From contig JAEPQE010000004.1 of assembly GCA_017640665.1 (NCBI GenBank), positions 124,001 to 188,000 of the forward strand: a stretch of 64,000 bases of DNA. The letters run 5' to 3'. The notes beneath the pieces are model-generated. The model saw nothing but the letters and a program-made list of their open reading frames with translations. It had not been told where the DNA came from and searched no databases. This document shows, one piece after another, positions 1-64,000 of the stretch (positions are counted from its first letter, which is position 1; each line of letters begins with the position of its first letter). The position numbers and the translations under genes are program-made. This stretch comes from Balneolaceae bacterium (lineage in GTDB: Bacteria; Bacteroidota; Rhodothermia; Balneolales; Balneolaceae).

Positions 1-1
1 G

Positions 2-190
2 CAAGCTTATATTGAGATTAGTGTATTTAATTTATTAGGAATGAAAGTGGCAACTTTGGTAGAGAGGGCACATCGTCCCGGAACATATTCGGTAATCTGG
101 GACGCAGGTGGCTTTGCGAGCGATGTGTACTTTTTCAGGCTCAAAACCGGTGACTTTGTAGAAACAAAAAAAATGACTTTGATCAAGTAA
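2..190 (+). CDS. C-terminal end of a secreted protein with a type IX secretion (Por) sorting domain, 5' truncated
   Basis: The window opens inside a reading frame whose last 62 codons end at a TAA at 188-190. The peptide contains the sequence VFNLLGMKVATLVE, then PGTYSVIWDAGG, then VYFFRLKTGDF and ends in KKMTLIK. This is the usual layout of a C-terminal type A sorting domain: a small beta sandwich with an 'NLLGxxV' strand, a 'G.Y...WD' strand and a final 'Y.xRL..G....KKM.L.K' strand. Such tails direct exported proteins through the outer-membrane type IX secretion system and are cut off afterwards. The cargo domain lies outside the window, so its function is unknown. The gene converges on recX, leaving only 7 bases between the two stops. 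Confidence 0.8.
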   Translation, partial: QAYIEISVFNLLGMKVATLVERAHRPGTYSVIWDAGGFASDVYFFRLKTGDFVETKKMTLIK

Positions 191-197
191 TTAAGAA

Positions 198-911
198 CTA
201 TTTTCTGATGTTCTCAATTTGAGAAAGGATTTCAGAAGGTTGAAACCCTTTTCGCAACAAGAAATCGAAGATTTTCTTCTTTCTTTTTGAAGTATCCACC
301 CGTTCAAATTTTCTCTTATTCTTTTTGATTAGTTCCTTAATTGCTAATGATCTTTTATCAGTACTTATTTCCTTAAGCGCTACATCAATGTTTCTTTCTG
401 AAATACCTCTCCTGAAAAGCTCAGCTCTGATTTTATTCGGTCCCCACTTATTGAACTCAAATTTGTCGTGAGCAAATTTAGACGCAAAAAACGCATTGTT
501 TATATATTTCTTTTTAGTGAGTTCATCTAGTACTTCTTCGATAGAATGAGAAGGGAATCCTTTTTTACGCGCTTTATCCCTCAATTCATTTCTAGCATGA
601 TCTCTTCTGCCAAGCAAGCGAATGCAATACTCCTTAATAGCCCATACATCTTCCTTTTGGAGAACCTCGTGGAGCAAAGAGGTGGTTAGCAGGGTTCCTT
701 TTTTTAAGCCGAACCGGGTAAGCGTAGAATCTGAAACTCCAACCAGAAACTGGTTTTCAACAAACAAAGAAAACCTGTAGGTATTTTTTTTCTGAACTTT
801 AATTTCAGAAATAGGAGAGGGAAGCAGCTTAGCTACTCCCTCATCATATCTTTTTTTATCAGGATTCTGCAACAGCAGTTTCTTTTTCTTCTGCTTTCTC
901 TTCTGCCTCAT
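198..911 (-). CDS. recX: RecX regulatory protein
   Basis: RecX binds the RecA filament and restrains recombinase and coprotease activity. The protein has a lysine-rich head, a beta-rich N-terminal part typical of longer RecX proteins ([20 protein letters not shown]), and then three helical repeats, e.g. [20 protein letters not shown] and [16 protein letters not shown] chose the ATG at 909-911; a TTG at 921-923 is in frame four codons earlier, and a TTG at 870-872 would also leave the conserved part intact. With the ATG, recX overlaps the recA 3' end by 53 bases in another frame, so the two are translationally linked in one transcript. Length is about 237 residues. The family call is confident; the start is not. 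Confidence 0.85.
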
Positions 912-1911
912 CCTGAGGTACAATACCTCTCAGGCGATCGCGGACCATTTTCTCAATTTTGTCGCAAAGCGCCGAATCTTCTTCAAGGAACTGCATAGCA
1001 GCGTCAGCTCCCTGGCCAATAGGCTCGCCATCATAGCGAAACCAGCTTCCGCGTTTTTGGATAATGTCGTAGTCAACAGCTAAATCCAATACTTCAGCAA
1101 TTCTTGAGATTCCTTTTCCGTACATGATATTAAACTCAACCACTTTGAATGGAGGGGCTACCTTATTCTTGGCAACCTTTACTTTAGTTCTGTTTCCGAT
1201 GACTTCATCACCTTTTTTCAGTGCACCGATTCTTCGGATATCCAAACGTACCGAAGAGTAGAATTTAAGTGCGCGACCACCAGTAGTTGTTTCAGGATTT
1301 CCAAACATTACCCCGATTTTCTCACGAACCTGATTAATGAAAATGCACGAGGTTGCTGTTTTATTTACAATACCTGTGATTTTTCTCAGCGCCTGAGACA
1401 TCAAGCGAGCCTGGAGTCCCATGTGAGAATCACCCATCTCACCTTCAATTTCTGCACGGGGTACAAGTGCTGCAACAGAGTCAACTACAATAACATCAAG
1501 AGCTCCGGATCGGATCAGGGTTTCAGTTATTTCAAGTGCTTGTTCACCACTATCAGGCTGAGATACCAATAATTCTTCAGTGTTGATACCGAGCGCTCGT
1601 GCATATCGAGGGTCAAAGGCATGCTCCGCATCTATAAAGGCAGCGTATCCACCATTCTTTTGTGCTTGTGCAATTACCTGAAGTGCGAGTGTGGTTTTAC
1701 CACTGGCTTCAGGACCATAGATTTCTGTGATTCTACCTCTTGGTACACCTTGAACTCCCAGAGCATAATCAACCATAATGGAGCCGGTAGAAATTACTTC
1801 CACATCCTGATGGGCATCATCACCCAGCTTCATAATGGTTCCCTTTCCGTGTTGTTTTTCGATTTGACCTACTGCTATGTCGAGTGCTTTTAATTTATTT
1901 TCGTCAGCCAT
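859..1911 (-). CDS. recA: RecA recombinase
   Basis: RecA forms ATP-dependent filaments on single-stranded DNA, performs strand exchange and stimulates LexA self-cleavage. The Walker A motif GPEASGKTT lies at residues 66-74. The [18 protein letters not shown] Walker B stretch, the L1 region with [13 protein letters not shown], and the L2 region with [20 protein letters not shown] are all present. Length is 350 residues, the usual size. The ATG at 1909-1911 gives the canonical [10 protein letters not shown] start; an upstream in-frame non-ATG start at 1968 would add 19 unconserved residues. The acidic tail ([11 protein letters not shown]) is encoded in the stretch shared with recX. An SOS-type operator candidate lies 83 bases upstream. 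RecX follows in the same transcript. Confidence 0.98.
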
Positions 1912-1983
1912 GATTGTTACCGTGTTATTAAAATTTATTTCCCAAAAGTTAAGCAGGGAGGGTGTCAACCTGTGTCACTCTAA

Positions 1984-2038
1984 AATTCAAAAAGAATATA
2001 TGTTCGATATATGTAAATGCAAAATGAATTTTTGAATT
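1984..2038 (-). promoter_or_regulatory. LexA-like operator inside a 10-bp inverted repeat upstream of recA
   Basis: At 1994-2005 the sequence reads GAATATATGTTC. It differs at one base from the perfect palindrome GAACATATGTTC that matches the LexA site class known from Gram-positive bacteria. A second ATATATGT lies 11 bases further on (2007-2014 after 1996-2003). The site is enclosed by a perfect 10-bp inverted repeat, AATTCAAAAA at 1984-1993 and TTTTTGAATT at 2029-2038. It sits between recA and the upstream gene end. SOS control of recA by this site is an inference; no lexA gene is in the window. Confidence 0.55.
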
Positions 2039-2082
2039 ACACCTATGTGTTATCTATGTAAGATCAAATAGAAACTAATTCC

Positions 2083-3270
2083 TTACAAAATATTTTTTAT
2101 CGATCGATTTAACTCATCAATTACTGCTTCAATCTGCTCTTCTGTTACATAAGGAGCAGGACCTAACCTAAGAATCTCATTTCGTGCATCTGTGAATATT
2201 CCACGGGAAAGTAAATCTGCACGAATTTCTCTGGCTTTTGGGGATGTGAGGGATAGAAACCCTCCGTTTCTGGAAAGGGGCTCATTGTGGGTTAAGCGGA
2301 TCACCTCAAAGTCGAAGTCTTTCTCAACAAACAGAGAGCGAAGTAATCCTACCTGCGATTCGTACTGTTTTCGAAGAACATCGGGGGTTAAACCTTGTTC
2401 CTGAAAAAACTCCACTACTTTAGCAGCTCTGAATTGAGAAGACGGATCATAGGTAGCGCTGGCAAAACGCTGATCTGATTTATCATACTGAACCGGGTCA
2501 TTAGTTCTTGGATGTTCTAAGGTACTGAAGGCAGCAAACCAGCCTGTTACTACGGGTCGTAACTCACAGTCTTTTGGAAAGCGGAGAAAGCAATTTGCTT
2601 CTCCCCATTGAAGATATTTATAGCCTCCAATCAGAATAAAACAATCTTCCAGACCTTCTTGACGAATAGAGAGAGGAACTACATTTGTACCATGATAATC
2701 GTCGATAATAACAGGTATTCCCTGAATTCTGGCAGCTGCGGCTATATCAGAAAGGTGTGCGTTAACAAGGCTCGTCTGGAAATACACTCTCGATAGCATG
2801 ATGGCAGAGGTGTTTACATCAATCTCTTCAATAACTCTCTGTGCAAAATTCTCATCGGGATCGGTTGGAATACTTACAATTTCAAGTCCTTCTTCTTGTA
2901 ATCGACGAAGCTGTCTATCCATAGAATGGAATTCTCCATCCGTAGTGATAATCTTTGGCTTGTTCTTAAGGTCGAAACTACTGAGCAAGCTCACCATTAA
3001 AAAATGAGTGCTTTCCTCCCGGCAGTACAGGCCATCAGGATCGTCGTAATAATTGCGAAGGTAATTCCGAAGGATTTCAGTTTTCTCAAAAGACTTCTCC
3101 CATTTGGTATCCACATCACGGGCACAAATATCGAAATACTCGGTTTGACCTTCCCGGGCAACATCCGGCCAGGCTTGGTGCGAATGTCCGGTAAACAACA
3201 GACGGTTAGCTACATCAAAATGAGAATAATGGGGGATAAGACGTTCGGCTAGCTGGTTAATTTCTGACAT
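2083..3270 (-). CDS. kynU: Kynureninase-like PLP-dependent enzyme (aminotransferase class V fold)
   Basis: Kynureninase cleaves kynurenine or 3-hydroxykynurenine to anthranilate or 3-hydroxyanthranilate plus alanine. The protein carries the class V fold landmarks: FTGHSHQAWPD near the N-terminus, the aspartate/histidine pair in VIIDDYHGTNVVP (D190-D191, H193) that contacts PLP, and the Schiff-base lysine in GGYKYLQWGEAN (K218). The ATG at 3268-3270 gives MSEINQLAERLIP and 395 residues; the longer in-frame start adds a hydrophobic decapeptide that does not look native. Tryptophan 2,3-dioxygenase lies 73 bases upstream on the same strand, which strongly supports a kynurenine-pathway role. A class V relative with another substrate cannot be excluded from sequence alone. 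Confidence 0.8.
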   Translation of the reverse strand: MSEINQLAERLIPHYSHFDVANRLLFTGHSHQAWPDVAREGQTEYFDICARDVDTKWEKSFEKTEILRNYLRNYYDDPDGLYCREESTHFLMVSLLSSFDLKNKPKIITTDGEFHSMDRQLRRLQEEGLEIVSIPTDPDENFAQRVIEEIDVNTSAIMLSRVYFQTSLVNAHLSDIAAAARIQGIPVIIDDYHGTNVVPLSIRQEGLEDCFILIGGYKYLQWGEANCFLRFPKDCELRPVVTGWFAAFSTLEHPRTNDPVQYDKSDQRFASATYDPSSQFRAAKVVEFFQEQGLTPDVLRKQYESQVGLLRSLFVEKDFDFEVIRLTHNEPLSRNGGFLSLTSPKAREIRADLLSRGIFTDARNEILRLGPAPYVTEEQIEAVIDELNRSIKNIL

Positions 3271-3343
3271 AAATATTTTAAAAGGCCACGAAAACACCAA
3301 AGTAAAATTAATTTAGTGTGCCGGTGCGTTAGTGGTGTTAACA

Positions 3344-4123
3344 TTAAAATTCCGATCTGATGGCCCAAAGGTCAGGGAAAATAGCGTGGTCGGTAGTTGT
3401 TTTAAGGTACTTAACTCCCGGAGAACCACCGGTACCTTTTTTCTTCCCGATCGTCCGTTCCACCATTTTTACATGGCGATATCTCCATTCTTGAAGACCT
3501 TCATCAAAATCCACAAACAGCTCGCATACTATCGCGAGTTCCGGTTCGGTTTGCATCACTTTAATCAATGTTTGCTGGATATTATCGGAAGGATTGAACA
3601 TCAATCCTACTTCATTTTCCCGCTTTGGTTCTACAGAGAATCCCTTTTTTGTGAGATACATTCCGAAGCTTTCCCAAAGAGTGCGCTCCTCCATTCGGGA
3701 TTTCAATATCTTAACATGTTTTGGAATGTCTTTATGCGCCTCAATCATCAAAGGAAGTCTCAATCCACATAGAATTTCAACTTCCCGGAACTGAAGGGAT
3801 TGAAAGCCACTGGACTGCCCCAGAAAAGCCCGGAAACTATTGAATTCAAGGGGAGTCATCGTTTCCAGAATATCAACCTGAGAAACGAGCGTCTTCATGA
3901 TAGTAAGAATCCGACGCAGTGTTTTTACTGTATTCCAGGTATTTCCGGCTTCCAGTTCTTTCCGGAGTTTTCCGAACTCATGTAAAATCTGCTTAAACCA
4001 AAGCTCATACGTTTGATGGATAATGATAAACAGCATCTCATCATGTTCTTCCGGGTTCGATTTTAACTGTTGAAGCTCAACGAGCTCGTCGATTTTAAGA
4101 TAATTTGTATACGTGATATTCAT
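3344..4123 (-). CDS. kynA: Tryptophan 2,3-dioxygenase
   Basis: This haem enzyme opens the indole ring of L-tryptophan to N-formylkynurenine. The signature HDEMLFIIIHQTYELWFKQI gives the distal histidine (H36). FQSLQFREVE gives the substrate-carboxylate arginine (R113). WRYRHVKMVERTIG gives the proximal haem ligand (H217), followed by GTGGSPGVKYL with the substrate threonine (T231). At 259 residues it is close to short bacterial homologues. It is the first gene of a two-gene unit with the kynureninase-like gene. No formamidase or kynurenine monooxygenase lies nearby, so whether the route ends at anthranilate or feeds NAD synthesis is open. Confidence 0.95.
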   Translation of the reverse strand: MNITYTNYLKIDELVELQQLKSNPEEHDEMLFIIIHQTYELWFKQILHEFGKLRKELEAGNTWNTVKTLRRILTIMKTLVSQVDILETMTPLEFNSFRAFLGQSSGFQSLQFREVEILCGLRLPLMIEAHKDIPKHVKILKSRMEERTLWESFGMYLTKKGFSVEPKRENEVGLMFNPSDNIQQTLIKVMQTEPELAIVCELFVDFDEGLQEWRYRHVKMVERTIGKKKGTGGSPGVKYLKTTTDHAIFPDLWAIRSEF

Positions 4124-4132
4124 AACAACTCC

Positions 4133-4168
4133 TTTGCTGAATGATAGCCAGAATTATCGTTATCTTTG
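4133..4168 (+). promoter_or_regulatory. Bacteroidetes-type promoter candidate for the amino-sugar kinase/tatD pair
   Basis: TATCTTTG at 4161-4168 matches the Bacteroidetes -7 consensus TAnnTTTG and lies 10 bases before the ATG at 4179. TTTG at 4133-4136 could be the -33 element, although the 24-base gap is at the long end. The short distance to the ATG implies a very short leader. The 55-base gap is shared with the divergent tryptophan dioxygenase gene. Confidence 0.45.
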
Positions 4169-4178
4169 AATAAAAAAC

Positions 4179-5027
4179 ATGCGGCTACTTATCGCAGATT
4201 CCGGCGCTACAAAAACAAGCTGGGCACTTATCAATAGAGACGAAGTACATCGCATTGAGACATCAGGCTTGAATCCTGTTTATAAGGCAGATAAAGAAAT
4301 CGAGTCCATTATTTTTGATGAACTTCTTCCACAGCTTTCCACCAAAGATCTTAGTCATCTTTTCTTCTATGGAGCAGGATGCCGATTATGGAGTAATGCG
4401 GAACGGGTGGATAGGTATTTGAAGGAAGCGTTTCCGAAATCTGAGGTAGAAATAAAAACGGATATCGAAGGAGCCGGGCTGTCTCTTTTTGGGGATGAAA
4501 GTGGCGTTATTGTGATTTCAGGAACAGGTTCGAGTGCGGGATTCATGCACAAAGGAGACTTGGTAGATTTGATGTCTTCCAAAACCTATCCTGAGGGGGA
4601 TTTCGGGAGTGGGTGTCATATTGGAGCGTTGGTACTGAGAGATTATTTTAAAGATGAAGCTCCGGATTTTATTAAACTGGTAATTGAAAAAAATAAGAAA
4701 CTGGATGATGAAGCTTTGTTTCTCCAGTTTCAGAATCCCACAAAATCCAAACAGATTGCAGCCAAAGTAATGCGCGATATTGGTGAATTTATTGATACAG
4801 AATATGTGAAAACAAAAGCCCAGGCTTCAATTGAAATGTTGATAAAACAACTCGAGACACATTTTAAAGAAGCGTTCGGAAAACATCCTGTAAAGTTAAC
4901 CGGCAGTACTGCGTTTCATTTTGAAGGAATATTCCGTGAAATCTTTCGAAGAAAGGGAATCGAAATTGTAGAAATACAAAAAAACCCGATTGAAGGACTA
5001 ACCAGGTACCACAAGAAGAAATTATGA
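4179..5027 (+). CDS. BadF/BadG-type sugar kinase, N-acetylglucosamine/N-acetylmuramic acid kinase-like
   Basis: The protein belongs to the ASKHA ATPase fold family that includes N-acetylglucosamine kinase and MurK. The phosphate-1 loop is LLIADSGATKTSWALI at residues 3-18. The phosphate-2 and sugar-binding region is VIVISGTGSSAGF, and the EGDFGSGCHIG segment lies near the expected acceptor site. A C-terminal LTGSTAFHFEGIFRE motif corresponds to the adenosine loop. It has 282 residues and no signal peptide, so it is cytoplasmic. Its likely job is phosphorylating amino sugars recovered from peptidoglycan. The exact sugar cannot be told. It overlaps tatD by four bases (ATGA), so the two are co-translated. 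Confidence 0.75.
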   Translation: MRLLIADSGATKTSWALINRDEVHRIETSGLNPVYKADKEIESIIFDELLPQLSTKDLSHLFFYGAGCRLWSNAERVDRYLKEAFPKSEVEIKTDIEGAGLSLFGDESGVIVISGTGSSAGFMHKGDLVDLMSSKTYPEGDFGSGCHIGALVLRDYFKDEAPDFIKLVIEKNKKLDDEALFLQFQNPTKSKQIAAKVMRDIGEFIDTEYVKTKAQASIEMLIKQLETHFKEAFGKHPVKLTGSTAFHFEGIFREIFRRKGIEIVEIQKNPIEGLTRYHKKKL

Positions 5028-5788
5028 TCGATACCCATTCGCATATTTACTTAGAGCAATTTGACGAAGACAGAGAAGAAGTAATGGCTCGTGCTGTAGA
5101 CGCAGGAGTAAAGGCAATCTTTATGCCCGCTATCGACTTTAATTCTATCGAACAGATGGAAAGACTGAGTCACCCTGATGTAGACTTCTACAAAATGGCA
5201 GGGATTCATCCTTGTGATGTGGAAGGAAATATCACCAAAAACTTTGAGCAGGAATTACATGAATTCTGCTTACGGGATGATTTCTACGGAGTTGGCGAAA
5301 CGGGGCTTGATTACTTTTGGAGCACAGATCATGTGGAACAACAAAAAAAAAGTCTTCGGATTCATTGCAAGGTTTCCAAAACAGTACAAAAACCTATTAT
5401 TCTTCATAATCGGGAAAGCACAACAGACTTACTGGACCTGATCGAAGAAGAGCAGGATGGAAACTTGACCGGAATTTGGCACTGCTTTAACGGAACGGTT
5501 GATGAAGGCAAAAGAGCTATAGATATGGGACTTCATCTTGGGATTGGAGGAGTAGTCACCTTCAAAAACGGAGGAGTAGATAAAACCGTTGCCCATCTTC
5601 CTTTAGACAAAATGGTTCTCGAAACTGATGCGCCCTATCTCTCACCAACACCTAAACGAGGGAAACGCAACGAACCTGCCTTCATGAAATTCACCGCCCA
5701 AAAACTCGCCGATATTTTTGAATTGAGTTTAGAAGAAGTGGTAGAGAAGACGAGTGGTGTGGCAGAGGAGTTGTTTGGATTGAGGTGA
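5024..5788 (+). CDS. tatD: TatD family metal-dependent deoxyribonuclease
   Basis: TatD proteins are TIM-barrel metal hydrolases with 3'-5' DNase activity. The metal-binding motifs are in order: IDTHSHI at the start, GIHPCDV, GVGETGLDYFW, PIILHNRES, IWHCFNG and the late LETDAPYLSP. The length of 254 residues is normal. The ATG overlaps the stop of the upstream kinase. The gene is followed by a 437-base gene-free stretch of palindromes. Confidence 0.92.
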   Translation: MIDTHSHIYLEQFDEDREEVMARAVDAGVKAIFMPAIDFNSIEQMERLSHPDVDFYKMAGIHPCDVEGNITKNFEQELHEFCLRDDFYGVGETGLDYFWSTDHVEQQKKSLRIHCKVSKTVQKPIILHNRESTTDLLDLIEEEQDGNLTGIWHCFNGTVDEGKRAIDMGLHLGIGGVVTFKNGGVDKTVAHLPLDKMVLETDAPYLSPTPKRGKRNEPAFMKFTAQKLADIFELSLEEVVEKTSGVAEELFGLR

Positions 5789-5803
5789 ATGGAAATCTAA
5801 ATG

Positions 5804-5827
5804 CGAAGGATTGAAACCCTTCGCTGG
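5804..5827. repeat. Dispersed short palindrome, copy 1 (shared with 40157-40180)
   Basis: The 22 bases 5803-5824 form a near-perfect hairpin with 10-base arms, one mismatch and a GA loop (GCGAAGGATT / AACCCTTCGC). The 24-base segment 5804-5827, read on the minus strand, matches 40157-40180 with a single difference. The two copies are therefore one dispersed element present in both orientations. This copy lies 15 bases after the tatD stop and might also end transcription, although no T-run follows. Confidence 0.75.
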
Positions 5828-5850
5828 AGTACCTGAATTGTGCCGATTAT

Positions 5851-5903
5851 GGTTACGATGCTCTGCGTCGTAACCTTGTTCACTCCGACGCAGAGCATCG
5901 GAG
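5851..5903. repeat. Twin REP-like palindromes with the same core in opposite orientation
   Basis: Two near-perfect palindromes sit seven bases apart. The first, 5851-5875, has arms GGTTACGATGC / GCGTCGTAACC around TCT. The second, 5883-5903, has arms CTCCGACGC / GCATCGGAG around AGA. Their cores, CGATGCTCTGCGTCG at 5856-5870 and CGACGCAGAGCATCG at 5886-5900, are exact reverse complements. The whole thus also forms a 15-bp stem with a 15-base loop. A GCGAGGGGAAACG tail follows. The arrangement resembles REP/BIME-type intergenic elements. No open reading frame uses it. Confidence 0.75.
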
Positions 5904-6225
5904 CGAGGGGAAACGACTCTAAGAATTCCACCTCCTTGCCCCGGTCCTTGAATTACGCATAATGTTTGAATGAGGAGACAGAGGCCAAACTTATTTGGGC
6001 TCAGAGTGAGGACGGTAGTAGCATTAAATCACGAGTCAGTCTCGTCCTCTCCCAGATTCATACGCAAGCGCATGAATCTGTCCCTCTCTAAAGAGGGACA
6101 CAGCTACTTCGCAACAAAATTTCTTCAAAAGCAGTACCACCCACCGTTCAAATTCAGGTTAATAAAATCTTCATATCAGATAATTAGTCTGGAAGTACAT
6201 CAACATTCATAAAAAGGGAAAGATC
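5904..6225. repeat. Gene-free stretch with further palindromes (6053-6080 and 6080-6099)
   Basis: No convincing gene is seen between tatD and 6226; the 80-codon frame at 5970-6212 has an unbiased composition and overlaps the palindromes. At 6053-6061 CAGATTCAT pairs with ATGAATCTG at 6072-6080, with CGC/GCG extending the stem inside. It abuts a second hairpin, GTCCCTCT at 6080-6087 with AGAGGGAC at 6092-6099. With the elements at 5804-5903 this makes at least four palindromes in about 300 bases, typical of an array of non-coding repeats. Confidence 0.55.
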
Positions 6226-6516
6226 ATGGAAAAGAGAGTATTGGGATTTTTAATCGTGATGTTTTTGGTGATGTCTTGTGCAGAAGTAGTTCCCATAGAT
6301 CCTGCAGTAACCGCTGAACCCTATGGATTTTGGAGTGGTTTATGGCATGGAATTATTGCGCCATTCAGTTTTATAGGAAGCCTTTTTAAAGAAGATATCG
6401 CCGTATACGCACTAAATAATACCGGCGGGTGGTATGATTTCGGCTTCTTACTTGGTGTAGGTACATTTTTAGGAGGAGGAAGTAAGGGAGCAAGAAGGAA
6501 GAAAAAGTCGAATTAG
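6226..6516 (+). CDS. Small conserved lipoprotein-like membrane protein
   Basis: The 96-residue product starts with a hydrophobic signal and a lipobox-like LVMSC, so it is probably a lipoprotein with Cys18 at the mature N-terminus. It then has two glycine- and aromatic-rich hydrophobic segments, PYGFWSGLWHGIIAPFSFI and GGWYDFGFLLGVGTFLGGG, and ends in a basic RRKKK tail. Small proteins with this 'FW.GLWHG.I.P.SFI...F' plus 'NN.GGWYDFGF.LG' layout recur in many bacteria without known function. An AGGGAAAGATC sequence before the ATG is a fair ribosome-binding site. The stop overlaps the convergent next gene by four bases. I assign no function. Confidence 0.75.
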   Translation: MEKRVLGFLIVMFLVMSCAEVVPIDPAVTAEPYGFWSGLWHGIIAPFSFIGSLFKEDIAVYALNNTGGWYDFGFLLGVGTFLGGGSKGARRKKKSN

Positions 6517-6995
6517 CTTTTATGCTCTAATGAATCGTAAATGAGTTCCTGAGTTGTGTCCAGAAATACCCCCTTTTTAAAATCAGTCTGAAAGTTCTTC
6601 CACGAAGCTTTAAAATCGGATTTCCTATTAGTGTGTGTAATGGGGTTAGGAAATTTTTTGTTATCAAAACTATACGATAAAGGGATGTCCGAAACGGAAA
6701 GGAGATACTTAGAAGCTAGATATTCCAACAATTTGATAATGGAAGGAAACCTATACACATAGCTTTCCTGGAGAGTATCTCCAAATAAGTCCAAACCTAA
6801 AGATATCCATTGTAAATCAAGGTCGAACTGAGATGTTCTGGTATCAAATATAATCATGATCGAAAGAGCCATCCCGTCATACCCTTCAAAATCAAAATAT
6901 CCAACAATCAGTTCACCTTTCTTCTTCGCAGAAATAAAATCTACAAATTCATTCGTATCTGAAAAATCTATCCCAGGTTTATTTAAGGTGCTCAA
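6513..6995 (-). CDS. Hypothetical cytoplasmic protein
   Basis: This 160-residue product is not recognised. It is soluble, without signal peptide or membrane segment, acidic in the first half (DFSDTNEFVDF, GYFDFEGYDGMA) and lysine-rich toward the end. The only in-frame start for this length is a TTG at 6993-6995; the first internal ATG would remove about 40 residues. It lies 27 bases downstream of the PDZ-protein gene on the same strand and so may be the last gene of a three-gene unit (8858 to 6513). Codon use looks coding, but the product family is unknown. Confidence 0.55.
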   Translation of the reverse strand: MSTLNKPGIDFSDTNEFVDFISAKKKGELIVGYFDFEGYDGMALSIMIIFDTRTSQFDLDLQWISLGLDLFGDTLQESYVYRFPSIIKLLEYLASKYLLSVSDIPLSYSFDNKKFPNPITHTNRKSDFKASWKNFQTDFKKGVFLDTTQELIYDSLEHKS

Positions 6996-7022
6996 AAACT
7001 ATTACGTTTGTTTGATTCAGAT

Positions 7023-8393
7023 CTAGCGCAAACTAAAAATCATTAATTCCATATCGCTATTTCTTTTTTCATAGTCCTTACAAGTACTTGAATAGCCAAA
7101 GGTAATTTCTGCTATTGTAATATCCTTGCTATAGATATGTGTTTCGAATTTATCATGATAGAAACGAACATCATCTGAGATCCCCTCTTTAAAAATTTGG
7201 TTTTCATAATGCAAGTCGTTCCCGGTTTCCGCGTCATACATTAACACATAGGGATAACAATCGGCATTTGTCAGTGCGTATAAAATAATGACAGTATTTC
7301 TTCTAACTTCAAAGCGATATTCTAAGTCATCTCCCCCGGTTGGCATTGGAACATGCCCCAGATAGCTAACGCTAACATCTCCATTTCCCGAGGCAATGAG
7401 ATTATTATAAATTTCTTCCATAACCGGCTTTAACGGAGCTCTTTTTTGTGGCGGTTGATAGGAGGGTTGGGTTGGGGATTGAACTTGTGTACCAGAAAGT
7501 TCTTCTCTGGAGATTGAAAAAGTTAAGATTGCATGTATATCCCAATCACCGAATTGATCTCCAACAAGTCCGAAGATGACCTGATACTCTACATTTTTTT
7601 GTTGGTAAGTAAATCTAACTATTAAATCGGTCCACTCCAGCTCGCCTGAAGTTTCTATCTGTTCCTCTTCGGTCTTTATAAAAGGGGCTATCTCTGTCAG
7701 AGTTTCCTGGCTACTTGAAATGAGCTCTTCTAAGTACGAGGCCGCTAAGTCTCTGTCCTGTAGAGCATGAGATAATTCATGAAAAGTTACTTTAGAAATT
7801 TCTTTTGAGTTATCTCTTTCCCTGTATGTCCCTTTTTGGGAATCATTAAGAAAGCAATTCTTGATAGTATATCGGCTGTATTGGTTTTCATCCACTTGTA
7901 AGAATTCCCCTTTTAAATCGTCTGAATTACTTTCTAACATTCCTATACAGTTTTTTAGTCTTGTAGGAAAGTATTGAGAGAGTTCAGGGGGATCATAAAT
8001 GAGCTGGTTTGTAGTAGGCTTCCCTGCGAGCGTTAGTTCGAGTTTTATAATTTTGCCGGGTACATAGATGTCTGATAGTGTAAGAAGTACTTCTGTACCT
8101 TCAGAACCAGAAAGCAAAAGATTAACCATCTCCATTGTTGTTGTAGAGAGATCAATTTTGATACCATCAATTTCTGTAATCAGATATCCTGTCGTCATAT
8201 TTGCTTTATCAGCAGGGCTATCTTTAGCTACCCCCATTACCATTGGATGATTAGTTTTACCCGTTGGATCTTTTTTCAAATACATGCCATGAAATCCATC
8301 TACACGCGGAATGAATTTTTGTGCAAAGACACTACTAAATGTTAAAAAACAGCACACAAAAAGAAGAGGAAGCTTGTATTTTAGACCTATCAT
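7023..8393 (-). CDS. Secreted PDZ-domain protein
   Basis: The 456-residue protein has a signal peptide ending SSVFAQ (about residue 25) and a PDZ domain at roughly residues 35-125, with the carboxylate-loop region FHGMYLKKDP, GVAKDSPADKANMTTGYLITEIDG and a final LELTLAG strand. The middle contains HELSH at 205-209, which fits a bare HExxH zinc motif but lacks the usual flanking glycine or downstream ligand, so it may be chance. A proline/glutamine-rich linker near residues 300-320 leads to a beta-rich C-terminal part. The ATG follows directly on the stop of the upstream gene (8394) with no gap, so the two are coupled. It probably acts in the periplasm or outside the cell; the substrate is unknown. 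Confidence 0.65.
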   Translation of the reverse strand: MIGLKYKLPLLFVCCFLTFSSVFAQKFIPRVDGFHGMYLKKDPTGKTNHPMVMGVAKDSPADKANMTTGYLITEIDGIKIDLSTTTMEMVNLLLSGSEGTEVLLTLSDIYVPGKIIKLELTLAGKPTTNQLIYDPPELSQYFPTRLKNCIGMLESNSDDLKGEFLQVDENQYSRYTIKNCFLNDSQKGTYRERDNSKEISKVTFHELSHALQDRDLAASYLEELISSSQETLTEIAPFIKTEEEQIETSGELEWTDLIVRFTYQQKNVEYQVIFGLVGDQFGDWDIHAILTFSISREELSGTQVQSPTQPSYQPPQKRAPLKPVMEEIYNNLIASGNGDVSVSYLGHVPMPTGGDDLEYRFEVRRNTVIILYALTNADCYPYVLMYDAETGNDLHYENQIFKEGISDDVRFYHDKFETHIYSKDITIAEITFGYSSTCKDYEKRNSDMELMIFSLR

Positions 8394-8858
8394 TTAGTCA
8401 TCCTTTCTGATATTGCGAAGTAACTCTTCTGTATTCTCTACTCTCAAAAAGCGATCTGCAAATTTCCACTCATTATCATATACATAGGTTGTTGGTACTT
8501 CGGCATAACCAAACCAATCTTCAAACTTGTTTTGAGTATCCTTTACAACTCTAATTAGGGGAAGATCAAGTTCTGAGAAATTGTCCTCCAAAAACTCACT
8601 ATTAAGATCATGATCGGCAGTACTCACCCAAAGAATATTGATATCTACATAATCCTCCTCTCCCCAATAAATAAAATCAGCCTGGTCTATCGAAGAAGTG
8701 TACTCTGGATCAAAATAAAATATGATAATTGGTTTTCCTTCTTCCAAATTTTCCTTGGTGATTATTGAGCCGTCAGCTGCTTCAAATTGAAAATCCGGAA
8801 CATCATTAGTTCCATCTATTAAAAAAAATAGAATTGTCAGGATAGAAATGAACTTCAT
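8394..8858 (-). CDS. Thioredoxin-fold protein without any cysteine
   Basis: The 154-residue product has an N-terminal hydrophobic signal and then a redoxin/TlpA-like pattern: VPDFQFEAADGSIITKENLEEGK, a central strand IIIFYFDPEYTS, a VDINILWVS strand, and the VPTTYVYD cis-proline loop. The place where C-x-x-C should be reads DPEYTSS, and the protein contains no cysteine at all. It therefore cannot do thiol-disulphide chemistry. It may be a binding or scaffold variant working with the PDZ protein encoded immediately downstream. The fold assignment rests on pattern only. A GGAGGAG purine run lies about 45 bases before the start, too far for a ribosome-binding site. Confidence 0.6.
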   Translation of the reverse strand: MKFISILTILFFLIDGTNDVPDFQFEAADGSIITKENLEEGKPIIIFYFDPEYTSSIDQADFIYWGEEDYVDINILWVSTADHDLNSEFLEDNFSELDLPLIRVVKDTQNKFEDWFGYAEVPTTYVYDNEWKFADRFLRVENTEELLRNIRKDD

Positions 8859-8916
8859 AAATGGTACGTTGTGTTATGCTGAAGAATCAGTATAATTAAA
8901 AGGAGGAGAATAATAT

Positions 8917-8934
8917 ATACCCTGTTAAGGGTAT
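8917..8934. terminator. Hairpin between pdxB end and the redoxin-like gene
   Basis: ATACCCT at 8917-8923 and AGGGTAT at 8928-8934 form a perfect 7-bp stem with a GTTA loop, 19 bases past the pdxB stop and about 58 bases upstream of the next minus-strand gene. No clear T-run follows on either strand, so it may be a weak terminator or an operator for the gene starting at 8858. Confidence 0.4.
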
Positions 8935-8953
8935 TAAAATATGCGAGTTTTTG

Positions 8954-10066
8954 CTACTTCCTTTTTACCCCTAACCTCTTCAAATCGTCGAATCCTTTCA
9001 AAAACTTTTCTTCGAGTTTCAAAAAGCTATATTCAAACCGGTAAGGTCGGTCGGTTCTCAGCTTTTGAAACAAAATATCTTTGTCTTGTCGTTGTGCTAA
9101 ATCGCGAAGCACGGCATCATACTCTTTAATGGGATGAAGTCGAAGCAGCCAATCTATCAACGAATATTTGATATGAGCAGGCTTAATCTCTTTAACCTGG
9201 TACAGGTTTTCTGTCAGGGGGCATTTCAATCCAAAAAAGTGGCATAGCTTTTCGCAAATCATGCTACTTGCATTCAGCTTCGATTGTTCTGAGTATCCTG
9301 CGATATGAGGAGTAGCGATAAAAGCCCGATTGGCAAATTCAGCATCAAAATCCGGTTCGTTCTCCCACACATCAATAACTATGTCTTTTACTTGTCCGGA
9401 GTCCATAGCTTTAGAAACTGCAAATTCATCAATTACTCCCCCCCGGGCTGCATTAATAATTAACTCAAAAGATCGTGTGATCATTTTTTCCTCGTTAAGC
9501 CAGTGCTTGGTTGGATATTTTCCTGCATCGGAAAACGGAACATGGAAGGTAATCACATCACAGTTGAGCACTTCATCAAGAGAGGCTGAATTAAAACCAG
9601 GTTCCCGTTCGGCTCTGGGCGGATCATAAAGCACAGTTTTAAGCCCAAAATCACCGAATATTTCTGCTACAACTGAGCCTGCATTTCCTACACCGACTAT
9701 TCCGCAGGAAAAATCAGCAAGATTTTTGCTTTTTTCTTCTCTCCATAGGAGTAATGCAGTCATTACATATTCAGCCACAGCCCGGGAGTTATTTCCAAGC
9801 GCATCGGCAAACTCAATATTGTTGCTTTTTAAGTAGTCAGTATCTACATGATCTATTCCGGAAGACCCGGTACCTACAAACCTGAGAGATTCGGGGATTT
9901 CGGGAAATGTTTGATGATTGAGTTTTGAAACTGTACGTATAAGTAGTGCATCGAACCCGTTTGTATCAGGTAATCCCTGATGAGGATCATAAGAAGTTAA
10001 TTCAACTTCATTAGGAAGGAATTCTTGCAATCTGTACAGATTTTGATCGGCAATTACTTTGATCAA
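8954..10066 (-). CDS. pdxB: Erythronate-4-phosphate dehydrogenase
   Basis: PdxB oxidises 4-phosphoerythronate with NAD in the DXP-dependent pathway to pyridoxal phosphate. The protein opens IKVIADQNL and has the D-2-hydroxyacid dehydrogenase layout. The Rossmann motif is GIVGVGNAGSVVAEIFGDFG. Catalytic arginine, glutamate and histidine are expected in INAARGGVIDE, DVWENEPDFD and ATPHIAGYS. The specific PdxB feature VGTGSSGIDHVDTDYL followed by GNNSRAVAEYV is present, as is a C-terminal dimerisation extension after residue 280. The start for 370 residues is a TTG at 10064-10066, with no ATG nearby. The PLP-dependent enzymes elsewhere in the window are consumers, but no pathway neighbour adjoins it. 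Confidence 0.88.
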   Translation of the reverse strand: MIKVIADQNLYRLQEFLPNEVELTSYDPHQGLPDTNGFDALLIRTVSKLNHQTFPEIPESLRFVGTGSSGIDHVDTDYLKSNNIEFADALGNNSRAVAEYVMTALLLWREEKSKNLADFSCGIVGVGNAGSVVAEIFGDFGLKTVLYDPPRAEREPGFNSASLDEVLNCDVITFHVPFSDAGKYPTKHWLNEEKMITRSFELIINAARGGVIDEFAVSKAMDSGQVKDIVIDVWENEPDFDAEFANRAFIATPHIAGYSEQSKLNASSMICEKLCHFFGLKCPLTENLYQVKEIKPAHIKYSLIDWLLRLHPIKEYDAVLRDLAQRQDKDILFQKLRTDRPYRFEYSFLKLEEKFLKGFDDLKRLGVKRK

Positions 10067-10119
10067 AGAAAATCAGGTTTAAGTGAGAAAATAATACTGA
10101 ATTGACCTATACTTGGTCT

Positions 10120-11463
10120 ATGAGTACTAAGTATAACATAGTTTCACTTATTCGCAAAAAGCGGGATGGGCAAAGCCTTACGAGCGATGAAATGAAATAT
10201 ATCGTTCAGGCATATACCTTAAATGATATCGAAGACTACCAGGTGAGTGCCTTTTTAATGGCTGGTTTTTTGAATGGGATGAATACAGAAGAATCTGCGG
10301 CGTTAACCGAATCGATGCTTAATTCCGGTATTGTGGTAGACCTGTCTTCTATTCCGGGTAAAAAAGTTGACAAACATTCTACAGGAGGGGTTGGAGATAA
10401 ACTTTCGTTGATTCTGGCCCCGGTAGTCTCTGCAGCAGGAGTTCCTGTTCCAATGATTTCGGGTCGTGGATTAGGTCATACCGGAGGCACGCTTGATAAA
10501 CTGGAATCCATTCCGGGGTTTTATACTGATATGAATCTGGAGCGATATGTGGAAATTATCTCTAAATACAATCTGGTACTGGCAGGTCAAACTAAAGAAA
10601 TCGCCCCGGCTGATAAAAAACTTTATGCACTTCGTGATGTAACAGCTACGGTAGAGTTCATCCCTTATATTGCAGGAAGTATTATGAGCAAAAAGTTAGC
10701 TGAGGGAATTGATGCACTTGTGCTTGATGTAAAATATGGTTCCGGCGCTTTTATGAAGACGATTGATGATGCTATTGAACTGGCAGAGGCTCTTGTTAGG
10801 ATTGGCGGTCAATTTGGAAAAAGGACGATTGCATATCTCACAAATATGAATCAACCATTAGGATTTAATATCGGGAACTGGTTGGAAGTGGAAGAATGTA
10901 TACATGCGCTTCATGGAGATGGTCCCGATGATATTCTCAAGCTTTCAAACCTGCTTTCTGGAACGATGATTTATTTGGGCGATAAAGCCGGAAGTGTTCA
11001 GGAAGGAATCAAAATGAGCGAAGAAGTGATTTCGAACGGCAAAGCATTTCAAAAATGGATCGATATTGTAGAAGAACAGGGAGGGGATTCATCGGTTATT
11101 AAGAACCCGGAAAGCTATCCAAAAGCAACCTATGAGTTTGAACTCCAAAGTAAGAACGAAGGATTTATCCGTTCCATGAACTCTTATGATATTGGAATGG
11201 GCTCTTTGGAGCTTGGAGCAGGTCGTAAAACTATTGAAGATGTCATTGATCCGGTAGCGGGGATTTCACTGAAAAAGAAAGTTGGTGACAAAATCTCCAA
11301 AGGTGAAACAATTTTGACTGGATTCACGAACAAGCCTGCCACGATTGAAGCTGTTACGGAACTATTATACGGGGCGGTGGAAATTAGTAGTGAGCAACCG
11401 AAACCGGAACGTTTGGTTACTCATATTTGCGACAGCGAAGGCACAAGGGCATTTGAGCTTTAG
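10120..11463 (+). CDS. pdp: Pyrimidine-nucleoside phosphorylase
   Basis: This enzyme splits uridine, thymidine or deoxyuridine to the base and (deoxy)ribose-1-phosphate for salvage. The phosphate-binding signature KVDKHSTGGVGDKLSLIL and the following SGRGLGHTGGTLDKLESIPG are diagnostic of the family. LRDVTATVEFIPYIAGSIMSKK and LVLDVKYGSGAFMK form the rest of the active site, and a C-terminal hammerhead domain (IDPVAGISLKKKVGDKISKGE) completes it. The ATG at 10120 gives 447 residues; an in-frame TTG at 10102 would add six. The gene is transcribed divergently from pdxB. Thymidine-only phosphorylase (DeoA) is the main alternative. Confidence 0.92.
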   Translation: MSTKYNIVSLIRKKRDGQSLTSDEMKYIVQAYTLNDIEDYQVSAFLMAGFLNGMNTEESAALTESMLNSGIVVDLSSIPGKKVDKHSTGGVGDKLSLILAPVVSAAGVPVPMISGRGLGHTGGTLDKLESIPGFYTDMNLERYVEIISKYNLVLAGQTKEIAPADKKLYALRDVTATVEFIPYIAGSIMSKKLAEGIDALVLDVKYGSGAFMKTIDDAIELAEALVRIGGQFGKRTIAYLTNMNQPLGFNIGNWLEVEECIHALHGDGPDDILKLSNLLSGTMIYLGDKAGSVQEGIKMSEEVISNGKAFQKWIDIVEEQGGDSSVIKNPESYPKATYEFELQSKNEGFIRSMNSYDIGMGSLELGAGRKTIEDVIDPVAGISLKKKVGDKISKGETILTGFTNKPATIEAVTELLYGAVEISSEQPKPERLVTHICDSEGTRAFEL

Positions 11464-11536
11464 CATGTTGAATTACGATAATAATCAGTTAACTTAGTTC
11501 CTGATATAAAAAGGGCATAAAAATACGGTAAAAACC

Positions 11537-12283
11537 ATGTTAAAAAGATTTATTCGCGCTATCAAATCGATGTTCGGTGGAGTTATCAGCTCCATGGAGA
11601 ACCCAAAATTAATTTTAGAGCAGAATATTCGGGAACTGAACGATCAGATTCCTCAAATGAATGAGAATATCGCGACTGTAAAAGCAAATCTCATCATGCT
11701 TCAGAAAGAAGTAAAGCGTAATGAAAAACAGATTGTAGATCTTACTTCAAAAATAAAATCTGCTATCAAAGCGAACAGAGATGATATTGCAGAGGGGTAT
11801 GCTCTCCAGTTAGAAAAAGCGAAAGAGACGATTATTCATTCAAAAGATCAGCTTCAGTTTGCGGAGCGTGCGTATGAAAAAGCACTTAAAGTAAAAAAAG
11901 TGTTCATGCGTGAAAAAGACCGCAAAATCCAGGAAGCCAAAGAAGCTTTACGAGCCAGCGAGCGCGCAGAATGGCAATCAAAGATTGCGGATACTTTAGA
12001 GCAATTTGAAGTGGGTGGAATTGATCAGACTCATGACGAAATGATTTCTCGTATCAACGAAGAGTCAGCTAAAAACGAAGCACGTATGGAAATCGCACTC
12101 GATAGCATCGATACTCAAACAATGGAAATCGAAGCAAATGCTGAAAAAATCAGAGCACACGAGCTGGTAGAACAGTTTAAGCTTGAGATGGGAGAGTCAT
12201 CCGGTTCTATCTCTATTGATGAAGAGCCTGAGAAGGAAGAAGCTGCTCCTTCAAAATCTGTTGGCAATAAAGAAAAAAGCTAA
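11537..12283 (+). CDS. pspA: PspA/IM30 (Vipp1) family membrane-stress protein
   Basis: PspA proteins are the bacterial members of the ESCRT-III fold family; they assemble on stressed membranes and limit leakage. The N-terminal amphipathic helix (MLKRFIRAIKSMFGGVISSM) is followed by ENPKLILEQNIRELNDQIPQM, a long coiled-coil hairpin through about residue 140, and the C-terminal helices with NEARMEIALDSIDTQTMEIE and ELVEQFKLEMG near residues 190-230. An acidic, lysine- and serine-rich tail ends the 248-residue protein. It is the first gene of a close-packed set: a shortened PspA paralogue follows after 12 bases, then a membrane coiled-coil protein. A two-domain AAA+ ATPase lies further on. No pspF, pspB or pspC is present. 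Confidence 0.92.
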   Translation: MLKRFIRAIKSMFGGVISSMENPKLILEQNIRELNDQIPQMNENIATVKANLIMLQKEVKRNEKQIVDLTSKIKSAIKANRDDIAEGYALQLEKAKETIIHSKDQLQFAERAYEKALKVKKVFMREKDRKIQEAKEALRASERAEWQSKIADTLEQFEVGGIDQTHDEMISRINEESAKNEARMEIALDSIDTQTMEIEANAEKIRAHELVEQFKLEMGESSGSISIDEEPEKEEAAPSKSVGNKEKS

Positions 12284-12295
12284 CAGGCTACCATC

Positions 12296-12760
12296 ATGAG
12301 TACCCGAAGCGAACAGGAACGCGAACGTCTGAAAGAAGAATACAAGGATCACTACCGACGTATTAAAGAGGCGAAAGAGCGTTTAAAGCAAACCGAACAA
12401 AAAGGGAAGATTGCACAGGCATTGAATAATATGAATGCCGACGAGCTCCTGGGATCGGTGGATGAATTTTTGGGTAAAGTAAAAGATAAAGTTACCAACG
12501 TAGAAGCCCGGCTTGATGTGGCAATGGATAGTCTGGATGAAGATGATCCATCATCTGCTGCAGGAAAAATAAAGCAGGAAGAGCTGGATGCCGAAATAAA
12601 AAAGCAAAAAGCCAAACAAACTCTGCAACAAGTAAAAGCTGAAATGGGTATGCTGTATTCGGAAATTGAAAAACACGCCGAAGAAATTCATGCAGAAAAA
12701 ACGATAGGAACCAAAAAGGAAGACGCTTCCAATAACGAAGACACTTCAGAAAAAAGTTAA
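12296..12760 (+). CDS. Shortened PspA paralogue (C-terminal helices only)
   Basis: The 154-residue coiled-coil protein aligns by eye with the last 90 residues of the PspA encoded just upstream: GKIAQAL with SKIADTL, VEARLDVAMDSLD with NEARMEIALDSID, and LQQVKAEMG with VEQFKLEMG. It begins with a short charged helix (SEQERERLKEEYKDHYRRIKEA) in place of the membrane-inserting helix and long hairpin, and ends in an acidic, serine-rich tail like that of PspA. It is soluble. The frame is open from ATG to stop with normal codon use, so it is a maintained short version rather than a broken gene. Co-assembly with or capping of PspA is an inference. Its stop overlaps the next start by one base (TAATG). 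Confidence 0.8.
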   Translation: MSTRSEQERERLKEEYKDHYRRIKEAKERLKQTEQKGKIAQALNNMNADELLGSVDEFLGKVKDKVTNVEARLDVAMDSLDEDDPSSAAGKIKQEELDAEIKKQKAKQTLQQVKAEMGMLYSEIEKHAEEIHAEKTIGTKKEDASNNEDTSEKS

Positions 12761-13650
12761 TGTCTACAGACGAGTTAAATATAAATTATACGAGGGAAGC
12801 GTTCCTTAATCCTATCAATTTGGGAGTCTTGCTTGCCTCAACATTAGGCGCCTTATTTTTTAGCAATTTGAGTGTTGATATCTCAAATATTCTTCTTTCT
12901 ACCGTTTTTGGAGTGGAGTTGATGTATTTAGGGGTGGTTCCAAAACTACCTCGTTTCCGAAAGAGAGTAGAACTGAAAAAAATAAAAGAGCGTCACGCCT
13001 CTAGCAATGAAAAAGATTTGTTTCAATCCCTTGACTCAGCAAGTCAGAAGCGTTTTTTAGTGCTTAAGCACCTGGCACAATTAGTGCAGGAAAATTTTGA
13101 GAAACTGCCATATAGCTCTCAGGGGTTATTAGATAACATCGGTAAGAAAATTGATGAATTGCTCGGTAACTACCTAACATTGCTTGATCTGATTAAACGC
13201 TACGAAATATACCTGAATACCTCTTTAGAGACGAATCTGAAGGAAGAGGTTGTTCGCCAGATTGAAGAAATAAAAAGTATCGAATCTGAGAAATTGAAGC
13301 GTACCAAATCCAGACGTGTGGCAATTATGCAAAAGCGTTTGCAGAAGTTTAAGATTGCTAAAGAAAAGTATCTGGTGTGTGAAACTCATCTTGAGACCAT
13401 CGAAGATGCTGTTCGCTATATTTACGAGCAGTCGATGACGATGAGCAACCCTGAAGAAATTGGTTTCCAGTTGGATAACCTGCTTACCGAGGTGGATGAA
13501 ACCTCACAACTTATCGATGATCTGGATCAGGACATTCTTCCTGAATACACTACGGAATGGGAAACAGAACTCGATTTCGATTCTATTTTGGATGAACTAT
13601 CTGATGACGTAACTTCAGAAGTAAAACCAAAGAAAAGAGTCCAGGAATAA
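12760..13650 (+). CDS. PspA-operon membrane protein with long coiled-coil cytoplasmic part
   Basis: This 296-residue product is not in a family I can name. After about 16 polar residues it has two hydrophobic segments, near residues 20-36 (GVLLASTLGALFF) and 42-60 (ISNILLSTVFGVELMYLGVV). A proline/arginine stretch PKLPRFRKRVELKKIKERH follows, and then a highly charged helical region to residue 290 with likely coiled coils around 165-230. The end is acidic. The position, overlapping the shortened PspA gene and 2 bases before a crotonase gene, suggests a membrane anchor for PspA proteins, comparable in role but not in sequence to PspB/PspC. Confidence 0.65.
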   Translation: MSTDELNINYTREAFLNPINLGVLLASTLGALFFSNLSVDISNILLSTVFGVELMYLGVVPKLPRFRKRVELKKIKERHASSNEKDLFQSLDSASQKRFLVLKHLAQLVQENFEKLPYSSQGLLDNIGKKIDELLGNYLTLLDLIKRYEIYLNTSLETNLKEEVVRQIEEIKSIESEKLKRTKSRRVAIMQKRLQKFKIAKEKYLVCETHLETIEDAVRYIYEQSMTMSNPEEIGFQLDNLLTEVDETSQLIDDLDQDILPEYTTEWETELDFDSILDELSDDVTSEVKPKKRVQE

Positions 13651-13652
13651 GA

Positions 13653-14432
13653 ATGAGTAAAGACTTTGAAACGCTGATTTTGGAAACAGATGATTCCGGA
13701 ATCAGTACGCTTACCATCAATCGTCCAAAACAACTAAACGCACTTAACAATCAGGTTTTTGAGGATCTGGATGCAGCTCTGGACAAAATCGAGAAAAATG
13801 ATTCTATTCGGGCTTTGATTATAACTGGATCAGGAGAAAAAGCTTTTGTAGCCGGTGCTGATATCAAAGAATTTGCAGACTTCAACTCTAAGCAAGCTAC
13901 CGAACTTTCGAAAAGAGGGCATCGGGTTTTTCAGCGTATTGAAGATTTAACAATTCCGGTGTTGGCTGCAATTAATGGATATGCTTTAGGTGGTGGGTTT
14001 GAATTGGCGCTTTCATGTCATTTAAGAATTGCATCCCAAAATGCACTGGTAGGTTTACCGGAAGTAAGTCTTGGATTAATTCCTGGCTACGGCGGTACTC
14101 AACGATTAACTAAGATTGTAGGGCAACCCAAAGCACTTGAATTAATAATGTCAGGTCGTTTTGCGAAAGCTGAGGAAGCTTTACAACTGGGACTTGTAAA
14201 CACTATAGCAGAAGGTGATCTTGTTGAAGAAGCAAAAAAGATGCTCTCGGGAATGATAAAACAAGCACCTCTGGCTTTAAAAAATGCTATATTGGCAGTT
14301 AGTGAAGCAGGAAATGATTCAGGATTCGAATCGGAAGCAAATCTATTTGGAGATTTGTTCGACACTGCTGATTTTAAAGAGGGAACTTCGGCATTCATCG
14401 AGAAACGTAAACCGAATTTCTCCGGTAAATAG
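13653..14432 (+). CDS. Enoyl-CoA hydratase/isomerase (crotonase) family protein
   Basis: Enoyl-CoA hydratases add water to 2-enoyl-CoA in beta-oxidation. The oxyanion-hole motifs are AFVAGADIKEFADF and NGYALGGGFELALSCHLRIA. Both catalytic glutamates of true hydratases are present, one in GGGFELAL and the second in GLPEVSLGLIPGYGGTQRL. Length is 259 residues, normal for the family. It starts only 2 bases after the membrane coiled-coil gene, so it belongs to the pspA transcript, which is an unusual place for a fatty-acid enzyme. No other beta-oxidation gene lies nearby. The chain-length preference is unknown. Confidence 0.9.
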   Translation: MSKDFETLILETDDSGISTLTINRPKQLNALNNQVFEDLDAALDKIEKNDSIRALIITGSGEKAFVAGADIKEFADFNSKQATELSKRGHRVFQRIEDLTIPVLAAINGYALGGGFELALSCHLRIASQNALVGLPEVSLGLIPGYGGTQRLTKIVGQPKALELIMSGRFAKAEEALQLGLVNTIAEGDLVEEAKKMLSGMIKQAPLALKNAILAVSEAGNDSGFESEANLFGDLFDTADFKEGTSAFIEKRKPNFSGK

Positions 14433-14511
14433 GAACTAATATTTCGTTAATGAGCGACGAGCCTCCATCGGGTAGCATATCAAATCGTAAAAAAACAGGA
14501 GCCAGATAATT

Positions 14512-15786
14512 ATGGAATGGCTCCTCATCGTTGCAACCATTTTTCTAAGTGGGTTTTTCTCAGGGTCTGAAATAGCCTTTGTTACGGCTAATAAGTTGAA
14601 ACTGGAAGTGGCTTCCCGGAAGAATAATTTCATAGCTAATTCTCTTGAGTTCTTTAAGAGTAACCCGGAGACCTTTATAACAACTACACTGGTCGGGAAT
14701 AACATCATCAATGTGCTTTACGCTACATTGATGGCCATATTCCTTGTGAATCCGATTATCGGATATTCGGAAGCTTGGTTTAGCCATACCCCTACTGAAT
14801 TCCAGGTTTTACTGGTTCAGACTATCATTGCTTCTGTATTAATTATGATTTTCGGGGAGATTCTCCCAAAAGCTATTTTTAGAGCACAAGCAGATGTAAT
14901 GGTCAGTATAATCGCAATTCCATTACGTGTATGTTATTACTTACTCCGCCCACTAATTGCCATTGCTAACAGCTCATCTAGAGTTTTAATAAAATGGTTG
15001 GTGGCCGACGCTGAAGAAGCAGTATCACTATATCGGCGACAGGATGTAGAGCTTATTTTTAGAGAACTTCGGGAAAGTGGCGGAAGTGAAGATATTGATC
15101 AGGACGATTCAGAAATTCTGCACAATGTGCTCGAACTTTCGACTAAAAGAGTAAAAGAATCTATGATTCCCCGAATCGAGATCGAAGCTGTAGATAAAAA
15201 AACATCACTTGATGAGGTGTTGGATTTGTTCATTAAATCCGGGCATTCTAAACTTCCGATTTACCAGGATTCTATTGATGATGTGATTGGAGTGGTATTT
15301 GCTTACGATCTTTTTAATAATCCGAAGACGTTGAACGAGATTATCCGTCCTGTTAAACTGGTTCCCTACAGCAAAAAATCGAAGGATTTACTTACTGAGT
15401 TTCGTCAGTCTAATATGTCCGTAGCCATTGTATTGGATGAATATGGAGGAACGGCTGGGATGGTTACCATAGAAGACTTATTGGAAGAGGTTGTTGGAGA
15501 TATTCAGGATGAGCATGATGTAGATGATGAAATCATGAAAAAGCTCTCACCGAATACTTTTGTAGTTTCGGGAAATGTGGAAATTGGAGAACTCGTTTCA
15601 AAGTTTGAAGAAATTACGCTTCCGGTGGAACCTTCGGAGTATGATACCGTAGCGGGCTACATAATAAATTATTTGGGGCGCATTCCTACCGTGAATGAAG
15701 AGGTGCTTATTGAGGACAAAAAATTCATAATTAGTAAAGCGACTCAAAGCAGAATTGAAACAGTGAAACTCATTTTAATTGAGTAG
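14512..15786 (+). CDS. CNNM/CorC-type membrane protein (DUF21, CBS pair, CorC_HlyC domain)
   Basis: This 424-residue protein belongs to the HlyC/CorC or CNNM group linked to magnesium/cobalt homeostasis. The N-terminal DUF21 region has about four membrane helices, beginning with LLIVATIFLSGFFSGSEIAF. A CBS pair follows with VKESMIPRIEIEAVDKKTSLDEV and IVLDEYGGTAGMVTIEDLLEEVVGDI. A C-terminal CorC_HlyC transporter-associated domain (VSGNVEIGELVSKFE...DTVAGYI) ends it. The ATG at 14512 lies 79 bases after the crotonase gene. It is flanked by pspA-cluster genes and may share their membrane-homeostasis context. The older name 'hemolysin' for this family is misleading. Confidence 0.9.
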   Translation: MEWLLIVATIFLSGFFSGSEIAFVTANKLKLEVASRKNNFIANSLEFFKSNPETFITTTLVGNNIINVLYATLMAIFLVNPIIGYSEAWFSHTPTEFQVLLVQTIIASVLIMIFGEILPKAIFRAQADVMVSIIAIPLRVCYYLLRPLIAIANSSSRVLIKWLVADAEEAVSLYRRQDVELIFRELRESGGSEDIDQDDSEILHNVLELSTKRVKESMIPRIEIEAVDKKTSLDEVLDLFIKSGHSKLPIYQDSIDDVIGVVFAYDLFNNPKTLNEIIRPVKLVPYSKKSKDLLTEFRQSNMSVAIVLDEYGGTAGMVTIEDLLEEVVGDIQDEHDVDDEIMKKLSPNTFVVSGNVEIGELVSKFEEITLPVEPSEYDTVAGYIINYLGRIPTVNEEVLIEDKKFIISKATQSRIETVKLILIE

Positions 15787-15795
15787 CAAAAAGAT

Positions 15796-15856
15796 ACAAA
15801 GTGGCAGAGGCGCAAAGCCAGCTTTACTTTTTATCTTTGTTACTCTGAACCTTTGT
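15796..15856. repeat. 22-base imperfect inverted repeat between CNNM gene and AAA+ gene
   Basis: The arm at 15796-15817 (ACAAAG...CAGAG...CAAAG) is matched by the reverse complement at 15835-15856 (CTTTG...CTCTG...CTTTGT). Sixteen bases pair, in three blocks ACAAAG, CAGAG and CAAAG, separated by unpaired triplets. The loop is 17 bases and pyrimidine-rich. The regular 'AAAG-CAGAG-CAAAG' spacing looks like a known style of intergenic repeat in Bacteroidetes-type genomes. It lies 13 bases before the AAA+ start and could act on its mRNA. Confidence 0.6.
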
Positions 15857-15869
15857 AACTCAAAGTAAG

Positions 15870-17582
15870 ATGTTTGACAACTATCCAACCTGGTCACAGG
15901 AATTTGCAAGAAAATATCTAAGCCGAACGATAAATACGTTTTTGCTGCATGGCAATGTGCATGATTTGGTGCCTCTCAAAAATGATGATGGAACAGATTT
16001 TCATCGTCTGAAAAGCTTTCTCTCAGATGAGTTTTTTGGAGCCCGCGACTACGTAATTTTCTATGATCGTGCTTCCGGGATCTATTTCAGAGACAAAGAA
16101 TCACAGGCGGATTTTAATCAAGCAGTTGCCGGACGTGATAGCTTAGTAGGTACCGATTACGCCAAAAAGATGCCTAAAGATCCGGTTCGGGTCTTTTCAC
16201 TGTTGGAACAATATTTCCGCCTTCGTTTGGATCAAAAGAAAAGCGTAGCGCTAATTATCGATTATGCTGAGACTATCATTCCAATGAGTGATACCGGTTC
16301 TACAGGAAATGAAGACCGTACTTCCTTGGTATATCTTTCCAGATGGGCTCATGATCCCATGTTTCTGGCTTCTGATTTTACAACGGTATTAATTACCGAG
16401 AATTTAGCTGATCTGAACAAAACGCTGGTCCAGAATCCATATACCACGGACATCAAAATTACGATTCCCGGAGAAAAAGATCGTCTTGAATTTATCAAGT
16501 TCGAAACCAGAAACGATGATTTTAAAAAGATTTCAGCAGTTAAGCCGGAAATCATTGCTCAGCAGACCGCTGGTTTGAATTATGTGAACGTGAGAAGTGT
16601 GCTTTCAAACTCTCGTGAAAATAAAGAGAAAATCACTTTTGAAGGTTTATCTGAAAACAAGAAAGAGTTGATCGAGGCCGAAGCGTATGGATTGCTAGAA
16701 TTTGTTGAGACTCCATATTCACTGGATAACGTAGCAGGACATACTCATGTGAAATCTCATCTTAGAAAAGCGGTAAAAGCACTAAAGGAAGGCAGGCAGG
16801 ATGTAATGCCGATGGGATATTTAGTTTGTGGTCCGGTTGGGACTGGAAAAACGTTCCTGGTTACTTGTTTTGCGACCGAAGTGGGAGTACCAATGGTGAA
16901 ACTCAAGAACTTCCGAAGCCAATGGCAGGGCGTTACTGAAGGAAACCTAGAAAAGATTTTGTCCATTCTAAAGGCGATGTCGCCGGTAGCTGTTATGATT
17001 GATGAGGCCGATGCTTATCTCGGAGATCGAAGCTCAAGTGGTGATAGTGGAGTGTCGAGCAGAGTATTTTCTCAGATTGCTACCTTTATGAGCGATACCA
17101 GCAACCGCGGACGCATTGTCTGGTTCTTAATGACGGCACGACCTGACTTAATGCCTATTGATTTAAAACGACAAGGTAGAGCCGAAGAACATTTAGCACT
17201 ATTCCCGCCTCACACCAACGAAGAGCGTGTCGAGTTGTTTAATGCCATGAAGAAGAAAACCGGTCTTCAGATGACAGAAACTTATATTCCGGCAATCATA
17301 GAAGAGGGTTTCAAAACCTTCTCGGGTGCAGATATGGAAGCCGCTCTTACCCGGGCTAAATTCCGGGCTGCTGCCGATGGAAGAAAGAAAGTCACTCCTG
17401 AAATTCTGGATGAAGCCCTCGCCGATTTCATTCCCCCAACGTATCCGGAAGAGGTAGAACTTCAAACATTAAACGCAGTAATTGAGTGCACTTCGAAAGC
17501 CTTACTTCCAGAACGCTACCGCGAAATGGATCGGAATGAAATCCTGATTAAGATCGAAGAATTGAAATTTAGGGTTGGTTGA
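15870..17582 (+). CDS. Two-domain AAA+ ATPase with degenerate first domain
   Basis: The 570-residue soluble protein has an N-terminal AAA-like domain (about 1-240) without a Walker A; FLLHGNVHDLV at 24-33 stands where it would be, while ALIIDYAE at 127-134 resembles a Walker B. The second AAA+ domain (about 280-530) is intact: Walker A GPVGTGKT at 321-328, Walker B VAVMIDEAD at 373-381, sensor-1 MTARPD at 421-426, and the arginine-finger region DLKRQGRAEEHL with R434 and R437. A helical lid holds SGADMEAALTRAKFRAA. The spacing of ARPD...R..R is that of the classic clade containing Vps4, FtsH and p97. Together with the pspA cluster upstream it suggests an ATPase that remodels PspA assemblies; this is an inference. 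Confidence 0.85.
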   Translation: MFDNYPTWSQEFARKYLSRTINTFLLHGNVHDLVPLKNDDGTDFHRLKSFLSDEFFGARDYVIFYDRASGIYFRDKESQADFNQAVAGRDSLVGTDYAKKMPKDPVRVFSLLEQYFRLRLDQKKSVALIIDYAETIIPMSDTGSTGNEDRTSLVYLSRWAHDPMFLASDFTTVLITENLADLNKTLVQNPYTTDIKITIPGEKDRLEFIKFETRNDDFKKISAVKPEIIAQQTAGLNYVNVRSVLSNSRENKEKITFEGLSENKKELIEAEAYGLLEFVETPYSLDNVAGHTHVKSHLRKAVKALKEGRQDVMPMGYLVCGPVGTGKTFLVTCFATEVGVPMVKLKNFRSQWQGVTEGNLEKILSILKAMSPVAVMIDEADAYLGDRSSSGDSGVSSRVFSQIATFMSDTSNRGRIVWFLMTARPDLMPIDLKRQGRAEEHLALFPPHTNEERVELFNAMKKKTGLQMTETYIPAIIEEGFKTFSGADMEAALTRAKFRAAADGRKKVTPEILDEALADFIPPTYPEEVELQTLNAVIECTSKALLPERYREMDRNEILIKIEELKFRVG

Positions 17583-17700
17583 GGAATTTTGAATCTTGAT
17601 TAAAGGGCTTCGAATATTGAAGTGAAATGCTCAGATTTGTGTCTTTTACTGGTGTCAATACTGTAAAGGTTAGATAATTTGATATTCAGCCAAGCCTGTA

Positions 17701-18309
17701 TTATGGGTTAGCCTCATCAATAGCTTTTACCAACTCAGGATTATTTTTATTATGGTTTTTAATATGCGCTCTAATTTCTGAGGACCGATTCTGATTCATC
17801 CGAAAACACGCAAACCACTCCGTTACCTTTATCTCGAACCGGATAATCCTTTTCAGGTACTCCTTTAGTTCTTTCTCCGGATAATTTTTTAGGTCCATGG
17901 ATTTAGGCTGGTCTTTCTCGAGCGTATCTGTAAGAGAATGCATGAAGGATTTAAGTTCATCATCAGAAAGCACATTCAATTCTCCACGGGCATGAACTAA
18001 CTGATAATTCCAGGTGGGTAGAATACTCATTTCTTCTGGATCTTTAGCATAAGATGAGATATACCCGTGAGTACCTTGAAATATGACGAGTACTTTTGTA
18101 TCAGTTTCAAATTCTTTGGTATGCTTGTTAGCTCTGGCTAAATGCCCACAAAGAACATACTCTCCATCTTTTTTTCTGATTAGTAAAGGAGTGTGAGAAG
18201 CAAACGGATAAGAATCCGTAGATGAAATTATGGTAGCAAAGCTATTCTTTTTCACGAACTCTTCAATTGAGTCCAGATCATCAATTTTGAAATGACTAGG
18301 TGCGTACAT
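17701..18309 (-). CDS. PaiB-like FMN-binding family protein
   Basis: The 202-residue product begins MYAPSHFKIDDLDSIEEFVKK and shows the PaiB hallmarks: SYPFASHTPLLIR, LCGHLARANKHTKEF, FQGTHGYISSYAK and LPTWNYQLVHARGEL. These build a split-barrel flavin-reductase-like fold that binds FMN in relatives. PaiB was described as a negative regulator of sporulation and protease genes in Bacillus, but in non-sporulating bacteria the role is unknown and an enzyme function is equally likely. It stands alone, with about 118 bases of unremarkable sequence on the 3' side before the AAA+ gene end. Confidence 0.85.
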   Translation of the reverse strand: MYAPSHFKIDDLDSIEEFVKKNSFATIISSTDSYPFASHTPLLIRKKDGEYVLCGHLARANKHTKEFETDTKVLVIFQGTHGYISSYAKDPEEMSILPTWNYQLVHARGELNVLSDDELKSFMHSLTDTLEKDQPKSMDLKNYPEKELKEYLKRIIRFEIKVTEWFACFRMNQNRSSEIRAHIKNHNKNNPELVKAIDEANP

Positions 18310-18411
18310 GTACTCTTGGGTTTATTTGAATGCGAATTTATAGAAATCTTTCATGCGATGATCCGATTTTTTATATAAACTCGTTCCATCAATCACTACC
18401 AAAACGATACA

Positions 18412-19176
18412 ATGCGAAAACTTATACTTTCTTTTCTTTTTATAGCATTAGCTATCCCGTCTTTAATTAATGCGCAACCGCAGTTTAAGGCGCTTTTATT
18501 CACTGAAACGGCCGGCTGGCACCATCAATCGATTAATGAAGGGGTAACAGCAATTAAAAAACTAGGTCAACGTCATCAGTTTCAGGTTGACTGGAGGGGA
18601 AATTCCGGAGTATTTAATAATTCGGAGCAATTGATGAGTTACGATGTAATTATTTTTCTAAGCACTACCCGTGATGTACTGAATGAAGAAGAGCAGGCAA
18701 ATATGGAAGCTTTTATTCAGGCTGGAAAAGGATATGTAGGGATTCATGCAGCATCTGATACTGAGTATGAGTGGGAATGGTATACTCAGCTGGTGGGAAG
18801 GATGTTCAAAACACATCCAGCTAACCAAACAACAAGAGTAACAGTACTTGATTCTGATTTCCCGGGAATGGAACGAATGCCGGAATCTTTTTTATGGACC
18901 GATGAATGGTACGAGTTTGGAGAAGAAAAAGTGGAAGGCTTGAATTATCTCTTGTCTATCGATGAGTCTTATTATGACTTAAAAGCTCCCTGGAGTGATA
19001 CGGCTTCAGAAGGGATGGGTGATTTTCATCCCGTTGCATGGTATCATGAATTTGATGGTGGCCGATCCTTTTACACCGCTTTAGGACATATGGCAGATAC
19101 CTATACCGATAAAATATTTCTGGAGCATATTTATGGAGGGATCTATTGGGCAGCTACCGGAAAAGGTATTGAGTAG
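18412..19176 (+). CDS. Secreted ThuA-domain protein
   Basis: The 254-residue protein has a signal peptide (ending SLINAQ, about residue 22) and a single ThuA/trehalose-utilisation domain: LLFTETAGWHHQSINEGV, YDVIIFLSTTRDVLNEEE, GKGYVGIHAASDTEYEW and PVAWYHEFDGGRSFYTALGH. The fold is class I glutamine-amidotransferase-like, but the family has no proven enzyme activity here. Periplasmic or extracellular ThuA proteins are common in Bacteroidetes and planctomycetes next to sugar oxidoreductases; no such neighbour is present. It is transcribed divergently from the PaiB-like gene and convergently with the agmatinase-like gene. Confidence 0.9.
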   Translation: MRKLILSFLFIALAIPSLINAQPQFKALLFTETAGWHHQSINEGVTAIKKLGQRHQFQVDWRGNSGVFNNSEQLMSYDVIIFLSTTRDVLNEEEQANMEAFIQAGKGYVGIHAASDTEYEWEWYTQLVGRMFKTHPANQTTRVTVLDSDFPGMERMPESFLWTDEWYEFGEEKVEGLNYLLSIDESYYDLKAPWSDTASEGMGDFHPVAWYHEFDGGRSFYTALGHMADTYTDKIFLEHIYGGIYWAATGKGIE

Positions 19177-19196
19177 CAGATTTATTCAGCACTGGT

Positions 19197-19973
19197 CTAG
19201 ATCATTTTAACCAATATTTCTTTCATCATTTTTGCGCCAAGAAATGCAGTCATCTCGTGGACATCCTTTGTAGGATTATATTCTACAATATCAGCACCAA
19301 TGACTTCAGAATTGATTTGCTGAATAAGCTTAATTACTTGTCTTGAACTTAATCCGCCCGGCTCATGATGTGAAACCCCCGGTGCATAAGCGGGATCGAA
19401 AGCATCCATATCCAGAGATATATATAGGGGATTATCGAATGCAGAAATGCTTTTGAGGTTTAGATTTTTCATTTCATGTATTTCTACATCATAACGCTCA
19501 GCTTGCTCTTTTTGATGAGGGTTTAAGGTTCGAATTCCAACCTGCACTAATTTTACAGCAAGATTAGCTTCCATAATTCGTGCAAAAGGACAGGCATGTG
19601 AATAAGAATCTCCCTCATATTCATCATATAAATCAGTATGAGCATCAATGTGAAGAATGTCTATTTTGGGATAAACGGTATGTAAGGCTTTTACAATGGG
19701 AAAGGTTATTGAGTGATCACCCCCAAGAGTAAATATTTTTGAATGTTCTTTGAGGTGATTCCTTGTAATATCTTCAATTTCAAAGTAGTTGTTTACTTCA
19801 AAATCTCCCTTTTCAGCGAGTTCTGAATTTTCTATCGATATGACATCTTCTGAATAGAGATTCATAGAGTCACTGTATAAAGCTTTACGAATTAAGGGAG
19901 GTGCTAAGCGTGGCCCCTTTTGATAAGAAGACTTTTCATCATACTTAATTCCCTGAACTGCAATACTCTTCAT
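19197..19973 (-). CDS. speB: Agmatinase/arginase (ureohydrolase) family protein
   Basis: Ureohydrolases use two manganese ions to cleave urea from agmatine, arginine or related guanidines. The metal motifs are all present: TLGGDHSIT, LHIDAHTDLYDEYEG and LDMDAFDPAYAPGVSHHEPGG. The 258-residue length and the DPAYAPG sequence favour agmatinase or a guanidine-type hydrolase over arginase. The product would be putrescine and urea if the substrate is agmatine. It lies 21 bases downstream of a small membrane-protein gene on the same strand. No arginine decarboxylase is seen in the window, so the substrate remains uncertain. Confidence 0.85.
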   Translation of the reverse strand: MKSIAVQGIKYDEKSSYQKGPRLAPPLIRKALYSDSMNLYSEDVISIENSELAEKGDFEVNNYFEIEDITRNHLKEHSKIFTLGGDHSITFPIVKALHTVYPKIDILHIDAHTDLYDEYEGDSYSHACPFARIMEANLAVKLVQVGIRTLNPHQKEQAERYDVEIHEMKNLNLKSISAFDNPLYISLDMDAFDPAYAPGVSHHEPGGLSSRQVIKLIQQINSEVIGADIVEYNPTKDVHEMTAFLGAKMMKEILVKMI

Positions 19974-19994
19974 AAAAAAACTTTTAACTCGTTT

Positions 19995-20390
19995 CTATTT
20001 AACCCGAACTTTAATTACTAAGAAATAAGTCAATAATCCACCTATAAGAAGACTAAAGTCAATCATCATTCGATTGATCATTCGGGCAAGACTGAAATTA
20101 CTATTCGAGAAAAAGGCAATGTTATCCATAACCAGTAGAGTGCCGACCACAAAAAGCAAAATACGAAGTTGGCGTTGTTTACTTATGATTACGGTTAGAA
20201 AGCCGGTAACTAATCCGGTAAAAATACTAACCAAGTACCCAATATTAGTGGTTGTACCCAGCTCATATATTCCTAACCAGTAAGCAACACGTACCAATCC
20301 ATCCGAGAATATGTAAGCACCGATCATCCCGGCTAAAAAACCTAATCCCATTCTCGACTTGTTCTTTGCTTCAACTCCATTATTCGTCAT
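19995..20390 (-). CDS. Small four-helix membrane protein
   Basis: The 131-residue product has a polar N-terminus and four predicted membrane segments: GLGFLAGMIGAYIFSDGLV, IGYLVSIFTGLVTGFLTVI, LRILLFVVGTLLVMDNI and FSLLIGGLLTYFLVI. No motif points to a function. It precedes the agmatinase-like gene by 21 bases and may be co-transcribed with it. It looks like a genuine gene from its hydrophobic pattern and the ATG at 20388-20390. Confidence 0.6.
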   Translation of the reverse strand: MTNNGVEAKNKSRMGLGFLAGMIGAYIFSDGLVRVAYWLGIYELGTTTNIGYLVSIFTGLVTGFLTVIISKQRQLRILLFVVGTLLVMDNIAFFSNSNFSLARMINRMMIDFSLLIGGLLTYFLVIKVRVK

Positions 20391-20587
20391 GATTTCCTAC
20401 TGCCTTTGTGATTTTCATATCTGCCACTAGCAATTACTTTCAGGGCTTCGTGGTTCCAATCCTTCCCTATAAGAAGAAGATAAGTACTCCAGTCAAATAG
20501 CTGAATGGAATAGTTTCCTCGCTTATTTAATAAACTTCATCAATTGATCACTATCTGATTTAAAGTAAATTTTGAGCTATAAACCAC

Positions 20588-20622
20588 ATGGTTCAACCAA
20601 ATGGTTGGATCATTCGGTTGAA
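20588..20622 (+). promoter_or_regulatory. Operator candidate for the TetR-type repressor
   Basis: Within 35 bases lie three GGTT units and two matching AACC units. TTCAACC at 20592-20598 pairs with GGTTGAA at 20616-20622, and the inner CAACC AAAT GGTTG at 20594-20607 is itself palindromic. It lies 36 bases before the ATG of the TetR gene that heads the exporter operon. This is the expected place for an autoregulatory site. The exact boundaries are an inference. Confidence 0.6.
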
Positions 20623-20657
20623 TTTGTTATTATCATGGAGAATTAAAAACCAAAAGG

Positions 20658-21272
20658 ATGCCAGTAGAGAAGGAAACCGAAGAAAAGATTTTTGAAGCTG
20701 CACGAAAAGTGTTTCAAGAAAGAGGATACGAAGGAGCCAGAATGCAGGAAATTGCCGATGAAGCAAGTATCAATAAATCAATGCTTCATTATTATTACCG
20801 AAATAAAGACACTCTATTTTTTAAAGTATTCCAGGCCGGAGTGAAAAAAATATTCCCTCAGGTTTTCGAGATTTTAAGCAGTGATATATCACTCAAAGAA
20901 AAAACAACACTTGTTGTAGAATTTTATCACACAGCTTTTAAAGATAATCCGCAGCTGCCGTCTTTTGTGATTTTTGAAATGAACCAGAATCCCGAAAGAT
21001 TCAAAGCTTTTATAGCTGGTCAAAGTATCGAAATTCCAGAGGCTTTTTTAAAACAGGTTGAAAGAGAAATAGAAGTGGGGAATATCAAGCCGATTAACCC
21101 GAAGCAGTTTCTGATGAATATCATAAGCATGTGCATGATGCCAATGGTAGCCAGAAATATGGTGCAAAGTCTGTTTAAAATGGATAACGGGCAGTACGAG
21201 GATTTTCTTGAAGAGCGAAAGGAAATAATCCCGGACTTCATCTTTAGTGGCGCATCAAAAGGAGGAGGTTAG
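20658..21272 (+). CDS. TetR/AcrR family transcriptional repressor
   Basis: The N-terminal 60 residues are a TetR DNA-binding domain: EEKIFEAARKVFQERGYEGARMQEIADEASINKSMLHYYYRNKDTLF. The remaining helical part would bind a ligand. At 204 residues it is standard. It heads a six-gene exporter operon (the TolC gene begins 3 bases after its stop) and has a palindromic site just upstream. It probably represses its own operon until an exported compound binds. The AAAAGG before the ATG is a usable ribosome-binding site. Confidence 0.92.
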   Translation: MPVEKETEEKIFEAARKVFQERGYEGARMQEIADEASINKSMLHYYYRNKDTLFFKVFQAGVKKIFPQVFEILSSDISLKEKTTLVVEFYHTAFKDNPQLPSFVIFEMNQNPERFKAFIAGQSIEIPEAFLKQVEREIEVGNIKPINPKQFLMNIISMCMMPMVARNMVQSLFKMDNGQYEDFLEERKEIIPDFIFSGASKGGG

Positions 21273-21274
21273 CA

Positions 21275-22546
21275 ATGAAGAAAATCATTTTTATTTCGAT
21301 TGCATTCTTATCAGTAGAGTTAGTTTACGCCCAGGAAAAGGTAACACTGGAATACTGCTACGAGAGAGTTGAGCAGGAATTCCCTACAGCTCAAAAAGCA
21401 GAAATTCAGAGAGAGATTACCAACCTGAATATGATGCTGAAACAAACCGGATTGTATCCTGAGATGAAAATAAACGGGAGTATCTCATATCAGTCTGAAA
21501 CTACAGATCCTTCGTTTGCTGGTCCCGCAGCTCCTGATTTCAGTAAAGATCACTACAACATTTCACTCGATCTTACGCAGCTTGTTTTCGATGCTGGAAG
21601 AACGAAAAAATTGAAAGAAGTTGAACTGATTTCCGGAGAGACAGCTCAAGCTGGTATACAGGTCGAACTATGGAATATCCGAAAGCAAATAGATCAGGTG
21701 TATTTCGGGATATTGTTGATTCAGAAGCAGCTGGAATTGACAGAATTGTTCTTAAAAGATCTGGAGGAACAACTGCACGTAGTTTCAGCCCGGGTTGAAA
21801 ACGGAGTACTTCTTTCTGCTAACGAACGAGTGATACAAGCTGAAATACTAAAGCTGAAACAACAGAGGCTCCAAATTGAGGCGAATATAAAATCGGGCTA
21901 TGAGGTACTTTCAGTACTAATTGGAGAAGAGGTTTCTGTTGATGAACAACTTGATCTTCCGGAGAAATACATTGATTGGTTTGAAACAGAGGAAGAAATA
22001 AACAGGCCTGAAATAAAAGTATTCGATCGTAGGAAAAATACGCTCGATGCGCAATCAGAGGTTATTAGTTCAGATAAACTTCCTGTGGTTTCAGCGTTTG
22101 CAAAAGGGGCTTATGGCCGTCCTGGTTTTGATGCTTTTAATGATGACCTTCATCTCTACTGGATGGTTGGTTTGCGTGCGCAATGGAGCTTTAGGAACTG
22201 GAGAAATTCGGAGAAAAAAAGGCAAGTAATACAACTTGAGCAGGACAAGATCGGGGCAGATCAGGATGCCTTTACCCGGCAGGTGAACACAGCTCTTTCA
22301 CAAATCAAGTCTAACATTGAAGCGTTAAACCAACAAATAACACTGGACGAACAGTTATTGGAGCTTCAGAAGGAAATTGTAGAAGAAAAAAAGAGTCAGC
22401 TCAATCAAGGTGTTATTACCTCAACTGAATATGTAACGGAGCTGAATGCACAGAACAGAACGCTCTTGAATCTTGAAATTCACAAAGTGCAGCTTGTTCA
22501 GGCCCACTATGAATATTTAACGCAAAAAGGAATCTCATGGAATTAA
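21275..22546 (+). CDS. TolC-family outer-membrane efflux protein
   Basis: The 423-residue product has a signal peptide ending VYAQ (about residue 20) and the two-repeat TolC layout. Each repeat is a helical hairpin (INGSISYQSE..., and VVSAFAKGAYGRPG... for the strands), with long coiled-coil helices around residues 140-230 and 330-410. A TolC-type trimer forms the outer-membrane duct of a tripartite exporter. It overlaps the HlyD-type gene by 10 bases, which together with the ABC genes downstream shows that the duct is dedicated to this pump. Confidence 0.9.
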   Translation: MKKIIFISIAFLSVELVYAQEKVTLEYCYERVEQEFPTAQKAEIQREITNLNMMLKQTGLYPEMKINGSISYQSETTDPSFAGPAAPDFSKDHYNISLDLTQLVFDAGRTKKLKEVELISGETAQAGIQVELWNIRKQIDQVYFGILLIQKQLELTELFLKDLEEQLHVVSARVENGVLLSANERVIQAEILKLKQQRLQIEANIKSGYEVLSVLIGEEVSVDEQLDLPEKYIDWFETEEEINRPEIKVFDRRKNTLDAQSEVISSDKLPVVSAFAKGAYGRPGFDAFNDDLHLYWMVGLRAQWSFRNWRNSEKKRQVIQLEQDKIGADQDAFTRQVNTALSQIKSNIEALNQQITLDEQLLELQKEIVEEKKSQLNQGVITSTEYVTELNAQNRTLLNLEIHKVQLVQAHYEYLTQKGISWN

Positions 22547-23424
22547 AAACGTCGGGACTAGTATTGTTGATTATCGGATTGTTATCTGGTTGCAGTCAAA
22601 ACCAATTATCTGACGCTTATGGTCAATTCGAAGCTGTAGAAACCACAATCTCATCTGAGCTATCCGGTAAACTGCTTCAGTTTGATGTGGAGGAAGGGAT
22701 TGATTTGGAGGCAAATACCAAGGTGGGTGTTATTGATACGGTCATGCTGGGGCTTCAGAAAGAAGAGTTGCGAGCAGGTATTGCATCAGTTAGAAGCAGA
22801 ATTGCTAATCTGTCGGCGCAGGCTGATGTATATAAAGAACAGCTCGCTACCACCGAAAAGGATTTTGAAAGACTGATCTCTTTAAAAGAGAATAACGCGG
22901 CAACCCAGCAACAAATTGATAATGCACAAGGGCAGATTAATACCCTAAAGAAGCAAATTGCTGCTGTTCAGGTTCAGGAACAATCGGTGTTAACAGAAAT
23001 CGAAACCCACAAAATCAAAATAGCCCGGGTTGAAGAGCAAATAGATAGGGCAACTATAATCAACCCGGTAAAAGGAACGGTATTAGCTACTTTTGTTGAG
23101 CCCTATGAATTAACAATGCCGGGCAAGCCATTATACCAAATTGCTAATACCGAAGAATTGATTCTCAGGGTTTACGTTTCAGGTGCTCAGCTTGCAAATG
23201 TAAAACTCAATCAATTGGTAGAAGTATTAATCGATGAAAGCGAAGAAAGCAATCAATCGTTGAGTGGAACGGTTAGTTGGATTTCATCTGAAGCCGAATT
23301 CACTCCCAAACTCATTCAAACCAAAGAGGAACGAGTTACCCAGATGTACGCGGTAAAAGTGAGGGTTCCAAACCCCGAAGGAATCATCAAAATAGGGATG
23401 CCGGGAGAAGTTAATTTCAGATGA
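22537..23424 (+). CDS. HlyD/YbhG-type periplasmic adaptor (membrane fusion protein), lipoprotein
   Basis: The 295-residue adaptor has a lipobox in GLLSGCSQ (Cys19), a lipoyl-like half (SGKLLQFDVEEGIDLEANTKVGVID), a coiled-coil hairpin at about residues 70-170, the returning lipoyl half (ATIINPVKGTVLATFVEPYELTMPGKPLYQIAN) and a beta-barrel part (LILRVYVSGAQLANVKLNQLVEVLIDE). It links the TolC-like duct to the inner-membrane ABC transporter. The overlap with tolC upstream and a 4-base overlap with the ATPase downstream indicate coupled translation. Confidence 0.9.
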   Translation: MELKTSGLVLLIIGLLSGCSQNQLSDAYGQFEAVETTISSELSGKLLQFDVEEGIDLEANTKVGVIDTVMLGLQKEELRAGIASVRSRIANLSAQADVYKEQLATTEKDFERLISLKENNAATQQQIDNAQGQINTLKKQIAAVQVQEQSVLTEIETHKIKIARVEEQIDRATIINPVKGTVLATFVEPYELTMPGKPLYQIANTEELILRVYVSGAQLANVKLNQLVEVLIDESEESNQSLSGTVSWISSEAEFTPKLIQTKEERVTQMYAVKVRVPNPEGIIKIGMPGEVNFR

Positions 23425-24347
23425 ACCCGATAGTACAAATATCCGGACTTTCGAAGAATTTCGGAAAGGTTGAAGCATTGAAAGATGTTTCTTTAGAAAT
23501 TTTTGATAATGAACTTTTCGGCTTTATTGGTCCTGATGGTGCTGGTAAAACTACGCTATTCCGAATATTAACAACGCTGTTAGTGCCCGACATAGGTTCT
23601 GCCAGCGTTTTGGGGATGGATGTTGTATCAGACTATAAAAAAATACGCCCTCTTCTGGGCTACATGCCGGGTACATTCTCACTTTACCAGGATTTGAGTG
23701 TAGAAGAGAACATGATGTTTTTCGCTTCTGTTTTCGGGACTACGATTGAGGAAAATTATGATTTGGTTAAGCCAATCTACAGTCAACTTGAACCTTTTAA
23801 AGATCGTTACGCCGGTAACCTATCAGGCGGGATGAAGCAAAAACTGGCATTGAGCTGTGCGCTTATTCATAAACCCGAACTATTGATACTAGACGAACCT
23901 ACAACGGGTGTGGATGCTGTTTCAAGAAAAGAGTTTTGGGAAATGCTTCATGTGCTTAAAGGCGAAGGTATTTCCATTATCGCTTCAACTCCATATATGG
24001 ATGAAGCAAATCAATGTGATCGTGTAGCACTGATTGATAAAGGGGAGATTCTCAACATTAATACACCGAAAAATATAACATCGGAATTCAAAAAACCTCT
24101 ATATGGCCTCAAACATCCCAATAAATACGAATTGATCAATCGTCTTCGTGATTTCGAATATTCCGATTCCGTTCATCCGTTTGGAGAGTTTGTGCACTAT
24201 ACCGATGAACGAGGAAAAATTGATACAGACGAATTAAAGAATTACCTGAATGTTAATGGTATAAGAGAGCCCATTATCAAGCAAATAGACCCGGATATTG
24301 AAGATATGTTTATGAGCTTGATGAAGCCGGAGGAGATGGATGTCTGA
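23421..24347 (+). CDS. ABC exporter ATPase, first half of a YbhF-like protein
   Basis: The 308-residue ATPase has Walker A GPDGAGKTT, the signature LSGGMKQKLALSCALIHKP, and the Walker B/D-loop LLILDEPTTGVDAVSRKEFW. The 'PDGAGKTT' and 'GVDAVSRKEFW' wording is that of the N-terminal half of YbhF, which in proteobacteria is one fused protein with two ATPase halves. Here the halves are separate genes overlapping by 8 bases. A C-terminal extension after residue 220 is typical of export ATPases. It energises the permease pair encoded downstream. Confidence 0.92.
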   Translation: MNPIVQISGLSKNFGKVEALKDVSLEIFDNELFGFIGPDGAGKTTLFRILTTLLVPDIGSASVLGMDVVSDYKKIRPLLGYMPGTFSLYQDLSVEENMMFFASVFGTTIEENYDLVKPIYSQLEPFKDRYAGNLSGGMKQKLALSCALIHKPELLILDEPTTGVDAVSRKEFWEMLHVLKGEGISIIASTPYMDEANQCDRVALIDKGEILNINTPKNITSEFKKPLYGLKHPNKYELINRLRDFEYSDSVHPFGEFVHYTDERGKIDTDELKNYLNVNGIREPIIKQIDPDIEDMFMSLMKPEEMDV

Positions 24348-25083
24348 ATTAGCCATCCAAACCGAACAGCTTACCCGGACATTCGGAGACTTTACCGCGG
24401 TAGATAGAATAACCTTCGATGTTAAACAGGGAGAGATTTTTGGTTTTCTGGGAGCAAACGGTGCGGGCAAAACCACCGCTATGAAAATGCTTACCGGCTT
24501 GCTGACACCATCTTCTGGCACAGCAAAAGTATCAGGGATGGATGTTTACAAAGAAGCCGAGGGTATAAAGCGGAACATTGGGTACATGAGTCAAAAATTC
24601 TCACTCTACGATGATCTTACCCCGGAAGAGAATATAGAATTTTACGGAGGGGTTTACGGGCTTAGAGGTCAGGAACTCAAACAGAAAACGGAAGAACTTA
24701 TTCGCTCGGTGGGATTAGAGAAATTTCGAAAGAAACTCGTTCGCTCGTTACCACTGGGTTGGAAACAAAAACTAGCTTTCTCCATTTCCATCATTCATAA
24801 CCCTGGGATTGTATTTCTGGATGAACCTACGGGGGGGGTAGATCCGGTTACAAGACGACAATTCTGGGAAAGGATTTACGAAGTTTCGAATCAGGGAATT
24901 ACCGTATTTGTAACAACCCATTATATGGATGAAGCTGAATACTGTGATCGGGTTTCTATTATGGTAGATGGAAGAATTGATGCTATGGATTCCCCGGATG
25001 AACTTAAAAGAACATTTAATGCCAGCTCCATCGAGGAAGTATTTATCCAACTGGCACGTTCTGCTGAAAGGGGGGAAGGATGA
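24340..25083 (+). CDS. ABC exporter ATPase, second half of a YbhF-like protein
   Basis: The 247-residue ATPase has Walker A GANGAGKTT and Walker B IVFLDEPTGGVDPVTRRQFW. The signature is the degenerate LPLGWKQKLAFS instead of LSGGQ, as in the second half of YbhF. In such asymmetric pairs one ATP site is usually catalytically weaker. A run of eight G at 24831-24838 encodes the TGGV of the D-loop and could be slippage-prone. The gene overlaps its neighbours by 8 and 4 bases. Confidence 0.92.
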   Translation: MSELAIQTEQLTRTFGDFTAVDRITFDVKQGEIFGFLGANGAGKTTAMKMLTGLLTPSSGTAKVSGMDVYKEAEGIKRNIGYMSQKFSLYDDLTPEENIEFYGGVYGLRGQELKQKTEELIRSVGLEKFRKKLVRSLPLGWKQKLAFSISIIHNPGIVFLDEPTGGVDPVTRRQFWERIYEVSNQGITVFVTTHYMDEAEYCDRVSIMVDGRIDAMDSPDELKRTFNASSIEEVFIQLARSAERGEG

Positions 25084-26189
25084 ATTCATTCAAGGGGTTT
25101 GTAACCAAAGAATTCAAGCAGATTTTCCGGGATAAACGCACCCTGGTTGTCCTATTTGGCATGCCTGTGATTATGCTGATTTTGTTTGGATTTGCACTCC
25201 GGAATGAAATCAATAATGCCCAAATAGCAGTTCTTGATCTGTCTAAAGATGCCGTTACAAGAGATCTTACTCAGAAACTGGCATCATCCGAAGCCTTCCA
25301 GTTAAATACCTACCTTCATAATTATGATGAAGTGGAAGAGGTTTTCAAATCCGGGGTGGTTAAAGAGATAGTAGTATTTGAGAAAAAATTTGCGCAACGA
25401 TTAACGCGTGAAGGAATCGCGAATGTTCAAGTCATCACAGATGCCACAGATCCGAATCTGGCTAATATAGTTCAATCGTATACCGGAGCAATAATCAGGG
25501 ATTATACACAGGAATTGAACTACCAGGGAAAAGTTTTAGAGCAAGGAATTCAGCCTGTGATAAAGATGATGTATAACCCTGAACTTAAAAGCGTAAATCT
25601 GTTTGTGCCGGGATTAATAGCTGTTATCCTGATGCTTGTTTCCGCACTTATGACTTCGATCTCCATCACAAGAGAAAAAGAAATGGGTAATATGGAAATA
25701 TTACTGGTCTCGCCGCTTAAGCCTATACATATAATCATCGGTAAAGTGCTTCCCTATCTTGTACTTTCGGTGATAAATGTTATTACCATTCTCGTGTTAG
25801 CGCATTACATTTTTGAAGTTCCCTTTAAAGGGAGCTATGCGCTCTTTTTTGGAGAAGCGATTCTTTTCATTCTCACGGCGTTAGCTTTGGGAGTATTTAT
25901 CTCATCTGTTACTAATAACCAACAAACTGCCATGATGATCTCGCTTGCAGGGCTTTTGCTCCCAACGGTGTTGCTTTCAGGCTTCATCTTCCCAGTTGAA
26001 AGTATGCCGGCTCCGCTTCAAATGGTGAGCCATGCGATTCCCGCTAAATGGTTCTTAATAGTAGTAAGAAGTATAATGCTAAAAGGATCAGGGATTGAAT
26101 TTCTTTGGATGGAAACACTGATTCTGGTTGGCATTGCAATGTTCTTTATGACGCTTAGTTTGAAAAAGTTCAATGTGAGGCTTCAATGA
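25080..26189 (+). CDS. ABC-2 type permease (YbhS/YbhR-like)
   Basis: The 369-residue permease has one N-terminal membrane helix (LVVLFGMPVIMLILFGFAL), a large periplasmic domain (about residues 45-175) and five C-terminal helices starting at VPGLIAVILMLVSALMTSISI. The ABC-2 motif REKEMGNMEILLVSPLKPIHIIIGK after the second helix is the family hallmark. It would pair with the product of the next gene. It overlaps the ATPase gene upstream and the second permease downstream by four bases each. Confidence 0.92.
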   Translation: MNSFKGFVTKEFKQIFRDKRTLVVLFGMPVIMLILFGFALRNEINNAQIAVLDLSKDAVTRDLTQKLASSEAFQLNTYLHNYDEVEEVFKSGVVKEIVVFEKKFAQRLTREGIANVQVITDATDPNLANIVQSYTGAIIRDYTQELNYQGKVLEQGIQPVIKMMYNPELKSVNLFVPGLIAVILMLVSALMTSISITREKEMGNMEILLVSPLKPIHIIIGKVLPYLVLSVINVITILVLAHYIFEVPFKGSYALFFGEAILFILTALALGVFISSVTNNQQTAMMISLAGLLLPTVLLSGFIFPVESMPAPLQMVSHAIPAKWFLIVVRSIMLKGSGIEFLWMETLILVGIAMFFMTLSLKKFNVRLQ

Positions 26190-27316
26190 GTACAATTCGG
26201 TTTTTACTCAGAAAAGAGTTCCTTCAGATTTTCCGGAATAAATCTATGCTTCCTATTATTTTCGTGATGCCGGTTATTCAACTTCTCGTCCTTTCCTTTG
26301 CTGCAACTTATGAGTTAAAAGAAGTGAATTTTGCACTTGTGGACATGGACCGAAGCATTGTTTCACAACAGCTAATTACCCAAATGCAGGCTACGGGGTA
26401 TTTCGAACTTTGGGACGAATACACCTCAACCGAAAGGGCAGTACAGGAAATGGATAAAGGTGTCGTGAGTCTTGTTATGGTAATTCCTAAAGATTTTAGT
26501 AATGATTTTGCTACTGGCACTAAATCGGAAATACAATTAATAATTGACGCGGTAGATGGAAGTACAGCAGGGCTCATTCAATCATATGCTTCTTCAATAA
26601 TTACTGAGTTCGGCCGAAAAAGAAATGGGAATGCGATAGTTCGAATTGCATCTGTTGGAGGCAATTTATCAAAGTCTATTAATTTGATTTCGGTTAACTG
26701 GTATAACCCCCAACTGGATTACTTAACATATATGGTTCCTGGTATTTTAGTGGTTCTGGTTTCTATGATCGGGTTATTTTTGTCTGGAATGAATATTGTT
26801 CGGGAAAGGGAAATCGGAACTATCGAGCAGTTAAATGTAACCCCCCTAACCAAATCTCAGTTTATGATTGGGAAGTTGGTTCCATTCTGGATTATTGGGA
26901 TGTTCGATTTACTGGTTGGACTGGCACTGGCGAGATTTGGTTTCGAAATCCCTTTTTTGGGAAACCTTTTTACCATATTAATAATCGCGGGGATTTACCT
27001 GATTCTGATTCAGGCTCTGGGACTATTTATCTCCACTATCACTGATACACAACAGCAGGCTATGTTCATCGCATGGTTTATTATGGTGGTTTTTATTTTG
27101 ATGGGCGGATTATTTACTCCGATTGAGAGTATGCCGGGATGGGCTCAGGATCTGACACTAGGGAATCCAGTAGCCTATTTCATAAAAATAATGAGGATGG
27201 TTTTATTAAAAGGAGCCGGATGGAAAGAAGTGTTAGGTATGGTTCTTATCATGGGATCGATGGCAATTGGTTTATTGGGGATTTCCATCAATCGCTATAA
27301 GAAAACAGTGAATTAG
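26186..27316 (+). CDS. ABC-2 type permease, second subunit (YbhR/YbhS-like)
   Basis: This 376-residue permease repeats the layout of its upstream partner: N-terminal helix (MLPIIFVMPVIQLLVLSFA), periplasmic domain, then five helices from MVPGILVVLVSMIGLFLSGMNIV, with the motif REREIGTIEQLNVTPLTKSQFMIGK. It is the last gene of the six-gene operon, which ends in a 94-base gap before the cyclase-fusion regulator. The operon as a whole matches the ybhGFSR-type drug or lipid exporters; the cargo is unknown. Confidence 0.92.
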   Translation: MSTIRFLLRKEFLQIFRNKSMLPIIFVMPVIQLLVLSFAATYELKEVNFALVDMDRSIVSQQLITQMQATGYFELWDEYTSTERAVQEMDKGVVSLVMVIPKDFSNDFATGTKSEIQLIIDAVDGSTAGLIQSYASSIITEFGRKRNGNAIVRIASVGGNLSKSINLISVNWYNPQLDYLTYMVPGILVVLVSMIGLFLSGMNIVREREIGTIEQLNVTPLTKSQFMIGKLVPFWIIGMFDLLVGLALARFGFEIPFLGNLFTILIIAGIYLILIQALGLFISTITDTQQQAMFIAWFIMVVFILMGGLFTPIESMPGWAQDLTLGNPVAYFIKIMRMVLLKGAGWKEVLGMVLIMGSMAIGLLGISINRYKKTVN

Positions 27317-27410
27317 TTTTTTCAGCTTTTATTGAAGAGAGTTTCAGCCACCTTTTTTAAGCAGCTGACAATTTCATGTAGTAGTTTCCTGATCAAACTT
27401 AATAAGGGAT

Positions 27411-29729
27411 ATGCGCCGACTTGCAGCCATTATGTTCACTGATATCGTAGGATATTCTGCACTGATGCAGAAGAATGAAGAAGCTGCATTAAAAATCAGA
27501 GCCCGGCATAGAGAAGTGTTTAAAAGCGAGCATAAAGAGTTTAACGGTACAATTGTTCAGTATTTTGGAGATGGAACACTCAGTTTTTTTAATAGTGCTA
27601 TTGATGCGGTTTCATGCGCAGTTAACTTACAAAAAGAGTTTGGGAGAGGCGAAGTAACAGTACCGGTAAGAATCGGGCTCCACCTTGGAGATATATTTTA
27701 TGACGGAACTGAAATATTCGGAGATGGAGTAAATGTTGCTGCCCGGATAGAGGGAATTAGTCAACAAGGGGCAGTGCTGATTTCAGAGAACATTAATAGA
27801 GAGCTGAGAAATAAATCCAATATTGAAACGGTTTCTTTGGGAATGTTTGAATTTAAAAACATAACCGAACCCATTGAAGTATTTGCAGTTCTGAAGAAAG
27901 GATTGGCTATTCCCGATTCCAGTCAATTGCCCCAAAAAGGGTCAGATCAAAAATCAATAGCGGTAGTTCCTTTTGAAAACCTGAGCTCATCAAATGAGGA
28001 AGATTACCTGAGTGATGGGATTACTGAAGAAGTAATTAATGCTCTTAGTAAAATTAAAGAACTGAGAGTTACTTCAAGAACATCTTCGTTTCACTTTAAA
28101 GGAAAGAAAATGAGCCTGAAGGAAATAGGAGATAAACTTCAGGTATCTACTATTGTAGCAGGGAGCATACGCTTCGCTGGTAATCAAATGAGGGTTTCCA
28201 CACAACTTATTGACGTAAAAGAAGATTATAGTTTTTGGTCAGAATCTTTTGACAGAACCCTCGATAATATTTTTGAGGTTCAGGATGAGATTAGCCTGAT
28301 TATAGCAGAACGATTGAGAGAACACCTTGGAGATTTACAGATAGAGAATAAATTGGTTGAAAAACCGGATGTATCTGTTAGCGGATACAAATCCTATCTC
28401 AAGAGTCGGTACCATCTTCTAAAAATGAATGAAAGAGACATAGAAAAAGGGTTATTGATTCTCCATGATGTTATAGAAGAATTTCCAGACTATGTATATG
28501 GGTGGTTGGGAGTACACATGGGCTATGTGTTAAAAGGAACACTCGGATTAATGCCGGCTGAGCAGGCGTTTGGGGATGGACAGAGATTTTTGAACAAAGC
28601 TATAGAATTAAATCCCGATTTACCCGAATGCAGGCTGCAAATGGCATGGATGAGTTTTTTACAGGATTGGGATTTAAAAGCTACTTATCAACATCTTCAA
28701 AAAGTGCATCAGGAGCGCCCCATTGTTGATTACTATCAAACGATGACTTCAGTAATTATAACCGAGAGAAAGTTTGAAGCCGCTGAACAGTATATCAATA
28801 CCGCGCTGCAATTAGACCCTTTTTCTGATATTACTCATCATCTTAAAGGTTTTGTCTGTTATGTTAAAGAAGATTACGAACAGGCCATTGGCTACTATAA
28901 AAAAAGCATTGAATTAAAGCCTGGTGCTGAAGTCTCATATATGGAAATGGGGCAAGCATTAATTTTACTTGATAAAGCAGAAGAAGCGCTAGAACATTTT
29001 AAGAACTTACCGGATGAGGCATCGGCATTAGTGAAAACTGGAGGAATAGTACTTGCTCATGCTGCGCTTGGAAACCGAAGTATTGTGCAGGACGGAATTA
29101 TTGAGCTGGAAGAAGCACTTCAGTCTCATCAAATTGAGCAGGCGCTGAATTTTTTGATACTTATTGAAACGATGTCCGGAAATTTTGATCAGGCTATGGA
29201 CTATGTTGAGCAGGCAGTCTCTTTTCAATTACCAATGCTGATGTATCTAAATGTGGATCCGGTGCTTAAGCCTTTGTTTGAAAACAAACGGTTTCAGGAG
29301 TTAATGAGTCCACTTCCGAAGCAGGTTGATGAGTTACCTTCTGAAGAAATCGGCTATAAAAAATCGCTTATGTCGGATGATGATTTTGAGCAATACCGGA
29401 AGTTGCTTCCAAAAATTATGGAGGATAAAGAACCATTTTTAGATCCCTATCTAACTCTTAGCGATTTGGCAGAAAAACTTGGTATCCCCGCTAATCATCT
29501 TTCTCAATTACTAAACAAAGGTTTTGATCAGAACTTTTCCGAATTTGTAAATAGCTATCGATTGGAGCATTTCAAAGCGGAAATCCTTAAACCCGAAAAG
29601 CAGAATTTTACGCTACTCGCAATCGCTTTCGAATCAGGATTCAATTCAAAGACTGTGTTCAATAGTTTTTTTAAGAAAAGTACAGGAACTACGCCCAGCA
29701 GGTATTTAAAATCCGTACGTAAACAATAA
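27411..29729 (+). CDS. Class III nucleotide cyclase / TolB-like / TPR / AraC-HTH fusion regulator
   Basis: The 772-residue protein joins four modules. Residues 1-165 are a class III cyclase homology domain with the two metal aspartates D11 (FTDIVGYS) and D54 (YFGDGTLSFF) and the transition-state pair N108/R112 (GDGVNVAARI). The base-recognition positions read Q50 and E101 rather than the adenylate-type Lys/Asp. Residues about 180-310 are a TolB/FlgO-like domain (IAVVPFENLSSSNEEDYLSDGITEE). Residues about 330-620 are TPR-like repeats. The last 115 residues are an AraC-type DNA-binding domain (LSDLAEKLGIPANHLSQLLN, then FALLAIAFESGF-like FTLLAIAFESGFNSKTVFNSFFK and GTTPSRY). There is no signal peptide or membrane helix. 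It probably regulates the MDR oxidoreductase and DUF4386 genes downstream. Confidence 0.85.
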   Translation: MRRLAAIMFTDIVGYSALMQKNEEAALKIRARHREVFKSEHKEFNGTIVQYFGDGTLSFFNSAIDAVSCAVNLQKEFGRGEVTVPVRIGLHLGDIFYDGTEIFGDGVNVAARIEGISQQGAVLISENINRELRNKSNIETVSLGMFEFKNITEPIEVFAVLKKGLAIPDSSQLPQKGSDQKSIAVVPFENLSSSNEEDYLSDGITEEVINALSKIKELRVTSRTSSFHFKGKKMSLKEIGDKLQVSTIVAGSIRFAGNQMRVSTQLIDVKEDYSFWSESFDRTLDNIFEVQDEISLIIAERLREHLGDLQIENKLVEKPDVSVSGYKSYLKSRYHLLKMNERDIEKGLLILHDVIEEFPDYVYGWLGVHMGYVLKGTLGLMPAEQAFGDGQRFLNKAIELNPDLPECRLQMAWMSFLQDWDLKATYQHLQKVHQERPIVDYYQTMTSVIITERKFEAAEQYINTALQLDPFSDITHHLKGFVCYVKEDYEQAIGYYKKSIELKPGAEVSYMEMGQALILLDKAEEALEHFKNLPDEASALVKTGGIVLAHAALGNRSIVQDGIIELEEALQSHQIEQALNFLILIETMSGNFDQAMDYVEQAVSFQLPMLMYLNVDPVLKPLFENKRFQELMSPLPKQVDELPSEEIGYKKSLMSDDDFEQYRKLLPKIMEDKEPFLDPYLTLSDLAEKLGIPANHLSQLLNKGFDQNFSEFVNSYRLEHFKAEILKPEKQNFTLLAIAFESGFNSKTVFNSFFKKSTGTTPSRYLKSVRKQ

Positions 29730-29763
29730 GTTCGGATTCATAAACCCGAACGTTTAAGGGTTT
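29730..29763 (+). terminator. Hairpin after the cyclase-AraC gene
   Basis: GTTCGG at 29730-29735 can pair with CCGAAC at 29746-29751, overlapping an alternative pairing of AAACCC (29742-29747) with GGGTTT (29758-29763), which is followed by a short T-run. Either could stop transcription after the regulator gene, and the overlap makes the two mutually exclusive. The T-run is short, so the call is weak. Confidence 0.35.
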
Positions 29764-29816
29764 TGGTAGTGATAGGTTGGTTTCAGACATCAACAAGAAC
29801 ACAAATCACTACTATT

Positions 29817-30818
29817 ATGACTACGACAATGAATGCCATTATCACCACCGCGTATGGGGCAACCAACGTATTGAAATATAAAGTAGCAGAAAAGCCAGTT
29901 CATGGCGTAAACGAAATCCTAATCAAAATTCACGCTACTTCGGTTACAAACGCACATACAGCAATGAGAACCGGTTACCCCTTGATTGGTAGATTATTCA
30001 TGGGGCTTTTAAAACCAAAGAATCGAATTTCAGGGACAGATTTTGCCGGTGAAATTGTAGCCGTTGGAAGCAATGTCAAAAAGTTCTCTGTGGGAGAAAA
30101 GGTCTTTGGTTCTACCGACATTGAAGGAGGCACTTATGCTGAATACGTGAAAGTTTCTCAGAATGGCGTAATTCTTACAATACCAGAGAATCTAACATAT
30201 TCACAAGCAACTGCCATTATAGACGGAGCTACAACTGCGTTTCCCTTTCTGGTTGATCATGCCCAAATAAAGAAAGGAAATAAGATACTAATTAACGGAG
30301 CTTCCGGAAGTATTGGGACGGCAGCAGTCCAACTTGCGAAGTACTTCGGAGCTGAAGTAACCGGAGTTTGCAGTACAAAGAACGTTGATTTGGTAAAAGC
30401 CATGGGCGCTGACTATGTGATTGATTATACCAAAAATGATTTCACAAAAGCAGGAAAAAAATACGATATCGTTTTTGATACTGTAGGGAAATCCTGCTTT
30501 AAGGATTCTAAAAAAGCTTTGAGGGATAACGGAATCTATATGAGTCCGGTACTGGGGTTGAGAATGACGTTCGATATGATTTCAACGTTAAGATCAAAAG
30601 GCAAAAAAGCTATTTTTGCAGCTACAGGTCTTCTTAAGGAAGAAGAGAAAATTAAAAACTTCCGGGTTCTTAGAGATTTGTTATCAAAAGGAAAGTTGGT
30701 TTCGGTAATCGATCGAACATATCAATTACCACAAGTTGCGGAAGCTCACAGATATGTAGAAAAAGGTCATAAAAAAGGAAACGTAGTTATTAAGGTTACG
30801 GAGGAAGAAAATGACTGA
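29817..30818 (+). CDS. MDR-family NAD(P)H quinone/alcohol oxidoreductase
   Basis: This is a zinc-independent medium-chain dehydrogenase/reductase of the quinone oxidoreductase type. The N-terminal GroES-like domain includes ISGTDFAGEIVAVGSNVKKFSVGEKVFG. The Rossmann motif is ILINGASGSIGTAAVQLAKYFGA, with VIDYTKNDFTKAGKKYDIVFDTVG following. The zinc ligands of alcohol dehydrogenases are absent. The ATG at 29817 gives 334 residues; the ATG at 29829 (MNAIITTAYG) fits the family start even better. It overlaps the DUF4386 gene by eight bases and lies downstream of an AraC-type regulator, a common three-gene arrangement. Confidence 0.88.
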   Translation: MTTTMNAIITTAYGATNVLKYKVAEKPVHGVNEILIKIHATSVTNAHTAMRTGYPLIGRLFMGLLKPKNRISGTDFAGEIVAVGSNVKKFSVGEKVFGSTDIEGGTYAEYVKVSQNGVILTIPENLTYSQATAIIDGATTAFPFLVDHAQIKKGNKILINGASGSIGTAAVQLAKYFGAEVTGVCSTKNVDLVKAMGADYVIDYTKNDFTKAGKKYDIVFDTVGKSCFKDSKKALRDNGIYMSPVLGLRMTFDMISTLRSKGKKAIFAATGLLKEEEKIKNFRVLRDLLSKGKLVSVIDRTYQLPQVAEAHRYVEKGHKKGNVVIKVTEEEND

Positions 30819-31524
30819 TTATGATATCCAAAAGAAATACGGACGAATAGCGGGGATTTTATACCTCATTATTATTGTTAGCGGAGTTTTTAGTGAAGGA
30901 ATCGTACGTTCGAGCTTAGTTATAGATGGAAACGCTAAAGCAACTGTTGAAAATATTACCAATGCTGAGTTGTTGTTCAGAATGGGCTTTGTCAGCGACA
31001 TCATTATGGTGCTTGCAGACATTAGCATAGCGCTTGTTTTTTACCTGATGCTGAAACAAGTAAACAAGCCGATTTCCTTACTTGCCGCTACGTTTCGGCT
31101 AGCACAAGCTATAATCATAGGGGTTAATCTGATGAACCATTTTGGTGTAATTCTGGTCATTAACTCAACTGATTTAGCAACAGCGTTTAATTCGGAACAG
31201 TTAAGTAGTACGGTCATGATTATGATGGAAGCACATTCTTATGGATACTTACTAAGCGGCGTGTTCTTTGGATTCAGCTGTATGGTTTTAAGCTATTTGA
31301 TCAGACGATCTGAATATCTTCCATCGTTTTTTGGGGTTCTGATTGGAGTAGCCGGGTTCTTCTATATCATGGATAGTTTTACACAGTTTATAGCTCCTGA
31401 ATATTCTGAAATCACAGAATTTTTGGTGATAATCTCAGCTGTTGTTTCTGAAATCAGTTTCGCAGTCTGGTTAACAGTAAAGGGAGCGGTATCACCAGAA
31501 ACAAAAAAAGCCACTGATTATTAG
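30811..31524 (+). CDS. DUF4386 membrane protein
   Basis: The 237-residue protein has six or seven predicted membrane helices, starting with RIAGILYLIIIVSGVFSEGIVRSSL, which is the conserved opening of DUF4386. Further helices include DIIMVLADISIALVFYLML, SYGYLLSGVFFGFSCMVLSYLI and FFGVLIGVAGFFYIMDSF. The function of the family is unknown. It is translationally coupled to the oxidoreductase gene. Its stop codon lies in the loop of the terminator hairpin at 31509-31533. Confidence 0.85.
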   Translation: MTDYDIQKKYGRIAGILYLIIIVSGVFSEGIVRSSLVIDGNAKATVENITNAELLFRMGFVSDIIMVLADISIALVFYLMLKQVNKPISLLAATFRLAQAIIIGVNLMNHFGVILVINSTDLATAFNSEQLSSTVMIMMEAHSYGYLLSGVFFGFSCMVLSYLIRRSEYLPSFFGVLIGVAGFFYIMDSFTQFIAPEYSEITEFLVIISAVVSEISFAVWLTVKGAVSPETKKATDY

Positions 31525-31533
31525 TCAGTGGCT
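31502..31533 (-). terminator. Rho-independent terminator of the azurin gene
   Basis: AGCCACTGA at 31509-31517 pairs with TCAGTGGCT at 31525-31533 in a perfect 9-bp stem with a 7-base loop. On the minus strand it is followed by TTTTTTT (A-run 31502-31508 on the plus strand), the classic intrinsic terminator form, 20 bases after the azurin stop. It also covers the end of the convergent DUF4386 gene. Confidence 0.85.
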
Positions 31534-31553
31534 CTGTAAGAGTTTTTAAAAAC

Positions 31554-32012
31554 TTACTCAACAATGAACTTACCCTTCATAAGGGCATAATGTCCCGGGA
31601 AACTACAGATGAAGTCATATTCACCGGCTTCAGGAGCGGTAAACTCAATCGTAGTTTCTTCGCCCCCACCAATTAAAGCAGTATAAGCAATAATCTGCTC
31701 GCTGCCTTCCGGGATATACTCGTTATCCCGTGCTTTCATTGCCTCGGTTGCAAATGCTTTTACATCGGTACCTGCTGCAAGAAGTACCCAGTTATGGCCC
31801 ATTGCCGCTTTTGGAAGTTTACCTGTATGCTTTAAAGTAAGCGTTACAGTTTCTCCTGCTTTAACCTTGATCTCAGATAAATCAAATCTCATTTGATCAT
31901 TCCCTTCGATAACAACTTCAGTTTCCATTGTAGTTGTTTCGGTAGTAAGATCAGATGCATTGAATGGATTACTCATAAAGAGCACCATTAACATTGAAAT
32001 GATAAAATTCAT
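31554..32012 (-). CDS. Azurin-type cupredoxin
   Basis: Azurin is a small periplasmic blue-copper electron carrier. The 152-residue precursor has a hydrophobic signal and a serine/threonine-rich linker, then about 125 residues of azurin. The copper ligands are the histidine in MGHNWVLLA, and the cysteine, histidine and methionine in FICSFPGHYALMKG. KLPKAAMGHNW is the typical context. It could donate electrons to cytochrome c oxidase or a peroxidase; no such gene is nearby. It is transcribed divergently from an ECF sigma gene across a repeat-containing intergenic region. Confidence 0.92.
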   Translation of the reverse strand: MNFIISMLMVLFMSNPFNASDLTTETTTMETEVVIEGNDQMRFDLSEIKVKAGETVTLTLKHTGKLPKAAMGHNWVLLAAGTDVKAFATEAMKARDNEYIPEGSEQIIAYTALIGGGEETTIEFTAPEAGEYDFICSFPGHYALMKGKFIVE

Positions 32013-32043
32013 AATTCCTCTATAATTTTGATGAATATTACAT

Positions 32044-32081
32044 TCACAAAAGTTGTGATTATAATGTGAAGATAATGTGAA
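32044..32081. promoter_or_regulatory. Palindrome and direct repeats between azurin and ECF sigma genes
   Basis: TCACAA at 32044-32049 and TTGTGA at 32053-32058 form a palindrome around AAG. Immediately after it ATAATGTGAA occurs twice in direct repeat (32061-32070 and 32072-32081) separated by one G. The half-site TGTGA/TCACA thus appears four times in 38 bases. The cluster lies in the 155-base divergent gap, closer to azurin. CRP/FNR-family or other dimeric regulators use sites of this kind; the identity of the factor is not known. Confidence 0.5.
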
Positions 32082-32167
32082 TTTTGGAGAATATCGGGTT
32101 AAGAATTCAACCCTTTTTTATAAAAAGAATGAACCTTTTGATTTCTCCGGCGACTTTATAAATAGTC

Positions 32168-32725
32168 ATGAAAAAGGAAGAAACACATATTCTGAATGAC
32201 TACCTGGTAGTACGATATCAGGAAGGTGATAAACAAGCATTGAAACTTTTGATCAAGCAGTTTCATCCGAGATTAGAGCAACAGATTTTTGCTCAAACTA
32301 GGGATAAGGCATCGCTTGAAGATTTAGTTCAAGAGAGTTGGTACGCCATAATCGCAGGGCTCACAACAGTTACTCTGAGAATCAATTTTGAAGTATGGGC
32401 ACTAAGTATTGCCCGAAGAAAAGCCATAGACTGGATTCGGGAGCAACAAAGAGCACGAAAAAGAGCTCAGTTTTTTGTACAGGAAGAAATGAATGCTCCC
32501 ACCGAAGAGGATGCACTGGATATTATACTTGAACGCAAAGCACAACTTAAGCTGGCAATTAAAGGCTTACCTCATTCACAAAGAATAGTATTGACTATGT
32601 TTTATCTGGAAAACTATTCGGTGCAAGAGATATCTGATGTATTAAGAATCTCTGACGGAACGGTAAAGTCCAGATTATTCAATGCAAGAGAACATCTAAA
32701 AGAAATTTTTAACCCAAATAAGTAG
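32168..32725 (+). CDS. ECF-type RNA polymerase sigma factor
   Basis: The 185-residue protein has sigma region 2 (DKASLEDLVQESWYAIIAGL, then FEVWALSIARRKAIDWIREQQR) and region 4 (LPHSQRIVLTMFYLENYSVQEISDVLRISDGTVKSRLFNAREHLKEIF), with no region 1 or 3, as in ECF sigma factors. A small membrane protein is encoded 9 bases downstream and probably restrains it. The target promoters are not known; the divergent azurin gene is a candidate by position. Confidence 0.92.
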   Translation: MKKEETHILNDYLVVRYQEGDKQALKLLIKQFHPRLEQQIFAQTRDKASLEDLVQESWYAIIAGLTTVTLRINFEVWALSIARRKAIDWIREQQRARKRAQFFVQEEMNAPTEEDALDIILERKAQLKLAIKGLPHSQRIVLTMFYLENYSVQEISDVLRISDGTVKSRLFNAREHLKEIFNPNK

Positions 32726-32734
32726 GTGAATATC

Positions 32735-33118
32735 ATGAAAAAAGAAGAAATCGATCAATTGATTGAAGAATCACTTAGCAAAGAAGATGCACAATTTTAC
32801 CACGATCTTGATCAACAGGGAATGTTCAAGCAATGGGGAGGACTTTACAGCGGCAAGCTTGGAAAATGGGCAATTGTGGTAACAACTTTTCAGATAATTA
32901 TTACACTTCTGGCTTTCTGGCTTGGCTATAAATTTTTCACCGTTGAAGACAGCATATTAATGGCGAAGTACGGTGTAGGTTTACTGATTGGTGTAATTAT
33001 GAACGGTTTACTAAAGCAATGGCACTGGATGCAAATGGATAAAAACTCCATTCTGCTTGAAATGAAACGCCTCGAATTTCAGGTAGCGATACTAACTGAG
33101 AAATTATCTGGAAAGTAA
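32735..33118 (+). CDS. DUF6768-like small membrane protein, probable partner of the ECF sigma factor
   Basis: The ATG at 32735 follows an AGGTGA ribosome-binding site and gives 127 residues (an in-frame GTG at 32726 would add three). The first 55 residues are polar (KKEEIDQLIEESLSKEDAQFYHDL), then two membrane helices (WAIVVTTFQIIITLLAFWLGY and LMAKYGVGLLIGVIMNGLL), then a short cytoplasmic helix. Genes of this kind sit directly after ECF sigma genes in related bacteria. A zinc-binding anti-sigma motif is absent, so anti-sigma activity is an inference from position and topology. Confidence 0.7.
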   Translation: MKKEEIDQLIEESLSKEDAQFYHDLDQQGMFKQWGGLYSGKLGKWAIVVTTFQIIITLLAFWLGYKFFTVEDSILMAKYGVGLLIGVIMNGLLKQWHWMQMDKNSILLEMKRLEFQVAILTEKLSGK

Positions 33119-33133
33119 TAAAGCACTGGAAAG

Positions 33134-33955
33134 TTACTTTACAATAACTGAACCTGGGCAACTCCCATCATTGGCTGGGTAATCATAGTTACATTCGTAG
33201 TAATAATACTCGATATCAGTTAATGCCAGATAAGCCATCCAGGCATTAATTAGTTCTGCCTCAAGAGAAGTACTTATTTCTTTGATAAACAGAAAGGTAA
33301 ACGATTCCCCATAATGGGACTTGGCCCCAAAACGCTGCACGACCGGGCTTCCTTGTACTATTTCTCCAACCATAACATTATTTACCTGAAGGCTCCAGCT
33401 ACCTCCGAAGGGATAATGATTCCAAACCGTTTCTCCATCGGCTTTTTCTTTTTGAACTTTAGGGCCCCATACTTCAAGAGCTGTAAAACGGAAGGAAGAT
33501 TCGTTAAAAAATACAGTCGCGTCTTCAACCAGACCTTCCACAAAACCAAGAACACTGTCAGAACCAACTTCGGTTACGTTCAGGGTAAACTCATCGGCAT
33601 CGTAGTCTGCATTAAACTTTGCAGAAGCACTTAAAGCATATTCCCGAAGGGTGATAGGGTTTGTGTACGCATCATTTTTAGAAAATGAAGGCGCTTTAAA
33701 AAAACCGGTATTAACATGTAGAGCACCATTAGAATAGTTCAGGGATACTTTTTTACCTGAATCCGGTTCAACATAGAAATATCCGTTTTGGCGAATGAGC
33801 TCCAGTTTATCTACTGCTTCTTCAGGGTTCCCTGAATATTGATAGGGGTAAGGGTGTACAACGGTTCTGAATGAACATCCCGTAGAGAAAAGCAGAATAA
33901 ATAGGGCGATTAAAGTTAATAAGGATCTCAAAACCGTTTCTTTATTAGTTACCAA
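33134..33955 (-). CDS. Hypothetical lipoprotein
   Basis: The 273-residue product has a lipoprotein signal with FSTGCS (cysteine near residue 27). The mature part is beta-strand-rich with many aromatic residues and no motif I recognise. The C-terminus (IEYYYYECNYDYPANDGSCPG) carries two cysteines that may form a disulphide. The only suitable start is a TTG at 33953-33955. It converges on the DUF6768-like gene and is divergent from pheA. The protein is probably attached to the outer membrane. Confidence 0.6.
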   Translation of the reverse strand: MVTNKETVLRSLLTLIALFILLFSTGCSFRTVVHPYPYQYSGNPEEAVDKLELIRQNGYFYVEPDSGKKVSLNYSNGALHVNTGFFKAPSFSKNDAYTNPITLREYALSASAKFNADYDADEFTLNVTEVGSDSVLGFVEGLVEDATVFFNESSFRFTALEVWGPKVQKEKADGETVWNHYPFGGSWSLQVNNVMVGEIVQGSPVVQRFGAKSHYGESFTFLFIKEISTSLEAELINAWMAYLALTDIEYYYYECNYDYPANDGSCPGSVIVK

Positions 33956-34050
33956 TATTTCAGCCTGATTTCAACACTCAGAGAAAAATCATTCAATTTC
34001 TTCCCAATCTTACTACCTTCAGCGTTCACACTCATTCATGTTGATTCGTT

Positions 34051-35187
34051 ATGAAAAAAGAATTAGAGTCTATTCGGAAAAGACTCGATGATATCGACCG
34101 CTCAATTATTAAATCCCTTGCAGAGCGGCAAGGACTTGTAAAAGAAGTTTCTTCCTTTAAACTGGAAACCAATACCGGAATCCGGGATTTAGAACGGGAA
34201 GAAAAATTACTAAACAAGATTCGTGACATTGCTGCTGAAGTAGGATTGGATCGCTATTATGCAGAACATCTTTTTCGCGAAATTATTACTAATTCGGTTC
34301 GCTTCCAGACCCATTCTTTAGTTGACCATCAAAACAAAAACGATGTTAACTCGATTCGGGTGAGTTATCAGGGTACAGATGGAGCATATAGTCACTTGGC
34401 TGCGGTTCGTCATTTTAGTGAGCGGTTCGAGCATGTGGATTGCTACGGCTACGATACTTTCGAAGAAGCTGCAAAAGCTGTAAAGGAACAACATGTAGAT
34501 TATGCAGTACTTCCGATTGAAAATACAACAGCGGGTTCTATTAACGATACGTATGATATTCTAGGAGATTCTGAGCTCTATATTGTTGGAGAGGAAATTA
34601 TTAAGGTGGTTCATTGTTTGCTCGCGGTAGAGCAGGTGGAAGTTTCTCAGATTCGCAGGATTTTGTCTCATCCGAAAGCAATAGAGCAATGCACGCATTT
34701 CCTTGCCAAGCTCCCAAGGTGTACGGTAGAGTCTTATCTGGATACCGCTATCTCAGCTAAAAAAGTACTCGAAGACGGTGATCTGTCTCAGGCCGCAATT
34801 GCCGGCGCACATGCTGCTGATCACTATGGCTTACATGTGATCGCTCATGACATCGCCAATCAAAAAGAGAATTTTACACGTTTTGTTGTAGTTTCGCCAA
34901 ACTCTGTTCAGGTTGATTTACAGATTCCATGTAAAACATCGCTTATGATGGTTACTTCTCACAACGAAGGATCACTTGTCGATTGCCTGAATGTGTTGCA
35001 TAAACATGGGATCAATGTTTGTAAGCTGGAATCTCGACCACGAATTAACGAGCCATTCAGATACTCTTTCTATATTGATATCGAATCGAATAGTAATGAT
35101 CCGGACATTGCCAAAGCACTAGAAGAATTATCAGATGAAGCCGAAGAAGTAAAAGTGTTTGGTTCTTATGCGAAGCAGCTTAGCTGA
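34051..35187 (+). CDS. pheA: Chorismate mutase / prephenate dehydratase (P-protein)
   Basis: This bifunctional enzyme makes phenylpyruvate from chorismate. Residues 1-90 are an AroQ chorismate mutase (LESIRKRLDDIDRSIIKSLAERQGLVKEV). Residues about 105-285 are prephenate dehydratase, with VSYQGTDGAYSH, VDYAVLPIENTTAGSINDTYD and the substrate motif ENFTRFVVVS. Residues about 295-370 are an ACT domain (KTSLMMVTSHNEGSLVDCLNVL, and LESRP) that binds phenylalanine for feedback inhibition. Length 378 is standard. Its end overlaps the convergent D-amino-acid oxidase gene by 8 bases. Confidence 0.95.
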   Translation: MKKELESIRKRLDDIDRSIIKSLAERQGLVKEVSSFKLETNTGIRDLEREEKLLNKIRDIAAEVGLDRYYAEHLFREIITNSVRFQTHSLVDHQNKNDVNSIRVSYQGTDGAYSHLAAVRHFSERFEHVDCYGYDTFEEAAKAVKEQHVDYAVLPIENTTAGSINDTYDILGDSELYIVGEEIIKVVHCLLAVEQVEVSQIRRILSHPKAIEQCTHFLAKLPRCTVESYLDTAISAKKVLEDGDLSQAAIAGAHAADHYGLHVIAHDIANQKENFTRFVVVSPNSVQVDLQIPCKTSLMMVTSHNEGSLVDCLNVLHKHGINVCKLESRPRINEPFRYSFYIDIESNSNDPDIAKALEELSDEAEEVKVFGSYAKQLS

Positions 35188-36136
35188 GAGACTTTCTAAC
35201 CAGCTCAAGTACCGAATTAGCACAGCCCCAGGAAACGGTGTACCCGGCACCACCATGTCCATAGTTATGGACAACAGAGAAGTTCGGGTCTTTTTCAAGT
35301 CGGATTTCTGATCGCCCCGGCCGTAAACCTACTTTGGTTTCCAAAACAGGCAATTCCTTCAGTTTTTGCTCATATTCTGAGTTGTAGTCAATAATTCGGG
35401 AAGAAAACTCTGGGTCAGGTTTTATGGAGTCTACATCTAACCTTGCAGACCCTCCAAGTATAATCCCATCTTTTCTGGGAATGATATAGGCCATTTCTTC
35501 TGAGTTTTTCCCGAAATGGAAATCAGTTGCCATTCCCCTAACGGAACTATCGGGGCTAACACGAACTACTTGTCCCTGAATGGGATACATTTCGGTATCT
35601 CCGAATAATTTCTTTGCACCTAATCCTGTGCAATTTATAGCAAGGTCGAATTCATTCAGTTCATCCAAATCTGAAATTTCTCTAATTGAGAAGGATCCGC
35701 CAAGCGATTTAAAGTGGTTAACCAACCAAGGCAGATAAACAGGTGTCTCAATTAAAGGAATATTTACGATATAGCCGGAATAGTCTTTGTTATAAAAACC
35801 CGAAACCGAATCTGAAATAATATGATCAGGAGGGATTGATTGTAGCCACCATGGTTTTTCTGATGTATTTAAAATGATCGCGTAATCAATCATTGAAATA
35901 CCAGTAGAAGCATCTTTTGAAAGCGCTTTGAACTTATTAAACGACTCCAGGCTCCATGCATTTACTTTTTTAAAGGGACGTGCCTCGTAAGGGAACCAAA
36001 TAGCACCAGCTACCGCAGAAGTGGTTTCTTCGGTTTTTTCTTTTGTGACTATCTGAACATCATACCCGTGTTCCAGAAGAGTAATAGCGGAAGTTAGCCC
36101 GGAGACTCCAGATCCTAGTATTGTCAAATCAGCCAT
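35180..36136 (-). CDS. D-amino-acid oxidase-like FAD enzyme
   Basis: The 318-residue protein starts with the FAD dinucleotide-binding motif LTILGSGVSGLTSAITLLEHGYDVQIVTKE. It shows further DAO features: AGAIWFPYEARP, INCTGLGAKKLFGDTEMYPIQGQVVRV, and the C-terminal GLRPGRSEIRLEKD and NYGHGGAGYTVSWGCA. These include the substrate-carboxylate arginine and the flavin-contacting glycines. It should oxidise D-amino acids (possibly D-aspartate) to 2-oxo acids. I chose the ATG at 36134-36136 over an upstream TTG. It lies 10 bases after xseA and may share its transcript. Confidence 0.88.
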   Translation of the reverse strand: MADLTILGSGVSGLTSAITLLEHGYDVQIVTKEKTEETTSAVAGAIWFPYEARPFKKVNAWSLESFNKFKALSKDASTGISMIDYAIILNTSEKPWWLQSIPPDHIISDSVSGFYNKDYSGYIVNIPLIETPVYLPWLVNHFKSLGGSFSIREISDLDELNEFDLAINCTGLGAKKLFGDTEMYPIQGQVVRVSPDSSVRGMATDFHFGKNSEEMAYIIPRKDGIILGGSARLDVDSIKPDPEFSSRIIDYNSEYEQKLKELPVLETKVGLRPGRSEIRLEKDPNFSVVHNYGHGGAGYTVSWGCANSVLELVRKSLS

Positions 36137-36146
36137 CAACTTATTT

Positions 36147-37340
36147 TTAGTTCAATTTGACTCTTGAATTGTACCACTCCAACTCAGTGGTATTTTCTTT
36201 ATCAAAATCAGGAGCTTTCCGGATCCACTTCCCATCCTGCCATACACGAACAAAACCTTTTTCTAATGGCTCATTTGGGTTTTGTTTATCCAGCCGGTGC
36301 CGGAGCTGAATTAAGGCACTCTGCCGATTCTTTTGCAGAGATTCGGTATGATGCTTCAACCGGTCTGTCAGACGGTGTATGTCTGACTTGGCGTGCATCA
36401 TCTTTTGTTGAACGGCCAGAAGAGCATGTGATTTCGCCAAACCTGAAATCCGGTCCTTGAAATATTGAATAGCCCCTTTGGTGTTAAGTTCAACCCGGCG
36501 GAATAAATCTTCAACCAGCATTTTTATTTCGTTGATATCAGGCGTAGCAAAAACGGCTGCCTGAGTAGGGGTTGCAGCTCTGGTATCTGCTACAAAATCA
36601 GAAATCGAGAAGTCAACTTCATGTCCCACAGCACTTATTAACGGAATTTCGCAGGCAAAAACCGCTCTGGCTACAGCTTCTTCGTTGAAAGGCCAAAGAT
36701 CTTCCAAAGAGCCTCCTCCGCGACTTATAATCACAACATCCACATGGTTTCGGGAAGAGAAATACTCGATCCCTTTCACAATTTCGGGGGCCGCATTAAT
36801 TCCCTGTACGCTGGCATGATAAAGCTGGACTTCAGCCAATGGCCATCTTTTTTCTAAAGTAGATCGGATATCCTGAAATGCAGCCGTGGTTTTTGAGGTT
36901 ACCACTCCAATTTTTGCAGGAAATTTTGGAAGTGGTTTTTTGTGGATATCTTCGAATAATCCTTCTGCTTTCAATTTGGCTTTTAGTTCTTCAAATGCCT
37001 GTTGCAGTTTCCCAATACCGGCTTGTTGAACTAAGCTTACAATCAATTGATACCTCCCATGAGGAGCGTAGACTTGAAGATCCCCACCCACTACAATTTG
37101 TTGTCCATCCGTTAAGTTTATTCCCGAACGTTGAACGGTACTCCTCCAAATAACACAAGGAAGTTGGGCTCCTGAATCTTTCAGTGTAAAATAAATATGG
37201 CCATTGGCACTCTGTTTAACATTACTGGCTTCTCCTTCCACCAAAATATCGTTGAAGTTTTGCTCCAGCAGGCTTTTAATTTTGCCGGTAAGCTCGGTTA
37301 CAGAAGGAATATCAAAAAGAAAGGGAATTTGATCCGCCAT
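36147..37340 (-). CDS. xseA: Exodeoxyribonuclease VII large subunit
   Basis: XseA is the catalytic subunit of exonuclease VII, which degrades single-stranded DNA from both ends. The N-terminal OB fold (FNDILVEGEASNVKQSANGHIYFTLKD) is followed by the catalytic core KIGVVTSKTTAAFQDI, VVIISRGGGSLEDLWPFNEEAVARAVF and PLISAVGHEVDFSISDFVADTRAATPTQAA. A long coiled coil follows and a C-terminal strand (LEKGFVRV). At 397 residues it is slightly short. The small subunit gene xseB, often adjacent, is not seen here. Confidence 0.95.
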   Translation of the reverse strand: MADQIPFLFDIPSVTELTGKIKSLLEQNFNDILVEGEASNVKQSANGHIYFTLKDSGAQLPCVIWRSTVQRSGINLTDGQQIVVGGDLQVYAPHGRYQLIVSLVQQAGIGKLQQAFEELKAKLKAEGLFEDIHKKPLPKFPAKIGVVTSKTTAAFQDIRSTLEKRWPLAEVQLYHASVQGINAAPEIVKGIEYFSSRNHVDVVIISRGGGSLEDLWPFNEEAVARAVFACEIPLISAVGHEVDFSISDFVADTRAATPTQAAVFATPDINEIKMLVEDLFRRVELNTKGAIQYFKDRISGLAKSHALLAVQQKMMHAKSDIHRLTDRLKHHTESLQKNRQSALIQLRHRLDKQNPNEPLEKGFVRVWQDGKWIRKAPDFDKENTTELEWYNSRVKLN

Positions 37341-37393
37341 TATTGATTTTTAGTAGCTTTAGAGAGTTATTTAAGGAATATTGATTAACTGTT

Positions 37394-38614
37394 ATGATAC
37401 GAAAAGCTCTGTCCATTTTGGTGTTGATTTTGCTTCCGGTTTTGGGAACCGGACAGGAGCAAGCCTTTGACTTCGATTTTGGCGAAGAACTCATCATGAT
37501 TTACGAAAAAGTATCTGAAAGTATGGGAGGAACCGAGGCTTGGGAAGAACTTGAAACAATGTATGCTGAAGGTACATGGAAATTTCCTCATGGTGATGAA
37601 ACCCCGTTTATTTTTAAAGCGATGGATCCGGATTTGGCACGGTTCGATTTCAGGATTGAAGAAGAAGCTCATACAATATCAAGGTATGGCAGGCGTGGCT
37701 GGATAAACGATCCCGGAAGTATCATAGAGGAATACGAACGTTTCGATGAGATGGAGAAGATTATTGCCAGAAATGCGTTTTTGTACGAAAACAATCTGGT
37801 GGACTTCGAGAAAAAGGGACTGATTATGAAATTTGAAGGATCAGTCATAATCTCAGGAGAAGAAGTTTGGCTGGTCAGGCTGGAAGGGTTTCCTGACAAA
37901 GAGGAATTATACTATATCTCTAAAGACGATAACAAACCGTTTATAAAGCAAAGTTATTATTACCGAAGAGGAAGAAATGGAGTGGTCAATTACTATATCA
38001 AACGATATATGGCTGTGAATGGGGTAGAGGTACCCAGGGAAATTTTAGTGACCAGTGAACATTTAAATATAATCCTGAATTTTTCTTCTTATGTTTTCAA
38101 CAACAGCATGGATAAAGATGATTTTAAAGATCCTAATGAACCTGATTTCACCACCAACACATTGAGTTTCAATAAAGAAAAAGCACAAGATTATTTGCAC
38201 ACAGAGATTCCTGTAACCCGGGCTATGGGGATCGAGGTACAAAAACTCACTACAAACGAAGTAAAACTAAAAGCGCCTATCGAGCTGAATATAAACCATC
38301 GCAGGTCTGCGTTTGGTGGGAGTGTAGATAGCTTATTCTTAACCGCAGGTTGGTCCTATATCCGTCTGGTTGTTGATCATTTTGACCCCTTACCAATTAT
38401 TGTGGGAAGCAAAGCGCGGACAAGTTTTCAGCGTCCGATTACGAGAGATTTTGCAGCCCAACTAGTTATTCCGGATAAGAAAGAAGTAGATAAATTTCTG
38501 GACGCCTACAAACGTTTTGGTAAAGCCCGCATTACTTTAGATGCGGTTATTGAAGAAGATGGGAAAACCTTCGCTGTATTTAAAGGCGATTACGTGGTGG
38601 TGAAGGAAGAGTAG
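37394..38614 (+). CDS. Exported fusion: LolA-like domain plus hotdog thioesterase-like domain
   Basis: The 406-residue protein has a signal peptide ending LGTGQ (about residue 20). Residues about 30-245 resemble LolA/LolB-type beta sheets: EAWEELETMYAEGTWKF, ARFDFRIEEEAHTISRYGRRGWINDPG, VWLVRLEGFPDKEELYYISKDD and KRYMAVNGVEVPREILV. Residues about 256-402 match the YiiD C-terminal/DUF4442 type hotdog fold: RAMGIEVQKLTTNEVKLKAPIELNINHRRSAFGG, then SLFLTAGWSYIRLV and ARTSFQRPI. Hotdog domains of this group are normally cytoplasmic acyl-CoA or acyl-ACP thioesterases, so an exported copy is odd. The frame is continuous, so it is not an assembly error within the window. It is divergent from xseA. 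A role in handling lipoprotein or lipid acyl groups is speculation. Confidence 0.7.
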   Translation: MIRKALSILVLILLPVLGTGQEQAFDFDFGEELIMIYEKVSESMGGTEAWEELETMYAEGTWKFPHGDETPFIFKAMDPDLARFDFRIEEEAHTISRYGRRGWINDPGSIIEEYERFDEMEKIIARNAFLYENNLVDFEKKGLIMKFEGSVIISGEEVWLVRLEGFPDKEELYYISKDDNKPFIKQSYYYRRGRNGVVNYYIKRYMAVNGVEVPREILVTSEHLNIILNFSSYVFNNSMDKDDFKDPNEPDFTTNTLSFNKEKAQDYLHTEIPVTRAMGIEVQKLTTNEVKLKAPIELNINHRRSAFGGSVDSLFLTAGWSYIRLVVDHFDPLPIIVGSKARTSFQRPITRDFAAQLVIPDKKEVDKFLDAYKRFGKARITLDAVIEEDGKTFAVFKGDYVVVKEE

Positions 38615-38661
38615 ATTTCTTTGTGAGGAATCGTATTAAATCTGGTCCTACCCGGTAGTAC

Positions 38662-38679
38662 GAAGGAATTCATTCCTTC
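38662..38679. repeat. Short palindrome of the GAAGG-nnT-TC-Ann-CCTTC type
   Basis: GAAGGAAT at 38662-38669 pairs with ATTCCTTC at 38672-38679 around a TC loop. The geometry (8-9 base arms, two-base loop, GAAGG/CCTTC ends) equals that of the palindrome at 40161-40180 and the one at 5803-5824, which suggests one family with variable inner bases. It lies between two convergent genes, so it could also terminate both. Confidence 0.55.
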
Positions 38680-38698
38680 ACAATAGCACAAAAGAAAC

Positions 38699-39022
38699 CT
38701 AAGAAACCACCGGCCGAACCATAATTTCAAAGTAGTTTAACAACGGGCAGGTTTTCGCTAGGAAAATTGCATCATTCAGATTCTTTGCGGCAATAATGGT
38801 ATATCCAAGGATAATCTCTTTAGCCTCAATAAAAGCTCCATCTGTTTCAACGTTATTGTGGTCGACGATATGAGCTCCAAAATCTTCCAGTCGTTGTGAA
38901 TCTATATGTTGATCTCCTAATTTTTCAATCCAGTTTATGTGCTGCTGAATCCGCTCCCGCAACGCGTCATCCGAGGTGTCTACGCCTTCCTGACCCCGAA
39001 AAATTAACATGTATTTTTTCAT
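38699..39022 (-). CDS. YCII-related domain protein
   Basis: The 107-residue protein starts KKYMLIFRGQEG and contains the ferredoxin-like YCII pattern with QQHINWIEKLGDQHIDSQRLEDFGAHIV and EIILGYTIIAAKNLNDAIFLAKTCPLL, ending EIMVRPV. It is a single-domain cytoplasmic protein of unknown substrate. Its ATG overlaps the stop of the DUF2461 gene (ATGA), making it the last gene of a three-gene unit. Confidence 0.85.
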   Translation of the reverse strand: MKKYMLIFRGQEGVDTSDDALRERIQQHINWIEKLGDQHIDSQRLEDFGAHIVDHNNVETDGAFIEAKEIILGYTIIAAKNLNDAIFLAKTCPLLNYFEIMVRPVVS

Positions 39023-39678
39023 GCAAAGGCTTTGTTTAAAAATGAATGTAGAGGCTGAACTACTCTGTAGTACCCCATGAGTGCTTCAGCCTGGTTAGAT
39101 TCATTAATAAACTGAGAAGTTGGCAAAGTTGCCATAGCATAGAACTGCTTGTTCAGGATGTAGGAAGTCTGTTCTATGGTTGGCTGAAATTCGCTGTCAA
39201 TTCGCTTGTTTTGATCTCCTTTTAGCTTTCCAAAGTATTTTTTGAAAGAAGAAGCATTAATAATATCCAGAAATTCGTCCGTATTCCCGGCAATCAGAGC
39301 ACGAACATTTTTGAGCGCATTCTTATCTAACTGATAGAGCCCACCACCTAAATGAACGTTATCAGCACCAATTCCCAAATAAAATCCGGGGAGCTCAGAT
39401 TTCTTCCCTCCGGGAGAAAGCCCGGCTTTCATCATGGTATTGTAGGGAGTTTTATCCTTAGAGAAGCGGATATCACGATTTATTCGAAATAATGCTTTTT
39501 TTGCATCGGGAAGTATAGAAGGTTCGACCTCCATTAATGCAGGAATAAGCGATTCTACCAATTCAATAAATGGCTTCCGGACATGATCTTCGTATCGCTT
39601 TCGGTTAGCATCAAACCATTCTTTGTGATTATTGGTTGCAAGTTCTTCAAAAAAGTCGATGTATTCCTGAGTGATCAT
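39019..39678 (-). CDS. DUF2461 family protein
   Basis: The 219-residue product shows the conserved pattern of the family: YIDFFEELATNNHKEWFDANRKRYE near the start, ALFRINRDIRFSKDKTPYNTMMKAG in the middle and GFYLGIGADNVHLGGGLYQLD. No enzymatic activity is established for it. It is soluble and probably cytoplasmic. It overlaps both neighbours by four bases, so the TfoX-like, DUF2461 and YCII genes are co-translated. Confidence 0.9.
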   Translation of the reverse strand: MITQEYIDFFEELATNNHKEWFDANRKRYEDHVRKPFIELVESLIPALMEVEPSILPDAKKALFRINRDIRFSKDKTPYNTMMKAGLSPGGKKSELPGFYLGIGADNVHLGGGLYQLDKNALKNVRALIAGNTDEFLDIINASSFKKYFGKLKGDQNKRIDSEFQPTIEQTSYILNKQFYAMATLPTSQFINESNQAEALMGYYRVVQPLHSFLNKAFA

Positions 39679-39989
39679 GAGTTAAACTCCAGTGCTTCGT
39701 TTGTTAAAGATTTCCATAACTGTTTTTCAGAAAAAGGGACTTCATACCAACCTGTCAAAGGCCCTTTTTTCTTGAAGGGATTAAAAGGTCTGATTTCAAA
39801 GTCCTGGTTTTCAGGATCAAACTCTTTACCCAATTTGAAGACCATGAGAAATTTCTTAGAAAGGAAGGCGAATACTTTCCCGTTTTTGGTAATAGCAGGC
39901 GATCCCATCATATTACCCGTTTCAACCTGGGGATGAGCTTCTACAAGTTCGTTTCGAATGGTTACAAAAAGTTGTTGTTCCGGTCGCAT
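39675..39989 (-). CDS. TfoX N-terminal-like / YjbR-like small protein
   Basis: The 104-residue protein carries a pattern seen in TfoX N-terminal and YjbR-like folds: TGNMMGSPAITKNGKVFAFLSKKFLMVFKLG, then PFNPFKKKGPLTGWYEVPF and WKSLTNEALEF. In TfoX the domain is part of a competence regulator, but free-standing copies such as this have no known role. It is first in the three-gene unit. dprA elsewhere in the window is not adjacent, so no competence link is claimed. Confidence 0.7.
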   Translation of the reverse strand: MRPEQQLFVTIRNELVEAHPQVETGNMMGSPAITKNGKVFAFLSKKFLMVFKLGKEFDPENQDFEIRPFNPFKKKGPLTGWYEVPFSEKQLWKSLTNEALEFNS

Positions 39990-40156
39990 TAGTTATAATT
40001 CTGATTCATACTTGGTATATAACAAATCAGGCTTCAAAAAGGGGACATGAAATTGTAAGGAATTGATTTGATATAGATCTTGCTCAATAATGAAAAGGGA
40101 TGAATCCTTTTTTTACTGCACCCGGTTATTTAGTAAGTATCAAGTTTTTTCGGACA

Positions 40157-40180
40157 CCAGCGAAGGGTTTCAACCCTTCG
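40157..40180. repeat. Dispersed short palindrome, copy 2 (shared with 5804-5827)
   Basis: CGAAGGGTT at 40161-40169 pairs perfectly with AACCCTTCG at 40172-40180 around TC. The 24 bases 40157-40180 equal the reverse complement of 5804-5827 except for one C/T difference, including the CCAG flank that is outside the stem. Matching flanks show common descent rather than chance similarity of terminators. Confidence 0.75.
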
Positions 40181-40258
40181 GTATTAATAGATAAAAAAGC
40201 TGATTTCAAGAGAGAAACATAGGTTGTAAAACCTACTACTTCAATTCCGCAAAACCCC

Positions 40259-40266
40259 TATATTTG
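40259..40266 (+). promoter_or_regulatory. Bacteroidetes-type -7 box before pyrC
   Basis: TATATTTG at 40259-40266 fits TAnnTTTG and lies 30 bases before the pyrC ATG. No convincing TTTG -33 element was found at the usual distance; a TTC lies about 20 bases upstream. It would drive the pyrC - lipoprotein - tsaB unit. Confidence 0.45.
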
Positions 40267-40296
40267 AATCGAATTTAAAAACTTTAGCCAACAAAC

Positions 40297-41577
40297 ATGC
40301 TCCTCAAAAACCTTCGTCCTGTAAGTAAAAGCCATAAAGGTGATGAAACCGTTGATCTTCGAATTGGGGATGGTATCATCAAAGAAATAGGAAATGGATT
40401 AAAGGAAGATAAGGGTGAAGAAAGTCACGATTTCGGAGGAGCCTTTGTAAGTCCGGGCTGGATGGACATGCACGTACATTTGCGGGAGCCTGGCTTTGAA
40501 CATAAAGAAACGATCAAAACAGGAACGGATGCAGCCGCATTTGGTGGATTTACAGCTGTTGCATGTATGCCAAATACGAGTCCCGCTACCCATACTCGTG
40601 ATGTGGTTGAATACATTATCAAAAAAGCAGAAAGCACAGCAGTTGATGTGCACCCGATTGGATGTGTAACCAAAGAGCGAAAAGGGAAATCCATCGCTGA
40701 GATGGCAGACATGAAAGATGGGGGAGCAGTTGCATTCAGCGATGATGGTGATCCAGTGTATGATTCACAGGTAATGCGTGTGGCACTGGAATACTCTTCG
40801 ATGTTGGGAATGCCCATTATCAATCATGAGGAAGATTTGGCCTTATCCAGACCAGGACACATGAATGAAGGAAGAGTTTCTACACGGCTTGGTTTGGATG
40901 GAACTCCCGGAATTGCTGAAGAAGTGATGATAGCCCGGGATATCCTGCTTGCTGAGTATACAGGTGGACACGTGCATGTTGCTCACATCAGCACCAAAGA
41001 AGGGGTTGATTTGGTTCGCAAAGGAAAAGCAAAAGGAGTGAATGTGACCACTGAGGTATGTCCGCATCACTTTGATTTGACAGATGAAGAAATTGACCAC
41101 CAAAAATTCAGCACTAATTTTAAGATGCACCCGCCACTTCGAACTCAGGAAGATGTGGATGCAATGATTGAGGGTCTTATTGATGGAACTATTGATGTGA
41201 TTTGTACGGATCATGCACCGCATGCCATCGAAGAGAAAGAAGTGGAATTTATTTATGCACCCAATGGAATTATTGGTCTTGAAACAGCCTGGTCGATTTC
41301 AAACATGCGGCTTTTCAAAACTGAAAAGTTGGACTTACAGCAATTAGTGGAAAAGTTGAGCTACAATCCCCGAAAGATTCTAAATCTGGATGAGCTTGCA
41401 CTTGAAGAAGGAGCTAAAGCCAATCTCACTTTTTTTAATACCGATGAAGAATGGACCTTTGACAAAAAGAACGTTCGCTCAAAATCCAAGAACTCCCCGT
41501 ATATAGACAAGAAGTTGACGGGACGAGCTGTGGGGATTTTTAACAAGGGGCAGTTGGTATTAAGTCAGTTAAAATGA
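40297..41577 (+). CDS. pyrC: Dihydroorotase
   Basis: Dihydroorotase closes carbamoyl-aspartate to dihydroorotate in pyrimidine synthesis. The zinc motif is GWMDMHVHLREPGFEHKE, followed by AAFGGFTAVACMPNTSPAT, which is typical of the long (class I-like) enzymes. Later metal and substrate residues are in PIINHEED, HVHVAHISTKEG, TEVCPHHF and VICTDHAPHAIEEK. Length 426 residues is standard. It heads a tightly packed unit: the lipoprotein gene downstream overlaps it by four bases and tsaB follows that with no gap. Confidence 0.93.
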   Translation: MLLKNLRPVSKSHKGDETVDLRIGDGIIKEIGNGLKEDKGEESHDFGGAFVSPGWMDMHVHLREPGFEHKETIKTGTDAAAFGGFTAVACMPNTSPATHTRDVVEYIIKKAESTAVDVHPIGCVTKERKGKSIAEMADMKDGGAVAFSDDGDPVYDSQVMRVALEYSSMLGMPIINHEEDLALSRPGHMNEGRVSTRLGLDGTPGIAEEVMIARDILLAEYTGGHVHVAHISTKEGVDLVRKGKAKGVNVTTEVCPHHFDLTDEEIDHQKFSTNFKMHPPLRTQEDVDAMIEGLIDGTIDVICTDHAPHAIEEKEVEFIYAPNGIIGLETAWSISNMRLFKTEKLDLQQLVEKLSYNPRKILNLDELALEEGAKANLTFFNTDEEWTFDKKNVRSKSKNSPYIDKKLTGRAVGIFNKGQLVLSQLK

Positions 41578-42335
41578 GAAAGAATTGGGCACTACTTTTT
41601 TTCTCATTCGTAATAATTTATTCATGTACATTTAACGAGGATTCAATAAATGAAAATTCTTCAATTATTCAATCTGATATCCAATCAATAGATACTATTG
41701 AATACAAGATTGATTCTCTTTCAATAGTATATAATAATAAAGCAGCAGAGTTATGGCCACAGCTGTATCCTAATAGAATTCCTTTAGCAATGGCTTATTT
41801 AGATACTGCGTTAAGTCTAGACAGTACTAATATACCTGCCCACAGCCATAAATTAATTCTTCTTCAGCTTACAGATTCAGTAAAATCGAGGGATTATTTT
41901 TTTAAAATAGAGAGACTTTATCCAGAGTTTAATGTTAGCCCGTTCTTTTTGGGAATTATGAATGACTATTATGGATATCCAGATAAAGCCAGAAAATATT
42001 ATTTAGAAGTGCTTGAGTACTATAAAAATGTAAATCAGGACTCACTCAATAATACAGAGGATATTCAATTTTTGGATGGACTGGCTGAAGTCTATGTGAT
42101 GCTAGAAGAAGAAGAAAAAATTGATAGTGTTCTTCAAATAATTGAAAGCGAGTTTCCTCTCGAGTTTAAACAGTGGTCAATATTTTATAATGAGGAATCA
42201 TTTAGAACCAAAAAAGGAATACTGGATAATTTTACGAATGGGTTTTATGAGTATGAAGATTATGATTATTCGAAGGAAGTATTTATAGATACAAGCGACA
42301 CTGTAATTATAGATATTCAACCGAGAGAAAATTAA
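41574..42335 (+). CDS. Hypothetical lipoprotein with TPR-like helices
   Basis: The 253-residue product has a lipobox-like VIIYSCTF (Cys18). The mature part is acidic and helical with TPR-like spacing, e.g. AMAYLDTALSLDSTNIPAHSHKLILL, MNDYYGYPDKARKYYLEVLEYY and LDGLAEVYVMLEEEEKID. The family is not recognised. The gene is visibly more A/T-rich than pyrC and tsaB on either side, yet it overlaps pyrC by ATGA and abuts tsaB exactly, so it is fully integrated in the operon. It is probably an outer-membrane-attached protein. Confidence 0.65.
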   Translation: MRKNWALLFFSFVIIYSCTFNEDSINENSSIIQSDIQSIDTIEYKIDSLSIVYNNKAAELWPQLYPNRIPLAMAYLDTALSLDSTNIPAHSHKLILLQLTDSVKSRDYFFKIERLYPEFNVSPFFLGIMNDYYGYPDKARKYYLEVLEYYKNVNQDSLNNTEDIQFLDGLAEVYVMLEEEEKIDSVLQIIESEFPLEFKQWSIFYNEESFRTKKGILDNFTNGFYEYEDYDYSKEVFIDTSDTVIIDIQPREN

Positions 42336-43001
42336 ATGATCCTCGCCTACGAAACAGCTACCAATGTTTGTTCGGTTTCCTTTCAGGATGGAGATGGGAA
42401 TATCTCTGAGAAGCGAATTAAGGGGAGAGGAGTGCATTCAGATAATGTGTTTCTGTTCACTCAGGAATTCATGCAGCAATATGATTTCAAAATCAATGAT
42501 CTTGATGCGGTATTAGTGAGTAATGGTCCGGGTTCATATACCGGACTCCGGATAGCAGCCAGTGCTTTGAAAGGAATTCTTTTTGAAACAGAAGTTCCAC
42601 TATATACGGCAAACACTTTGGCTTCTTTTGCAATGGAATCTGATTATAAAGGTGGAGTAATTCATTCCATCATAGATGCCCGGAGAACTCACGTTTACTG
42701 CCAGTCTTTCGAATTAGGCGACAAGCTCATCAAAAAATCTGAGTTGGGTATTGTTGAGATTGCTGATTTTCAGAAAAGTATTCAAACCGGAGATTGTATT
42801 ATCGGAACAGGTATAGACCGGCTCAATCAGGAGTTGCTGAAAGATGTTTGTATCTGTGACGACAGTAAGGTAACCGCAAACTCGCTGTTCAAACTTTATC
42901 AACTGCCGAACAGTAAGGAATTTTGCATGAAAACCAATCCAGAGGAATTGAATCCGAATTACATCAGCAGCGGACAGGTGAATAATTCAAACAGTAACTG
43001 A
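42336..43001 (+). CDS. tsaB: tRNA threonylcarbamoyladenosine biosynthesis protein TsaB
   Basis: TsaB is the pseudo-protease-like partner of TsaD in making t6A37 on tRNAs that read ANN codons. The start MILAYETATNVCSVSF matches the family ('ILAIDTAT..CSVA'). HSDNVFLFTQEFM and LVSNGPGSYTGLRIAASALKGILF are the conserved core. At 221 residues the length is normal. It begins directly after the stop of the lipoprotein gene. TsaD, TsaE and TsaC are not in the window. Confidence 0.92.
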   Translation: MILAYETATNVCSVSFQDGDGNISEKRIKGRGVHSDNVFLFTQEFMQQYDFKINDLDAVLVSNGPGSYTGLRIAASALKGILFETEVPLYTANTLASFAMESDYKGGVIHSIIDARRTHVYCQSFELGDKLIKKSELGIVEIADFQKSIQTGDCIIGTGIDRLNQELLKDVCICDDSKVTANSLFKLYQLPNSKEFCMKTNPEELNPNYISSGQVNNSNSN

Positions 43002-43634
43002 CTAATTCTGTCTTGCAAACGCGAGTTTGATGCCCATCAGAATCATGATGCTTCCGGAGACATTCTGAATCCATTTAGCAACAGATTCTCTTGTGCTTAA
43101 GTACTGACCCAATGCTCCAGAAAAATATCCAAGGGCAGATAAAAAGAATAAAGAACAGATTGCAAAGATAGTACCGAGGAGAATGAAAGGGATCGATGAG
43201 GTTTGCTCTGCGGCACCAATATGAATGAATTGTGGAAGAAAAGCCATAAAAAACAGAGCAACTTTTGGGTTTAATGTATTTGAAATCAATCCTTGTAGAA
43301 AAATTTTTCTAGACGAAGTAGAATCACTTTTGCTGATTTCGAAACCTGTATCACTAAAAATAGTTTTAAGACCAAGGTAAATGAGATAAAGCGCGCCTCC
43401 AATTTTAACAACGGAGAAAGCAATGGCCGAGGTTTTAAGTATAATGGACAAACCCAGAGCGGCAAATAATGTATGCACGAATATTCCCAGAGTTACACCT
43501 ATTGCAGAAATAAGCCCGGCTTTTCTGCCTGATGATACCCCTTGAGTAAGTACATAAATCAAATCCGGACCCGGGGTTATTATCAACACCCAGGACAATC
43601 CCAGGAATAATAAAAAACTATGTATTTCAGTCAT
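43002..43634 (-). CDS. LysE/RhtB family amino-acid exporter
   Basis: The 210-residue membrane protein begins with FLLFLGLSWVLIITPGPDLIYVLTQGVSSGRKAGLISAIGVTLGIFVH, the family signature with the TPGPD motif. About six membrane helices are predicted; FLQGLISNTLNPKVALFFMAFLPQF is the second conserved motif. Members export homoserine, threonine or other amino acids. The substrate is not predictable. The gene converges on tsaB with no gap between stops, and is divergent from accD. Confidence 0.92.
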   Translation of the reverse strand: MTEIHSFLLFLGLSWVLIITPGPDLIYVLTQGVSSGRKAGLISAIGVTLGIFVHTLFAALGLSIILKTSAIAFSVVKIGGALYLIYLGLKTIFSDTGFEISKSDSTSSRKIFLQGLISNTLNPKVALFFMAFLPQFIHIGAAEQTSSIPFILLGTIFAICSLFFLSALGYFSGALGQYLSTRESVAKWIQNVSGSIMILMGIKLAFARQN

Positions 43635-43685
43635 GATGATTTTAAATTCTAGAATCAGACGTTAAACCAAATCAAAAGTAAATCC

Positions 43686-43715
43686 AATTAAACTTATTCT
43701 TAATTGAGTTTAATT
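43686..43715. promoter_or_regulatory. 30-base palindrome upstream of accD
   Basis: AATTAAACT at 43686-43694 is matched by AGTTTAATT at 43707-43715, perfect 9-bp arms with a 12-base spacer. The arm centres are 21 bases apart, which is two helical turns and so suits a dimeric DNA-binding protein. It lies 36 bases before the accD ATG and in the shared promoter region with the LysE gene. The half-sites do not match the known FapR consensus. The factor is unknown. Confidence 0.45.
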
Positions 43716-43751
43716 ATCTTTATTTTGTGCAAAATTTGAAAAACGGAGTCT

Positions 43752-44597
43752 ATGTCCTGGTTTAAAAGAAAAGACGAAAACATTCAAACTTCTGAAAAGA
43801 AGGAAATGCCCGAAGGCGTTTGGGTTAAAGTACCAACAACGGGAGAGACCATTCATCGGCGTGAGCTGGAAGAAAACCTGTTTGTGGATCCTCTTAGCGG
43901 ATATCATTTTCGAATTGGGAGCAAAGAATATTTCAACATCATTTTTGATGGAGGCAAGTTCAAAGAAATAGCCGATGATATTGTTTCAACTGATCCTCTG
44001 GAATTCACCGATCGCAAGAAATACACCGATCGATTAGAAGAGTCTAAAAAGAAAACCGGACTATCTGATGCTGCCCGTGTTGGGGTTGGTAAAATGAACG
44101 GCGTTGATCTCGTAGTTGGCTGCATGGACTTTGGATTCATCGGGGGAAGTATGGGTTCTGTGGTTGGTGAAAGGTTAGGAGTTGCGATTGATACTGCCCG
44201 GGAGAAGAAAATCCCCTTGATCATCATTTCACAAACGGGTGGTGCACGGATGATGGAGAGTGTTCTCAGTTTGATGCAGATGGCTAAAACCTCAGCTAAA
44301 CTAGCTCAGTTGGATCAAGAAGGTATTCCATTTATTTCCTATCTCACTAATCCTACAACCGGAGGAGTAACGGCAAGCTATGCTATGTTGGGTGACTTTA
44401 ACGTTGCAGAACCCGGTGCATTGATTGCATTTGCCGGACCAAGAGTGGTAAGGCAGACAATAGGGAGAGATCTTCCTGAAGGCTTCCAGACGGCTGAATA
44501 TTTACTCGAGCACGGCTTTCTTGATTTCATTGTTGAAAGAACAGAAATGAAGGCGAAGCTGACCCAGTTGTTGAAGCTTATCCTTCATAAGAAATAG
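43752..44597 (+). CDS. accD: Acetyl-CoA carboxylase carboxyltransferase subunit beta
   Basis: AccD with AccA transfers carboxyl from carboxybiotin to acetyl-CoA, giving malonyl-CoA. The carboxyltransferase core is clear: VGCMDFGFIGGSMGSVVGERLGVAIDTAR, IIISQTGGARMMES, YLTNPTTGGVTASYAMLGD and FAGPRVVRQTIGRDLPEGFQTAEYLLEHG. The N-terminal region that normally carries a four-cysteine zinc ribbon reads WVKVPTTGETIHRRELEENLFVDPLSGYHFRIG and keeps the fold wording but none of the four cysteines. Bacteroidetes homologues share this loss. GGAG lies 5 bases before the ATG. Length 281 is standard. Confidence 0.95.
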   Translation: MSWFKRKDENIQTSEKKEMPEGVWVKVPTTGETIHRRELEENLFVDPLSGYHFRIGSKEYFNIIFDGGKFKEIADDIVSTDPLEFTDRKKYTDRLEESKKKTGLSDAARVGVGKMNGVDLVVGCMDFGFIGGSMGSVVGERLGVAIDTAREKKIPLIIISQTGGARMMESVLSLMQMAKTSAKLAQLDQEGIPFISYLTNPTTGGVTASYAMLGDFNVAEPGALIAFAGPRVVRQTIGRDLPEGFQTAEYLLEHGFLDFIVERTEMKAKLTQLLKLILHKK

Positions 44598-44666
44598 ATT
44601 CAATATTTTCAGAAGCAACTAATCTTCCGGGGGCAGATCGATATCTGGAACTGGTTAAATATCGAG

Positions 44667-44686
44667 ATTCCCGCCTTCGCAGGAAT
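44667..44686. repeat. ATTCCCGCC-type intergenic palindrome
   Basis: The 20 bases ATTCCCGCCTTCGCAGGAAT form a hairpin with ATTCC/GGAAT outer arms, one C-A mismatch, GC/GC inner pairs and a CTTC loop. The flanks GAG and GACA complete a form (GATTCCCGCCTTCGCGGGAATGAC-like) that recurs between genes in very many bacterial genomes. It lies in the 113-base gap between accD and obgE. Confidence 0.6.
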
Positions 44687-44710
44687 GACAAATCAAAGTA
44701 CTAAGAACCA

Positions 44711-45712
44711 ATGCGATTCGCTGACTACGCTAAAATTTATGTAACTGCAGGAAGAGGTGGAGATGGCTCTGCTCATTTCCGGAGAGAAAAATATGTACCA
44801 AAAGGCGGTCCTGATGGCGGAGATGGTGGTAAAGGTGGAGATATTGTATTAAAAGGGAATCCTCAGCTCAATACCATTCTTGATTTGAGATATAAGAAAT
44901 TCATCAAAGCAAAAGCCGGAGAACACGGAGCCAAGAGCAGAAAAACCGGAGCAGATGGAGACGATGTAATTTTGGAAGTCCCCCTTGGAACTGTTGCTTT
45001 TGATGCGGATTCAAGAGAACGTTTGGGAGAAATTACAGAAGATGAAGAGACTATTGTTATAGCAGAAGGAGGTAAGGGAGGGCTAGGGAACTGGCATTTT
45101 CGGAGCTCTACCAACCAAACTCCCCAATTTGCTCAGGAAGGAAAACCCGGTGAAGAACGGGTAATCGAACTTGAACTGAAATTAATTGCCGATGTAGGTC
45201 TGGTTGGATTCCCTAATGCAGGAAAAAGTACTTTGCTTTCGGCGTTGTCTGAGGCGAAACCAAAAATCGCTGATTATCCATTCACAACTCTGGAACCAAA
45301 TCTTGGAGTGGTTAAGTTTGCCAATTACCGCAGTTTTGTAATGGCGGATATCCCCGGAATTATAGAAGAAGCTCATCAGGGGAAAGGGCTCGGAATTCAG
45401 TTTTTGCGACATATCGAGAGAAACAATGTGCTCCTGTTTATGGTAAGTGCCGAAACGGATATCGAATATGAGTATAAGGCGCTGCTCAATGAGTTGAAAT
45501 CATATCGACCGGATTTATTGGATAAGCCCCGCATACTTGCTATCACTAAGATGGACTTAAAACAAGGATTTAAGTTAGAAGAAGAGTTGCATTTTGAGGA
45601 TGAAATTCCCGTTATTCCTATTTCATCAGCTACCGGACACGGCGTTGATGAGCTAAGAGAAACGCTATGGGAACGTATCCAACATGCCAGAGAACTCGAA
45701 TCCGAATCTTAA
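44711..45712 (+). CDS. obgE: Obg/CgtA GTPase
   Basis: Obg is an essential ribosome-associated GTPase involved in 50S maturation and stress control. Residues 1-158 are the glycine-rich Obg fold (RFADYAKIYVTAGRGGDGSAHFRREKYVPKGGPDGGDGGKGGDI). The G domain has G1 GFPNAGKST, switch I YPFTTLEP, G3 ADIPGIIEEAHQGKGLG, G4 TKMD and G5 SSATGHG. No extra C-terminal domain is present; at 333 residues it is a standard short Obg. The 3' end overlaps dprA by 29 bases. Confidence 0.96.
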   Translation: MRFADYAKIYVTAGRGGDGSAHFRREKYVPKGGPDGGDGGKGGDIVLKGNPQLNTILDLRYKKFIKAKAGEHGAKSRKTGADGDDVILEVPLGTVAFDADSRERLGEITEDEETIVIAEGGKGGLGNWHFRSSTNQTPQFAQEGKPGEERVIELELKLIADVGLVGFPNAGKSTLLSALSEAKPKIADYPFTTLEPNLGVVKFANYRSFVMADIPGIIEEAHQGKGLGIQFLRHIERNNVLLFMVSAETDIEYEYKALLNELKSYRPDLLDKPRILAITKMDLKQGFKLEEELHFEDEIPVIPISSATGHGVDELRETLWERIQHARELESES

Positions 45713-46814
45713 AACTTTTCTTGCACTCAGTCTGATTTCGGGACTGGGTTCGAAGCGTATAAAGTTTCTTGCAAAAGCTTTTGACGATCCTTCTAAAATC
45801 TTCAATCTTTCCAAAACCGAGTTACGGAGTGTAGAAAGTATCGGTGAGGCTTCAGCGCTTTCAATTCTTTCTTTCAATAAATGGGATGAAGTCGATCAGA
45901 TTATAAAGGCGACTGAGAAAGTCAAAGCACATATTATTACTATTGCTGATTCGGAATACCCTCCTCATCTAAAACAGATTTATGATCCACCGGCGCTTTT
46001 TTGGTTGAAAGGAAACCCGGAAGCTCTTTCGAAACCGGGAATTGGAGTGATTGGTACCCGACATGCGACCTCTTATGGAAAGAAAACAGCAGAGAAACTT
46101 TCAAAAGCTCTTGGAGAGCAAGGCCTGTGTATTTTCAGTGGTCTGGCCCACGGAATTGATGCAATATCCCATAAGGCTGCACTGGATGTAAAAGCACCAA
46201 CCGTTGCGGTTTTAGGTTCAGGAATCGATAATTTATATCCCCGGGAAAATGCAGACTTAGCCAATCGAATTGTGAAAGAGGGGGGAGCGGTTATTACCGA
46301 ATTCCCTCTAGGTACTGCCCCCGATGCTGGAAATTTCCCGGTTAGGAATCGAATAGTAAGTGGAATGAGCCTGGGAGTTTTGGTTGTAGAATCCGGTATT
46401 AAGGGAGGAAGTATGATAACCGCTGATTTAGCTCTCGATCAAAATAGAGAAGTATTCGCAGTGCCACACTCACTTGATAATCTGTCAGGTTCGGGATGTA
46501 ATTATCTCATTAAAACCGGAGCCGCCAAACTAGTGCAAACGGTGGATGATATTCTCGAAGAACTGCCCATTGATCAGGGAGAAACATCTTCATCTACAAA
46601 AAAAGAACTCCCAAGTCCTAAACTTTGGAAAGATGAGGAATTGGATGAATTGAGTAAAAAAGTATGTGAATTTTTAGAGTCAGGGGAAGCTCAAATTGAT
46701 GCAATAGCCGATGAATTAGAGCTTAATACGAGCCAATTATTGGTTACATTATTGCAACTTGAAATGAGAGAGCTGGTTGTTCAGAAGGTTGGTAAGGTTT
46801 TTAGCCTGAAATAG
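45684..46814 (+). CDS. dprA: DprA/Smf DNA-processing protein
   Basis: DprA loads RecA onto incoming single-stranded DNA during natural transformation. Residues 1-60 hold an N-terminal helix-hairpin-helix-type region (LSLISGLGSKRIKFLAKAFD). Residues about 100-310 form the Rossmann-like DprA fold, with GIGVIGTRHATSYGKKTAEKLS, FSGLAHGIDAISHKAAL, PTVAVLGSGIDNLYPRENADLA and NFPVRNRIVSGMSLGVLVVESGIKGGSMITADLALDQNREVFAVP. The C-terminal 65 residues form a DprA winged helix (EAQIDAIADELELNTSQLLVTLLQLEMRELV). The start overlaps obgE by 29 bases. Length 376 is normal. Confidence 0.95.
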   Translation: MPENSNPNLKTFLALSLISGLGSKRIKFLAKAFDDPSKIFNLSKTELRSVESIGEASALSILSFNKWDEVDQIIKATEKVKAHIITIADSEYPPHLKQIYDPPALFWLKGNPEALSKPGIGVIGTRHATSYGKKTAEKLSKALGEQGLCIFSGLAHGIDAISHKAALDVKAPTVAVLGSGIDNLYPRENADLANRIVKEGGAVITEFPLGTAPDAGNFPVRNRIVSGMSLGVLVVESGIKGGSMITADLALDQNREVFAVPHSLDNLSGSGCNYLIKTGAAKLVQTVDDILEELPIDQGETSSSTKKELPSPKLWKDEELDELSKKVCEFLESGEAQIDAIADELELNTSQLLVTLLQLEMRELVVQKVGKVFSLK

Positions 46815-46840
46815 ACGAAATAAATCCAAGTGGAAATAAA

Positions 46841-46853
46841 TTACGTAACGTAA
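46841..46853. promoter_or_regulatory. 13-base palindrome before the histidine kinase gene
   Basis: TTACGTAACGTAA is a perfect palindrome TTACG-TAA-CGTAA lying 43 bases before the kinase start and 27 bases after the dprA stop. It may be an operator. No consensus is assigned. Confidence 0.3.
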
Positions 46854-46896
46854 AGAGTTTATTAGAGTGAGTCGGAGTTTTAAATAACGGAGTAGT

Positions 46897-48090
46897 GTGA
46901 GTTTAGAAAAAGAATTTAAGAGACTGGTAAACCTATCTGATTTTAATCTGGACTATGAAGCTCTGGAGCAAGAATTTATTGGGCTAAATAGATTGGCGGC
47001 TGAAATAGCGAATTCAGAAATTTCTCAGCTCAATTTTATCGATAATTTCATTCAATGGTCGGTTTCACAAATTGGAACTGAAGATCTTCAAACCCCAAGA
47101 GAAGAAACTATTTGTACTTATACGGTAGAAGGTGGGGTTCCGATGGAAGTGAAAGACCTGAGTAAAGATTCCAGATTCAAAGATTTGGAAGCAATTCAAG
47201 CTGGTGGTGCAAAATACTACTTTGGAATTCCCTTGATTTCTAAAGAGGGCTACAGCATTGGTTCGTTATGTGTCATTAGCTTGAAAGAGATTCAACTTAC
47301 GGATAAGAGAAAAGAACTACTCTCAATTATTGCTGATCAGATTGTACGAAGACTTGAGGATATGAGGGAGCTTGCAAAATTAAAGACTACTAAGTCTGAG
47401 CTCGAGCAATCAAAGAGAGAAGTTGCACATGATCTGAGGGGGATGATCAACGGAATTACGGGGCTGGGTGATTTGATAAAAATGGAAAATGAAGGGAGTA
47501 ATCAGGAAATAGAAAAGTATATAAAACTTCTTAAAGGAAGCACTTCTTCGATCATTGAATATGTGGAGAATATACTTTCATCCAAGGCAGAAGAAAACGA
47601 GGATGAGAATATCACCAACCTTAAAAAAATTGCGGGAAAACTTGAACGGTTATACTTGCCACTGGCAATAAAAAAAGACTTAAATTTTGAAGTAAGATTT
47701 GGAGAAGAAAATTCCGGGGTTGAGTTTGAAAGCAAAACCATACTCCAGGTTGTTGGTAATCTTGTATCAAACGCAATGAAATTCACACCAAAAGAAGGAG
47801 ATGTAGCTGTTCGGTTTGATCTGATCGGAAATGATGAAATGGAAGCAGAAGCTACAAGTTACAGTCTGAAGATAAGTGTACAAGATTCAGGTATTGGCAT
47901 GGACGAGAAAACGGTGGAATCTATTCTTTTGGGACAAACTGACTCTACCGAAGGTACCCGGGGGGAAGAAGGGTATGGGCTTGGATTAAACCTGGTGAAG
48001 CATCATGTGAATGAACTTAACGGTACTATATCTATTGATTCAACCCCCGATGAAGGCACTTCTTTCAGAGTAGAATTTCAGATTAATTAG
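46897..48090 (+). CDS. Orphan GAF-domain sensor histidine kinase
   Basis: The start is GTG at 46897. Residues about 25-155 are a GAF domain (ICTYTVEGGVPMEVKDLSKDSRFKD, AKYYFGIPLISKEGYSIGSLCV). A helix then leads to the phosphoacceptor H178 in REVAHDLRGMINGITGL. The ATPase domain has the N box QVVGNLVSNAMKF, G1 VQDSGIGMDE and G2 GEEGYGLGLNLVKHH. No membrane helix or signal peptide is present, so sensing is cytoplasmic. It has 397 residues. No response regulator gene adjoins it; the next gene is the riboswitch-controlled BtuB receptor, 346 bases away. Confidence 0.92.
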   Translation: MSLEKEFKRLVNLSDFNLDYEALEQEFIGLNRLAAEIANSEISQLNFIDNFIQWSVSQIGTEDLQTPREETICTYTVEGGVPMEVKDLSKDSRFKDLEAIQAGGAKYYFGIPLISKEGYSIGSLCVISLKEIQLTDKRKELLSIIADQIVRRLEDMRELAKLKTTKSELEQSKREVAHDLRGMINGITGLGDLIKMENEGSNQEIEKYIKLLKGSTSSIIEYVENILSSKAEENEDENITNLKKIAGKLERLYLPLAIKKDLNFEVRFGEENSGVEFESKTILQVVGNLVSNAMKFTPKEGDVAVRFDLIGNDEMEAEATSYSLKISVQDSGIGMDEKTVESILLGQTDSTEGTRGEEGYGLGLNLVKHHVNELNGTISIDSTPDEGTSFRVEFQIN

Positions 48091-48140
48091 CTCAACCTCT
48101 ATTGACATTTCATGGCACAAAGCATATCGTTGTGGCGCAA

Positions 48141-48310
48141 TAGGTTTTTCTTATTCCGGTAAGAAAATTAATAGGGAATCCGGTGTAAATCCGGAGCTAT
48201 CCCCGTAGCTGTAAGCTCTAAAAAGCGTTAGCCAAATTTTGCCACTGTCCTTTTTGAGGTGACGGGAAGGCCGTTAACGTAGAGTAAGCCAGAAGACCTG
48301 CCTGTTTGCA
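48141..48310 (+). promoter_or_regulatory. Cobalamin (B12) riboswitch
   Basis: The consensus pieces appear in order: a GGTTTTTC pairing segment near 48143, then GGGAATCCGGTG at about 48174-48185, AAATCCGGAGCTATCCCCG (the adenosylcobalamin B12 box with CCCCGTAGCTGTAAGC), a CCACTG segment with GACGGGAAGGCC (48243-48272), and the 3' segment AGTAAGCCAGAAGACCTGCC ending at about 48302. This is the conserved cobalamin aptamer. It precedes the BtuB-like TonB receptor gene on the same strand and would lower expression when cobalamin is plentiful. A GCCTG/CAGGC pairing just after it (about 48300-48325) may be the expression platform. Confidence 0.92.
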
Positions 48311-48346
48311 TTTCAATTATTCAGGCTTTCGGAGGAAGGGCCGGGA

Positions 48347-48370
48347 ATGTACAATTTGTCGACTTTATGA
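48347..48370 (+). CDS. Seven-codon leader ORF after the riboswitch
   Basis: ATG TAC AAT TTG TCG ACT TTA TGA (48347-48370) encodes MYNLSTL. It is preceded at 48331-48340 by GGAGGAAGGG, the strongest Shine-Dalgarno-like sequence in the window, six bases from the ATG. The BtuB gene itself, 66 bases further on, has an AT-rich leader with no such site. The ORF could take part in riboswitch-linked translation control, or the purine run may serve only as part of the expression platform. There is no direct evidence that it is translated. Confidence 0.4.
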   Translation: MYNLSTL

Positions 48371-48436
48371 TTCGGCAGAATTCGCGTTTCCACACTTTTT
48401 ATCGAAAGCTCATCGGTTAACCTAATATTTAAAACC

Positions 48437-50311
48437 ATGAGCAAAATCATAACACTAGTTCTTGCAGGCTTTCTGTGCAGCCTTTCATCACAAGCACAAA
48501 CCACTCAACCAATAGATACTGTCGAATTTAAGGAAGTAGTTGTAACTGCTTCAAAGATGCCGATCTCGCTACGTGAAACTACTAAACCAGTTTTAGTTAT
48601 CGATCAGGAAACTATATCACAGAATTCCGGGAAAGATGTAGCCCAGCTTTTGAGCGAACAATCCGGTATTTACGTTAATGGAGCATACAGCAATGGTGGA
48701 AAAGATAAAGCGACCTATTTGCAGGGAGCCTCAACCCGGTACACACTTTTTTTAATTGATGGGCTACCCGTCTATGATCCTTCTACTATCGGAGGGGTGT
48801 TTGACATCCGGAATCTATCGTTAGATGCAATAGAACGTATAGAAGTGGTAAAAGGGAGCATGAGTACATTATATGGTTCAGATGCCATTGCAGGCGTTGT
48901 AAACATTATCACTAAAGAATCAGGAAGAGAAAATATCCGGCTTAATGCGTCGAGTTCAACGGGGAGTTTTGCCACTTACAGAAATCAAATTGGGCTGAAT
49001 GGCGCGCAGGAGAGAGGTAGTTTTTCTATACTTTATTCCAGGGAAGAATCTGAGGGCATTAGTGAAGCAAGAGACAACCGTACAAGAGAAATGGCACAAA
49101 ATTCTCCGGACTTTGATAAAGATGGTTTTACCAAAAATACGATTTCTGCTAAGGTATCAGTAAAACCGAATTCCAATCTTACGATTATCCCAAGAGTTTT
49201 GATAAATACCTTTGAAGGCGGATATGATGGCGGAGCATTTTCAGATGCACCCAACACTTTCGATTCTGATTTCTTCAACCCAGGGGTAACACTTAAATAT
49301 CAAAACGAAGTTTTTTTCCTTCAAAGCGATTATTCATACTCAAATACCAATCGTAAAAATGTGGCTGCTTTTGGCGGTGAGTTCGAAGGAAAGCTCCATA
49401 ACTATGATATCTATGGAGTTTACACTGCCTTGGAATCACTTCAGTTTTTGGCTGGTTTTAATTATCAAAATATGGAGATTGGAAGTAATGAGAGAACTTC
49501 GGATTTATACAGTCCTTACTTTACTGCCCGTATTAGAAACCCTTCTGGAATAAATGGAGAAACAGGGATAAGATTGAACACGCACAGTGAATATGGAAGT
49601 AATATCACGGTTAGCGGTTCGGCTTCATATCAATTTAGTAAGGTTTTTAAAGTTCTTAGCTCGGTTGGTACAGGTTTTAAAGCCCCAACGTTAGATGAAC
49701 TGTACGGACCTTTTGGAGCTAATCCAGATCTTGATCCTGAAAAGAGTATCTATTTTAATGTTGGAAGTGAACTCAGTTTCCCGGAGTCAAGCCTTAATTT
49801 TACAGGGAATTTCTTTATTCGGAACATAACGGATGTAATTATCTACAGTTTCCCGGGATATCTAAATCAGGATGAACAGGATGATAAAGGAATTGAATTT
49901 TTTGGTTCTTACTCTCCATTAGCCGAATTACAGTTCAGTGCATCTTTCGACTACCTGATTGGTTCATCAGTAGTAAACGGGGAAAAAACAGACAACCTTC
50001 TCAGAAGGCCGAAAACCAAAGTTGTTTTGAGTAGTACTGTCATTCCATTTTCAGGATTTAATTTTTCTGTACAGGGTAGTTATCTGGGTGAGAGAGATGA
50101 TATTTACTTCAAGCCGGATTTTAGCTCTGAGATCGTAACACTGGATGAAGTATTTCTTTTGAATGCCAATGCTTCTTATTTACTGTTCGAAGATAGAATT
50201 ACTGTATTCGGAGATATCAAGAACATTCTGGATACCGATTATTCAGAAGTGTATGGTTTTAATACTACAGGTCGGGCATGGAATCTTGGTGTGAAAATAT
50301 CTCTGAAATAA
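48437..50311 (+). CDS. btuB: BtuB-like TonB-dependent cobalamin receptor
   Basis: The 624-residue outer-membrane receptor has a signal peptide ending SSQAQ (about residue 20) and the TonB-box-like EFKEVVVTASKMP. The plug domain follows (TISQNSGKDVAQLLSEQSGIYVNGAY, IERIEVVKGSMSTLYGSDAIAGVVNIITKES). A 22-strand barrel ends with an aromatic-rich strand (TGRAWNLGVKISLK). The cobalamin riboswitch upstream points to vitamin B12 or a corrinoid as ligand. A terminator follows the stop immediately. No btuFCD genes are visible in the window. Confidence 0.92.
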   Translation: MSKIITLVLAGFLCSLSSQAQTTQPIDTVEFKEVVVTASKMPISLRETTKPVLVIDQETISQNSGKDVAQLLSEQSGIYVNGAYSNGGKDKATYLQGASTRYTLFLIDGLPVYDPSTIGGVFDIRNLSLDAIERIEVVKGSMSTLYGSDAIAGVVNIITKESGRENIRLNASSSTGSFATYRNQIGLNGAQERGSFSILYSREESEGISEARDNRTREMAQNSPDFDKDGFTKNTISAKVSVKPNSNLTIIPRVLINTFEGGYDGGAFSDAPNTFDSDFFNPGVTLKYQNEVFFLQSDYSYSNTNRKNVAAFGGEFEGKLHNYDIYGVYTALESLQFLAGFNYQNMEIGSNERTSDLYSPYFTARIRNPSGINGETGIRLNTHSEYGSNITVSGSASYQFSKVFKVLSSVGTGFKAPTLDELYGPFGANPDLDPEKSIYFNVGSELSFPESSLNFTGNFFIRNITDVIIYSFPGYLNQDEQDDKGIEFFGSYSPLAELQFSASFDYLIGSSVVNGEKTDNLLRRPKTKVVLSSTVIPFSGFNFSVQGSYLGERDDIYFKPDFSSEIVTLDEVFLLNANASYLLFEDRITVFGDIKNILDTDYSEVYGFNTTGRAWNLGVKISLK

Positions 50312-50338
50312 AAAAAGGGGGCTTTCGAGCCCCTTTTT
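50312..50338 (+). terminator. Intrinsic terminator of btuB
   Basis: AAAAAGGGGGCT at 50312-50323 pairs with AGCCCCTTTTT at 50328-50338 around a TTCG tetraloop, ending in a T-run. It begins directly after the btuB stop. Being A-rich on the left it can also work on the opposite strand for the convergent gene at 50346. Confidence 0.9.
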
Positions 50339-50345
50339 GGATAAC

Positions 50346-50777
50346 CTATTTTTCAAAAATAGCCAATCCGAAATAGCAAGGTTCCACAGAACAAGAATAC
50401 ATTGTTACGTTAACCTTATAATGTCCAGATCTCTCAGGTTCAAAAAAGAACAAAGGAAAATCATCCTCCTCAACATCTTTATCTAGTTCCGTTCCTTCAT
50501 CGTTGTATAAATATAGATCAAGGTCTTCACAATCTTCATCACAAAAACCTTCAAAAAGGTATTCTTTAGAAGAATCAAGATAAAATGACCAAGTGTTATC
50601 ATCTGATTCCTGAATCATTCCGATGATGTAATTTTTAACTACGTAACCCATTTCAGCATTTTCTTCATAAGAGTTCTGAATTTGCTTCCATACAACTTCT
50701 GTATAAGATTGAGCCTGAGTAGGAATTGCAAATACTGTAATCAGGAAAGCCACTAGGTACAGTTGCTTTATTTTCAT
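50346..50777 (-). CDS. Secreted hypothetical protein, PPC-like
   Basis: The 143-residue product has a signal peptide ending PTQAQ (about residue 22). The mature part is acidic and beta-rich: WSFYLDSSKEYLFEGFCDEDCEDLDLYLYNDEG, then ERSGHYKVNVTMYSCSVEPCYFGLAIF. The order 'strand with F/Y, D-x-D-L-Y-L-Y-D/N, ..., G-x-Y-x-V-x-V/M' resembles bacterial pre-peptidase C-terminal domains. Two cysteine pairs (C-x-x-x-C) could form disulphides. Function unknown. It converges on btuB and is about 40 bases upstream of the phosphohexomutase gene on the same strand. Confidence 0.65.
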   Translation of the reverse strand: MKIKQLYLVAFLITVFAIPTQAQSYTEVVWKQIQNSYEENAEMGYVVKNYIIGMIQESDDNTWSFYLDSSKEYLFEGFCDEDCEDLDLYLYNDEGTELDKDVEEDDFPLFFFEPERSGHYKVNVTMYSCSVEPCYFGLAIFEK

Positions 50778-50817
50778 TATTACTTACCCCGTATTAATTA
50801 ATATTAAAATGAGAGTA

Positions 50818-52554
50818 TCACACCCCCAAATCTTTCAGAATAGAATCAATCACAAAGTCTAGTGACGCAGCTGTTTCGTAATATTTATCAGTGCTTTCCA
50901 AGCTTGTATTTACACTGCAGTAAAACTTTATTTTTGGCTCGGTGCCCGAAGGTCGTGCAGAGATAATACCTCCATCCTCGGTAACAAACTGAAGTACATT
51001 GGCTTTTGGTAAATTGATCGGAGTGATTTCGTTGGTTTCAAGGTTCTTTTCTTCCTGGCTTTGATAATCCTTAAGAACCACTACTTTCGATCCTCCAAGA
51101 GTTTTCGGAGGATTACTTCTGAAATCTTTCATCATTTGTTGGATTTCTTCAGCTCCTGATTTCCCTTTCTTTGTCACAGAAACAAGTTTTTCCTTAAAGA
51201 AACCGTGCTCTACATACATATCGACCAGAGCCTCAAAAAGGCTGCTTCCCTGATCTTTGTAATAAGCTGCCATTTCAGCAATTATCACAGCAGAAACTAC
51301 CGCATCTTTATCCCGGACATGCTCGCCAATCAAATAACCGTAGCTTTCTTCCCCTCCGGCGATAAACTCCTTTTTGCCTTCAAGCTCAGTCATAAGTTCA
51401 CCGATATATTTAAATCCGGTAAGCGTGTTATAGCAATCAACCCCATAAGATTCAGCAATACGATCGATAAGGTAGGAGGTAACAATTGTCTTTACGATAT
51501 ACTGGTTTCCCGTAAGCTTTCCGGCTTTCTTCCATGCTGTTAGCATGTAGTTGATGATTAACGTTCCCGTCATGTTTCCGTTGAAGAGAATCCATTCACC
51601 TTTATCATTTTTTACCGCTATCCCTACACGGTCTGCATCCGGATCGGTAGCCATTACCAGCTCAGCATCTATTTCTCTGGCTTTATCCATCGCCATGCTT
51701 AAAGCGTCTTCTTCTTCAGGATTGGGATACACTACGGTTGGGAAGTTGCCATCCACCACCATTTGCTCCTCAACCAAAGTTACATTTTCAAATCCATAAG
51801 CCTCCAGGGCCGGAGGTACGGAAACACCTCCGGTTCCATGAATCGGAGAAAATACAATGCTGATATCTTTCTGACGTTCAATCGCTTCTCTAGACACCGA
51901 AAGTTTAACCAATTCATCCAAAAACAGTTGATCGATATCCTTTCCGATTAATCGGATGTTATCAGGTACTCCTTCAAACTTTATGTCATCAACGCCAGAG
52001 ATTTTCTGCACTTCTTCCATTACCATTTTGTCATAAGGTGCAACGAATTGTCCACCATCCGAACCATAAGCTTTAAACCCGTTATATTCTTTCGGGTTGT
52101 GTGATGCCGTTAAAACTACCCCACTTTGGCATCCAAGTTCACGAATAGCAAAAGAAAGCTCGGGAGTAGGTCGAAGTGCTTCAAAGAAATAGACACGAAT
52201 CCCATTCGCAGAGAATACATCTGCAACAACCTGAGCAAGAGTGTCTGAGTTGTTTCTACAATCGTAAGCTATTGCTACTTTAATGTTTTCGTCGGGATAA
52301 GTGTTTTTTAGAAAATTACTCAATCCTTGTGTAGCAGCACCGAATGTATATTTGTTTACGCGGTTTGAGCCAATCCCCATAATCCCACGCAGACCACCTG
52401 TTCCAAACTCAAGGTCTTTATAGAATGCATCTGTTAATTCGGTAAATTGCTCTTGGTCAAGCATTTTCCGAATTGCAGCTTTCGTTTCTTCATCATACCC
52501 ACCGTTTAGCCAGCTATTGATTTTCTGTTCTACTGCAGGTTCTAATGCACTCAT
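50818..52554 (-). CDS. Phospho-sugar mutase (phosphoglucomutase/phosphomannomutase family)
   Basis: The 578-residue cytoplasmic enzyme interconverts hexose 1- and 6-phosphates. The phosphoserine loop is GVVLTASHNPKEYNGFKAYGSDGGQ, the magnesium loop is VMATDPDADRVGIAVKND, the sugar loop is GGEESYGYLIGEHVRDKD and the phosphate loop is ISARPSGTEPKIKFYCSV. The GTGGLRGIMGIGSNRVN motif and the length place it with the long PgcA-type mutases of Bacillus and Bacteroidetes. It may supply glucose-1-phosphate for glycans. It stands alone. Confidence 0.93.
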   Translation of the reverse strand: MSALEPAVEQKINSWLNGGYDEETKAAIRKMLDQEQFTELTDAFYKDLEFGTGGLRGIMGIGSNRVNKYTFGAATQGLSNFLKNTYPDENIKVAIAYDCRNNSDTLAQVVADVFSANGIRVYFFEALRPTPELSFAIRELGCQSGVVLTASHNPKEYNGFKAYGSDGGQFVAPYDKMVMEEVQKISGVDDIKFEGVPDNIRLIGKDIDQLFLDELVKLSVSREAIERQKDISIVFSPIHGTGGVSVPPALEAYGFENVTLVEEQMVVDGNFPTVVYPNPEEEDALSMAMDKAREIDAELVMATDPDADRVGIAVKNDKGEWILFNGNMTGTLIINYMLTAWKKAGKLTGNQYIVKTIVTSYLIDRIAESYGVDCYNTLTGFKYIGELMTELEGKKEFIAGGEESYGYLIGEHVRDKDAVVSAVIIAEMAAYYKDQGSSLFEALVDMYVEHGFFKEKLVSVTKKGKSGAEEIQQMMKDFRSNPPKTLGGSKVVVLKDYQSQEEKNLETNEITPINLPKANVLQFVTEDGGIISARPSGTEPKIKFYCSVNTSLESTDKYYETAASLDFVIDSILKDLGV

Positions 52555-52780
52555 GATCAGGATTTTAAAATTAAAATTATTAAGCGATGAATATAAAAAT
52601 TATTGCGGTATATCGAGAGGGGAAGATAGACGGGACTAAAGTTTTGTAAGTGAAAGGATAGTAGAAAATTAATATAAAAAAAATATTGAGCCATTCTTCT
52701 AAACATGGTTTTTTTCGAAGATTGGGGTTATTATAGGCAATATCAAAGCAATCAGGGATTTCTAAAAAAATTAGTCAGCA
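52555..52780. other. AT-rich divergent intergenic region
   Basis: These 226 bases separate the mutase gene (minus strand) from the DUF305 gene (plus strand). They are A/T-rich with several A and T runs and contain no ORF, hairpin or repeat that I could support. Promoters for both genes are expected here. Confidence 0.4.
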
Positions 52781-53488
52781 GTGAAAGTTAAAACTACTAG
52801 AATATTTGTATTTGCAGTAATTGGAATTTTTACTTTTGCATGTAAAAATACCCAAACCACAACAACACAAACTGGGTCTTCACAATCATCTGATGAGCGT
52901 ACTTCATCTGCTTCAACCGAAGAACTAGAGGAATTATATTGGGCCAGGATCGATAGTTCCAGAATGAATTTTACTCAGGCCGATGTAGACTTTATGACCA
53001 ATATGATCGGTCACCATGCTCAGGCCTTGATTATGTCTGATCTGGCTCCAAAAAATAATGCTAGTCCCGAGATTCAAATATTGGCAGCCCGAATCATCAA
53101 TGCTCAGAAAGATGAAATTGCTACTATGCAGACCTGGCTTAGAGACCGGGATCAACCGGTGCCTGAGGTCCATATAAATGGGTTGATGCTTATGATTCAT
53201 GGCGTTGGTGATCACCACGATCATATGAATATGCAGGGAATGCTTACTCAGGGTCAACTCGTTGAATTATCTGAAGCTAAAGGTGAAGAATTCGATCGGC
53301 TTTTTTTAACTTATATGATCGAACATCACCAAGGTGCTGTAAGTATGGTAAAGACACTCATAGCTACGGATGGAGCTGTTCAGGATGAAGGAGCCTTCCG
53401 ACTAGCCACGGATATAAATGTGGATCAAATCACCGAAATTGAACGAATGAAGCTAATGCTCCGAAATATGAGTTTAAATGAGTTCTAA
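52781..53488 (+). CDS. DUF305 lipoprotein, histidine-rich
   Basis: The GTG at 52781 gives a 235-residue lipoprotein (FTFACKN, cysteine near residue 21), a serine/threonine-rich linker and then a DUF305 four-helix domain in the ferritin-like style: FMTNMIGHHAQALIMSDLA in the first half and LFLTYMIEHHQGAVSMVKTL in the second. The HH pairs and the insert HGVGDHHDHMNMQGM give many possible metal ligands. Copper or iron binding is often suspected for this family but is unproven. It lies 48 bases before the first large LVIVD-like gene on the same strand. Confidence 0.85.
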   Translation: MKVKTTRIFVFAVIGIFTFACKNTQTTTTQTGSSQSSDERTSSASTEELEELYWARIDSSRMNFTQADVDFMTNMIGHHAQALIMSDLAPKNNASPEIQILAARIINAQKDEIATMQTWLRDRDQPVPEVHINGLMLMIHGVGDHHDHMNMQGMLTQGQLVELSEAKGEEFDRLFLTYMIEHHQGAVSMVKTLIATDGAVQDEGAFRLATDINVDQITEIERMKLMLRNMSLNEF

Positions 53489-53536
53489 TTACTCATAGTA
53501 GAAGAAATTGAAACCAATAAAACTACTAACCCAAGT

Positions 53537-55534
53537 ATGAAAAATTATTCAATGAAAAATCTGTCAATTCTTACAGTACTTGCCGTACTTGTAACTGCTT
53601 ACGGATGCGCACCAAAAGGACCTATGGTGCAAGCACCTGTCAACGCGCCAGAAGTAGCGCCTTTAAGTGAAGTAGACCACCCAACACCTGATCCTCGTGA
53701 AGGTCTTGGGGCTGGGCTTTTTGATGCTGAGGAAGCAATTTGGAATATGGAATTAATATCGACTACTCCTCCACCTGAAGATTTCGTTGGGGTAACAAAC
53801 TCTGATCTGGCGTTCAAAGGGAAGTATGCATTCCAAGGTAATTATAACGGGGTAATTATTTGGGATATTTCTAACCCTCAGAAACCCGTATTAGTTAAAG
53901 ATTATCTGTGTCCGGCTTCTCAAAGTGATGTTTCTGTATATGAAAACTTACTCTTTGTTTCCGGAGAAGGTTTTGGTGGAAGACTGGATTGTGGAACAGA
54001 AGGCGTTCAGGAAGCAGTAAGTGAAGAACGACTTCGGGGAATTAGAATTTTTGATATCAGTAATATTGAAGCACCGGAATACGTCGCAAATGTTCAAACC
54101 TGTCGTGGTTCTCATACTCATTCGGTGCTGAAAGACCCGGAAGATGATGAGAATGTATATGTATATGTTTCAGGTTCTGCCCCGGTACGTCCGGAAGATG
54201 AATTACCAGGGTGTTCACCGGATGAAGACGATCCAAATTCTGCGCTATTCAGAATTGAGGTTATCCAGGTACCAATTGACAGTCCAGAAGATGCTGCAAT
54301 TGTAAGTTCACCCCGTATTTTTGAAGATTTAACAAAAGCTCCACAGCACGGACTAACCCAAGCTGAAAAAGAACGCTATGATGAGCTATATGCAGAAGGC
54401 CGTTTCCCATTTATTGTAGAAACAATTGTAGGACCATTCTTACAAGTTGCTAATGATAATCTTGTAAAAGCTCAATTAGCAAAAATTGTAGAAGAGCGAG
54501 GGGGTGAAGAACCTACTGCAGAAGACAGCACATATTTACGTGAGAATATGCAGGCAATTGTTAATGAGATTCAGGGAGTTACTGAAGGCGATGGTGATGA
54601 GCCAGGCCCCGATCAGTGTCACGATATTACGCTCTATCCCGAAATCGGATTAGCAGGAGGTGCTTGTGAAGGTTATGGTTTACTTCTCGACATTACTGAC
54701 CCGGTAAATCCAGTTCGGATTGATGCCGTAGCTGATTCTAATTTTTCATACTGGCATTCAGCCACATTTACCAATGATGGAAGTGCAGTTCTTTTTACTG
54801 ATGAATGGGGTGGTGGTGGTGGTGCTAAATGCCAGGAAACTGATCCTTACGAGTGGGGAGCGAATGCTATTTTTACTATTTCTGATGATAATCAACTTGA
54901 ATTCCAGAGCTATTATAAAATCCCGGGGGTTCAGTCAGCAACAGAAAACTGTGTGGCACATAATGGTTCAATGGTTCCAATTCCCGGACGCGATATCATG
55001 GTACAGTCATGGTATCAGGGTGGTATCTCCGTCTTTGATTGGACAGATCCAAAAAACCCGGTAGAGATAGCTTTCCATGATCGTGGTCCTGTTTCCGCAG
55101 AAAGAATGCAAGGTGGTGGAAGTTGGTCTGTATACTGGTATAATGGTATGATTGTAAACTCGGAGATTGCTCGAGGCTTAGATATTTTTGACCTCAAGCC
55201 GAGCCCTTATTTAACAGAAAATGAGATCGCTGCTTCTAAAACAGTTAAGCTGGATTATTTAAACGCACAGGGGCATCCTATGTTCGAATGGCCGTCAACT
55301 TCTGCTCTTGCGAAAGCCTACGTTGATCAGTTAGATCGTGATAATGGCTTAGATGATACAAGTATTATGGCTATACGTCAGGGATTAGCTAATGCTGATG
55401 CTAGCTCAGGAAAAGCTAAGACCAGAATCTTTTCTCAACTGGCCGAAGAAGTTGGTGAAATGGCAAGTATGGCGAGTGATTCTAAAAAAGTAAGTAAACT
55501 TGCTAATACAATTAAAGATCTGGCTTCAATGTAA
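53537..55534 (+). CDS. LVIVD-repeat-like lipoprotein, tandem copy 1
   Basis: The 665-residue lipoprotein has the lipobox TAYGCAPK (Cys24). The mature part shows beta-propeller-like LVIVD units such as NGVIIWDISNPQKPVLVKDYLC, GIRIFDISNIEAPEYVANVQTC, LLLDITDPVNPVRIDAVAD and ISVFDWTDPKNPVEIAFHDRG. Conserved histidine/cysteine spots occur in TCRGSHTHSVLKD, DQCHDITLYPE, YWHSATF and CVAHNGSM, which may bind metal or form the active site. The last 100 residues are helical. It is about 650 residues long like its twin at 55672 and is followed by its own terminator. It lies at the cell surface or in the periplasm; the function is not known. Confidence 0.8.
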   Translation: MKNYSMKNLSILTVLAVLVTAYGCAPKGPMVQAPVNAPEVAPLSEVDHPTPDPREGLGAGLFDAEEAIWNMELISTTPPPEDFVGVTNSDLAFKGKYAFQGNYNGVIIWDISNPQKPVLVKDYLCPASQSDVSVYENLLFVSGEGFGGRLDCGTEGVQEAVSEERLRGIRIFDISNIEAPEYVANVQTCRGSHTHSVLKDPEDDENVYVYVSGSAPVRPEDELPGCSPDEDDPNSALFRIEVIQVPIDSPEDAAIVSSPRIFEDLTKAPQHGLTQAEKERYDELYAEGRFPFIVETIVGPFLQVANDNLVKAQLAKIVEERGGEEPTAEDSTYLRENMQAIVNEIQGVTEGDGDEPGPDQCHDITLYPEIGLAGGACEGYGLLLDITDPVNPVRIDAVADSNFSYWHSATFTNDGSAVLFTDEWGGGGGAKCQETDPYEWGANAIFTISDDNQLEFQSYYKIPGVQSATENCVAHNGSMVPIPGRDIMVQSWYQGGISVFDWTDPKNPVEIAFHDRGPVSAERMQGGGSWSVYWYNGMIVNSEIARGLDIFDLKPSPYLTENEIAASKTVKLDYLNAQGHPMFEWPSTSALAKAYVDQLDRDNGLDDTSIMAIRQGLANADASSGKAKTRIFSQLAEEVGEMASMASDSKKVSKLANTIKDLASM

Positions 55535-55553
55535 AAGACTAATCAACTATTTT

Positions 55554-55588
55554 AAAAGCCGTTTGCTGAAAAGTGAACGGCTTTTCTA
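55554..55588 (+). terminator. Intrinsic terminator after LVIVD copy 1
   Basis: AAAAGCCGTT at 55554-55563 pairs with AACGGCTTTT at 55576-55585 around TTGCTGAAAAGTG-type loop sequence. It is nearly the same sequence as the terminator after copy 2 (57684-57716), so it was duplicated with the gene. Confidence 0.85.
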
Positions 55589-55671
55589 ACAGTTAATCCA
55601 GGGTTGTTTAGGGAAGTGCAACACTGAATTTTATAAATAGTTAAACAAATAAATAACCTACTAATACACGT

Positions 55672-57660
55672 ATGAAACATTATTCAATGAAAAATTTAAC
55701 ATTGCTTACGCTACTTGCAGTGCTGGTTACCACCTATGGTTGTGCACCAAAGGGACCTATGGTGCAAGCAGATTTCACTGCTCCAGAAGTAGCGCCAATG
55801 AGCGAAGTTACACCGCCAACCCCTGATCCTCGTGTTGGGTTAGAAGCCGGACTCTTTGATGCTGAAGAAGCAATCTGGAATCTTGAAATGCTATCAACAA
55901 CTCCTCCCCCGGCAGCCTTTGTTGGAATGACGAGCTCTGACCTTGCCTTTAAAGGGAAGTACGCCATTCAAGGTAATTATAATGGGGTGATAATTTGGGA
56001 TATTTCAAACCCCGAAAAACCTGTATTAGTTAAGGATTATGTGTGTCCAGCATCTCAAAGTGATGTTTCTGTTTATGGGGATCTTATGTTTGTATCAGGA
56101 GAAGGTTATAGTGGTCGTTTGGATTGTGGAACAGAAGGTGTTCAGGAAGCTGTAAGTGAAGATCGGCTTCGAGGTATTAGAATTTTTGATATCGCTGATA
56201 TCGAAGAACCAAAGTATATCGCCAATGTACAAACCTGTCGTGGGTCACACACACATTCTGTATTAAAAGATCCGGAAGATGATGAAAATGTGTATGTATA
56301 TGTATCTGGTTCTGCTTCAGTTCGTCCCGAAGAAGAACTTCCCGGGTGTACAGACTTTGCACCGGAAGACGACCCGAACTCTGCATTATTCAGAATTGAG
56401 GTAATCAAAGTACCTCTGGATTCTCCTACTGATGCTGCAATAGTGAGTTCACCAAGAATCTTCGAAGATTTGACAGCTCCTCCAACACACGGTTTAGCAC
56501 CTGCTGATTTAGAAGCTCTCCGGATTGCCAAGGAAAATGGTGCATTTATGTACGAAAGAGGTGGGCGTGAACGAGCCTTATCAAATGGGTTTGCAGGTAG
56601 GTTACTCAGCAATATAGCTCAGGAAAGAGCAGGTGAAGGAGCTACTCCAAATGCAGCAGATACCCTTTACTTAAGAGAAAATGCTACTGAAATGATCAAT
56701 ACTATGTTTGGAAGTAGTGATGGTGATAACCGGGGACCAGATCAGTGTCATGATATCACTTTATATCCTGAAATTGGTTTAGCCGGTGGTGCTTGCGAAG
56801 GGTATGGCTTGCTGTTGGATATTTCCGATCCAGCTAATCCGGTGAGAATTGACGCTGTTGCAGATTCGAACTTCTCGTACTGGCACTCTGCTACCTTTAC
56901 CAATGATGGAAGTGCAGTTCTGTTTACTGATGAGTGGGGTGGAGGCGGACAACCTAAATGCCGTGAGACTGATCCTTATGAGTGGGGAGCTAATGCGATT
57001 TTCACAATTGAAGATGGCGAGTTGGTATTCCAAAGCTATTATAAATTACCAGCTCCTCAAACCGTTCAGGAAAACTGTGTTGCACACAACGGATCTATGA
57101 TTCCTGTTCCTGGTCGTGATATTATGGTTCAATCATGGTATCAGGGTGGTATTTCTGTATTCGATTGGACTGATCGTAAGAATCCTGTTGAAATCGCATT
57201 TCACGATCGCGGGCCTGTTCGTGCGGATCGCATGGGTAGTGGCGGAAGCTGGTCGGTTTATTGGTACAACGGCGTGATTGTTAACTCTGAGATCGCCCGC
57301 GGCCTGGATATTTTCGAACTTGCCCCGAGCCCATATTTAACAGAGAACGAGATTGCTGCAGCCAATACAGTTGAGCTGGATTACCTGAATGCTCAGGGAA
57401 ATCCGATGTTCAAATGGCCATCAACTCCTGCGCTCGCAAAAGCCTATGTTGATCAGTTAGATCGGGATAATGGTTTGGATGATACCAGCTTATCAGCTGT
57501 ACGTCAGGGACTCGCAAATGCCGATGCTACTTCGGGGAAAGCTAAAACCAAAATCTTTGCCCAACTGGCAGAAGAAGTTGGTGAAATGGCAAGTATGGCC
57601 AATGACTCAGAAAAAGTGAGTAAGCTTGCTAATACACTTAAAGATTTGGCATCGATGTAA
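55672..57660 (+). CDS. LVIVD-repeat-like lipoprotein, tandem copy 2
   Basis: This 662-residue product is a close paralogue of the one encoded at 53537, with near-identical signal (MKHYSMKNLTLLTLLAVLV), propeller repeats and C-terminus (SGKAKTKIFAQLAEEVGEMASM). The two differ mainly in a charged insert of about 80 residues: copy 1 has DELYAEGRFPFIVET where copy 2 has KENGAFMYERGGRER. All histidine/cysteine motifs are kept (SHTHS, CHDIT, YWHSATF, CVAHN). Both genes are intact and use similar codons. The twin could serve a different partner or growth condition. No pseudogene signs are visible. Confidence 0.8.
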   Translation: MKHYSMKNLTLLTLLAVLVTTYGCAPKGPMVQADFTAPEVAPMSEVTPPTPDPRVGLEAGLFDAEEAIWNLEMLSTTPPPAAFVGMTSSDLAFKGKYAIQGNYNGVIIWDISNPEKPVLVKDYVCPASQSDVSVYGDLMFVSGEGYSGRLDCGTEGVQEAVSEDRLRGIRIFDIADIEEPKYIANVQTCRGSHTHSVLKDPEDDENVYVYVSGSASVRPEEELPGCTDFAPEDDPNSALFRIEVIKVPLDSPTDAAIVSSPRIFEDLTAPPTHGLAPADLEALRIAKENGAFMYERGGRERALSNGFAGRLLSNIAQERAGEGATPNAADTLYLRENATEMINTMFGSSDGDNRGPDQCHDITLYPEIGLAGGACEGYGLLLDISDPANPVRIDAVADSNFSYWHSATFTNDGSAVLFTDEWGGGGQPKCRETDPYEWGANAIFTIEDGELVFQSYYKLPAPQTVQENCVAHNGSMIPVPGRDIMVQSWYQGGISVFDWTDRKNPVEIAFHDRGPVRADRMGSGGSWSVYWYNGVIVNSEIARGLDIFELAPSPYLTENEIAAANTVELDYLNAQGNPMFKWPSTPALAKAYVDQLDRDNGLDDTSLSAVRQGLANADATSGKAKTKIFAQLAEEVGEMASMANDSEKVSKLANTLKDLASM

Positions 57661-57683
57661 GAAGATCAGATTAGCTAAATTCT

Positions 57684-57716
57684 AAAGCCGTTTGCTGAGA
57701 AGCGAACGGCTTTTTT
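57684..57716 (+). terminator. Intrinsic terminator after LVIVD copy 2
   Basis: AAAGCCGTT at 57684-57692 pairs with AACGGCTTT at 57705-57713; the stem extends inward by GCT/AGC around a GAGA loop, and TTTTTT follows. It is close in sequence to the terminator at 55554 and also serves the convergent gene at 57734. Confidence 0.9.
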
Positions 57717-57733
57717 CTTTTAACTAGCTTTCT

Positions 57734-58240
57734 TTAAAACCTTGTTAACCGATGAATTACTTCTTTATGCTGAGGATAGGCTTTGATTAAAGCCTTACGC
57801 TCAGCTAGTTCAAAATCAGTAAAGTCAAAGCCAGGGGCTACTGTACAACCTGTTAAACAGTAAGTGTTAGGGTCTTCTACCTCGGAGGCAAACCATACAT
57901 TCTTTGGAACTGTAAACTGAGGCTGTTCATGGTTTTTCAAGTCAAGTCCGAGTCGTTGAAAAGAATAGTGTCCGGTTACATCAATCATATGAATAGTAAG
58001 TGGTGAACCTTCATAGAAATGCCACATTTCATCCTGCTTGATTCGATGGAAAGCAGAAAAATTGTCGGATGTAAGAAGGAAATAGATACCGGTACTATAG
58101 TTTCGATCCCCATCAAAGTTTTCCGGTGTACTCCCTTGTTTGATAATTCCTTTACTCCGATAGGTTTCTTTATAGAATCCACCCTCAACATGTTCCTGAA
58201 GATCAAGCTGTTCAACTAGTTCTTTCACCCGATTTTGCAT
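57734..58240 (-). CDS. DUF985 cupin protein
   Basis: The 168-residue protein starts with VKELVEQLDLQEHVEGGFYKETYRS and has the DUF985 pattern TGIYFLLTSDNFSAFHRIKQDEMWHFYEGSPLTIHMID and WFASEVEDPNTYCLTGCTVAPGFDFTDFEL. These give a single cupin barrel with potential metal or ligand contacts at H, E and W in FHRIKQDEMWHF. No activity is known. It is soluble. It ends 17 bases from the terminator at 57684-57716. Confidence 0.9.
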   Translation of the reverse strand: MQNRVKELVEQLDLQEHVEGGFYKETYRSKGIIKQGSTPENFDGDRNYSTGIYFLLTSDNFSAFHRIKQDEMWHFYEGSPLTIHMIDVTGHYSFQRLGLDLKNHEQPQFTVPKNVWFASEVEDPNTYCLTGCTVAPGFDFTDFELAERKALIKAYPQHKEVIHRLTRF

Positions 58241-58272
58241 AGGTAAAACGCGTTTATAATATTCCTAAAATT

Positions 58273-58305
58273 AAAAAAGTCATCCCGAAACAAATTCAGG
58301 ATGAC
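58273..58305 (-). terminator. Intrinsic terminator of the M16 peptidase gene
   Basis: On the minus strand GTCATCC pairs with GGATGAC (plus-strand positions 58279-58285 and 58299-58305), with GAA/TTC extending the stem, and TTTTTT (A-run 58273-58278 on plus) follows. It lies 21 bases after the peptidase stop. The GTCATCC...GGATGAC form resembles a widespread intergenic repeat used as a terminator. Confidence 0.8.
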
Positions 58306-58326
58306 CATGAAAAAGATAAAATTATA

Positions 58327-61164
58327 TCAATTCCCCTCTTTAAAATCCTGACTAATCAGAACAGGTTTTCCGAACCCAAGAGCTTCTAAACGATCCATCT
58401 GAGTTTTGGCATCACCAACTACCAGATAAATCATTCTATCAGGATTCGCATATTGTTCAGCAAGTTCAGAGATCCTGTCAATGGTGATATCCTTTACGAT
58501 CTGTTCCCGTTCTTTAACATAGTTTGGAGACCACCCGTAATCACTTATATCTTCAAGCATATTTAGTTTTGCGCTTAATGTTTCGAAGCGACGGGCATTA
58601 CTTTTTAGTAGGAAACTCTTGGTGGTTTCTAAATCCTGCTCAGTAAAAGTATCCGGATAGTTTTCAAGGATTTCTTTCACAAGCGCAGCAGATTCGTATG
58701 TCACATTTGTTCTTACACCACTACTGATAGTAAAAGGTCCTGGGAGTTCAGAGCCCTGGAATCCTGAGCCAATACCATAAGTGTATCCTTTTCCTTCGCG
58801 TAATTCCTGAGTAAATCGTGAGGCAAACCCACCGCCACCAAGGATGTAATTCATAACAGTAGCAGGATAGTAGTCTTCATCCGTTTCCGGCATGGCCAGA
58901 TATCCAAATCTGATAACAGATTGCTTGGCATCAGGTACATCATAAAAATAGACGGTAGATTCGTCTGGCGAATCCGGAAATTCAAGTTCAGGAAGTTCTA
59001 CATCTTTAGATTTCCAATTCTCAGTAATTTCCGATAGCGAATTTAAAACCTCATTAGAAGTAACCGATCCAACCACCATGAAACTGGCAAGATTAGGGGC
59101 GAAATTTTCTTCATAGTAAGATTTTAAATCTTCTATAGTAATTGATTCTACACTTTCGGTGGTACCTATTGGATTGTTAGAGAGAATGTTATTCTCACCA
59201 TAAAGCAGCTTACTATACGTATTGGTCGCAATGTTATTCGGATTAGCACTTTGTGCTGCTATCTGACTCAATGTACTTTGTTTGGCAAGCTCAAATTCTG
59301 TTTCATCCCAGCGTGGTTCAAGCAGCATTTCTTCAACTAACTTAATGGTAGCCTGGTAGTTCTTGGAAAGTGTATTCCCGGTAATACTTATACTCTGCCG
59401 ACCGGAATTTATATTGATATTAGCGCCCAGTTCATCAATAGCCTCTTCTAGTTCTTCCGGTGTTTTATTTGCCGTTCCTCGAGTCATAACTTCAGCAACA
59501 AGGTTTGCGACTCCTACTTTGTTCGGATCATCGAGAAGCAACCCACCATCAATTTTTAGTTCGAACTGTACAAGCGGTAATTCAGTGTTTTCAATTCCGT
59601 GAACGGCTAGCCCATTGGATAATTCTCTTTCCCATACATTCGGTACCTTTACATCCGGAGCTTCGCCATAAGGTGGTTCTACCGATCGATCAAAGCTGGA
59701 GGGCGTACGCTCATATTCTGTCTCCTCAGGAAGAGTGAAGGATTCATCAGCACCACTTTCAGCAATTACTTCTTCCTCCACCTGAGCTGGTTCAGACCCA
59801 TCAAGAGCTAGTTCAGTCTGACCCTGAGGAACAAAACTGGTTGCTACAAAATCTTTTCCTTTGACGTATTGCTCATATACTCGCTGTACATCTTCTTTCG
59901 TAACGGCCAATGTCTTCTTTATATCTTCATTGATATATCCGGGATTATCAGCAAAGATATTATACTGCGCAAGGTTAAACGCTTTCCCTAAAACACTTGA
60001 AAGGCCATTATAAAACTGAGTCTCAATCCCTGCCTTAATGCGGTCCAGATCTGCTTCTGTAAATCCTTCCGTTTCAAATCTGATAAATGCTTCTTCAACA
60101 GCATCTTTTACCTCATTCAAATCCGTATTCGGAAAAGCCCTGGTAACGAATGCGACTTCACCTGCAATCTCAGAATTATTACTAAACATAAACAGGTTTG
60201 AAGTGAGTTCTTTTTCATCAATTAAGACTTTATTAAGAGGAGCTTTTTTTCCCGAAGCGAGTAATTGTACAAGAATATTCAGAGGATAGGAGTCGGGGTG
60301 ATACATGTCTACTCCTGGCCAATACATTCTAAGCTCGGGGAGTCGGGCGAAATTATCTTCGTAATAGAGTTTTTTAGTTTCATCCAGGCTCGCGGGACGA
60401 TCAGCTAATGGAGTGATTTCTTCTCCACGCGGAATTTCATCAAAATACTTGTGTACCCATTCCTTAGCCTGATCTACATCAAAATCACCGGCTATAACCA
60501 AAGTTGCATTATTTGGTACATACCATTTGTTATAAAATTCTTTCACATCAGCAAGGGTGGCATTTTGAAGGTCTTCCAGCGAGCCAATTACCTGCCAGTT
60601 GTATGGATGGTCTTCGGGATACATATTTTTGCCAATCACATAATTAGCGTGACCATAGGGTTGATTATCCACACCCTGACGCTTTTCATTCTTAACAACC
60701 TGCTTCTCTTTAGCTACAACTGCTTCAGTAACCGTGTTGATGAAGAAGCCCAATTTATCTGCCTCTGCCCAGATCATTTTTTCGAGAGCATCATTTGGAA
60801 CCGTTTGAAAATAGTTAGTTCGATCACGACTGGTTGAGCCATTCGCCCCGGATCCACCAATCCGGCTGCTCATTTTATCGAGTCCGCCTTTACCCAGGTT
60901 CTCAGATTCCAGGAAAAGCAGATGTTCAAACAAGTGGGCAAAACCGGTACGCCCTTCTTTTTCTCTGGCAGAACCCACATGAAAAGTGAGTGCTACTGCT
61001 GTAACGGGGTCAGAATCGTCTTGATGGAAGATGACTTCGAGGCCGTTGTCCAGAGTAATTTTTTCGTACTCAACTGAAAATTCCTGTTCACCAGATCCGG
61101 AACAGGAAGTGATAAAAAAAGAAATCAGAATAATTGAAAAGAAGGGGTAGAAAAACTTTTTCAT
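58327..61164 (-). CDS. M16 family (insulinase/pitrilysin-like) zinc peptidase, lipoprotein
   Basis: The 945-residue protein has a lipobox in FFITSCSG (Cys21). The first M16 half (residues about 30-460) carries the inverted zinc motif HLFEH at 77-81 in GRTGFAHLFEHLLFLES, with further active-site residues expected in KEKQVVKNEKRQG. The second half (about 500-930) has the same fold (NGLAVHGIENTELPLVQFELKIDGG, ANLVAEVMTRGT) but no zinc motif, as in the inactive halves of this family. A linker rich in glutamate and proline joins them. It probably degrades peptides in the periplasm or at the cell surface. The DUF3109 gene is divergent from it. Confidence 0.93.
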   Translation of the reverse strand: MKKFFYPFFSIILISFFITSCSGSGEQEFSVEYEKITLDNGLEVIFHQDDSDPVTAVALTFHVGSAREKEGRTGFAHLFEHLLFLESENLGKGGLDKMSSRIGGSGANGSTSRDRTNYFQTVPNDALEKMIWAEADKLGFFINTVTEAVVAKEKQVVKNEKRQGVDNQPYGHANYVIGKNMYPEDHPYNWQVIGSLEDLQNATLADVKEFYNKWYVPNNATLVIAGDFDVDQAKEWVHKYFDEIPRGEEITPLADRPASLDETKKLYYEDNFARLPELRMYWPGVDMYHPDSYPLNILVQLLASGKKAPLNKVLIDEKELTSNLFMFSNNSEIAGEVAFVTRAFPNTDLNEVKDAVEEAFIRFETEGFTEADLDRIKAGIETQFYNGLSSVLGKAFNLAQYNIFADNPGYINEDIKKTLAVTKEDVQRVYEQYVKGKDFVATSFVPQGQTELALDGSEPAQVEEEVIAESGADESFTLPEETEYERTPSSFDRSVEPPYGEAPDVKVPNVWERELSNGLAVHGIENTELPLVQFELKIDGGLLLDDPNKVGVANLVAEVMTRGTANKTPEELEEAIDELGANININSGRQSISITGNTLSKNYQATIKLVEEMLLEPRWDETEFELAKQSTLSQIAAQSANPNNIATNTYSKLLYGENNILSNNPIGTTESVESITIEDLKSYYEENFAPNLASFMVVGSVTSNEVLNSLSEITENWKSKDVELPELEFPDSPDESTVYFYDVPDAKQSVIRFGYLAMPETDEDYYPATVMNYILGGGGFASRFTQELREGKGYTYGIGSGFQGSELPGPFTISSGVRTNVTYESAALVKEILENYPDTFTEQDLETTKSFLLKSNARRFETLSAKLNMLEDISDYGWSPNYVKEREQIVKDITIDRISELAEQYANPDRMIYLVVGDAKTQMDRLEALGFGKPVLISQDFKEGN

Positions 61165-61298
61165 AATCAGGGTTTATTTTAAGAATGACCAGCTATTGAC
61201 GAAATATACTCGGTGAAAGTTACCAGATTTGTTAAAGAATGCATCACAAAAAAATATTGGCATATTACCTTATGGCACGATGTTTGTATATTGCGCCC

Positions 61299-61880
61299 AT
61301 GATTAAAGTAGGAGAAACAATAATAGCCGATGATATTGCAACTGCAAAGTTCGCTTGCGACCTCCCCAGGTGTAAAGGGGCATGTTGTGTAGTTGGTGAT
61401 GCAGGCGCACCGGTTGTAAAAGGAGAGATTCCCATTCTTCATAAAGCGTATCGGGAACTTAAAGACGAATTGAACCCAAGAGCAGTAGAAATTGCAGAAC
61501 GGGAAGGGGTTGTTATTGGAAGTGAAAAAGCAGGCTACGAGCTTGCTTGTGTAGATGGAGCAGAATGCATTTTTGTAAAGTACGATGGAGATGATGTTGC
61601 TTATTGTGCCATCCAGAAAGCGTATTTTGAAGGACGTTTTAACTGGGAGAAGCCGCTAAGCTGCCATCTATTTCCTGTTCGTTTGAAGAAAATAGCTGGA
61701 TTTGATTACGCCAATTTCGAGTATGTCCCCAAAATCTGTTCCGCTGCGTGCGAAAAGGCTGAGAAAGAAGACACCTATCTGGCGGAATTTTTAGAGCGAC
61801 CTTTGGTTAGGAGATATGGACAAGATTGGTATGATGAGTTTATTGCGGCCTGTGAGTACGTGAGGTCGAAAGAGGAGTAA
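61299..61880 (+). CDS. DUF3109 cysteine-rich protein
   Basis: The ATG at 61299 gives MIKVGETIIADDIATAKFACDL and 193 residues; an upstream start at 61239 would add 20 unconserved residues. The family motifs are CDLPRCKGACCVVGDAGAPV, ACVDGAECIFV, YCAIQKAYFEGRFNWEKPLSCHLFPVRL and PKICSAACEKA. The eight or more conserved cysteines look like an iron-sulphur or zinc cluster site, as in the related YkgJ-type proteins. The function is unknown. It ends 4 bases before the rpoN start, so the two are co-transcribed. Confidence 0.88.
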   Translation: MIKVGETIIADDIATAKFACDLPRCKGACCVVGDAGAPVVKGEIPILHKAYRELKDELNPRAVEIAEREGVVIGSEKAGYELACVDGAECIFVKYDGDDVAYCAIQKAYFEGRFNWEKPLSCHLFPVRLKKIAGFDYANFEYVPKICSAACEKAEKEDTYLAEFLERPLVRRYGQDWYDEFIAACEYVRSKEE

Positions 61881-61884
61881 AAAG

Positions 61885-63384
61885 GTGCTGAGAAATCAAC
61901 AAAATATAAACCAAAAGCTTCAACAGGGACTACAACAGAAGCTTTCTCCTCAGCAATTGCAGTACATCAAATTACTACAGCTGCCAACCATTGCGTTGGA
62001 GCAACGCATCAAAGAAGAAATTGAGATGAATCCCGTTCTGGAAGAGCAGGATTTCATGGAACAGCGTCAGGAGAGTTTGGAGGTTGATGATCCCAAAGAA
62101 GAAAAAGAAGAGGCGCTCGAAAGCCTGGAAGAACACGAAGTGGATTGGGATTATTTTGATGAAAACACGGAGTACGATGGAGAAAACTACACGCCTCCCC
62201 GGAATCCTGATATCGAAGAATGGAAAGATCTACCCAATCCATATAATGAGTCATTGCTGGAGCAGTTAGAAAATCAGGTTGCATTACTGGATTTATCAGA
62301 AGAAGAAGAATTGATTGCTGATCAGATTTTGGGTTCTTTAGATGAGGATGGTTATTTCCGCAGAGATTTAATCGCTGTTGCAGACAACATCGCTTTTAAT
62401 CACGGTATTTATATGGAGGAGGAAGATGTAGACCGGGTGAGAAAGCAGATTCAACTACTGGACCCAATTGGGATTGCCTCAACCAGTTTACAGGATTGCC
62501 TGTTAGTTCAGCTTCAGGAATCGGATGAGGATCTTCCCGGCAGAAACCTGGCAATCAAAATCATCAAAAATGCCTGGACTGCCTTCGAAAAGAAACATTT
62601 CGATAAACTCATCCATAAGTTTGATGTGGAGGAAGAGGATCTTAAAGAAGCTTTTGGAGCAATCAGACACATGGACCCGCGTCCGGGGGCGGTAAGCAAT
62701 GGTCTGGAAGAAACACAAAACTATATCGAACCGGATTTTGAAGTGTATTGGCGTGGAGCAGATCAGAGTGAAAATGGAAAAGGAGAATTTGTAATTCATT
62801 TAAATCAAAGAAATGCGCCTTCACTTAGAATTTCTCCCGAGTACAAACAAATGTGGGATGAAATTAAAGTGAAGAAACAAAAGGCTGATGAGCAGACCCG
62901 TAAATTTATGAAGGGGAAAATTGACTCCGCTAACTGGTTTATTGAATCGATTAAACAACGCCAGAATACACTCATGAATACCATCAAGACGATGGTGGCG
63001 CTACAAGAAGACTTTTTCAAATTCGGCGATGGACTGAAGCCAATGATTCTGAAAGATGTAGCAGAAAGAATCGGGATGGATATTTCTACCGTCTCAAGAG
63101 TAGTAAACGGAAAATACGTTCAGACCAATTTCGGAGTGTATGAACTCAAATATTTCTTCAACGAAGGATTGGAAACCGAAAGTGGGGAAGAAGTCTCAAA
63201 TCGTGAAGTAAAAAACATCCTCCAGACCATTATTGATAACGAAGACAAGAGAAATCCATTAAGCGATCAAGCCTTAGCAGACGCGCTAAATGAAAAAGGG
63301 TACAAAGTTGCCCGGCGTACAGTAAGTAAATACAGGGAGCAGCTTAACGAACCTGTTGCGAGGTTAAGGAAGCAGATTGTTTGA
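61885..63384 (+). CDS. rpoN: RNA polymerase sigma-54 factor
   Basis: RpoN directs polymerase to -24/-12 promoters that need an AAA+ enhancer-binding protein. The start is GTG at 61885. Region I is LQQGLQQKLSPQQLQYIKLLQLPTIALEQRIKEEIEMNPVLEEQ; region II is long and acidic (residues about 50-115). The core-binding part contains LDEDGYFRRDL and LDPIGIASTSLQDCLLVQL, the helix-turn-helix MILKDVAERIGMDISTVSRVVNGKYVQT, and the RpoN box VARRTVSKYRE near residue 480. Length 499 is standard. No sigma-54 activator is in the window. Confidence 0.96.
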   Translation: MLRNQQNINQKLQQGLQQKLSPQQLQYIKLLQLPTIALEQRIKEEIEMNPVLEEQDFMEQRQESLEVDDPKEEKEEALESLEEHEVDWDYFDENTEYDGENYTPPRNPDIEEWKDLPNPYNESLLEQLENQVALLDLSEEEELIADQILGSLDEDGYFRRDLIAVADNIAFNHGIYMEEEDVDRVRKQIQLLDPIGIASTSLQDCLLVQLQESDEDLPGRNLAIKIIKNAWTAFEKKHFDKLIHKFDVEEEDLKEAFGAIRHMDPRPGAVSNGLEETQNYIEPDFEVYWRGADQSENGKGEFVIHLNQRNAPSLRISPEYKQMWDEIKVKKQKADEQTRKFMKGKIDSANWFIESIKQRQNTLMNTIKTMVALQEDFFKFGDGLKPMILKDVAERIGMDISTVSRVVNGKYVQTNFGVYELKYFFNEGLETESGEEVSNREVKNILQTIIDNEDKRNPLSDQALADALNEKGYKVARRTVSKYREQLNEPVARLRKQIV

Positions 63385-63417
63385 TTATAGGATTGCCGGC
63401 TGGTTAGATGTTGTAAA

Positions 63418-63990
63418 TCAAAGCACAAAAAACAGCTCAATCATATCAATCAGATAGTCGTTGCTGAGTATGAGAACGAGCAAGAGAATGTTTACGACCG
63501 TATGGAGCCCGAAGGTGTAAAAAATATAATTGAGTCTTTTTTGGACGAGATATTTCGAACTGTCAAAAGAGGTAAGAAGGAAACCAATCAGCCAGTTTAT
63601 AAAAAAGAGTACTCCTAAAATCATGATAAGCGTTCCACTTCCCCCTGAGAGAAGAAGAATGAGCATAATGCTCACAAGCACAAAATCGATATGAAAAATC
63701 CAGGAATAGAGGTTTAAGGCCTGGCTAAAATGAGTCATCGATTTACTAGGAAGATAGAGCCAGATTAATCCTATAATTTGGGCTAAAAGCGAAATGAGCA
63801 TTCCAATCACAAAAACAGAAAAATAGTTTTGGCCAAAAAAAGCAGTTTGAGGTAAGAAGTGATAGAGTGCTTCGAGACCTTTAGGAGATATTAAAAGCTT
63901 TGCTAAAATGTAAGTTACTAATCCAGTGAAGGCTGCATGTTGGAAGAGTAAAAAAGTACCACTTACGAGAGATCGTTCGCGATAGCGCAT
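63418..63990 (-). CDS. Membrane protein of unknown function, start near window edge
   Basis: The 190-residue frame from the ATG at 63988-63990 encodes five or six membrane helices, among them FQHAAFTGLVTYILAKLLI, YFSVFVIGMLISLLAQIIGLIWLYL, FVLVSIMLILLLSGGSGTLI and LHTVVNILLLVLIL. The reading frame stays open upstream to the window end (a GTG lies directly before the ATG), so the real start may be outside. The family is not recognised. It converges on rpoN with a 33-base gap. Confidence 0.6.
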   Translation of the reverse strand: MRYRERSLVSGTFLLFQHAAFTGLVTYILAKLLISPKGLEALYHFLPQTAFFGQNYFSVFVIGMLISLLAQIIGLIWLYLPSKSMTHFSQALNLYSWIFHIDFVLVSIMLILLLSGGSGTLIMILGVLFFINWLIGFLLTSFDSSKYLVQKRLNYIFYTFGLHTVVNILLLVLILSNDYLIDMIELFFVL

Positions 63991-64000
63991 CACATCATCT

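What the first reader, a model, noticed from the sequence alone, without database searches (positions are those of the whole stretch)
12296..12760. Shortened PspA paralogue lacking the membrane helix and long hairpin
The 154-residue product aligns by eye with the C-terminal helices of the adjacent PspA (EARLDVAMDSLD vs EARMEIALDSID; QQVKAEMG vs EQFKLEMG) but has a short charged helix in place of the lipid-binding N-terminus. In ESCRT-III polymers short or altered subunits can cap or regulate growth, so a built-in modifier of PspA is plausible. The frame is intact and overlaps the next gene.
Basis: partly seen in the sequence, partly recalled or inferred. Interest (0 to 1): 0.6.

Follow-up and report, generated by a model that had tools for sequence, protein, structure and literature searches.

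The report
Short PspA helper with ATPase tag
Beside the gene for a membrane-shaping protein (PspA, a bacterial relative of the ESCRT-III proteins that cut membranes in our own cells) lies a conserved half-size relative, and both end in the same short tag, which was lost in the two lineages that also lost one particular ATP-driven unfolding enzyme; this suggests, but does not prove, that some bacteria have their own version of the ESCRT polymer-plus-ATPase machine.

Summary
The 154-aa product (SHORT) is homologous to the C-terminal half of PspA: BLASTP E=1e-9; profile-profile E=5e-21, score 148 against at most 27 for shuffled columns. It lacks PspA's membrane helix and long hairpin, is under purifying selection, and sits directly behind pspA throughout Balneolales and most of class Rhodothermia. 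Whether it caps PspA polymers is untested.

The evidence points to an ATPase partner. PspA and SHORT share a C-terminal motif, K-[TS]-[ILVM]-G. Of 640 genes in 63 named loci, 116 carry it and 114 of these are PspA or SHORT. The motif tracks a single-copy AAA+ ATPase (window 15870-17582), not SHORT alone. All 113 genomes with the ATPase carry it on PspA, SHORT or both. In the two lineages that lost the ATPase (16 genomes), PspA's motif and SHORT went on the same branches. Where SHORT alone was lost (three times), PspA kept the motif.

I infer that SHORT is an accessory ESCRT-III-like subunit that helps to present AAA-engaging tails on PspA assemblies. No binding or remodelling was tested. The AAA-PspA association and a PspA-like coiled-coil neighbour were noted before (PMC11237479); the homology mapping, shared tail and co-loss appear new.

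The parts
11537..12283 (+). pspA (248 aa), ESCRT-III superfamily polymer subunit
   Evidence: PF04012 E=2.5e-15, 57.1 bits, over its cut-off; profile matches solved Vipp1 weakly (E=0.0044)
12254..12265 (+). tail motif KSVG (residues 240-243 of PspA)
   Evidence: sequence; K[TS][ILVM]G in the last 40 aa of 102/129 PspA against 1.1 expected from shuffled tails
12296..12760 (+). SHORT: 154-aa paralogue of the C-terminal half of PspA
   Evidence: AlphaFold2 helices 3-45, 48-82, 88-133 and a low-confidence tail 134-154
12329..12358 (+). SHORT-specific conserved N-terminal helix (residues 12-21, LKEEYKDHYR)
   Evidence: K13 99%, K17 97%, H19 94%, R21 91% of 108 class-wide sequences
12698..12709 (+). 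tail motif KTIG (residues 135-138 of SHORT)
   Evidence: sequence; found in 102/107 SHORT tails against 0.65 expected
12760..13650 (+). third gene: 296 aa, about two N-terminal membrane helices plus a long helical domain; conserved partner, no tail motif
   Evidence: present in 50/58 relatives; homologue beside AAA outside the class; motif 0/125
15870..17582 (+). AAA+ ATPase, 570 aa: N-terminal half without a recognised nucleotide-binding motif plus an active-looking C-terminal AAA (Walker A GPVGTGKT, Walker B VAVMIDEAD, pore-loop-like QWQG)
   Evidence: PF00004 E=1.4e-24; nearest solved proteins Cdc48/VAT family; alignment with these residues conserved

Best explanation
SHORT is an accessory ESCRT-III-type subunit. 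It keeps PspA's polymer-contacting C-terminal helices (end of alpha3, alpha4, alpha5), has dropped the membrane-binding alpha0 and the alpha1-alpha2/3 hairpin, and ends in a flexible tail with the motif K-[TS]-[ILVM]-G that PspA also carries. The proposed mechanism has four steps. (1) PspA polymerises on the inner membrane. [quoted passage not shown] lacking a hairpin of its own it cannot extend the lattice in the normal way. (3) The KTIG tails of PspA and SHORT are engaged by the class-specific AAA+ ATPase encoded a few genes downstream. (4) The ATPase pulls on or extracts subunits, remodelling or disassembling the polymer, as Vps4 does with tail-bearing ESCRT-III subunits. Shown here: homology, conservation, operon, the shared motif, its specificity, and its co-loss with the ATPase. 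Inferred: docking, physical tail-ATPase contact, and remodelling.
For: Homology to PspA 129-219. Conserved order TP-pspA-SHORT-third-crotonase-CorC-AAA across Balneolales. Motif shared by PspA and SHORT and far above chance. Motif specificity: 114 of 116 tail hits among 640 genes are PspA or SHORT, and only these two of 60 genes in the window. Motif tracks the ATPase: 113/113 genomes with the AAA have it on PspA and/or SHORT; 16/16 confident AAA-lacking genomes lack it. On a tree built without the PspA tails, AAA loss and total motif loss fall on the same two branches. SHORT lost alone, 3 events: PspA keeps the motif. PspA motif lost with AAA kept, 3 events: SHORT keeps it. The third gene stays in 15 of the 16 AAA-lacking genomes, so the motif follows the AAA and not the third protein. 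One genome of another class has third-like, AAA and 236-aa genes in a row and a PspA ending KKEIGPQTEGQ. Interface logic: alpha5 binds the neighbour's hairpin tip (PMC8281802).
Against: No binding, polymer or ATPase data exist. Only two independent AAA losses were found, one of them in a single genome. Four genomes with the motif show no AAA hit (G009, G093, G142, G158; 71, 64, 92 and 89% complete, fragmented), so a real exception is not excluded. The ATPase is encoded away from pspA in the other Rhodothermia families sampled (contexts). Three lineages have PspA and the AAA without SHORT, so SHORT is not essential for the link. No MIT domain was found in the ATPase by Pfam. The AlphaFold2 model of SHORT has low pTM (0.28) and no Foldseek match. 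The absence of double motif loss in AAA-bearing genomes is not itself significant: about 1.4 of 113 expected under independence (my arithmetic).
Confidence: 0.5

Rival explanations
1. SHORT is a capping or growth-limiting subunit: its alpha5 occupies the hairpin tip of the terminal PspA, and because it lacks a hairpin it stops elongation or sets polymer size; the tail has another role.
For: Domain content and the alpha5-hairpin interface of Vipp1/CHMP1B (PMC8281802).
Against: Does not explain why SHORT carries the same tail motif as PspA, nor why it vanished together with the ATPase in both AAA-loss lineages. It is compatible with, not exclusive of, the best explanation.
Confidence: 0.2
2. The KTIG tail is a recognition signal for something other than this ATPase (a protease, chaperone or membrane partner) that happens to be lost in the same lineages.
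For: Motif-ATPase correlation rests on two loss events; tail motifs are often proteolytic or adaptor signals (general knowledge). Most of the AAA-less f3 clade has a different conserved PspA tail (...TVHVN..NHV), which suggests another tail reader there.
Against: Motif is nearly restricted to PspA and SHORT among 640 neighbouring genes, which argues against a general degron; motif and AAA change on identical branches; the AAA is in the same conserved gene block in Balneolales.
Confidence: 0.2
3. SHORT is a decoy or substrate-delivery adaptor that recruits the ATPase to PspA's membrane-anchored partner (the third protein) rather than to PspA polymers.
For: Third gene is next to SHORT in Balneolales and next to the AAA in the outside genome G454.
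Against: Third is kept in 15 genomes that lost SHORT, AAA and motif; SHORT shows sequence homology to PspA, not to third.
Confidence: 0.08
4. SHORT is a degenerate PspA duplicate without a function of its own.
For: None beyond its shortened length and faster evolution than PspA.
Against: Purifying selection, retention across a class, own near-invariant N-terminal helix and tail motif.
Confidence: 0.02

Closest known systems
PspA/Vipp1 (IM30), PF04012, ESCRT-III superfamily
   Same: SHORT aligns with the end of alpha3, alpha4 and alpha5, including the PspA-invariant EAR residues (181-183) in alpha4
   Different: No alpha0, no alpha1-alpha2/3 hairpin, own conserved N-terminal helix, below detection by PF04012
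ESCRT-III tails with MIT-interacting motifs and the AAA+ ATPase Vps4/CdvC
   Same: ESCRT-III-superfamily polymer protein plus an accessory paralogue with a short motif in a flexible C-terminal tail, and a AAA+ ATPase whose presence tracks the motif
   Different: Motif K-[TS]-[ILVM]-G rather than a MIM helix; no MIT domain detected; ATPase closest to Cdc48/VAT among solved structures; physical link untested
PspA-AAA+ and PspA/Snf7 neighbourhoods of Ravi et al. 2024 (PMC11237479)
   Same: They report PspA with a AAA+ protein whose N-terminal AAA copy is inactive, and in Bacteroidetes (CBH24266.1; [quoted passage not shown]
   Different: The passages read do not define the coiled-coil gene as a PspA C-terminal paralogue, nor report the shared tail motif, its correlation with the ATPase, or the co-loss; their supplement could not be read here
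Accessory ESCRT-III subunits of eukaryotes (Vps2/CHMP2, Did2/CHMP1, IST1)
   Same: Paralogues of the main polymer subunit that bring tail motifs for Vps4 (analogy, general knowledge)
   Different: Those keep the full helical hairpin core; SHORT does not

Membership tests
PspA/IM30 (PF04012) | Full-protein match to PF04012 above its gathering score | tested here: not met
   SHORT has no PF04012 match listed even at E<=10
PspA/IM30 (PF04012) | N-terminal amphipathic helix alpha0 and alpha1-alpha2/3 hairpin | tested here: not met
   Alignment starts at PspA residue 129; the model shows helices 3-45, 48-82, 88-133 only
PspA/IM30 (PF04012) | Homologous alpha4-alpha5 region | tested here: met
   Profile-profile E=4.8e-21, above all controls
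PspA/IM30 (PF04012) | Polymerisation into rods or rings | not testable with these tools
   needs electron microscopy or sedimentation
ESCRT-III/Vps4-type system | ESCRT-III-superfamily polymer protein | tested here: met
   PspA of the window: PF04012, weak profile match to Vipp1
ESCRT-III/Vps4-type system | Co-inherited AAA+ ATPase with intact Walker A/B and pore loop | tested here: met
ESCRT-III/Vps4-type system | MIT domain in the ATPase | tested here: inconclusive
   No MIT match by Pfam; the N-terminal half was not folded
ESCRT-III/Vps4-type system | Tail motif on ESCRT-III subunits that binds the ATPase | tested here: inconclusive
   Motif and co-inheritance shown; binding not testable here
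ESCRT-III/Vps4-type system | ATP-dependent remodelling or disassembly of the polymer | not testable with these tools
   needs reconstitution

The most novel reading that the evidence does not exclude
Rhodothermia bacteria have a complete ESCRT-III/Vps4-like machine: PspA as polymer, SHORT as accessory adaptor subunit, and a dedicated AAA+ remodeller that reads a K-[TS]-[ILVM]-G tail code on both. This would be the dedicated ATPase for bacterial ESCRT-III that the field lists as an open question.
Probability: 0.45. Interest if true: 0.87.

Novelty: new variant of a known kind. Interest (0 to 1): 0.68.

Why it matters
Structural papers on PspA and Vipp1 state that it is unknown whether bacterial ESCRT-III polymers have an equivalent of Vps4 or work as composite co-polymers (PMC8281802; PMC11746142), and a 2024 survey confines systems with both vps4 and ESCRT-III to archaea and eukaryotes (PMC10936438). 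The tail motif, the accessory subunit and the co-loss pattern give a specific, cheap test of that question: mutate four residues and measure ATPase binding and PspA disassembly. If true, tail-coded ATPase remodelling of ESCRT-III either predates the archaea-bacteria split or evolved twice.

Tried and rejected
Pfam and NCBIfam scans of SHORT gave only chance-level matches. A profile of SHORT against PDB sequences gave nothing meaningful. AlphaFold2 of SHORT had a low pTM and no Foldseek match, so the second look had no chains to compare. The third protein as a second ESCRT-III (Snf7-like) subunit: no sequence similarity to PspA (hhalign probability 8-16%). Its model gives only generic helical-bundle, BAR-domain and occasional Vipp1/CdvB2 rows, with a best Foldseek E of 0.1 and Z values under the tool's caution level for helical bundles, so this is inconclusive. 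The idea that the motif simply follows SHORT was rejected: three SHORT-less, AAA-bearing lineages keep it on PspA. The idea that it follows the third gene was rejected: third persists without the motif in 15 genomes. Relatives of the ATPase in the class of G454: none besides G454 in 98 genomes.

Full report
OBSERVATION. The ORF at 12296-12760 is intact, encodes 154 aa, lies 12 bp behind pspA (11537-12283) and overlaps the next gene by one base. Its residues 21-118 align with PspA residues 129-219 at 30% identity, E=1e-9. Searched against 58 whole genomes, the sequence finds only SHORT and PspA. Profile-profile comparison gives E=1.3e-14 within the order and 4.8e-21 class-wide; the score of 148 compares with at most 27.1 for 30 window-shuffled controls and 15.2 for the reversed profile. 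Substitutions are mostly synonymous.

ANATOMY. AlphaFold2 (29-sequence alignment) gives three helices, 3-45, 48-82 and 88-133, and a low-confidence tail 134-154; pTM is low (0.28), so only the secondary structure is used. By alignment the helices correspond to the end of alpha3, alpha4 and alpha5 of PspA; alpha0 and the alpha1-alpha2/3 hairpin are missing. Conserved positions in 108 class-wide sequences are K13, K17, H19 and R21 in the N-terminal helix (SHORT-specific), E70-A71-R72 in alpha4 (shared with the PspA-invariant EAR), and A106 in alpha5. In the order-level alignment the tail residues K135 and T136 are also invariant or nearly so.

CONTEXT. In Balneolales the order TP - pspA - SHORT - third (membrane-anchored helical protein) - crotonase - CorC/CBS - AAA+ is conserved. 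SHORT occurs through class Rhodothermia and not elsewhere in a 394-genome phylum sample at E<=1e-6. The AAA+ is found in 209 of 244 class genomes and, in the phylum sample, in one genome outside the class, G454. There the gene order is third-like - AAA - 236-aa protein, with a near-copy of the 236-aa gene directly before PspA on another contig; that PspA ends in KKEIGPQTEGQ (third homology E=2.8e-11). Outside Balneolales the AAA gene lies away from pspA in the 20 genomes looked at.

THE TAIL MOTIF. Reading the tails side by side showed K-[TS]-[ILVM]-G near the C-terminus of both PspA (KSVG, nt 12254-12265) and SHORT (KTIG, nt 12698-12709). Class-wide it is in the last 40 residues of 102/129 PspA (1.1 expected from shuffled tails) and 102/107 SHORT (0.65 expected), never in their bodies, and in 0/125 third proteins. 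In 63 named loci, 116 of 640 genes have it in the last 40 residues, and 114 of these are PspA or SHORT; in the window only these two of 60 genes have it.

CO-INHERITANCE WITH THE ATPASE. All 113 genomes in the table with a detected AAA carry the motif on PspA and/or SHORT. All 16 genomes confidently lacking the AAA (15 in family f3, plus G006) lack the motif and SHORT. Four genomes with the motif show no AAA; all are fragmented assemblies, 64-92% complete. A tree of PspA without its tail plus the third protein places AAA loss on two branches; total motif loss needs exactly the same two. Two kinds of natural experiment separate the parts. SHORT was lost alone three times (f21, f6, f3-g38), and in all three PspA keeps the motif and the AAA is present. 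PspA lost the strict motif three times with the AAA kept (the f17/f14/f7 group, f20, and two f8 genomes where it reads RT[IM]G and the AAA is detected in one), and SHORT keeps it; most f17 SHORT proteins carry two copies. The absence of double losses in AAA-bearing genomes is suggestive but not significant alone (about 1.4 expected under independence).

MECHANISM. [quoted passage not shown] SHORT keeps that helix but not the hairpin, so it could dock on PspA without extending the lattice in the usual way. It brings extra KTIG tails, and a AAA+ with intact Walker motifs and a conserved pore-loop-like QWQG is the best candidate reader. I therefore favour an adaptor or accessory role in ATPase engagement (0.5), with capping (0.2) and another tail reader (0.2) as rivals. 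Shown: homology, conservation, motif, specificity and co-loss. Inferred: docking, binding and remodelling.

NOVELTY. Ravi et al. 2024 (PMC11237479) had already linked PspA to a AAA+ with an inactive N-terminal copy and mentioned, in Bacteroidetes, a coiled-coil gene reminiscent of PspA next to PspA and Snf7; their supplement was not readable here. The identification of SHORT as a PspA C-terminal paralogue, the shared tail motif, and its co-loss with the ATPase were not found in the papers searched. The survey PMC10936438 confines systems with both vps4 and ESCRT-III to archaea and eukaryotes. I file this as a new variant of a known kind, since a physical ATPase-PspA link is unproven.

Noticed in passing
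15870-17582: A single-copy AAA+ ATPase is nearly universal in class Rhodothermia (209/244 genomes) and nearly absent from the rest of the phylum sample; its N-terminal half matched no family but has a Walker-B-like IIDYAE and resembles a degenerate AAA domain.
   Followed up: partly
L032, L035, L040, L043, L046, L048, L049, L050, L207-L210 (PspA C-termini): Most f3 genomes without the ATPase have a different PspA tail, often ending in TVHVN..NHV, which may mark another tail-binding partner.
   Followed up: no
12760-13650: The third protein (about two membrane helices plus a long helical domain) is conserved and co-encoded with PspA, also beside the AAA in a genome of another class, but shows no detectable sequence similarity to PspA; its fold relation to ESCRT-III is unresolved.
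   Followed up: partly
L263:1252-4912 and L262:1429-2608: In a genome of another class of the phylum, a third-like gene, the AAA+ and a 236-aa protein lie in a row, and a near-copy of the 236-aa gene precedes PspA on a second contig.
   Followed up: partly
genomes G016, G017, G022, G031, G033, G053: Several genomes, some small (1.5-2.4 Mb), appear to have lost PspA, SHORT, third and the ATPase together.
   Followed up: partly
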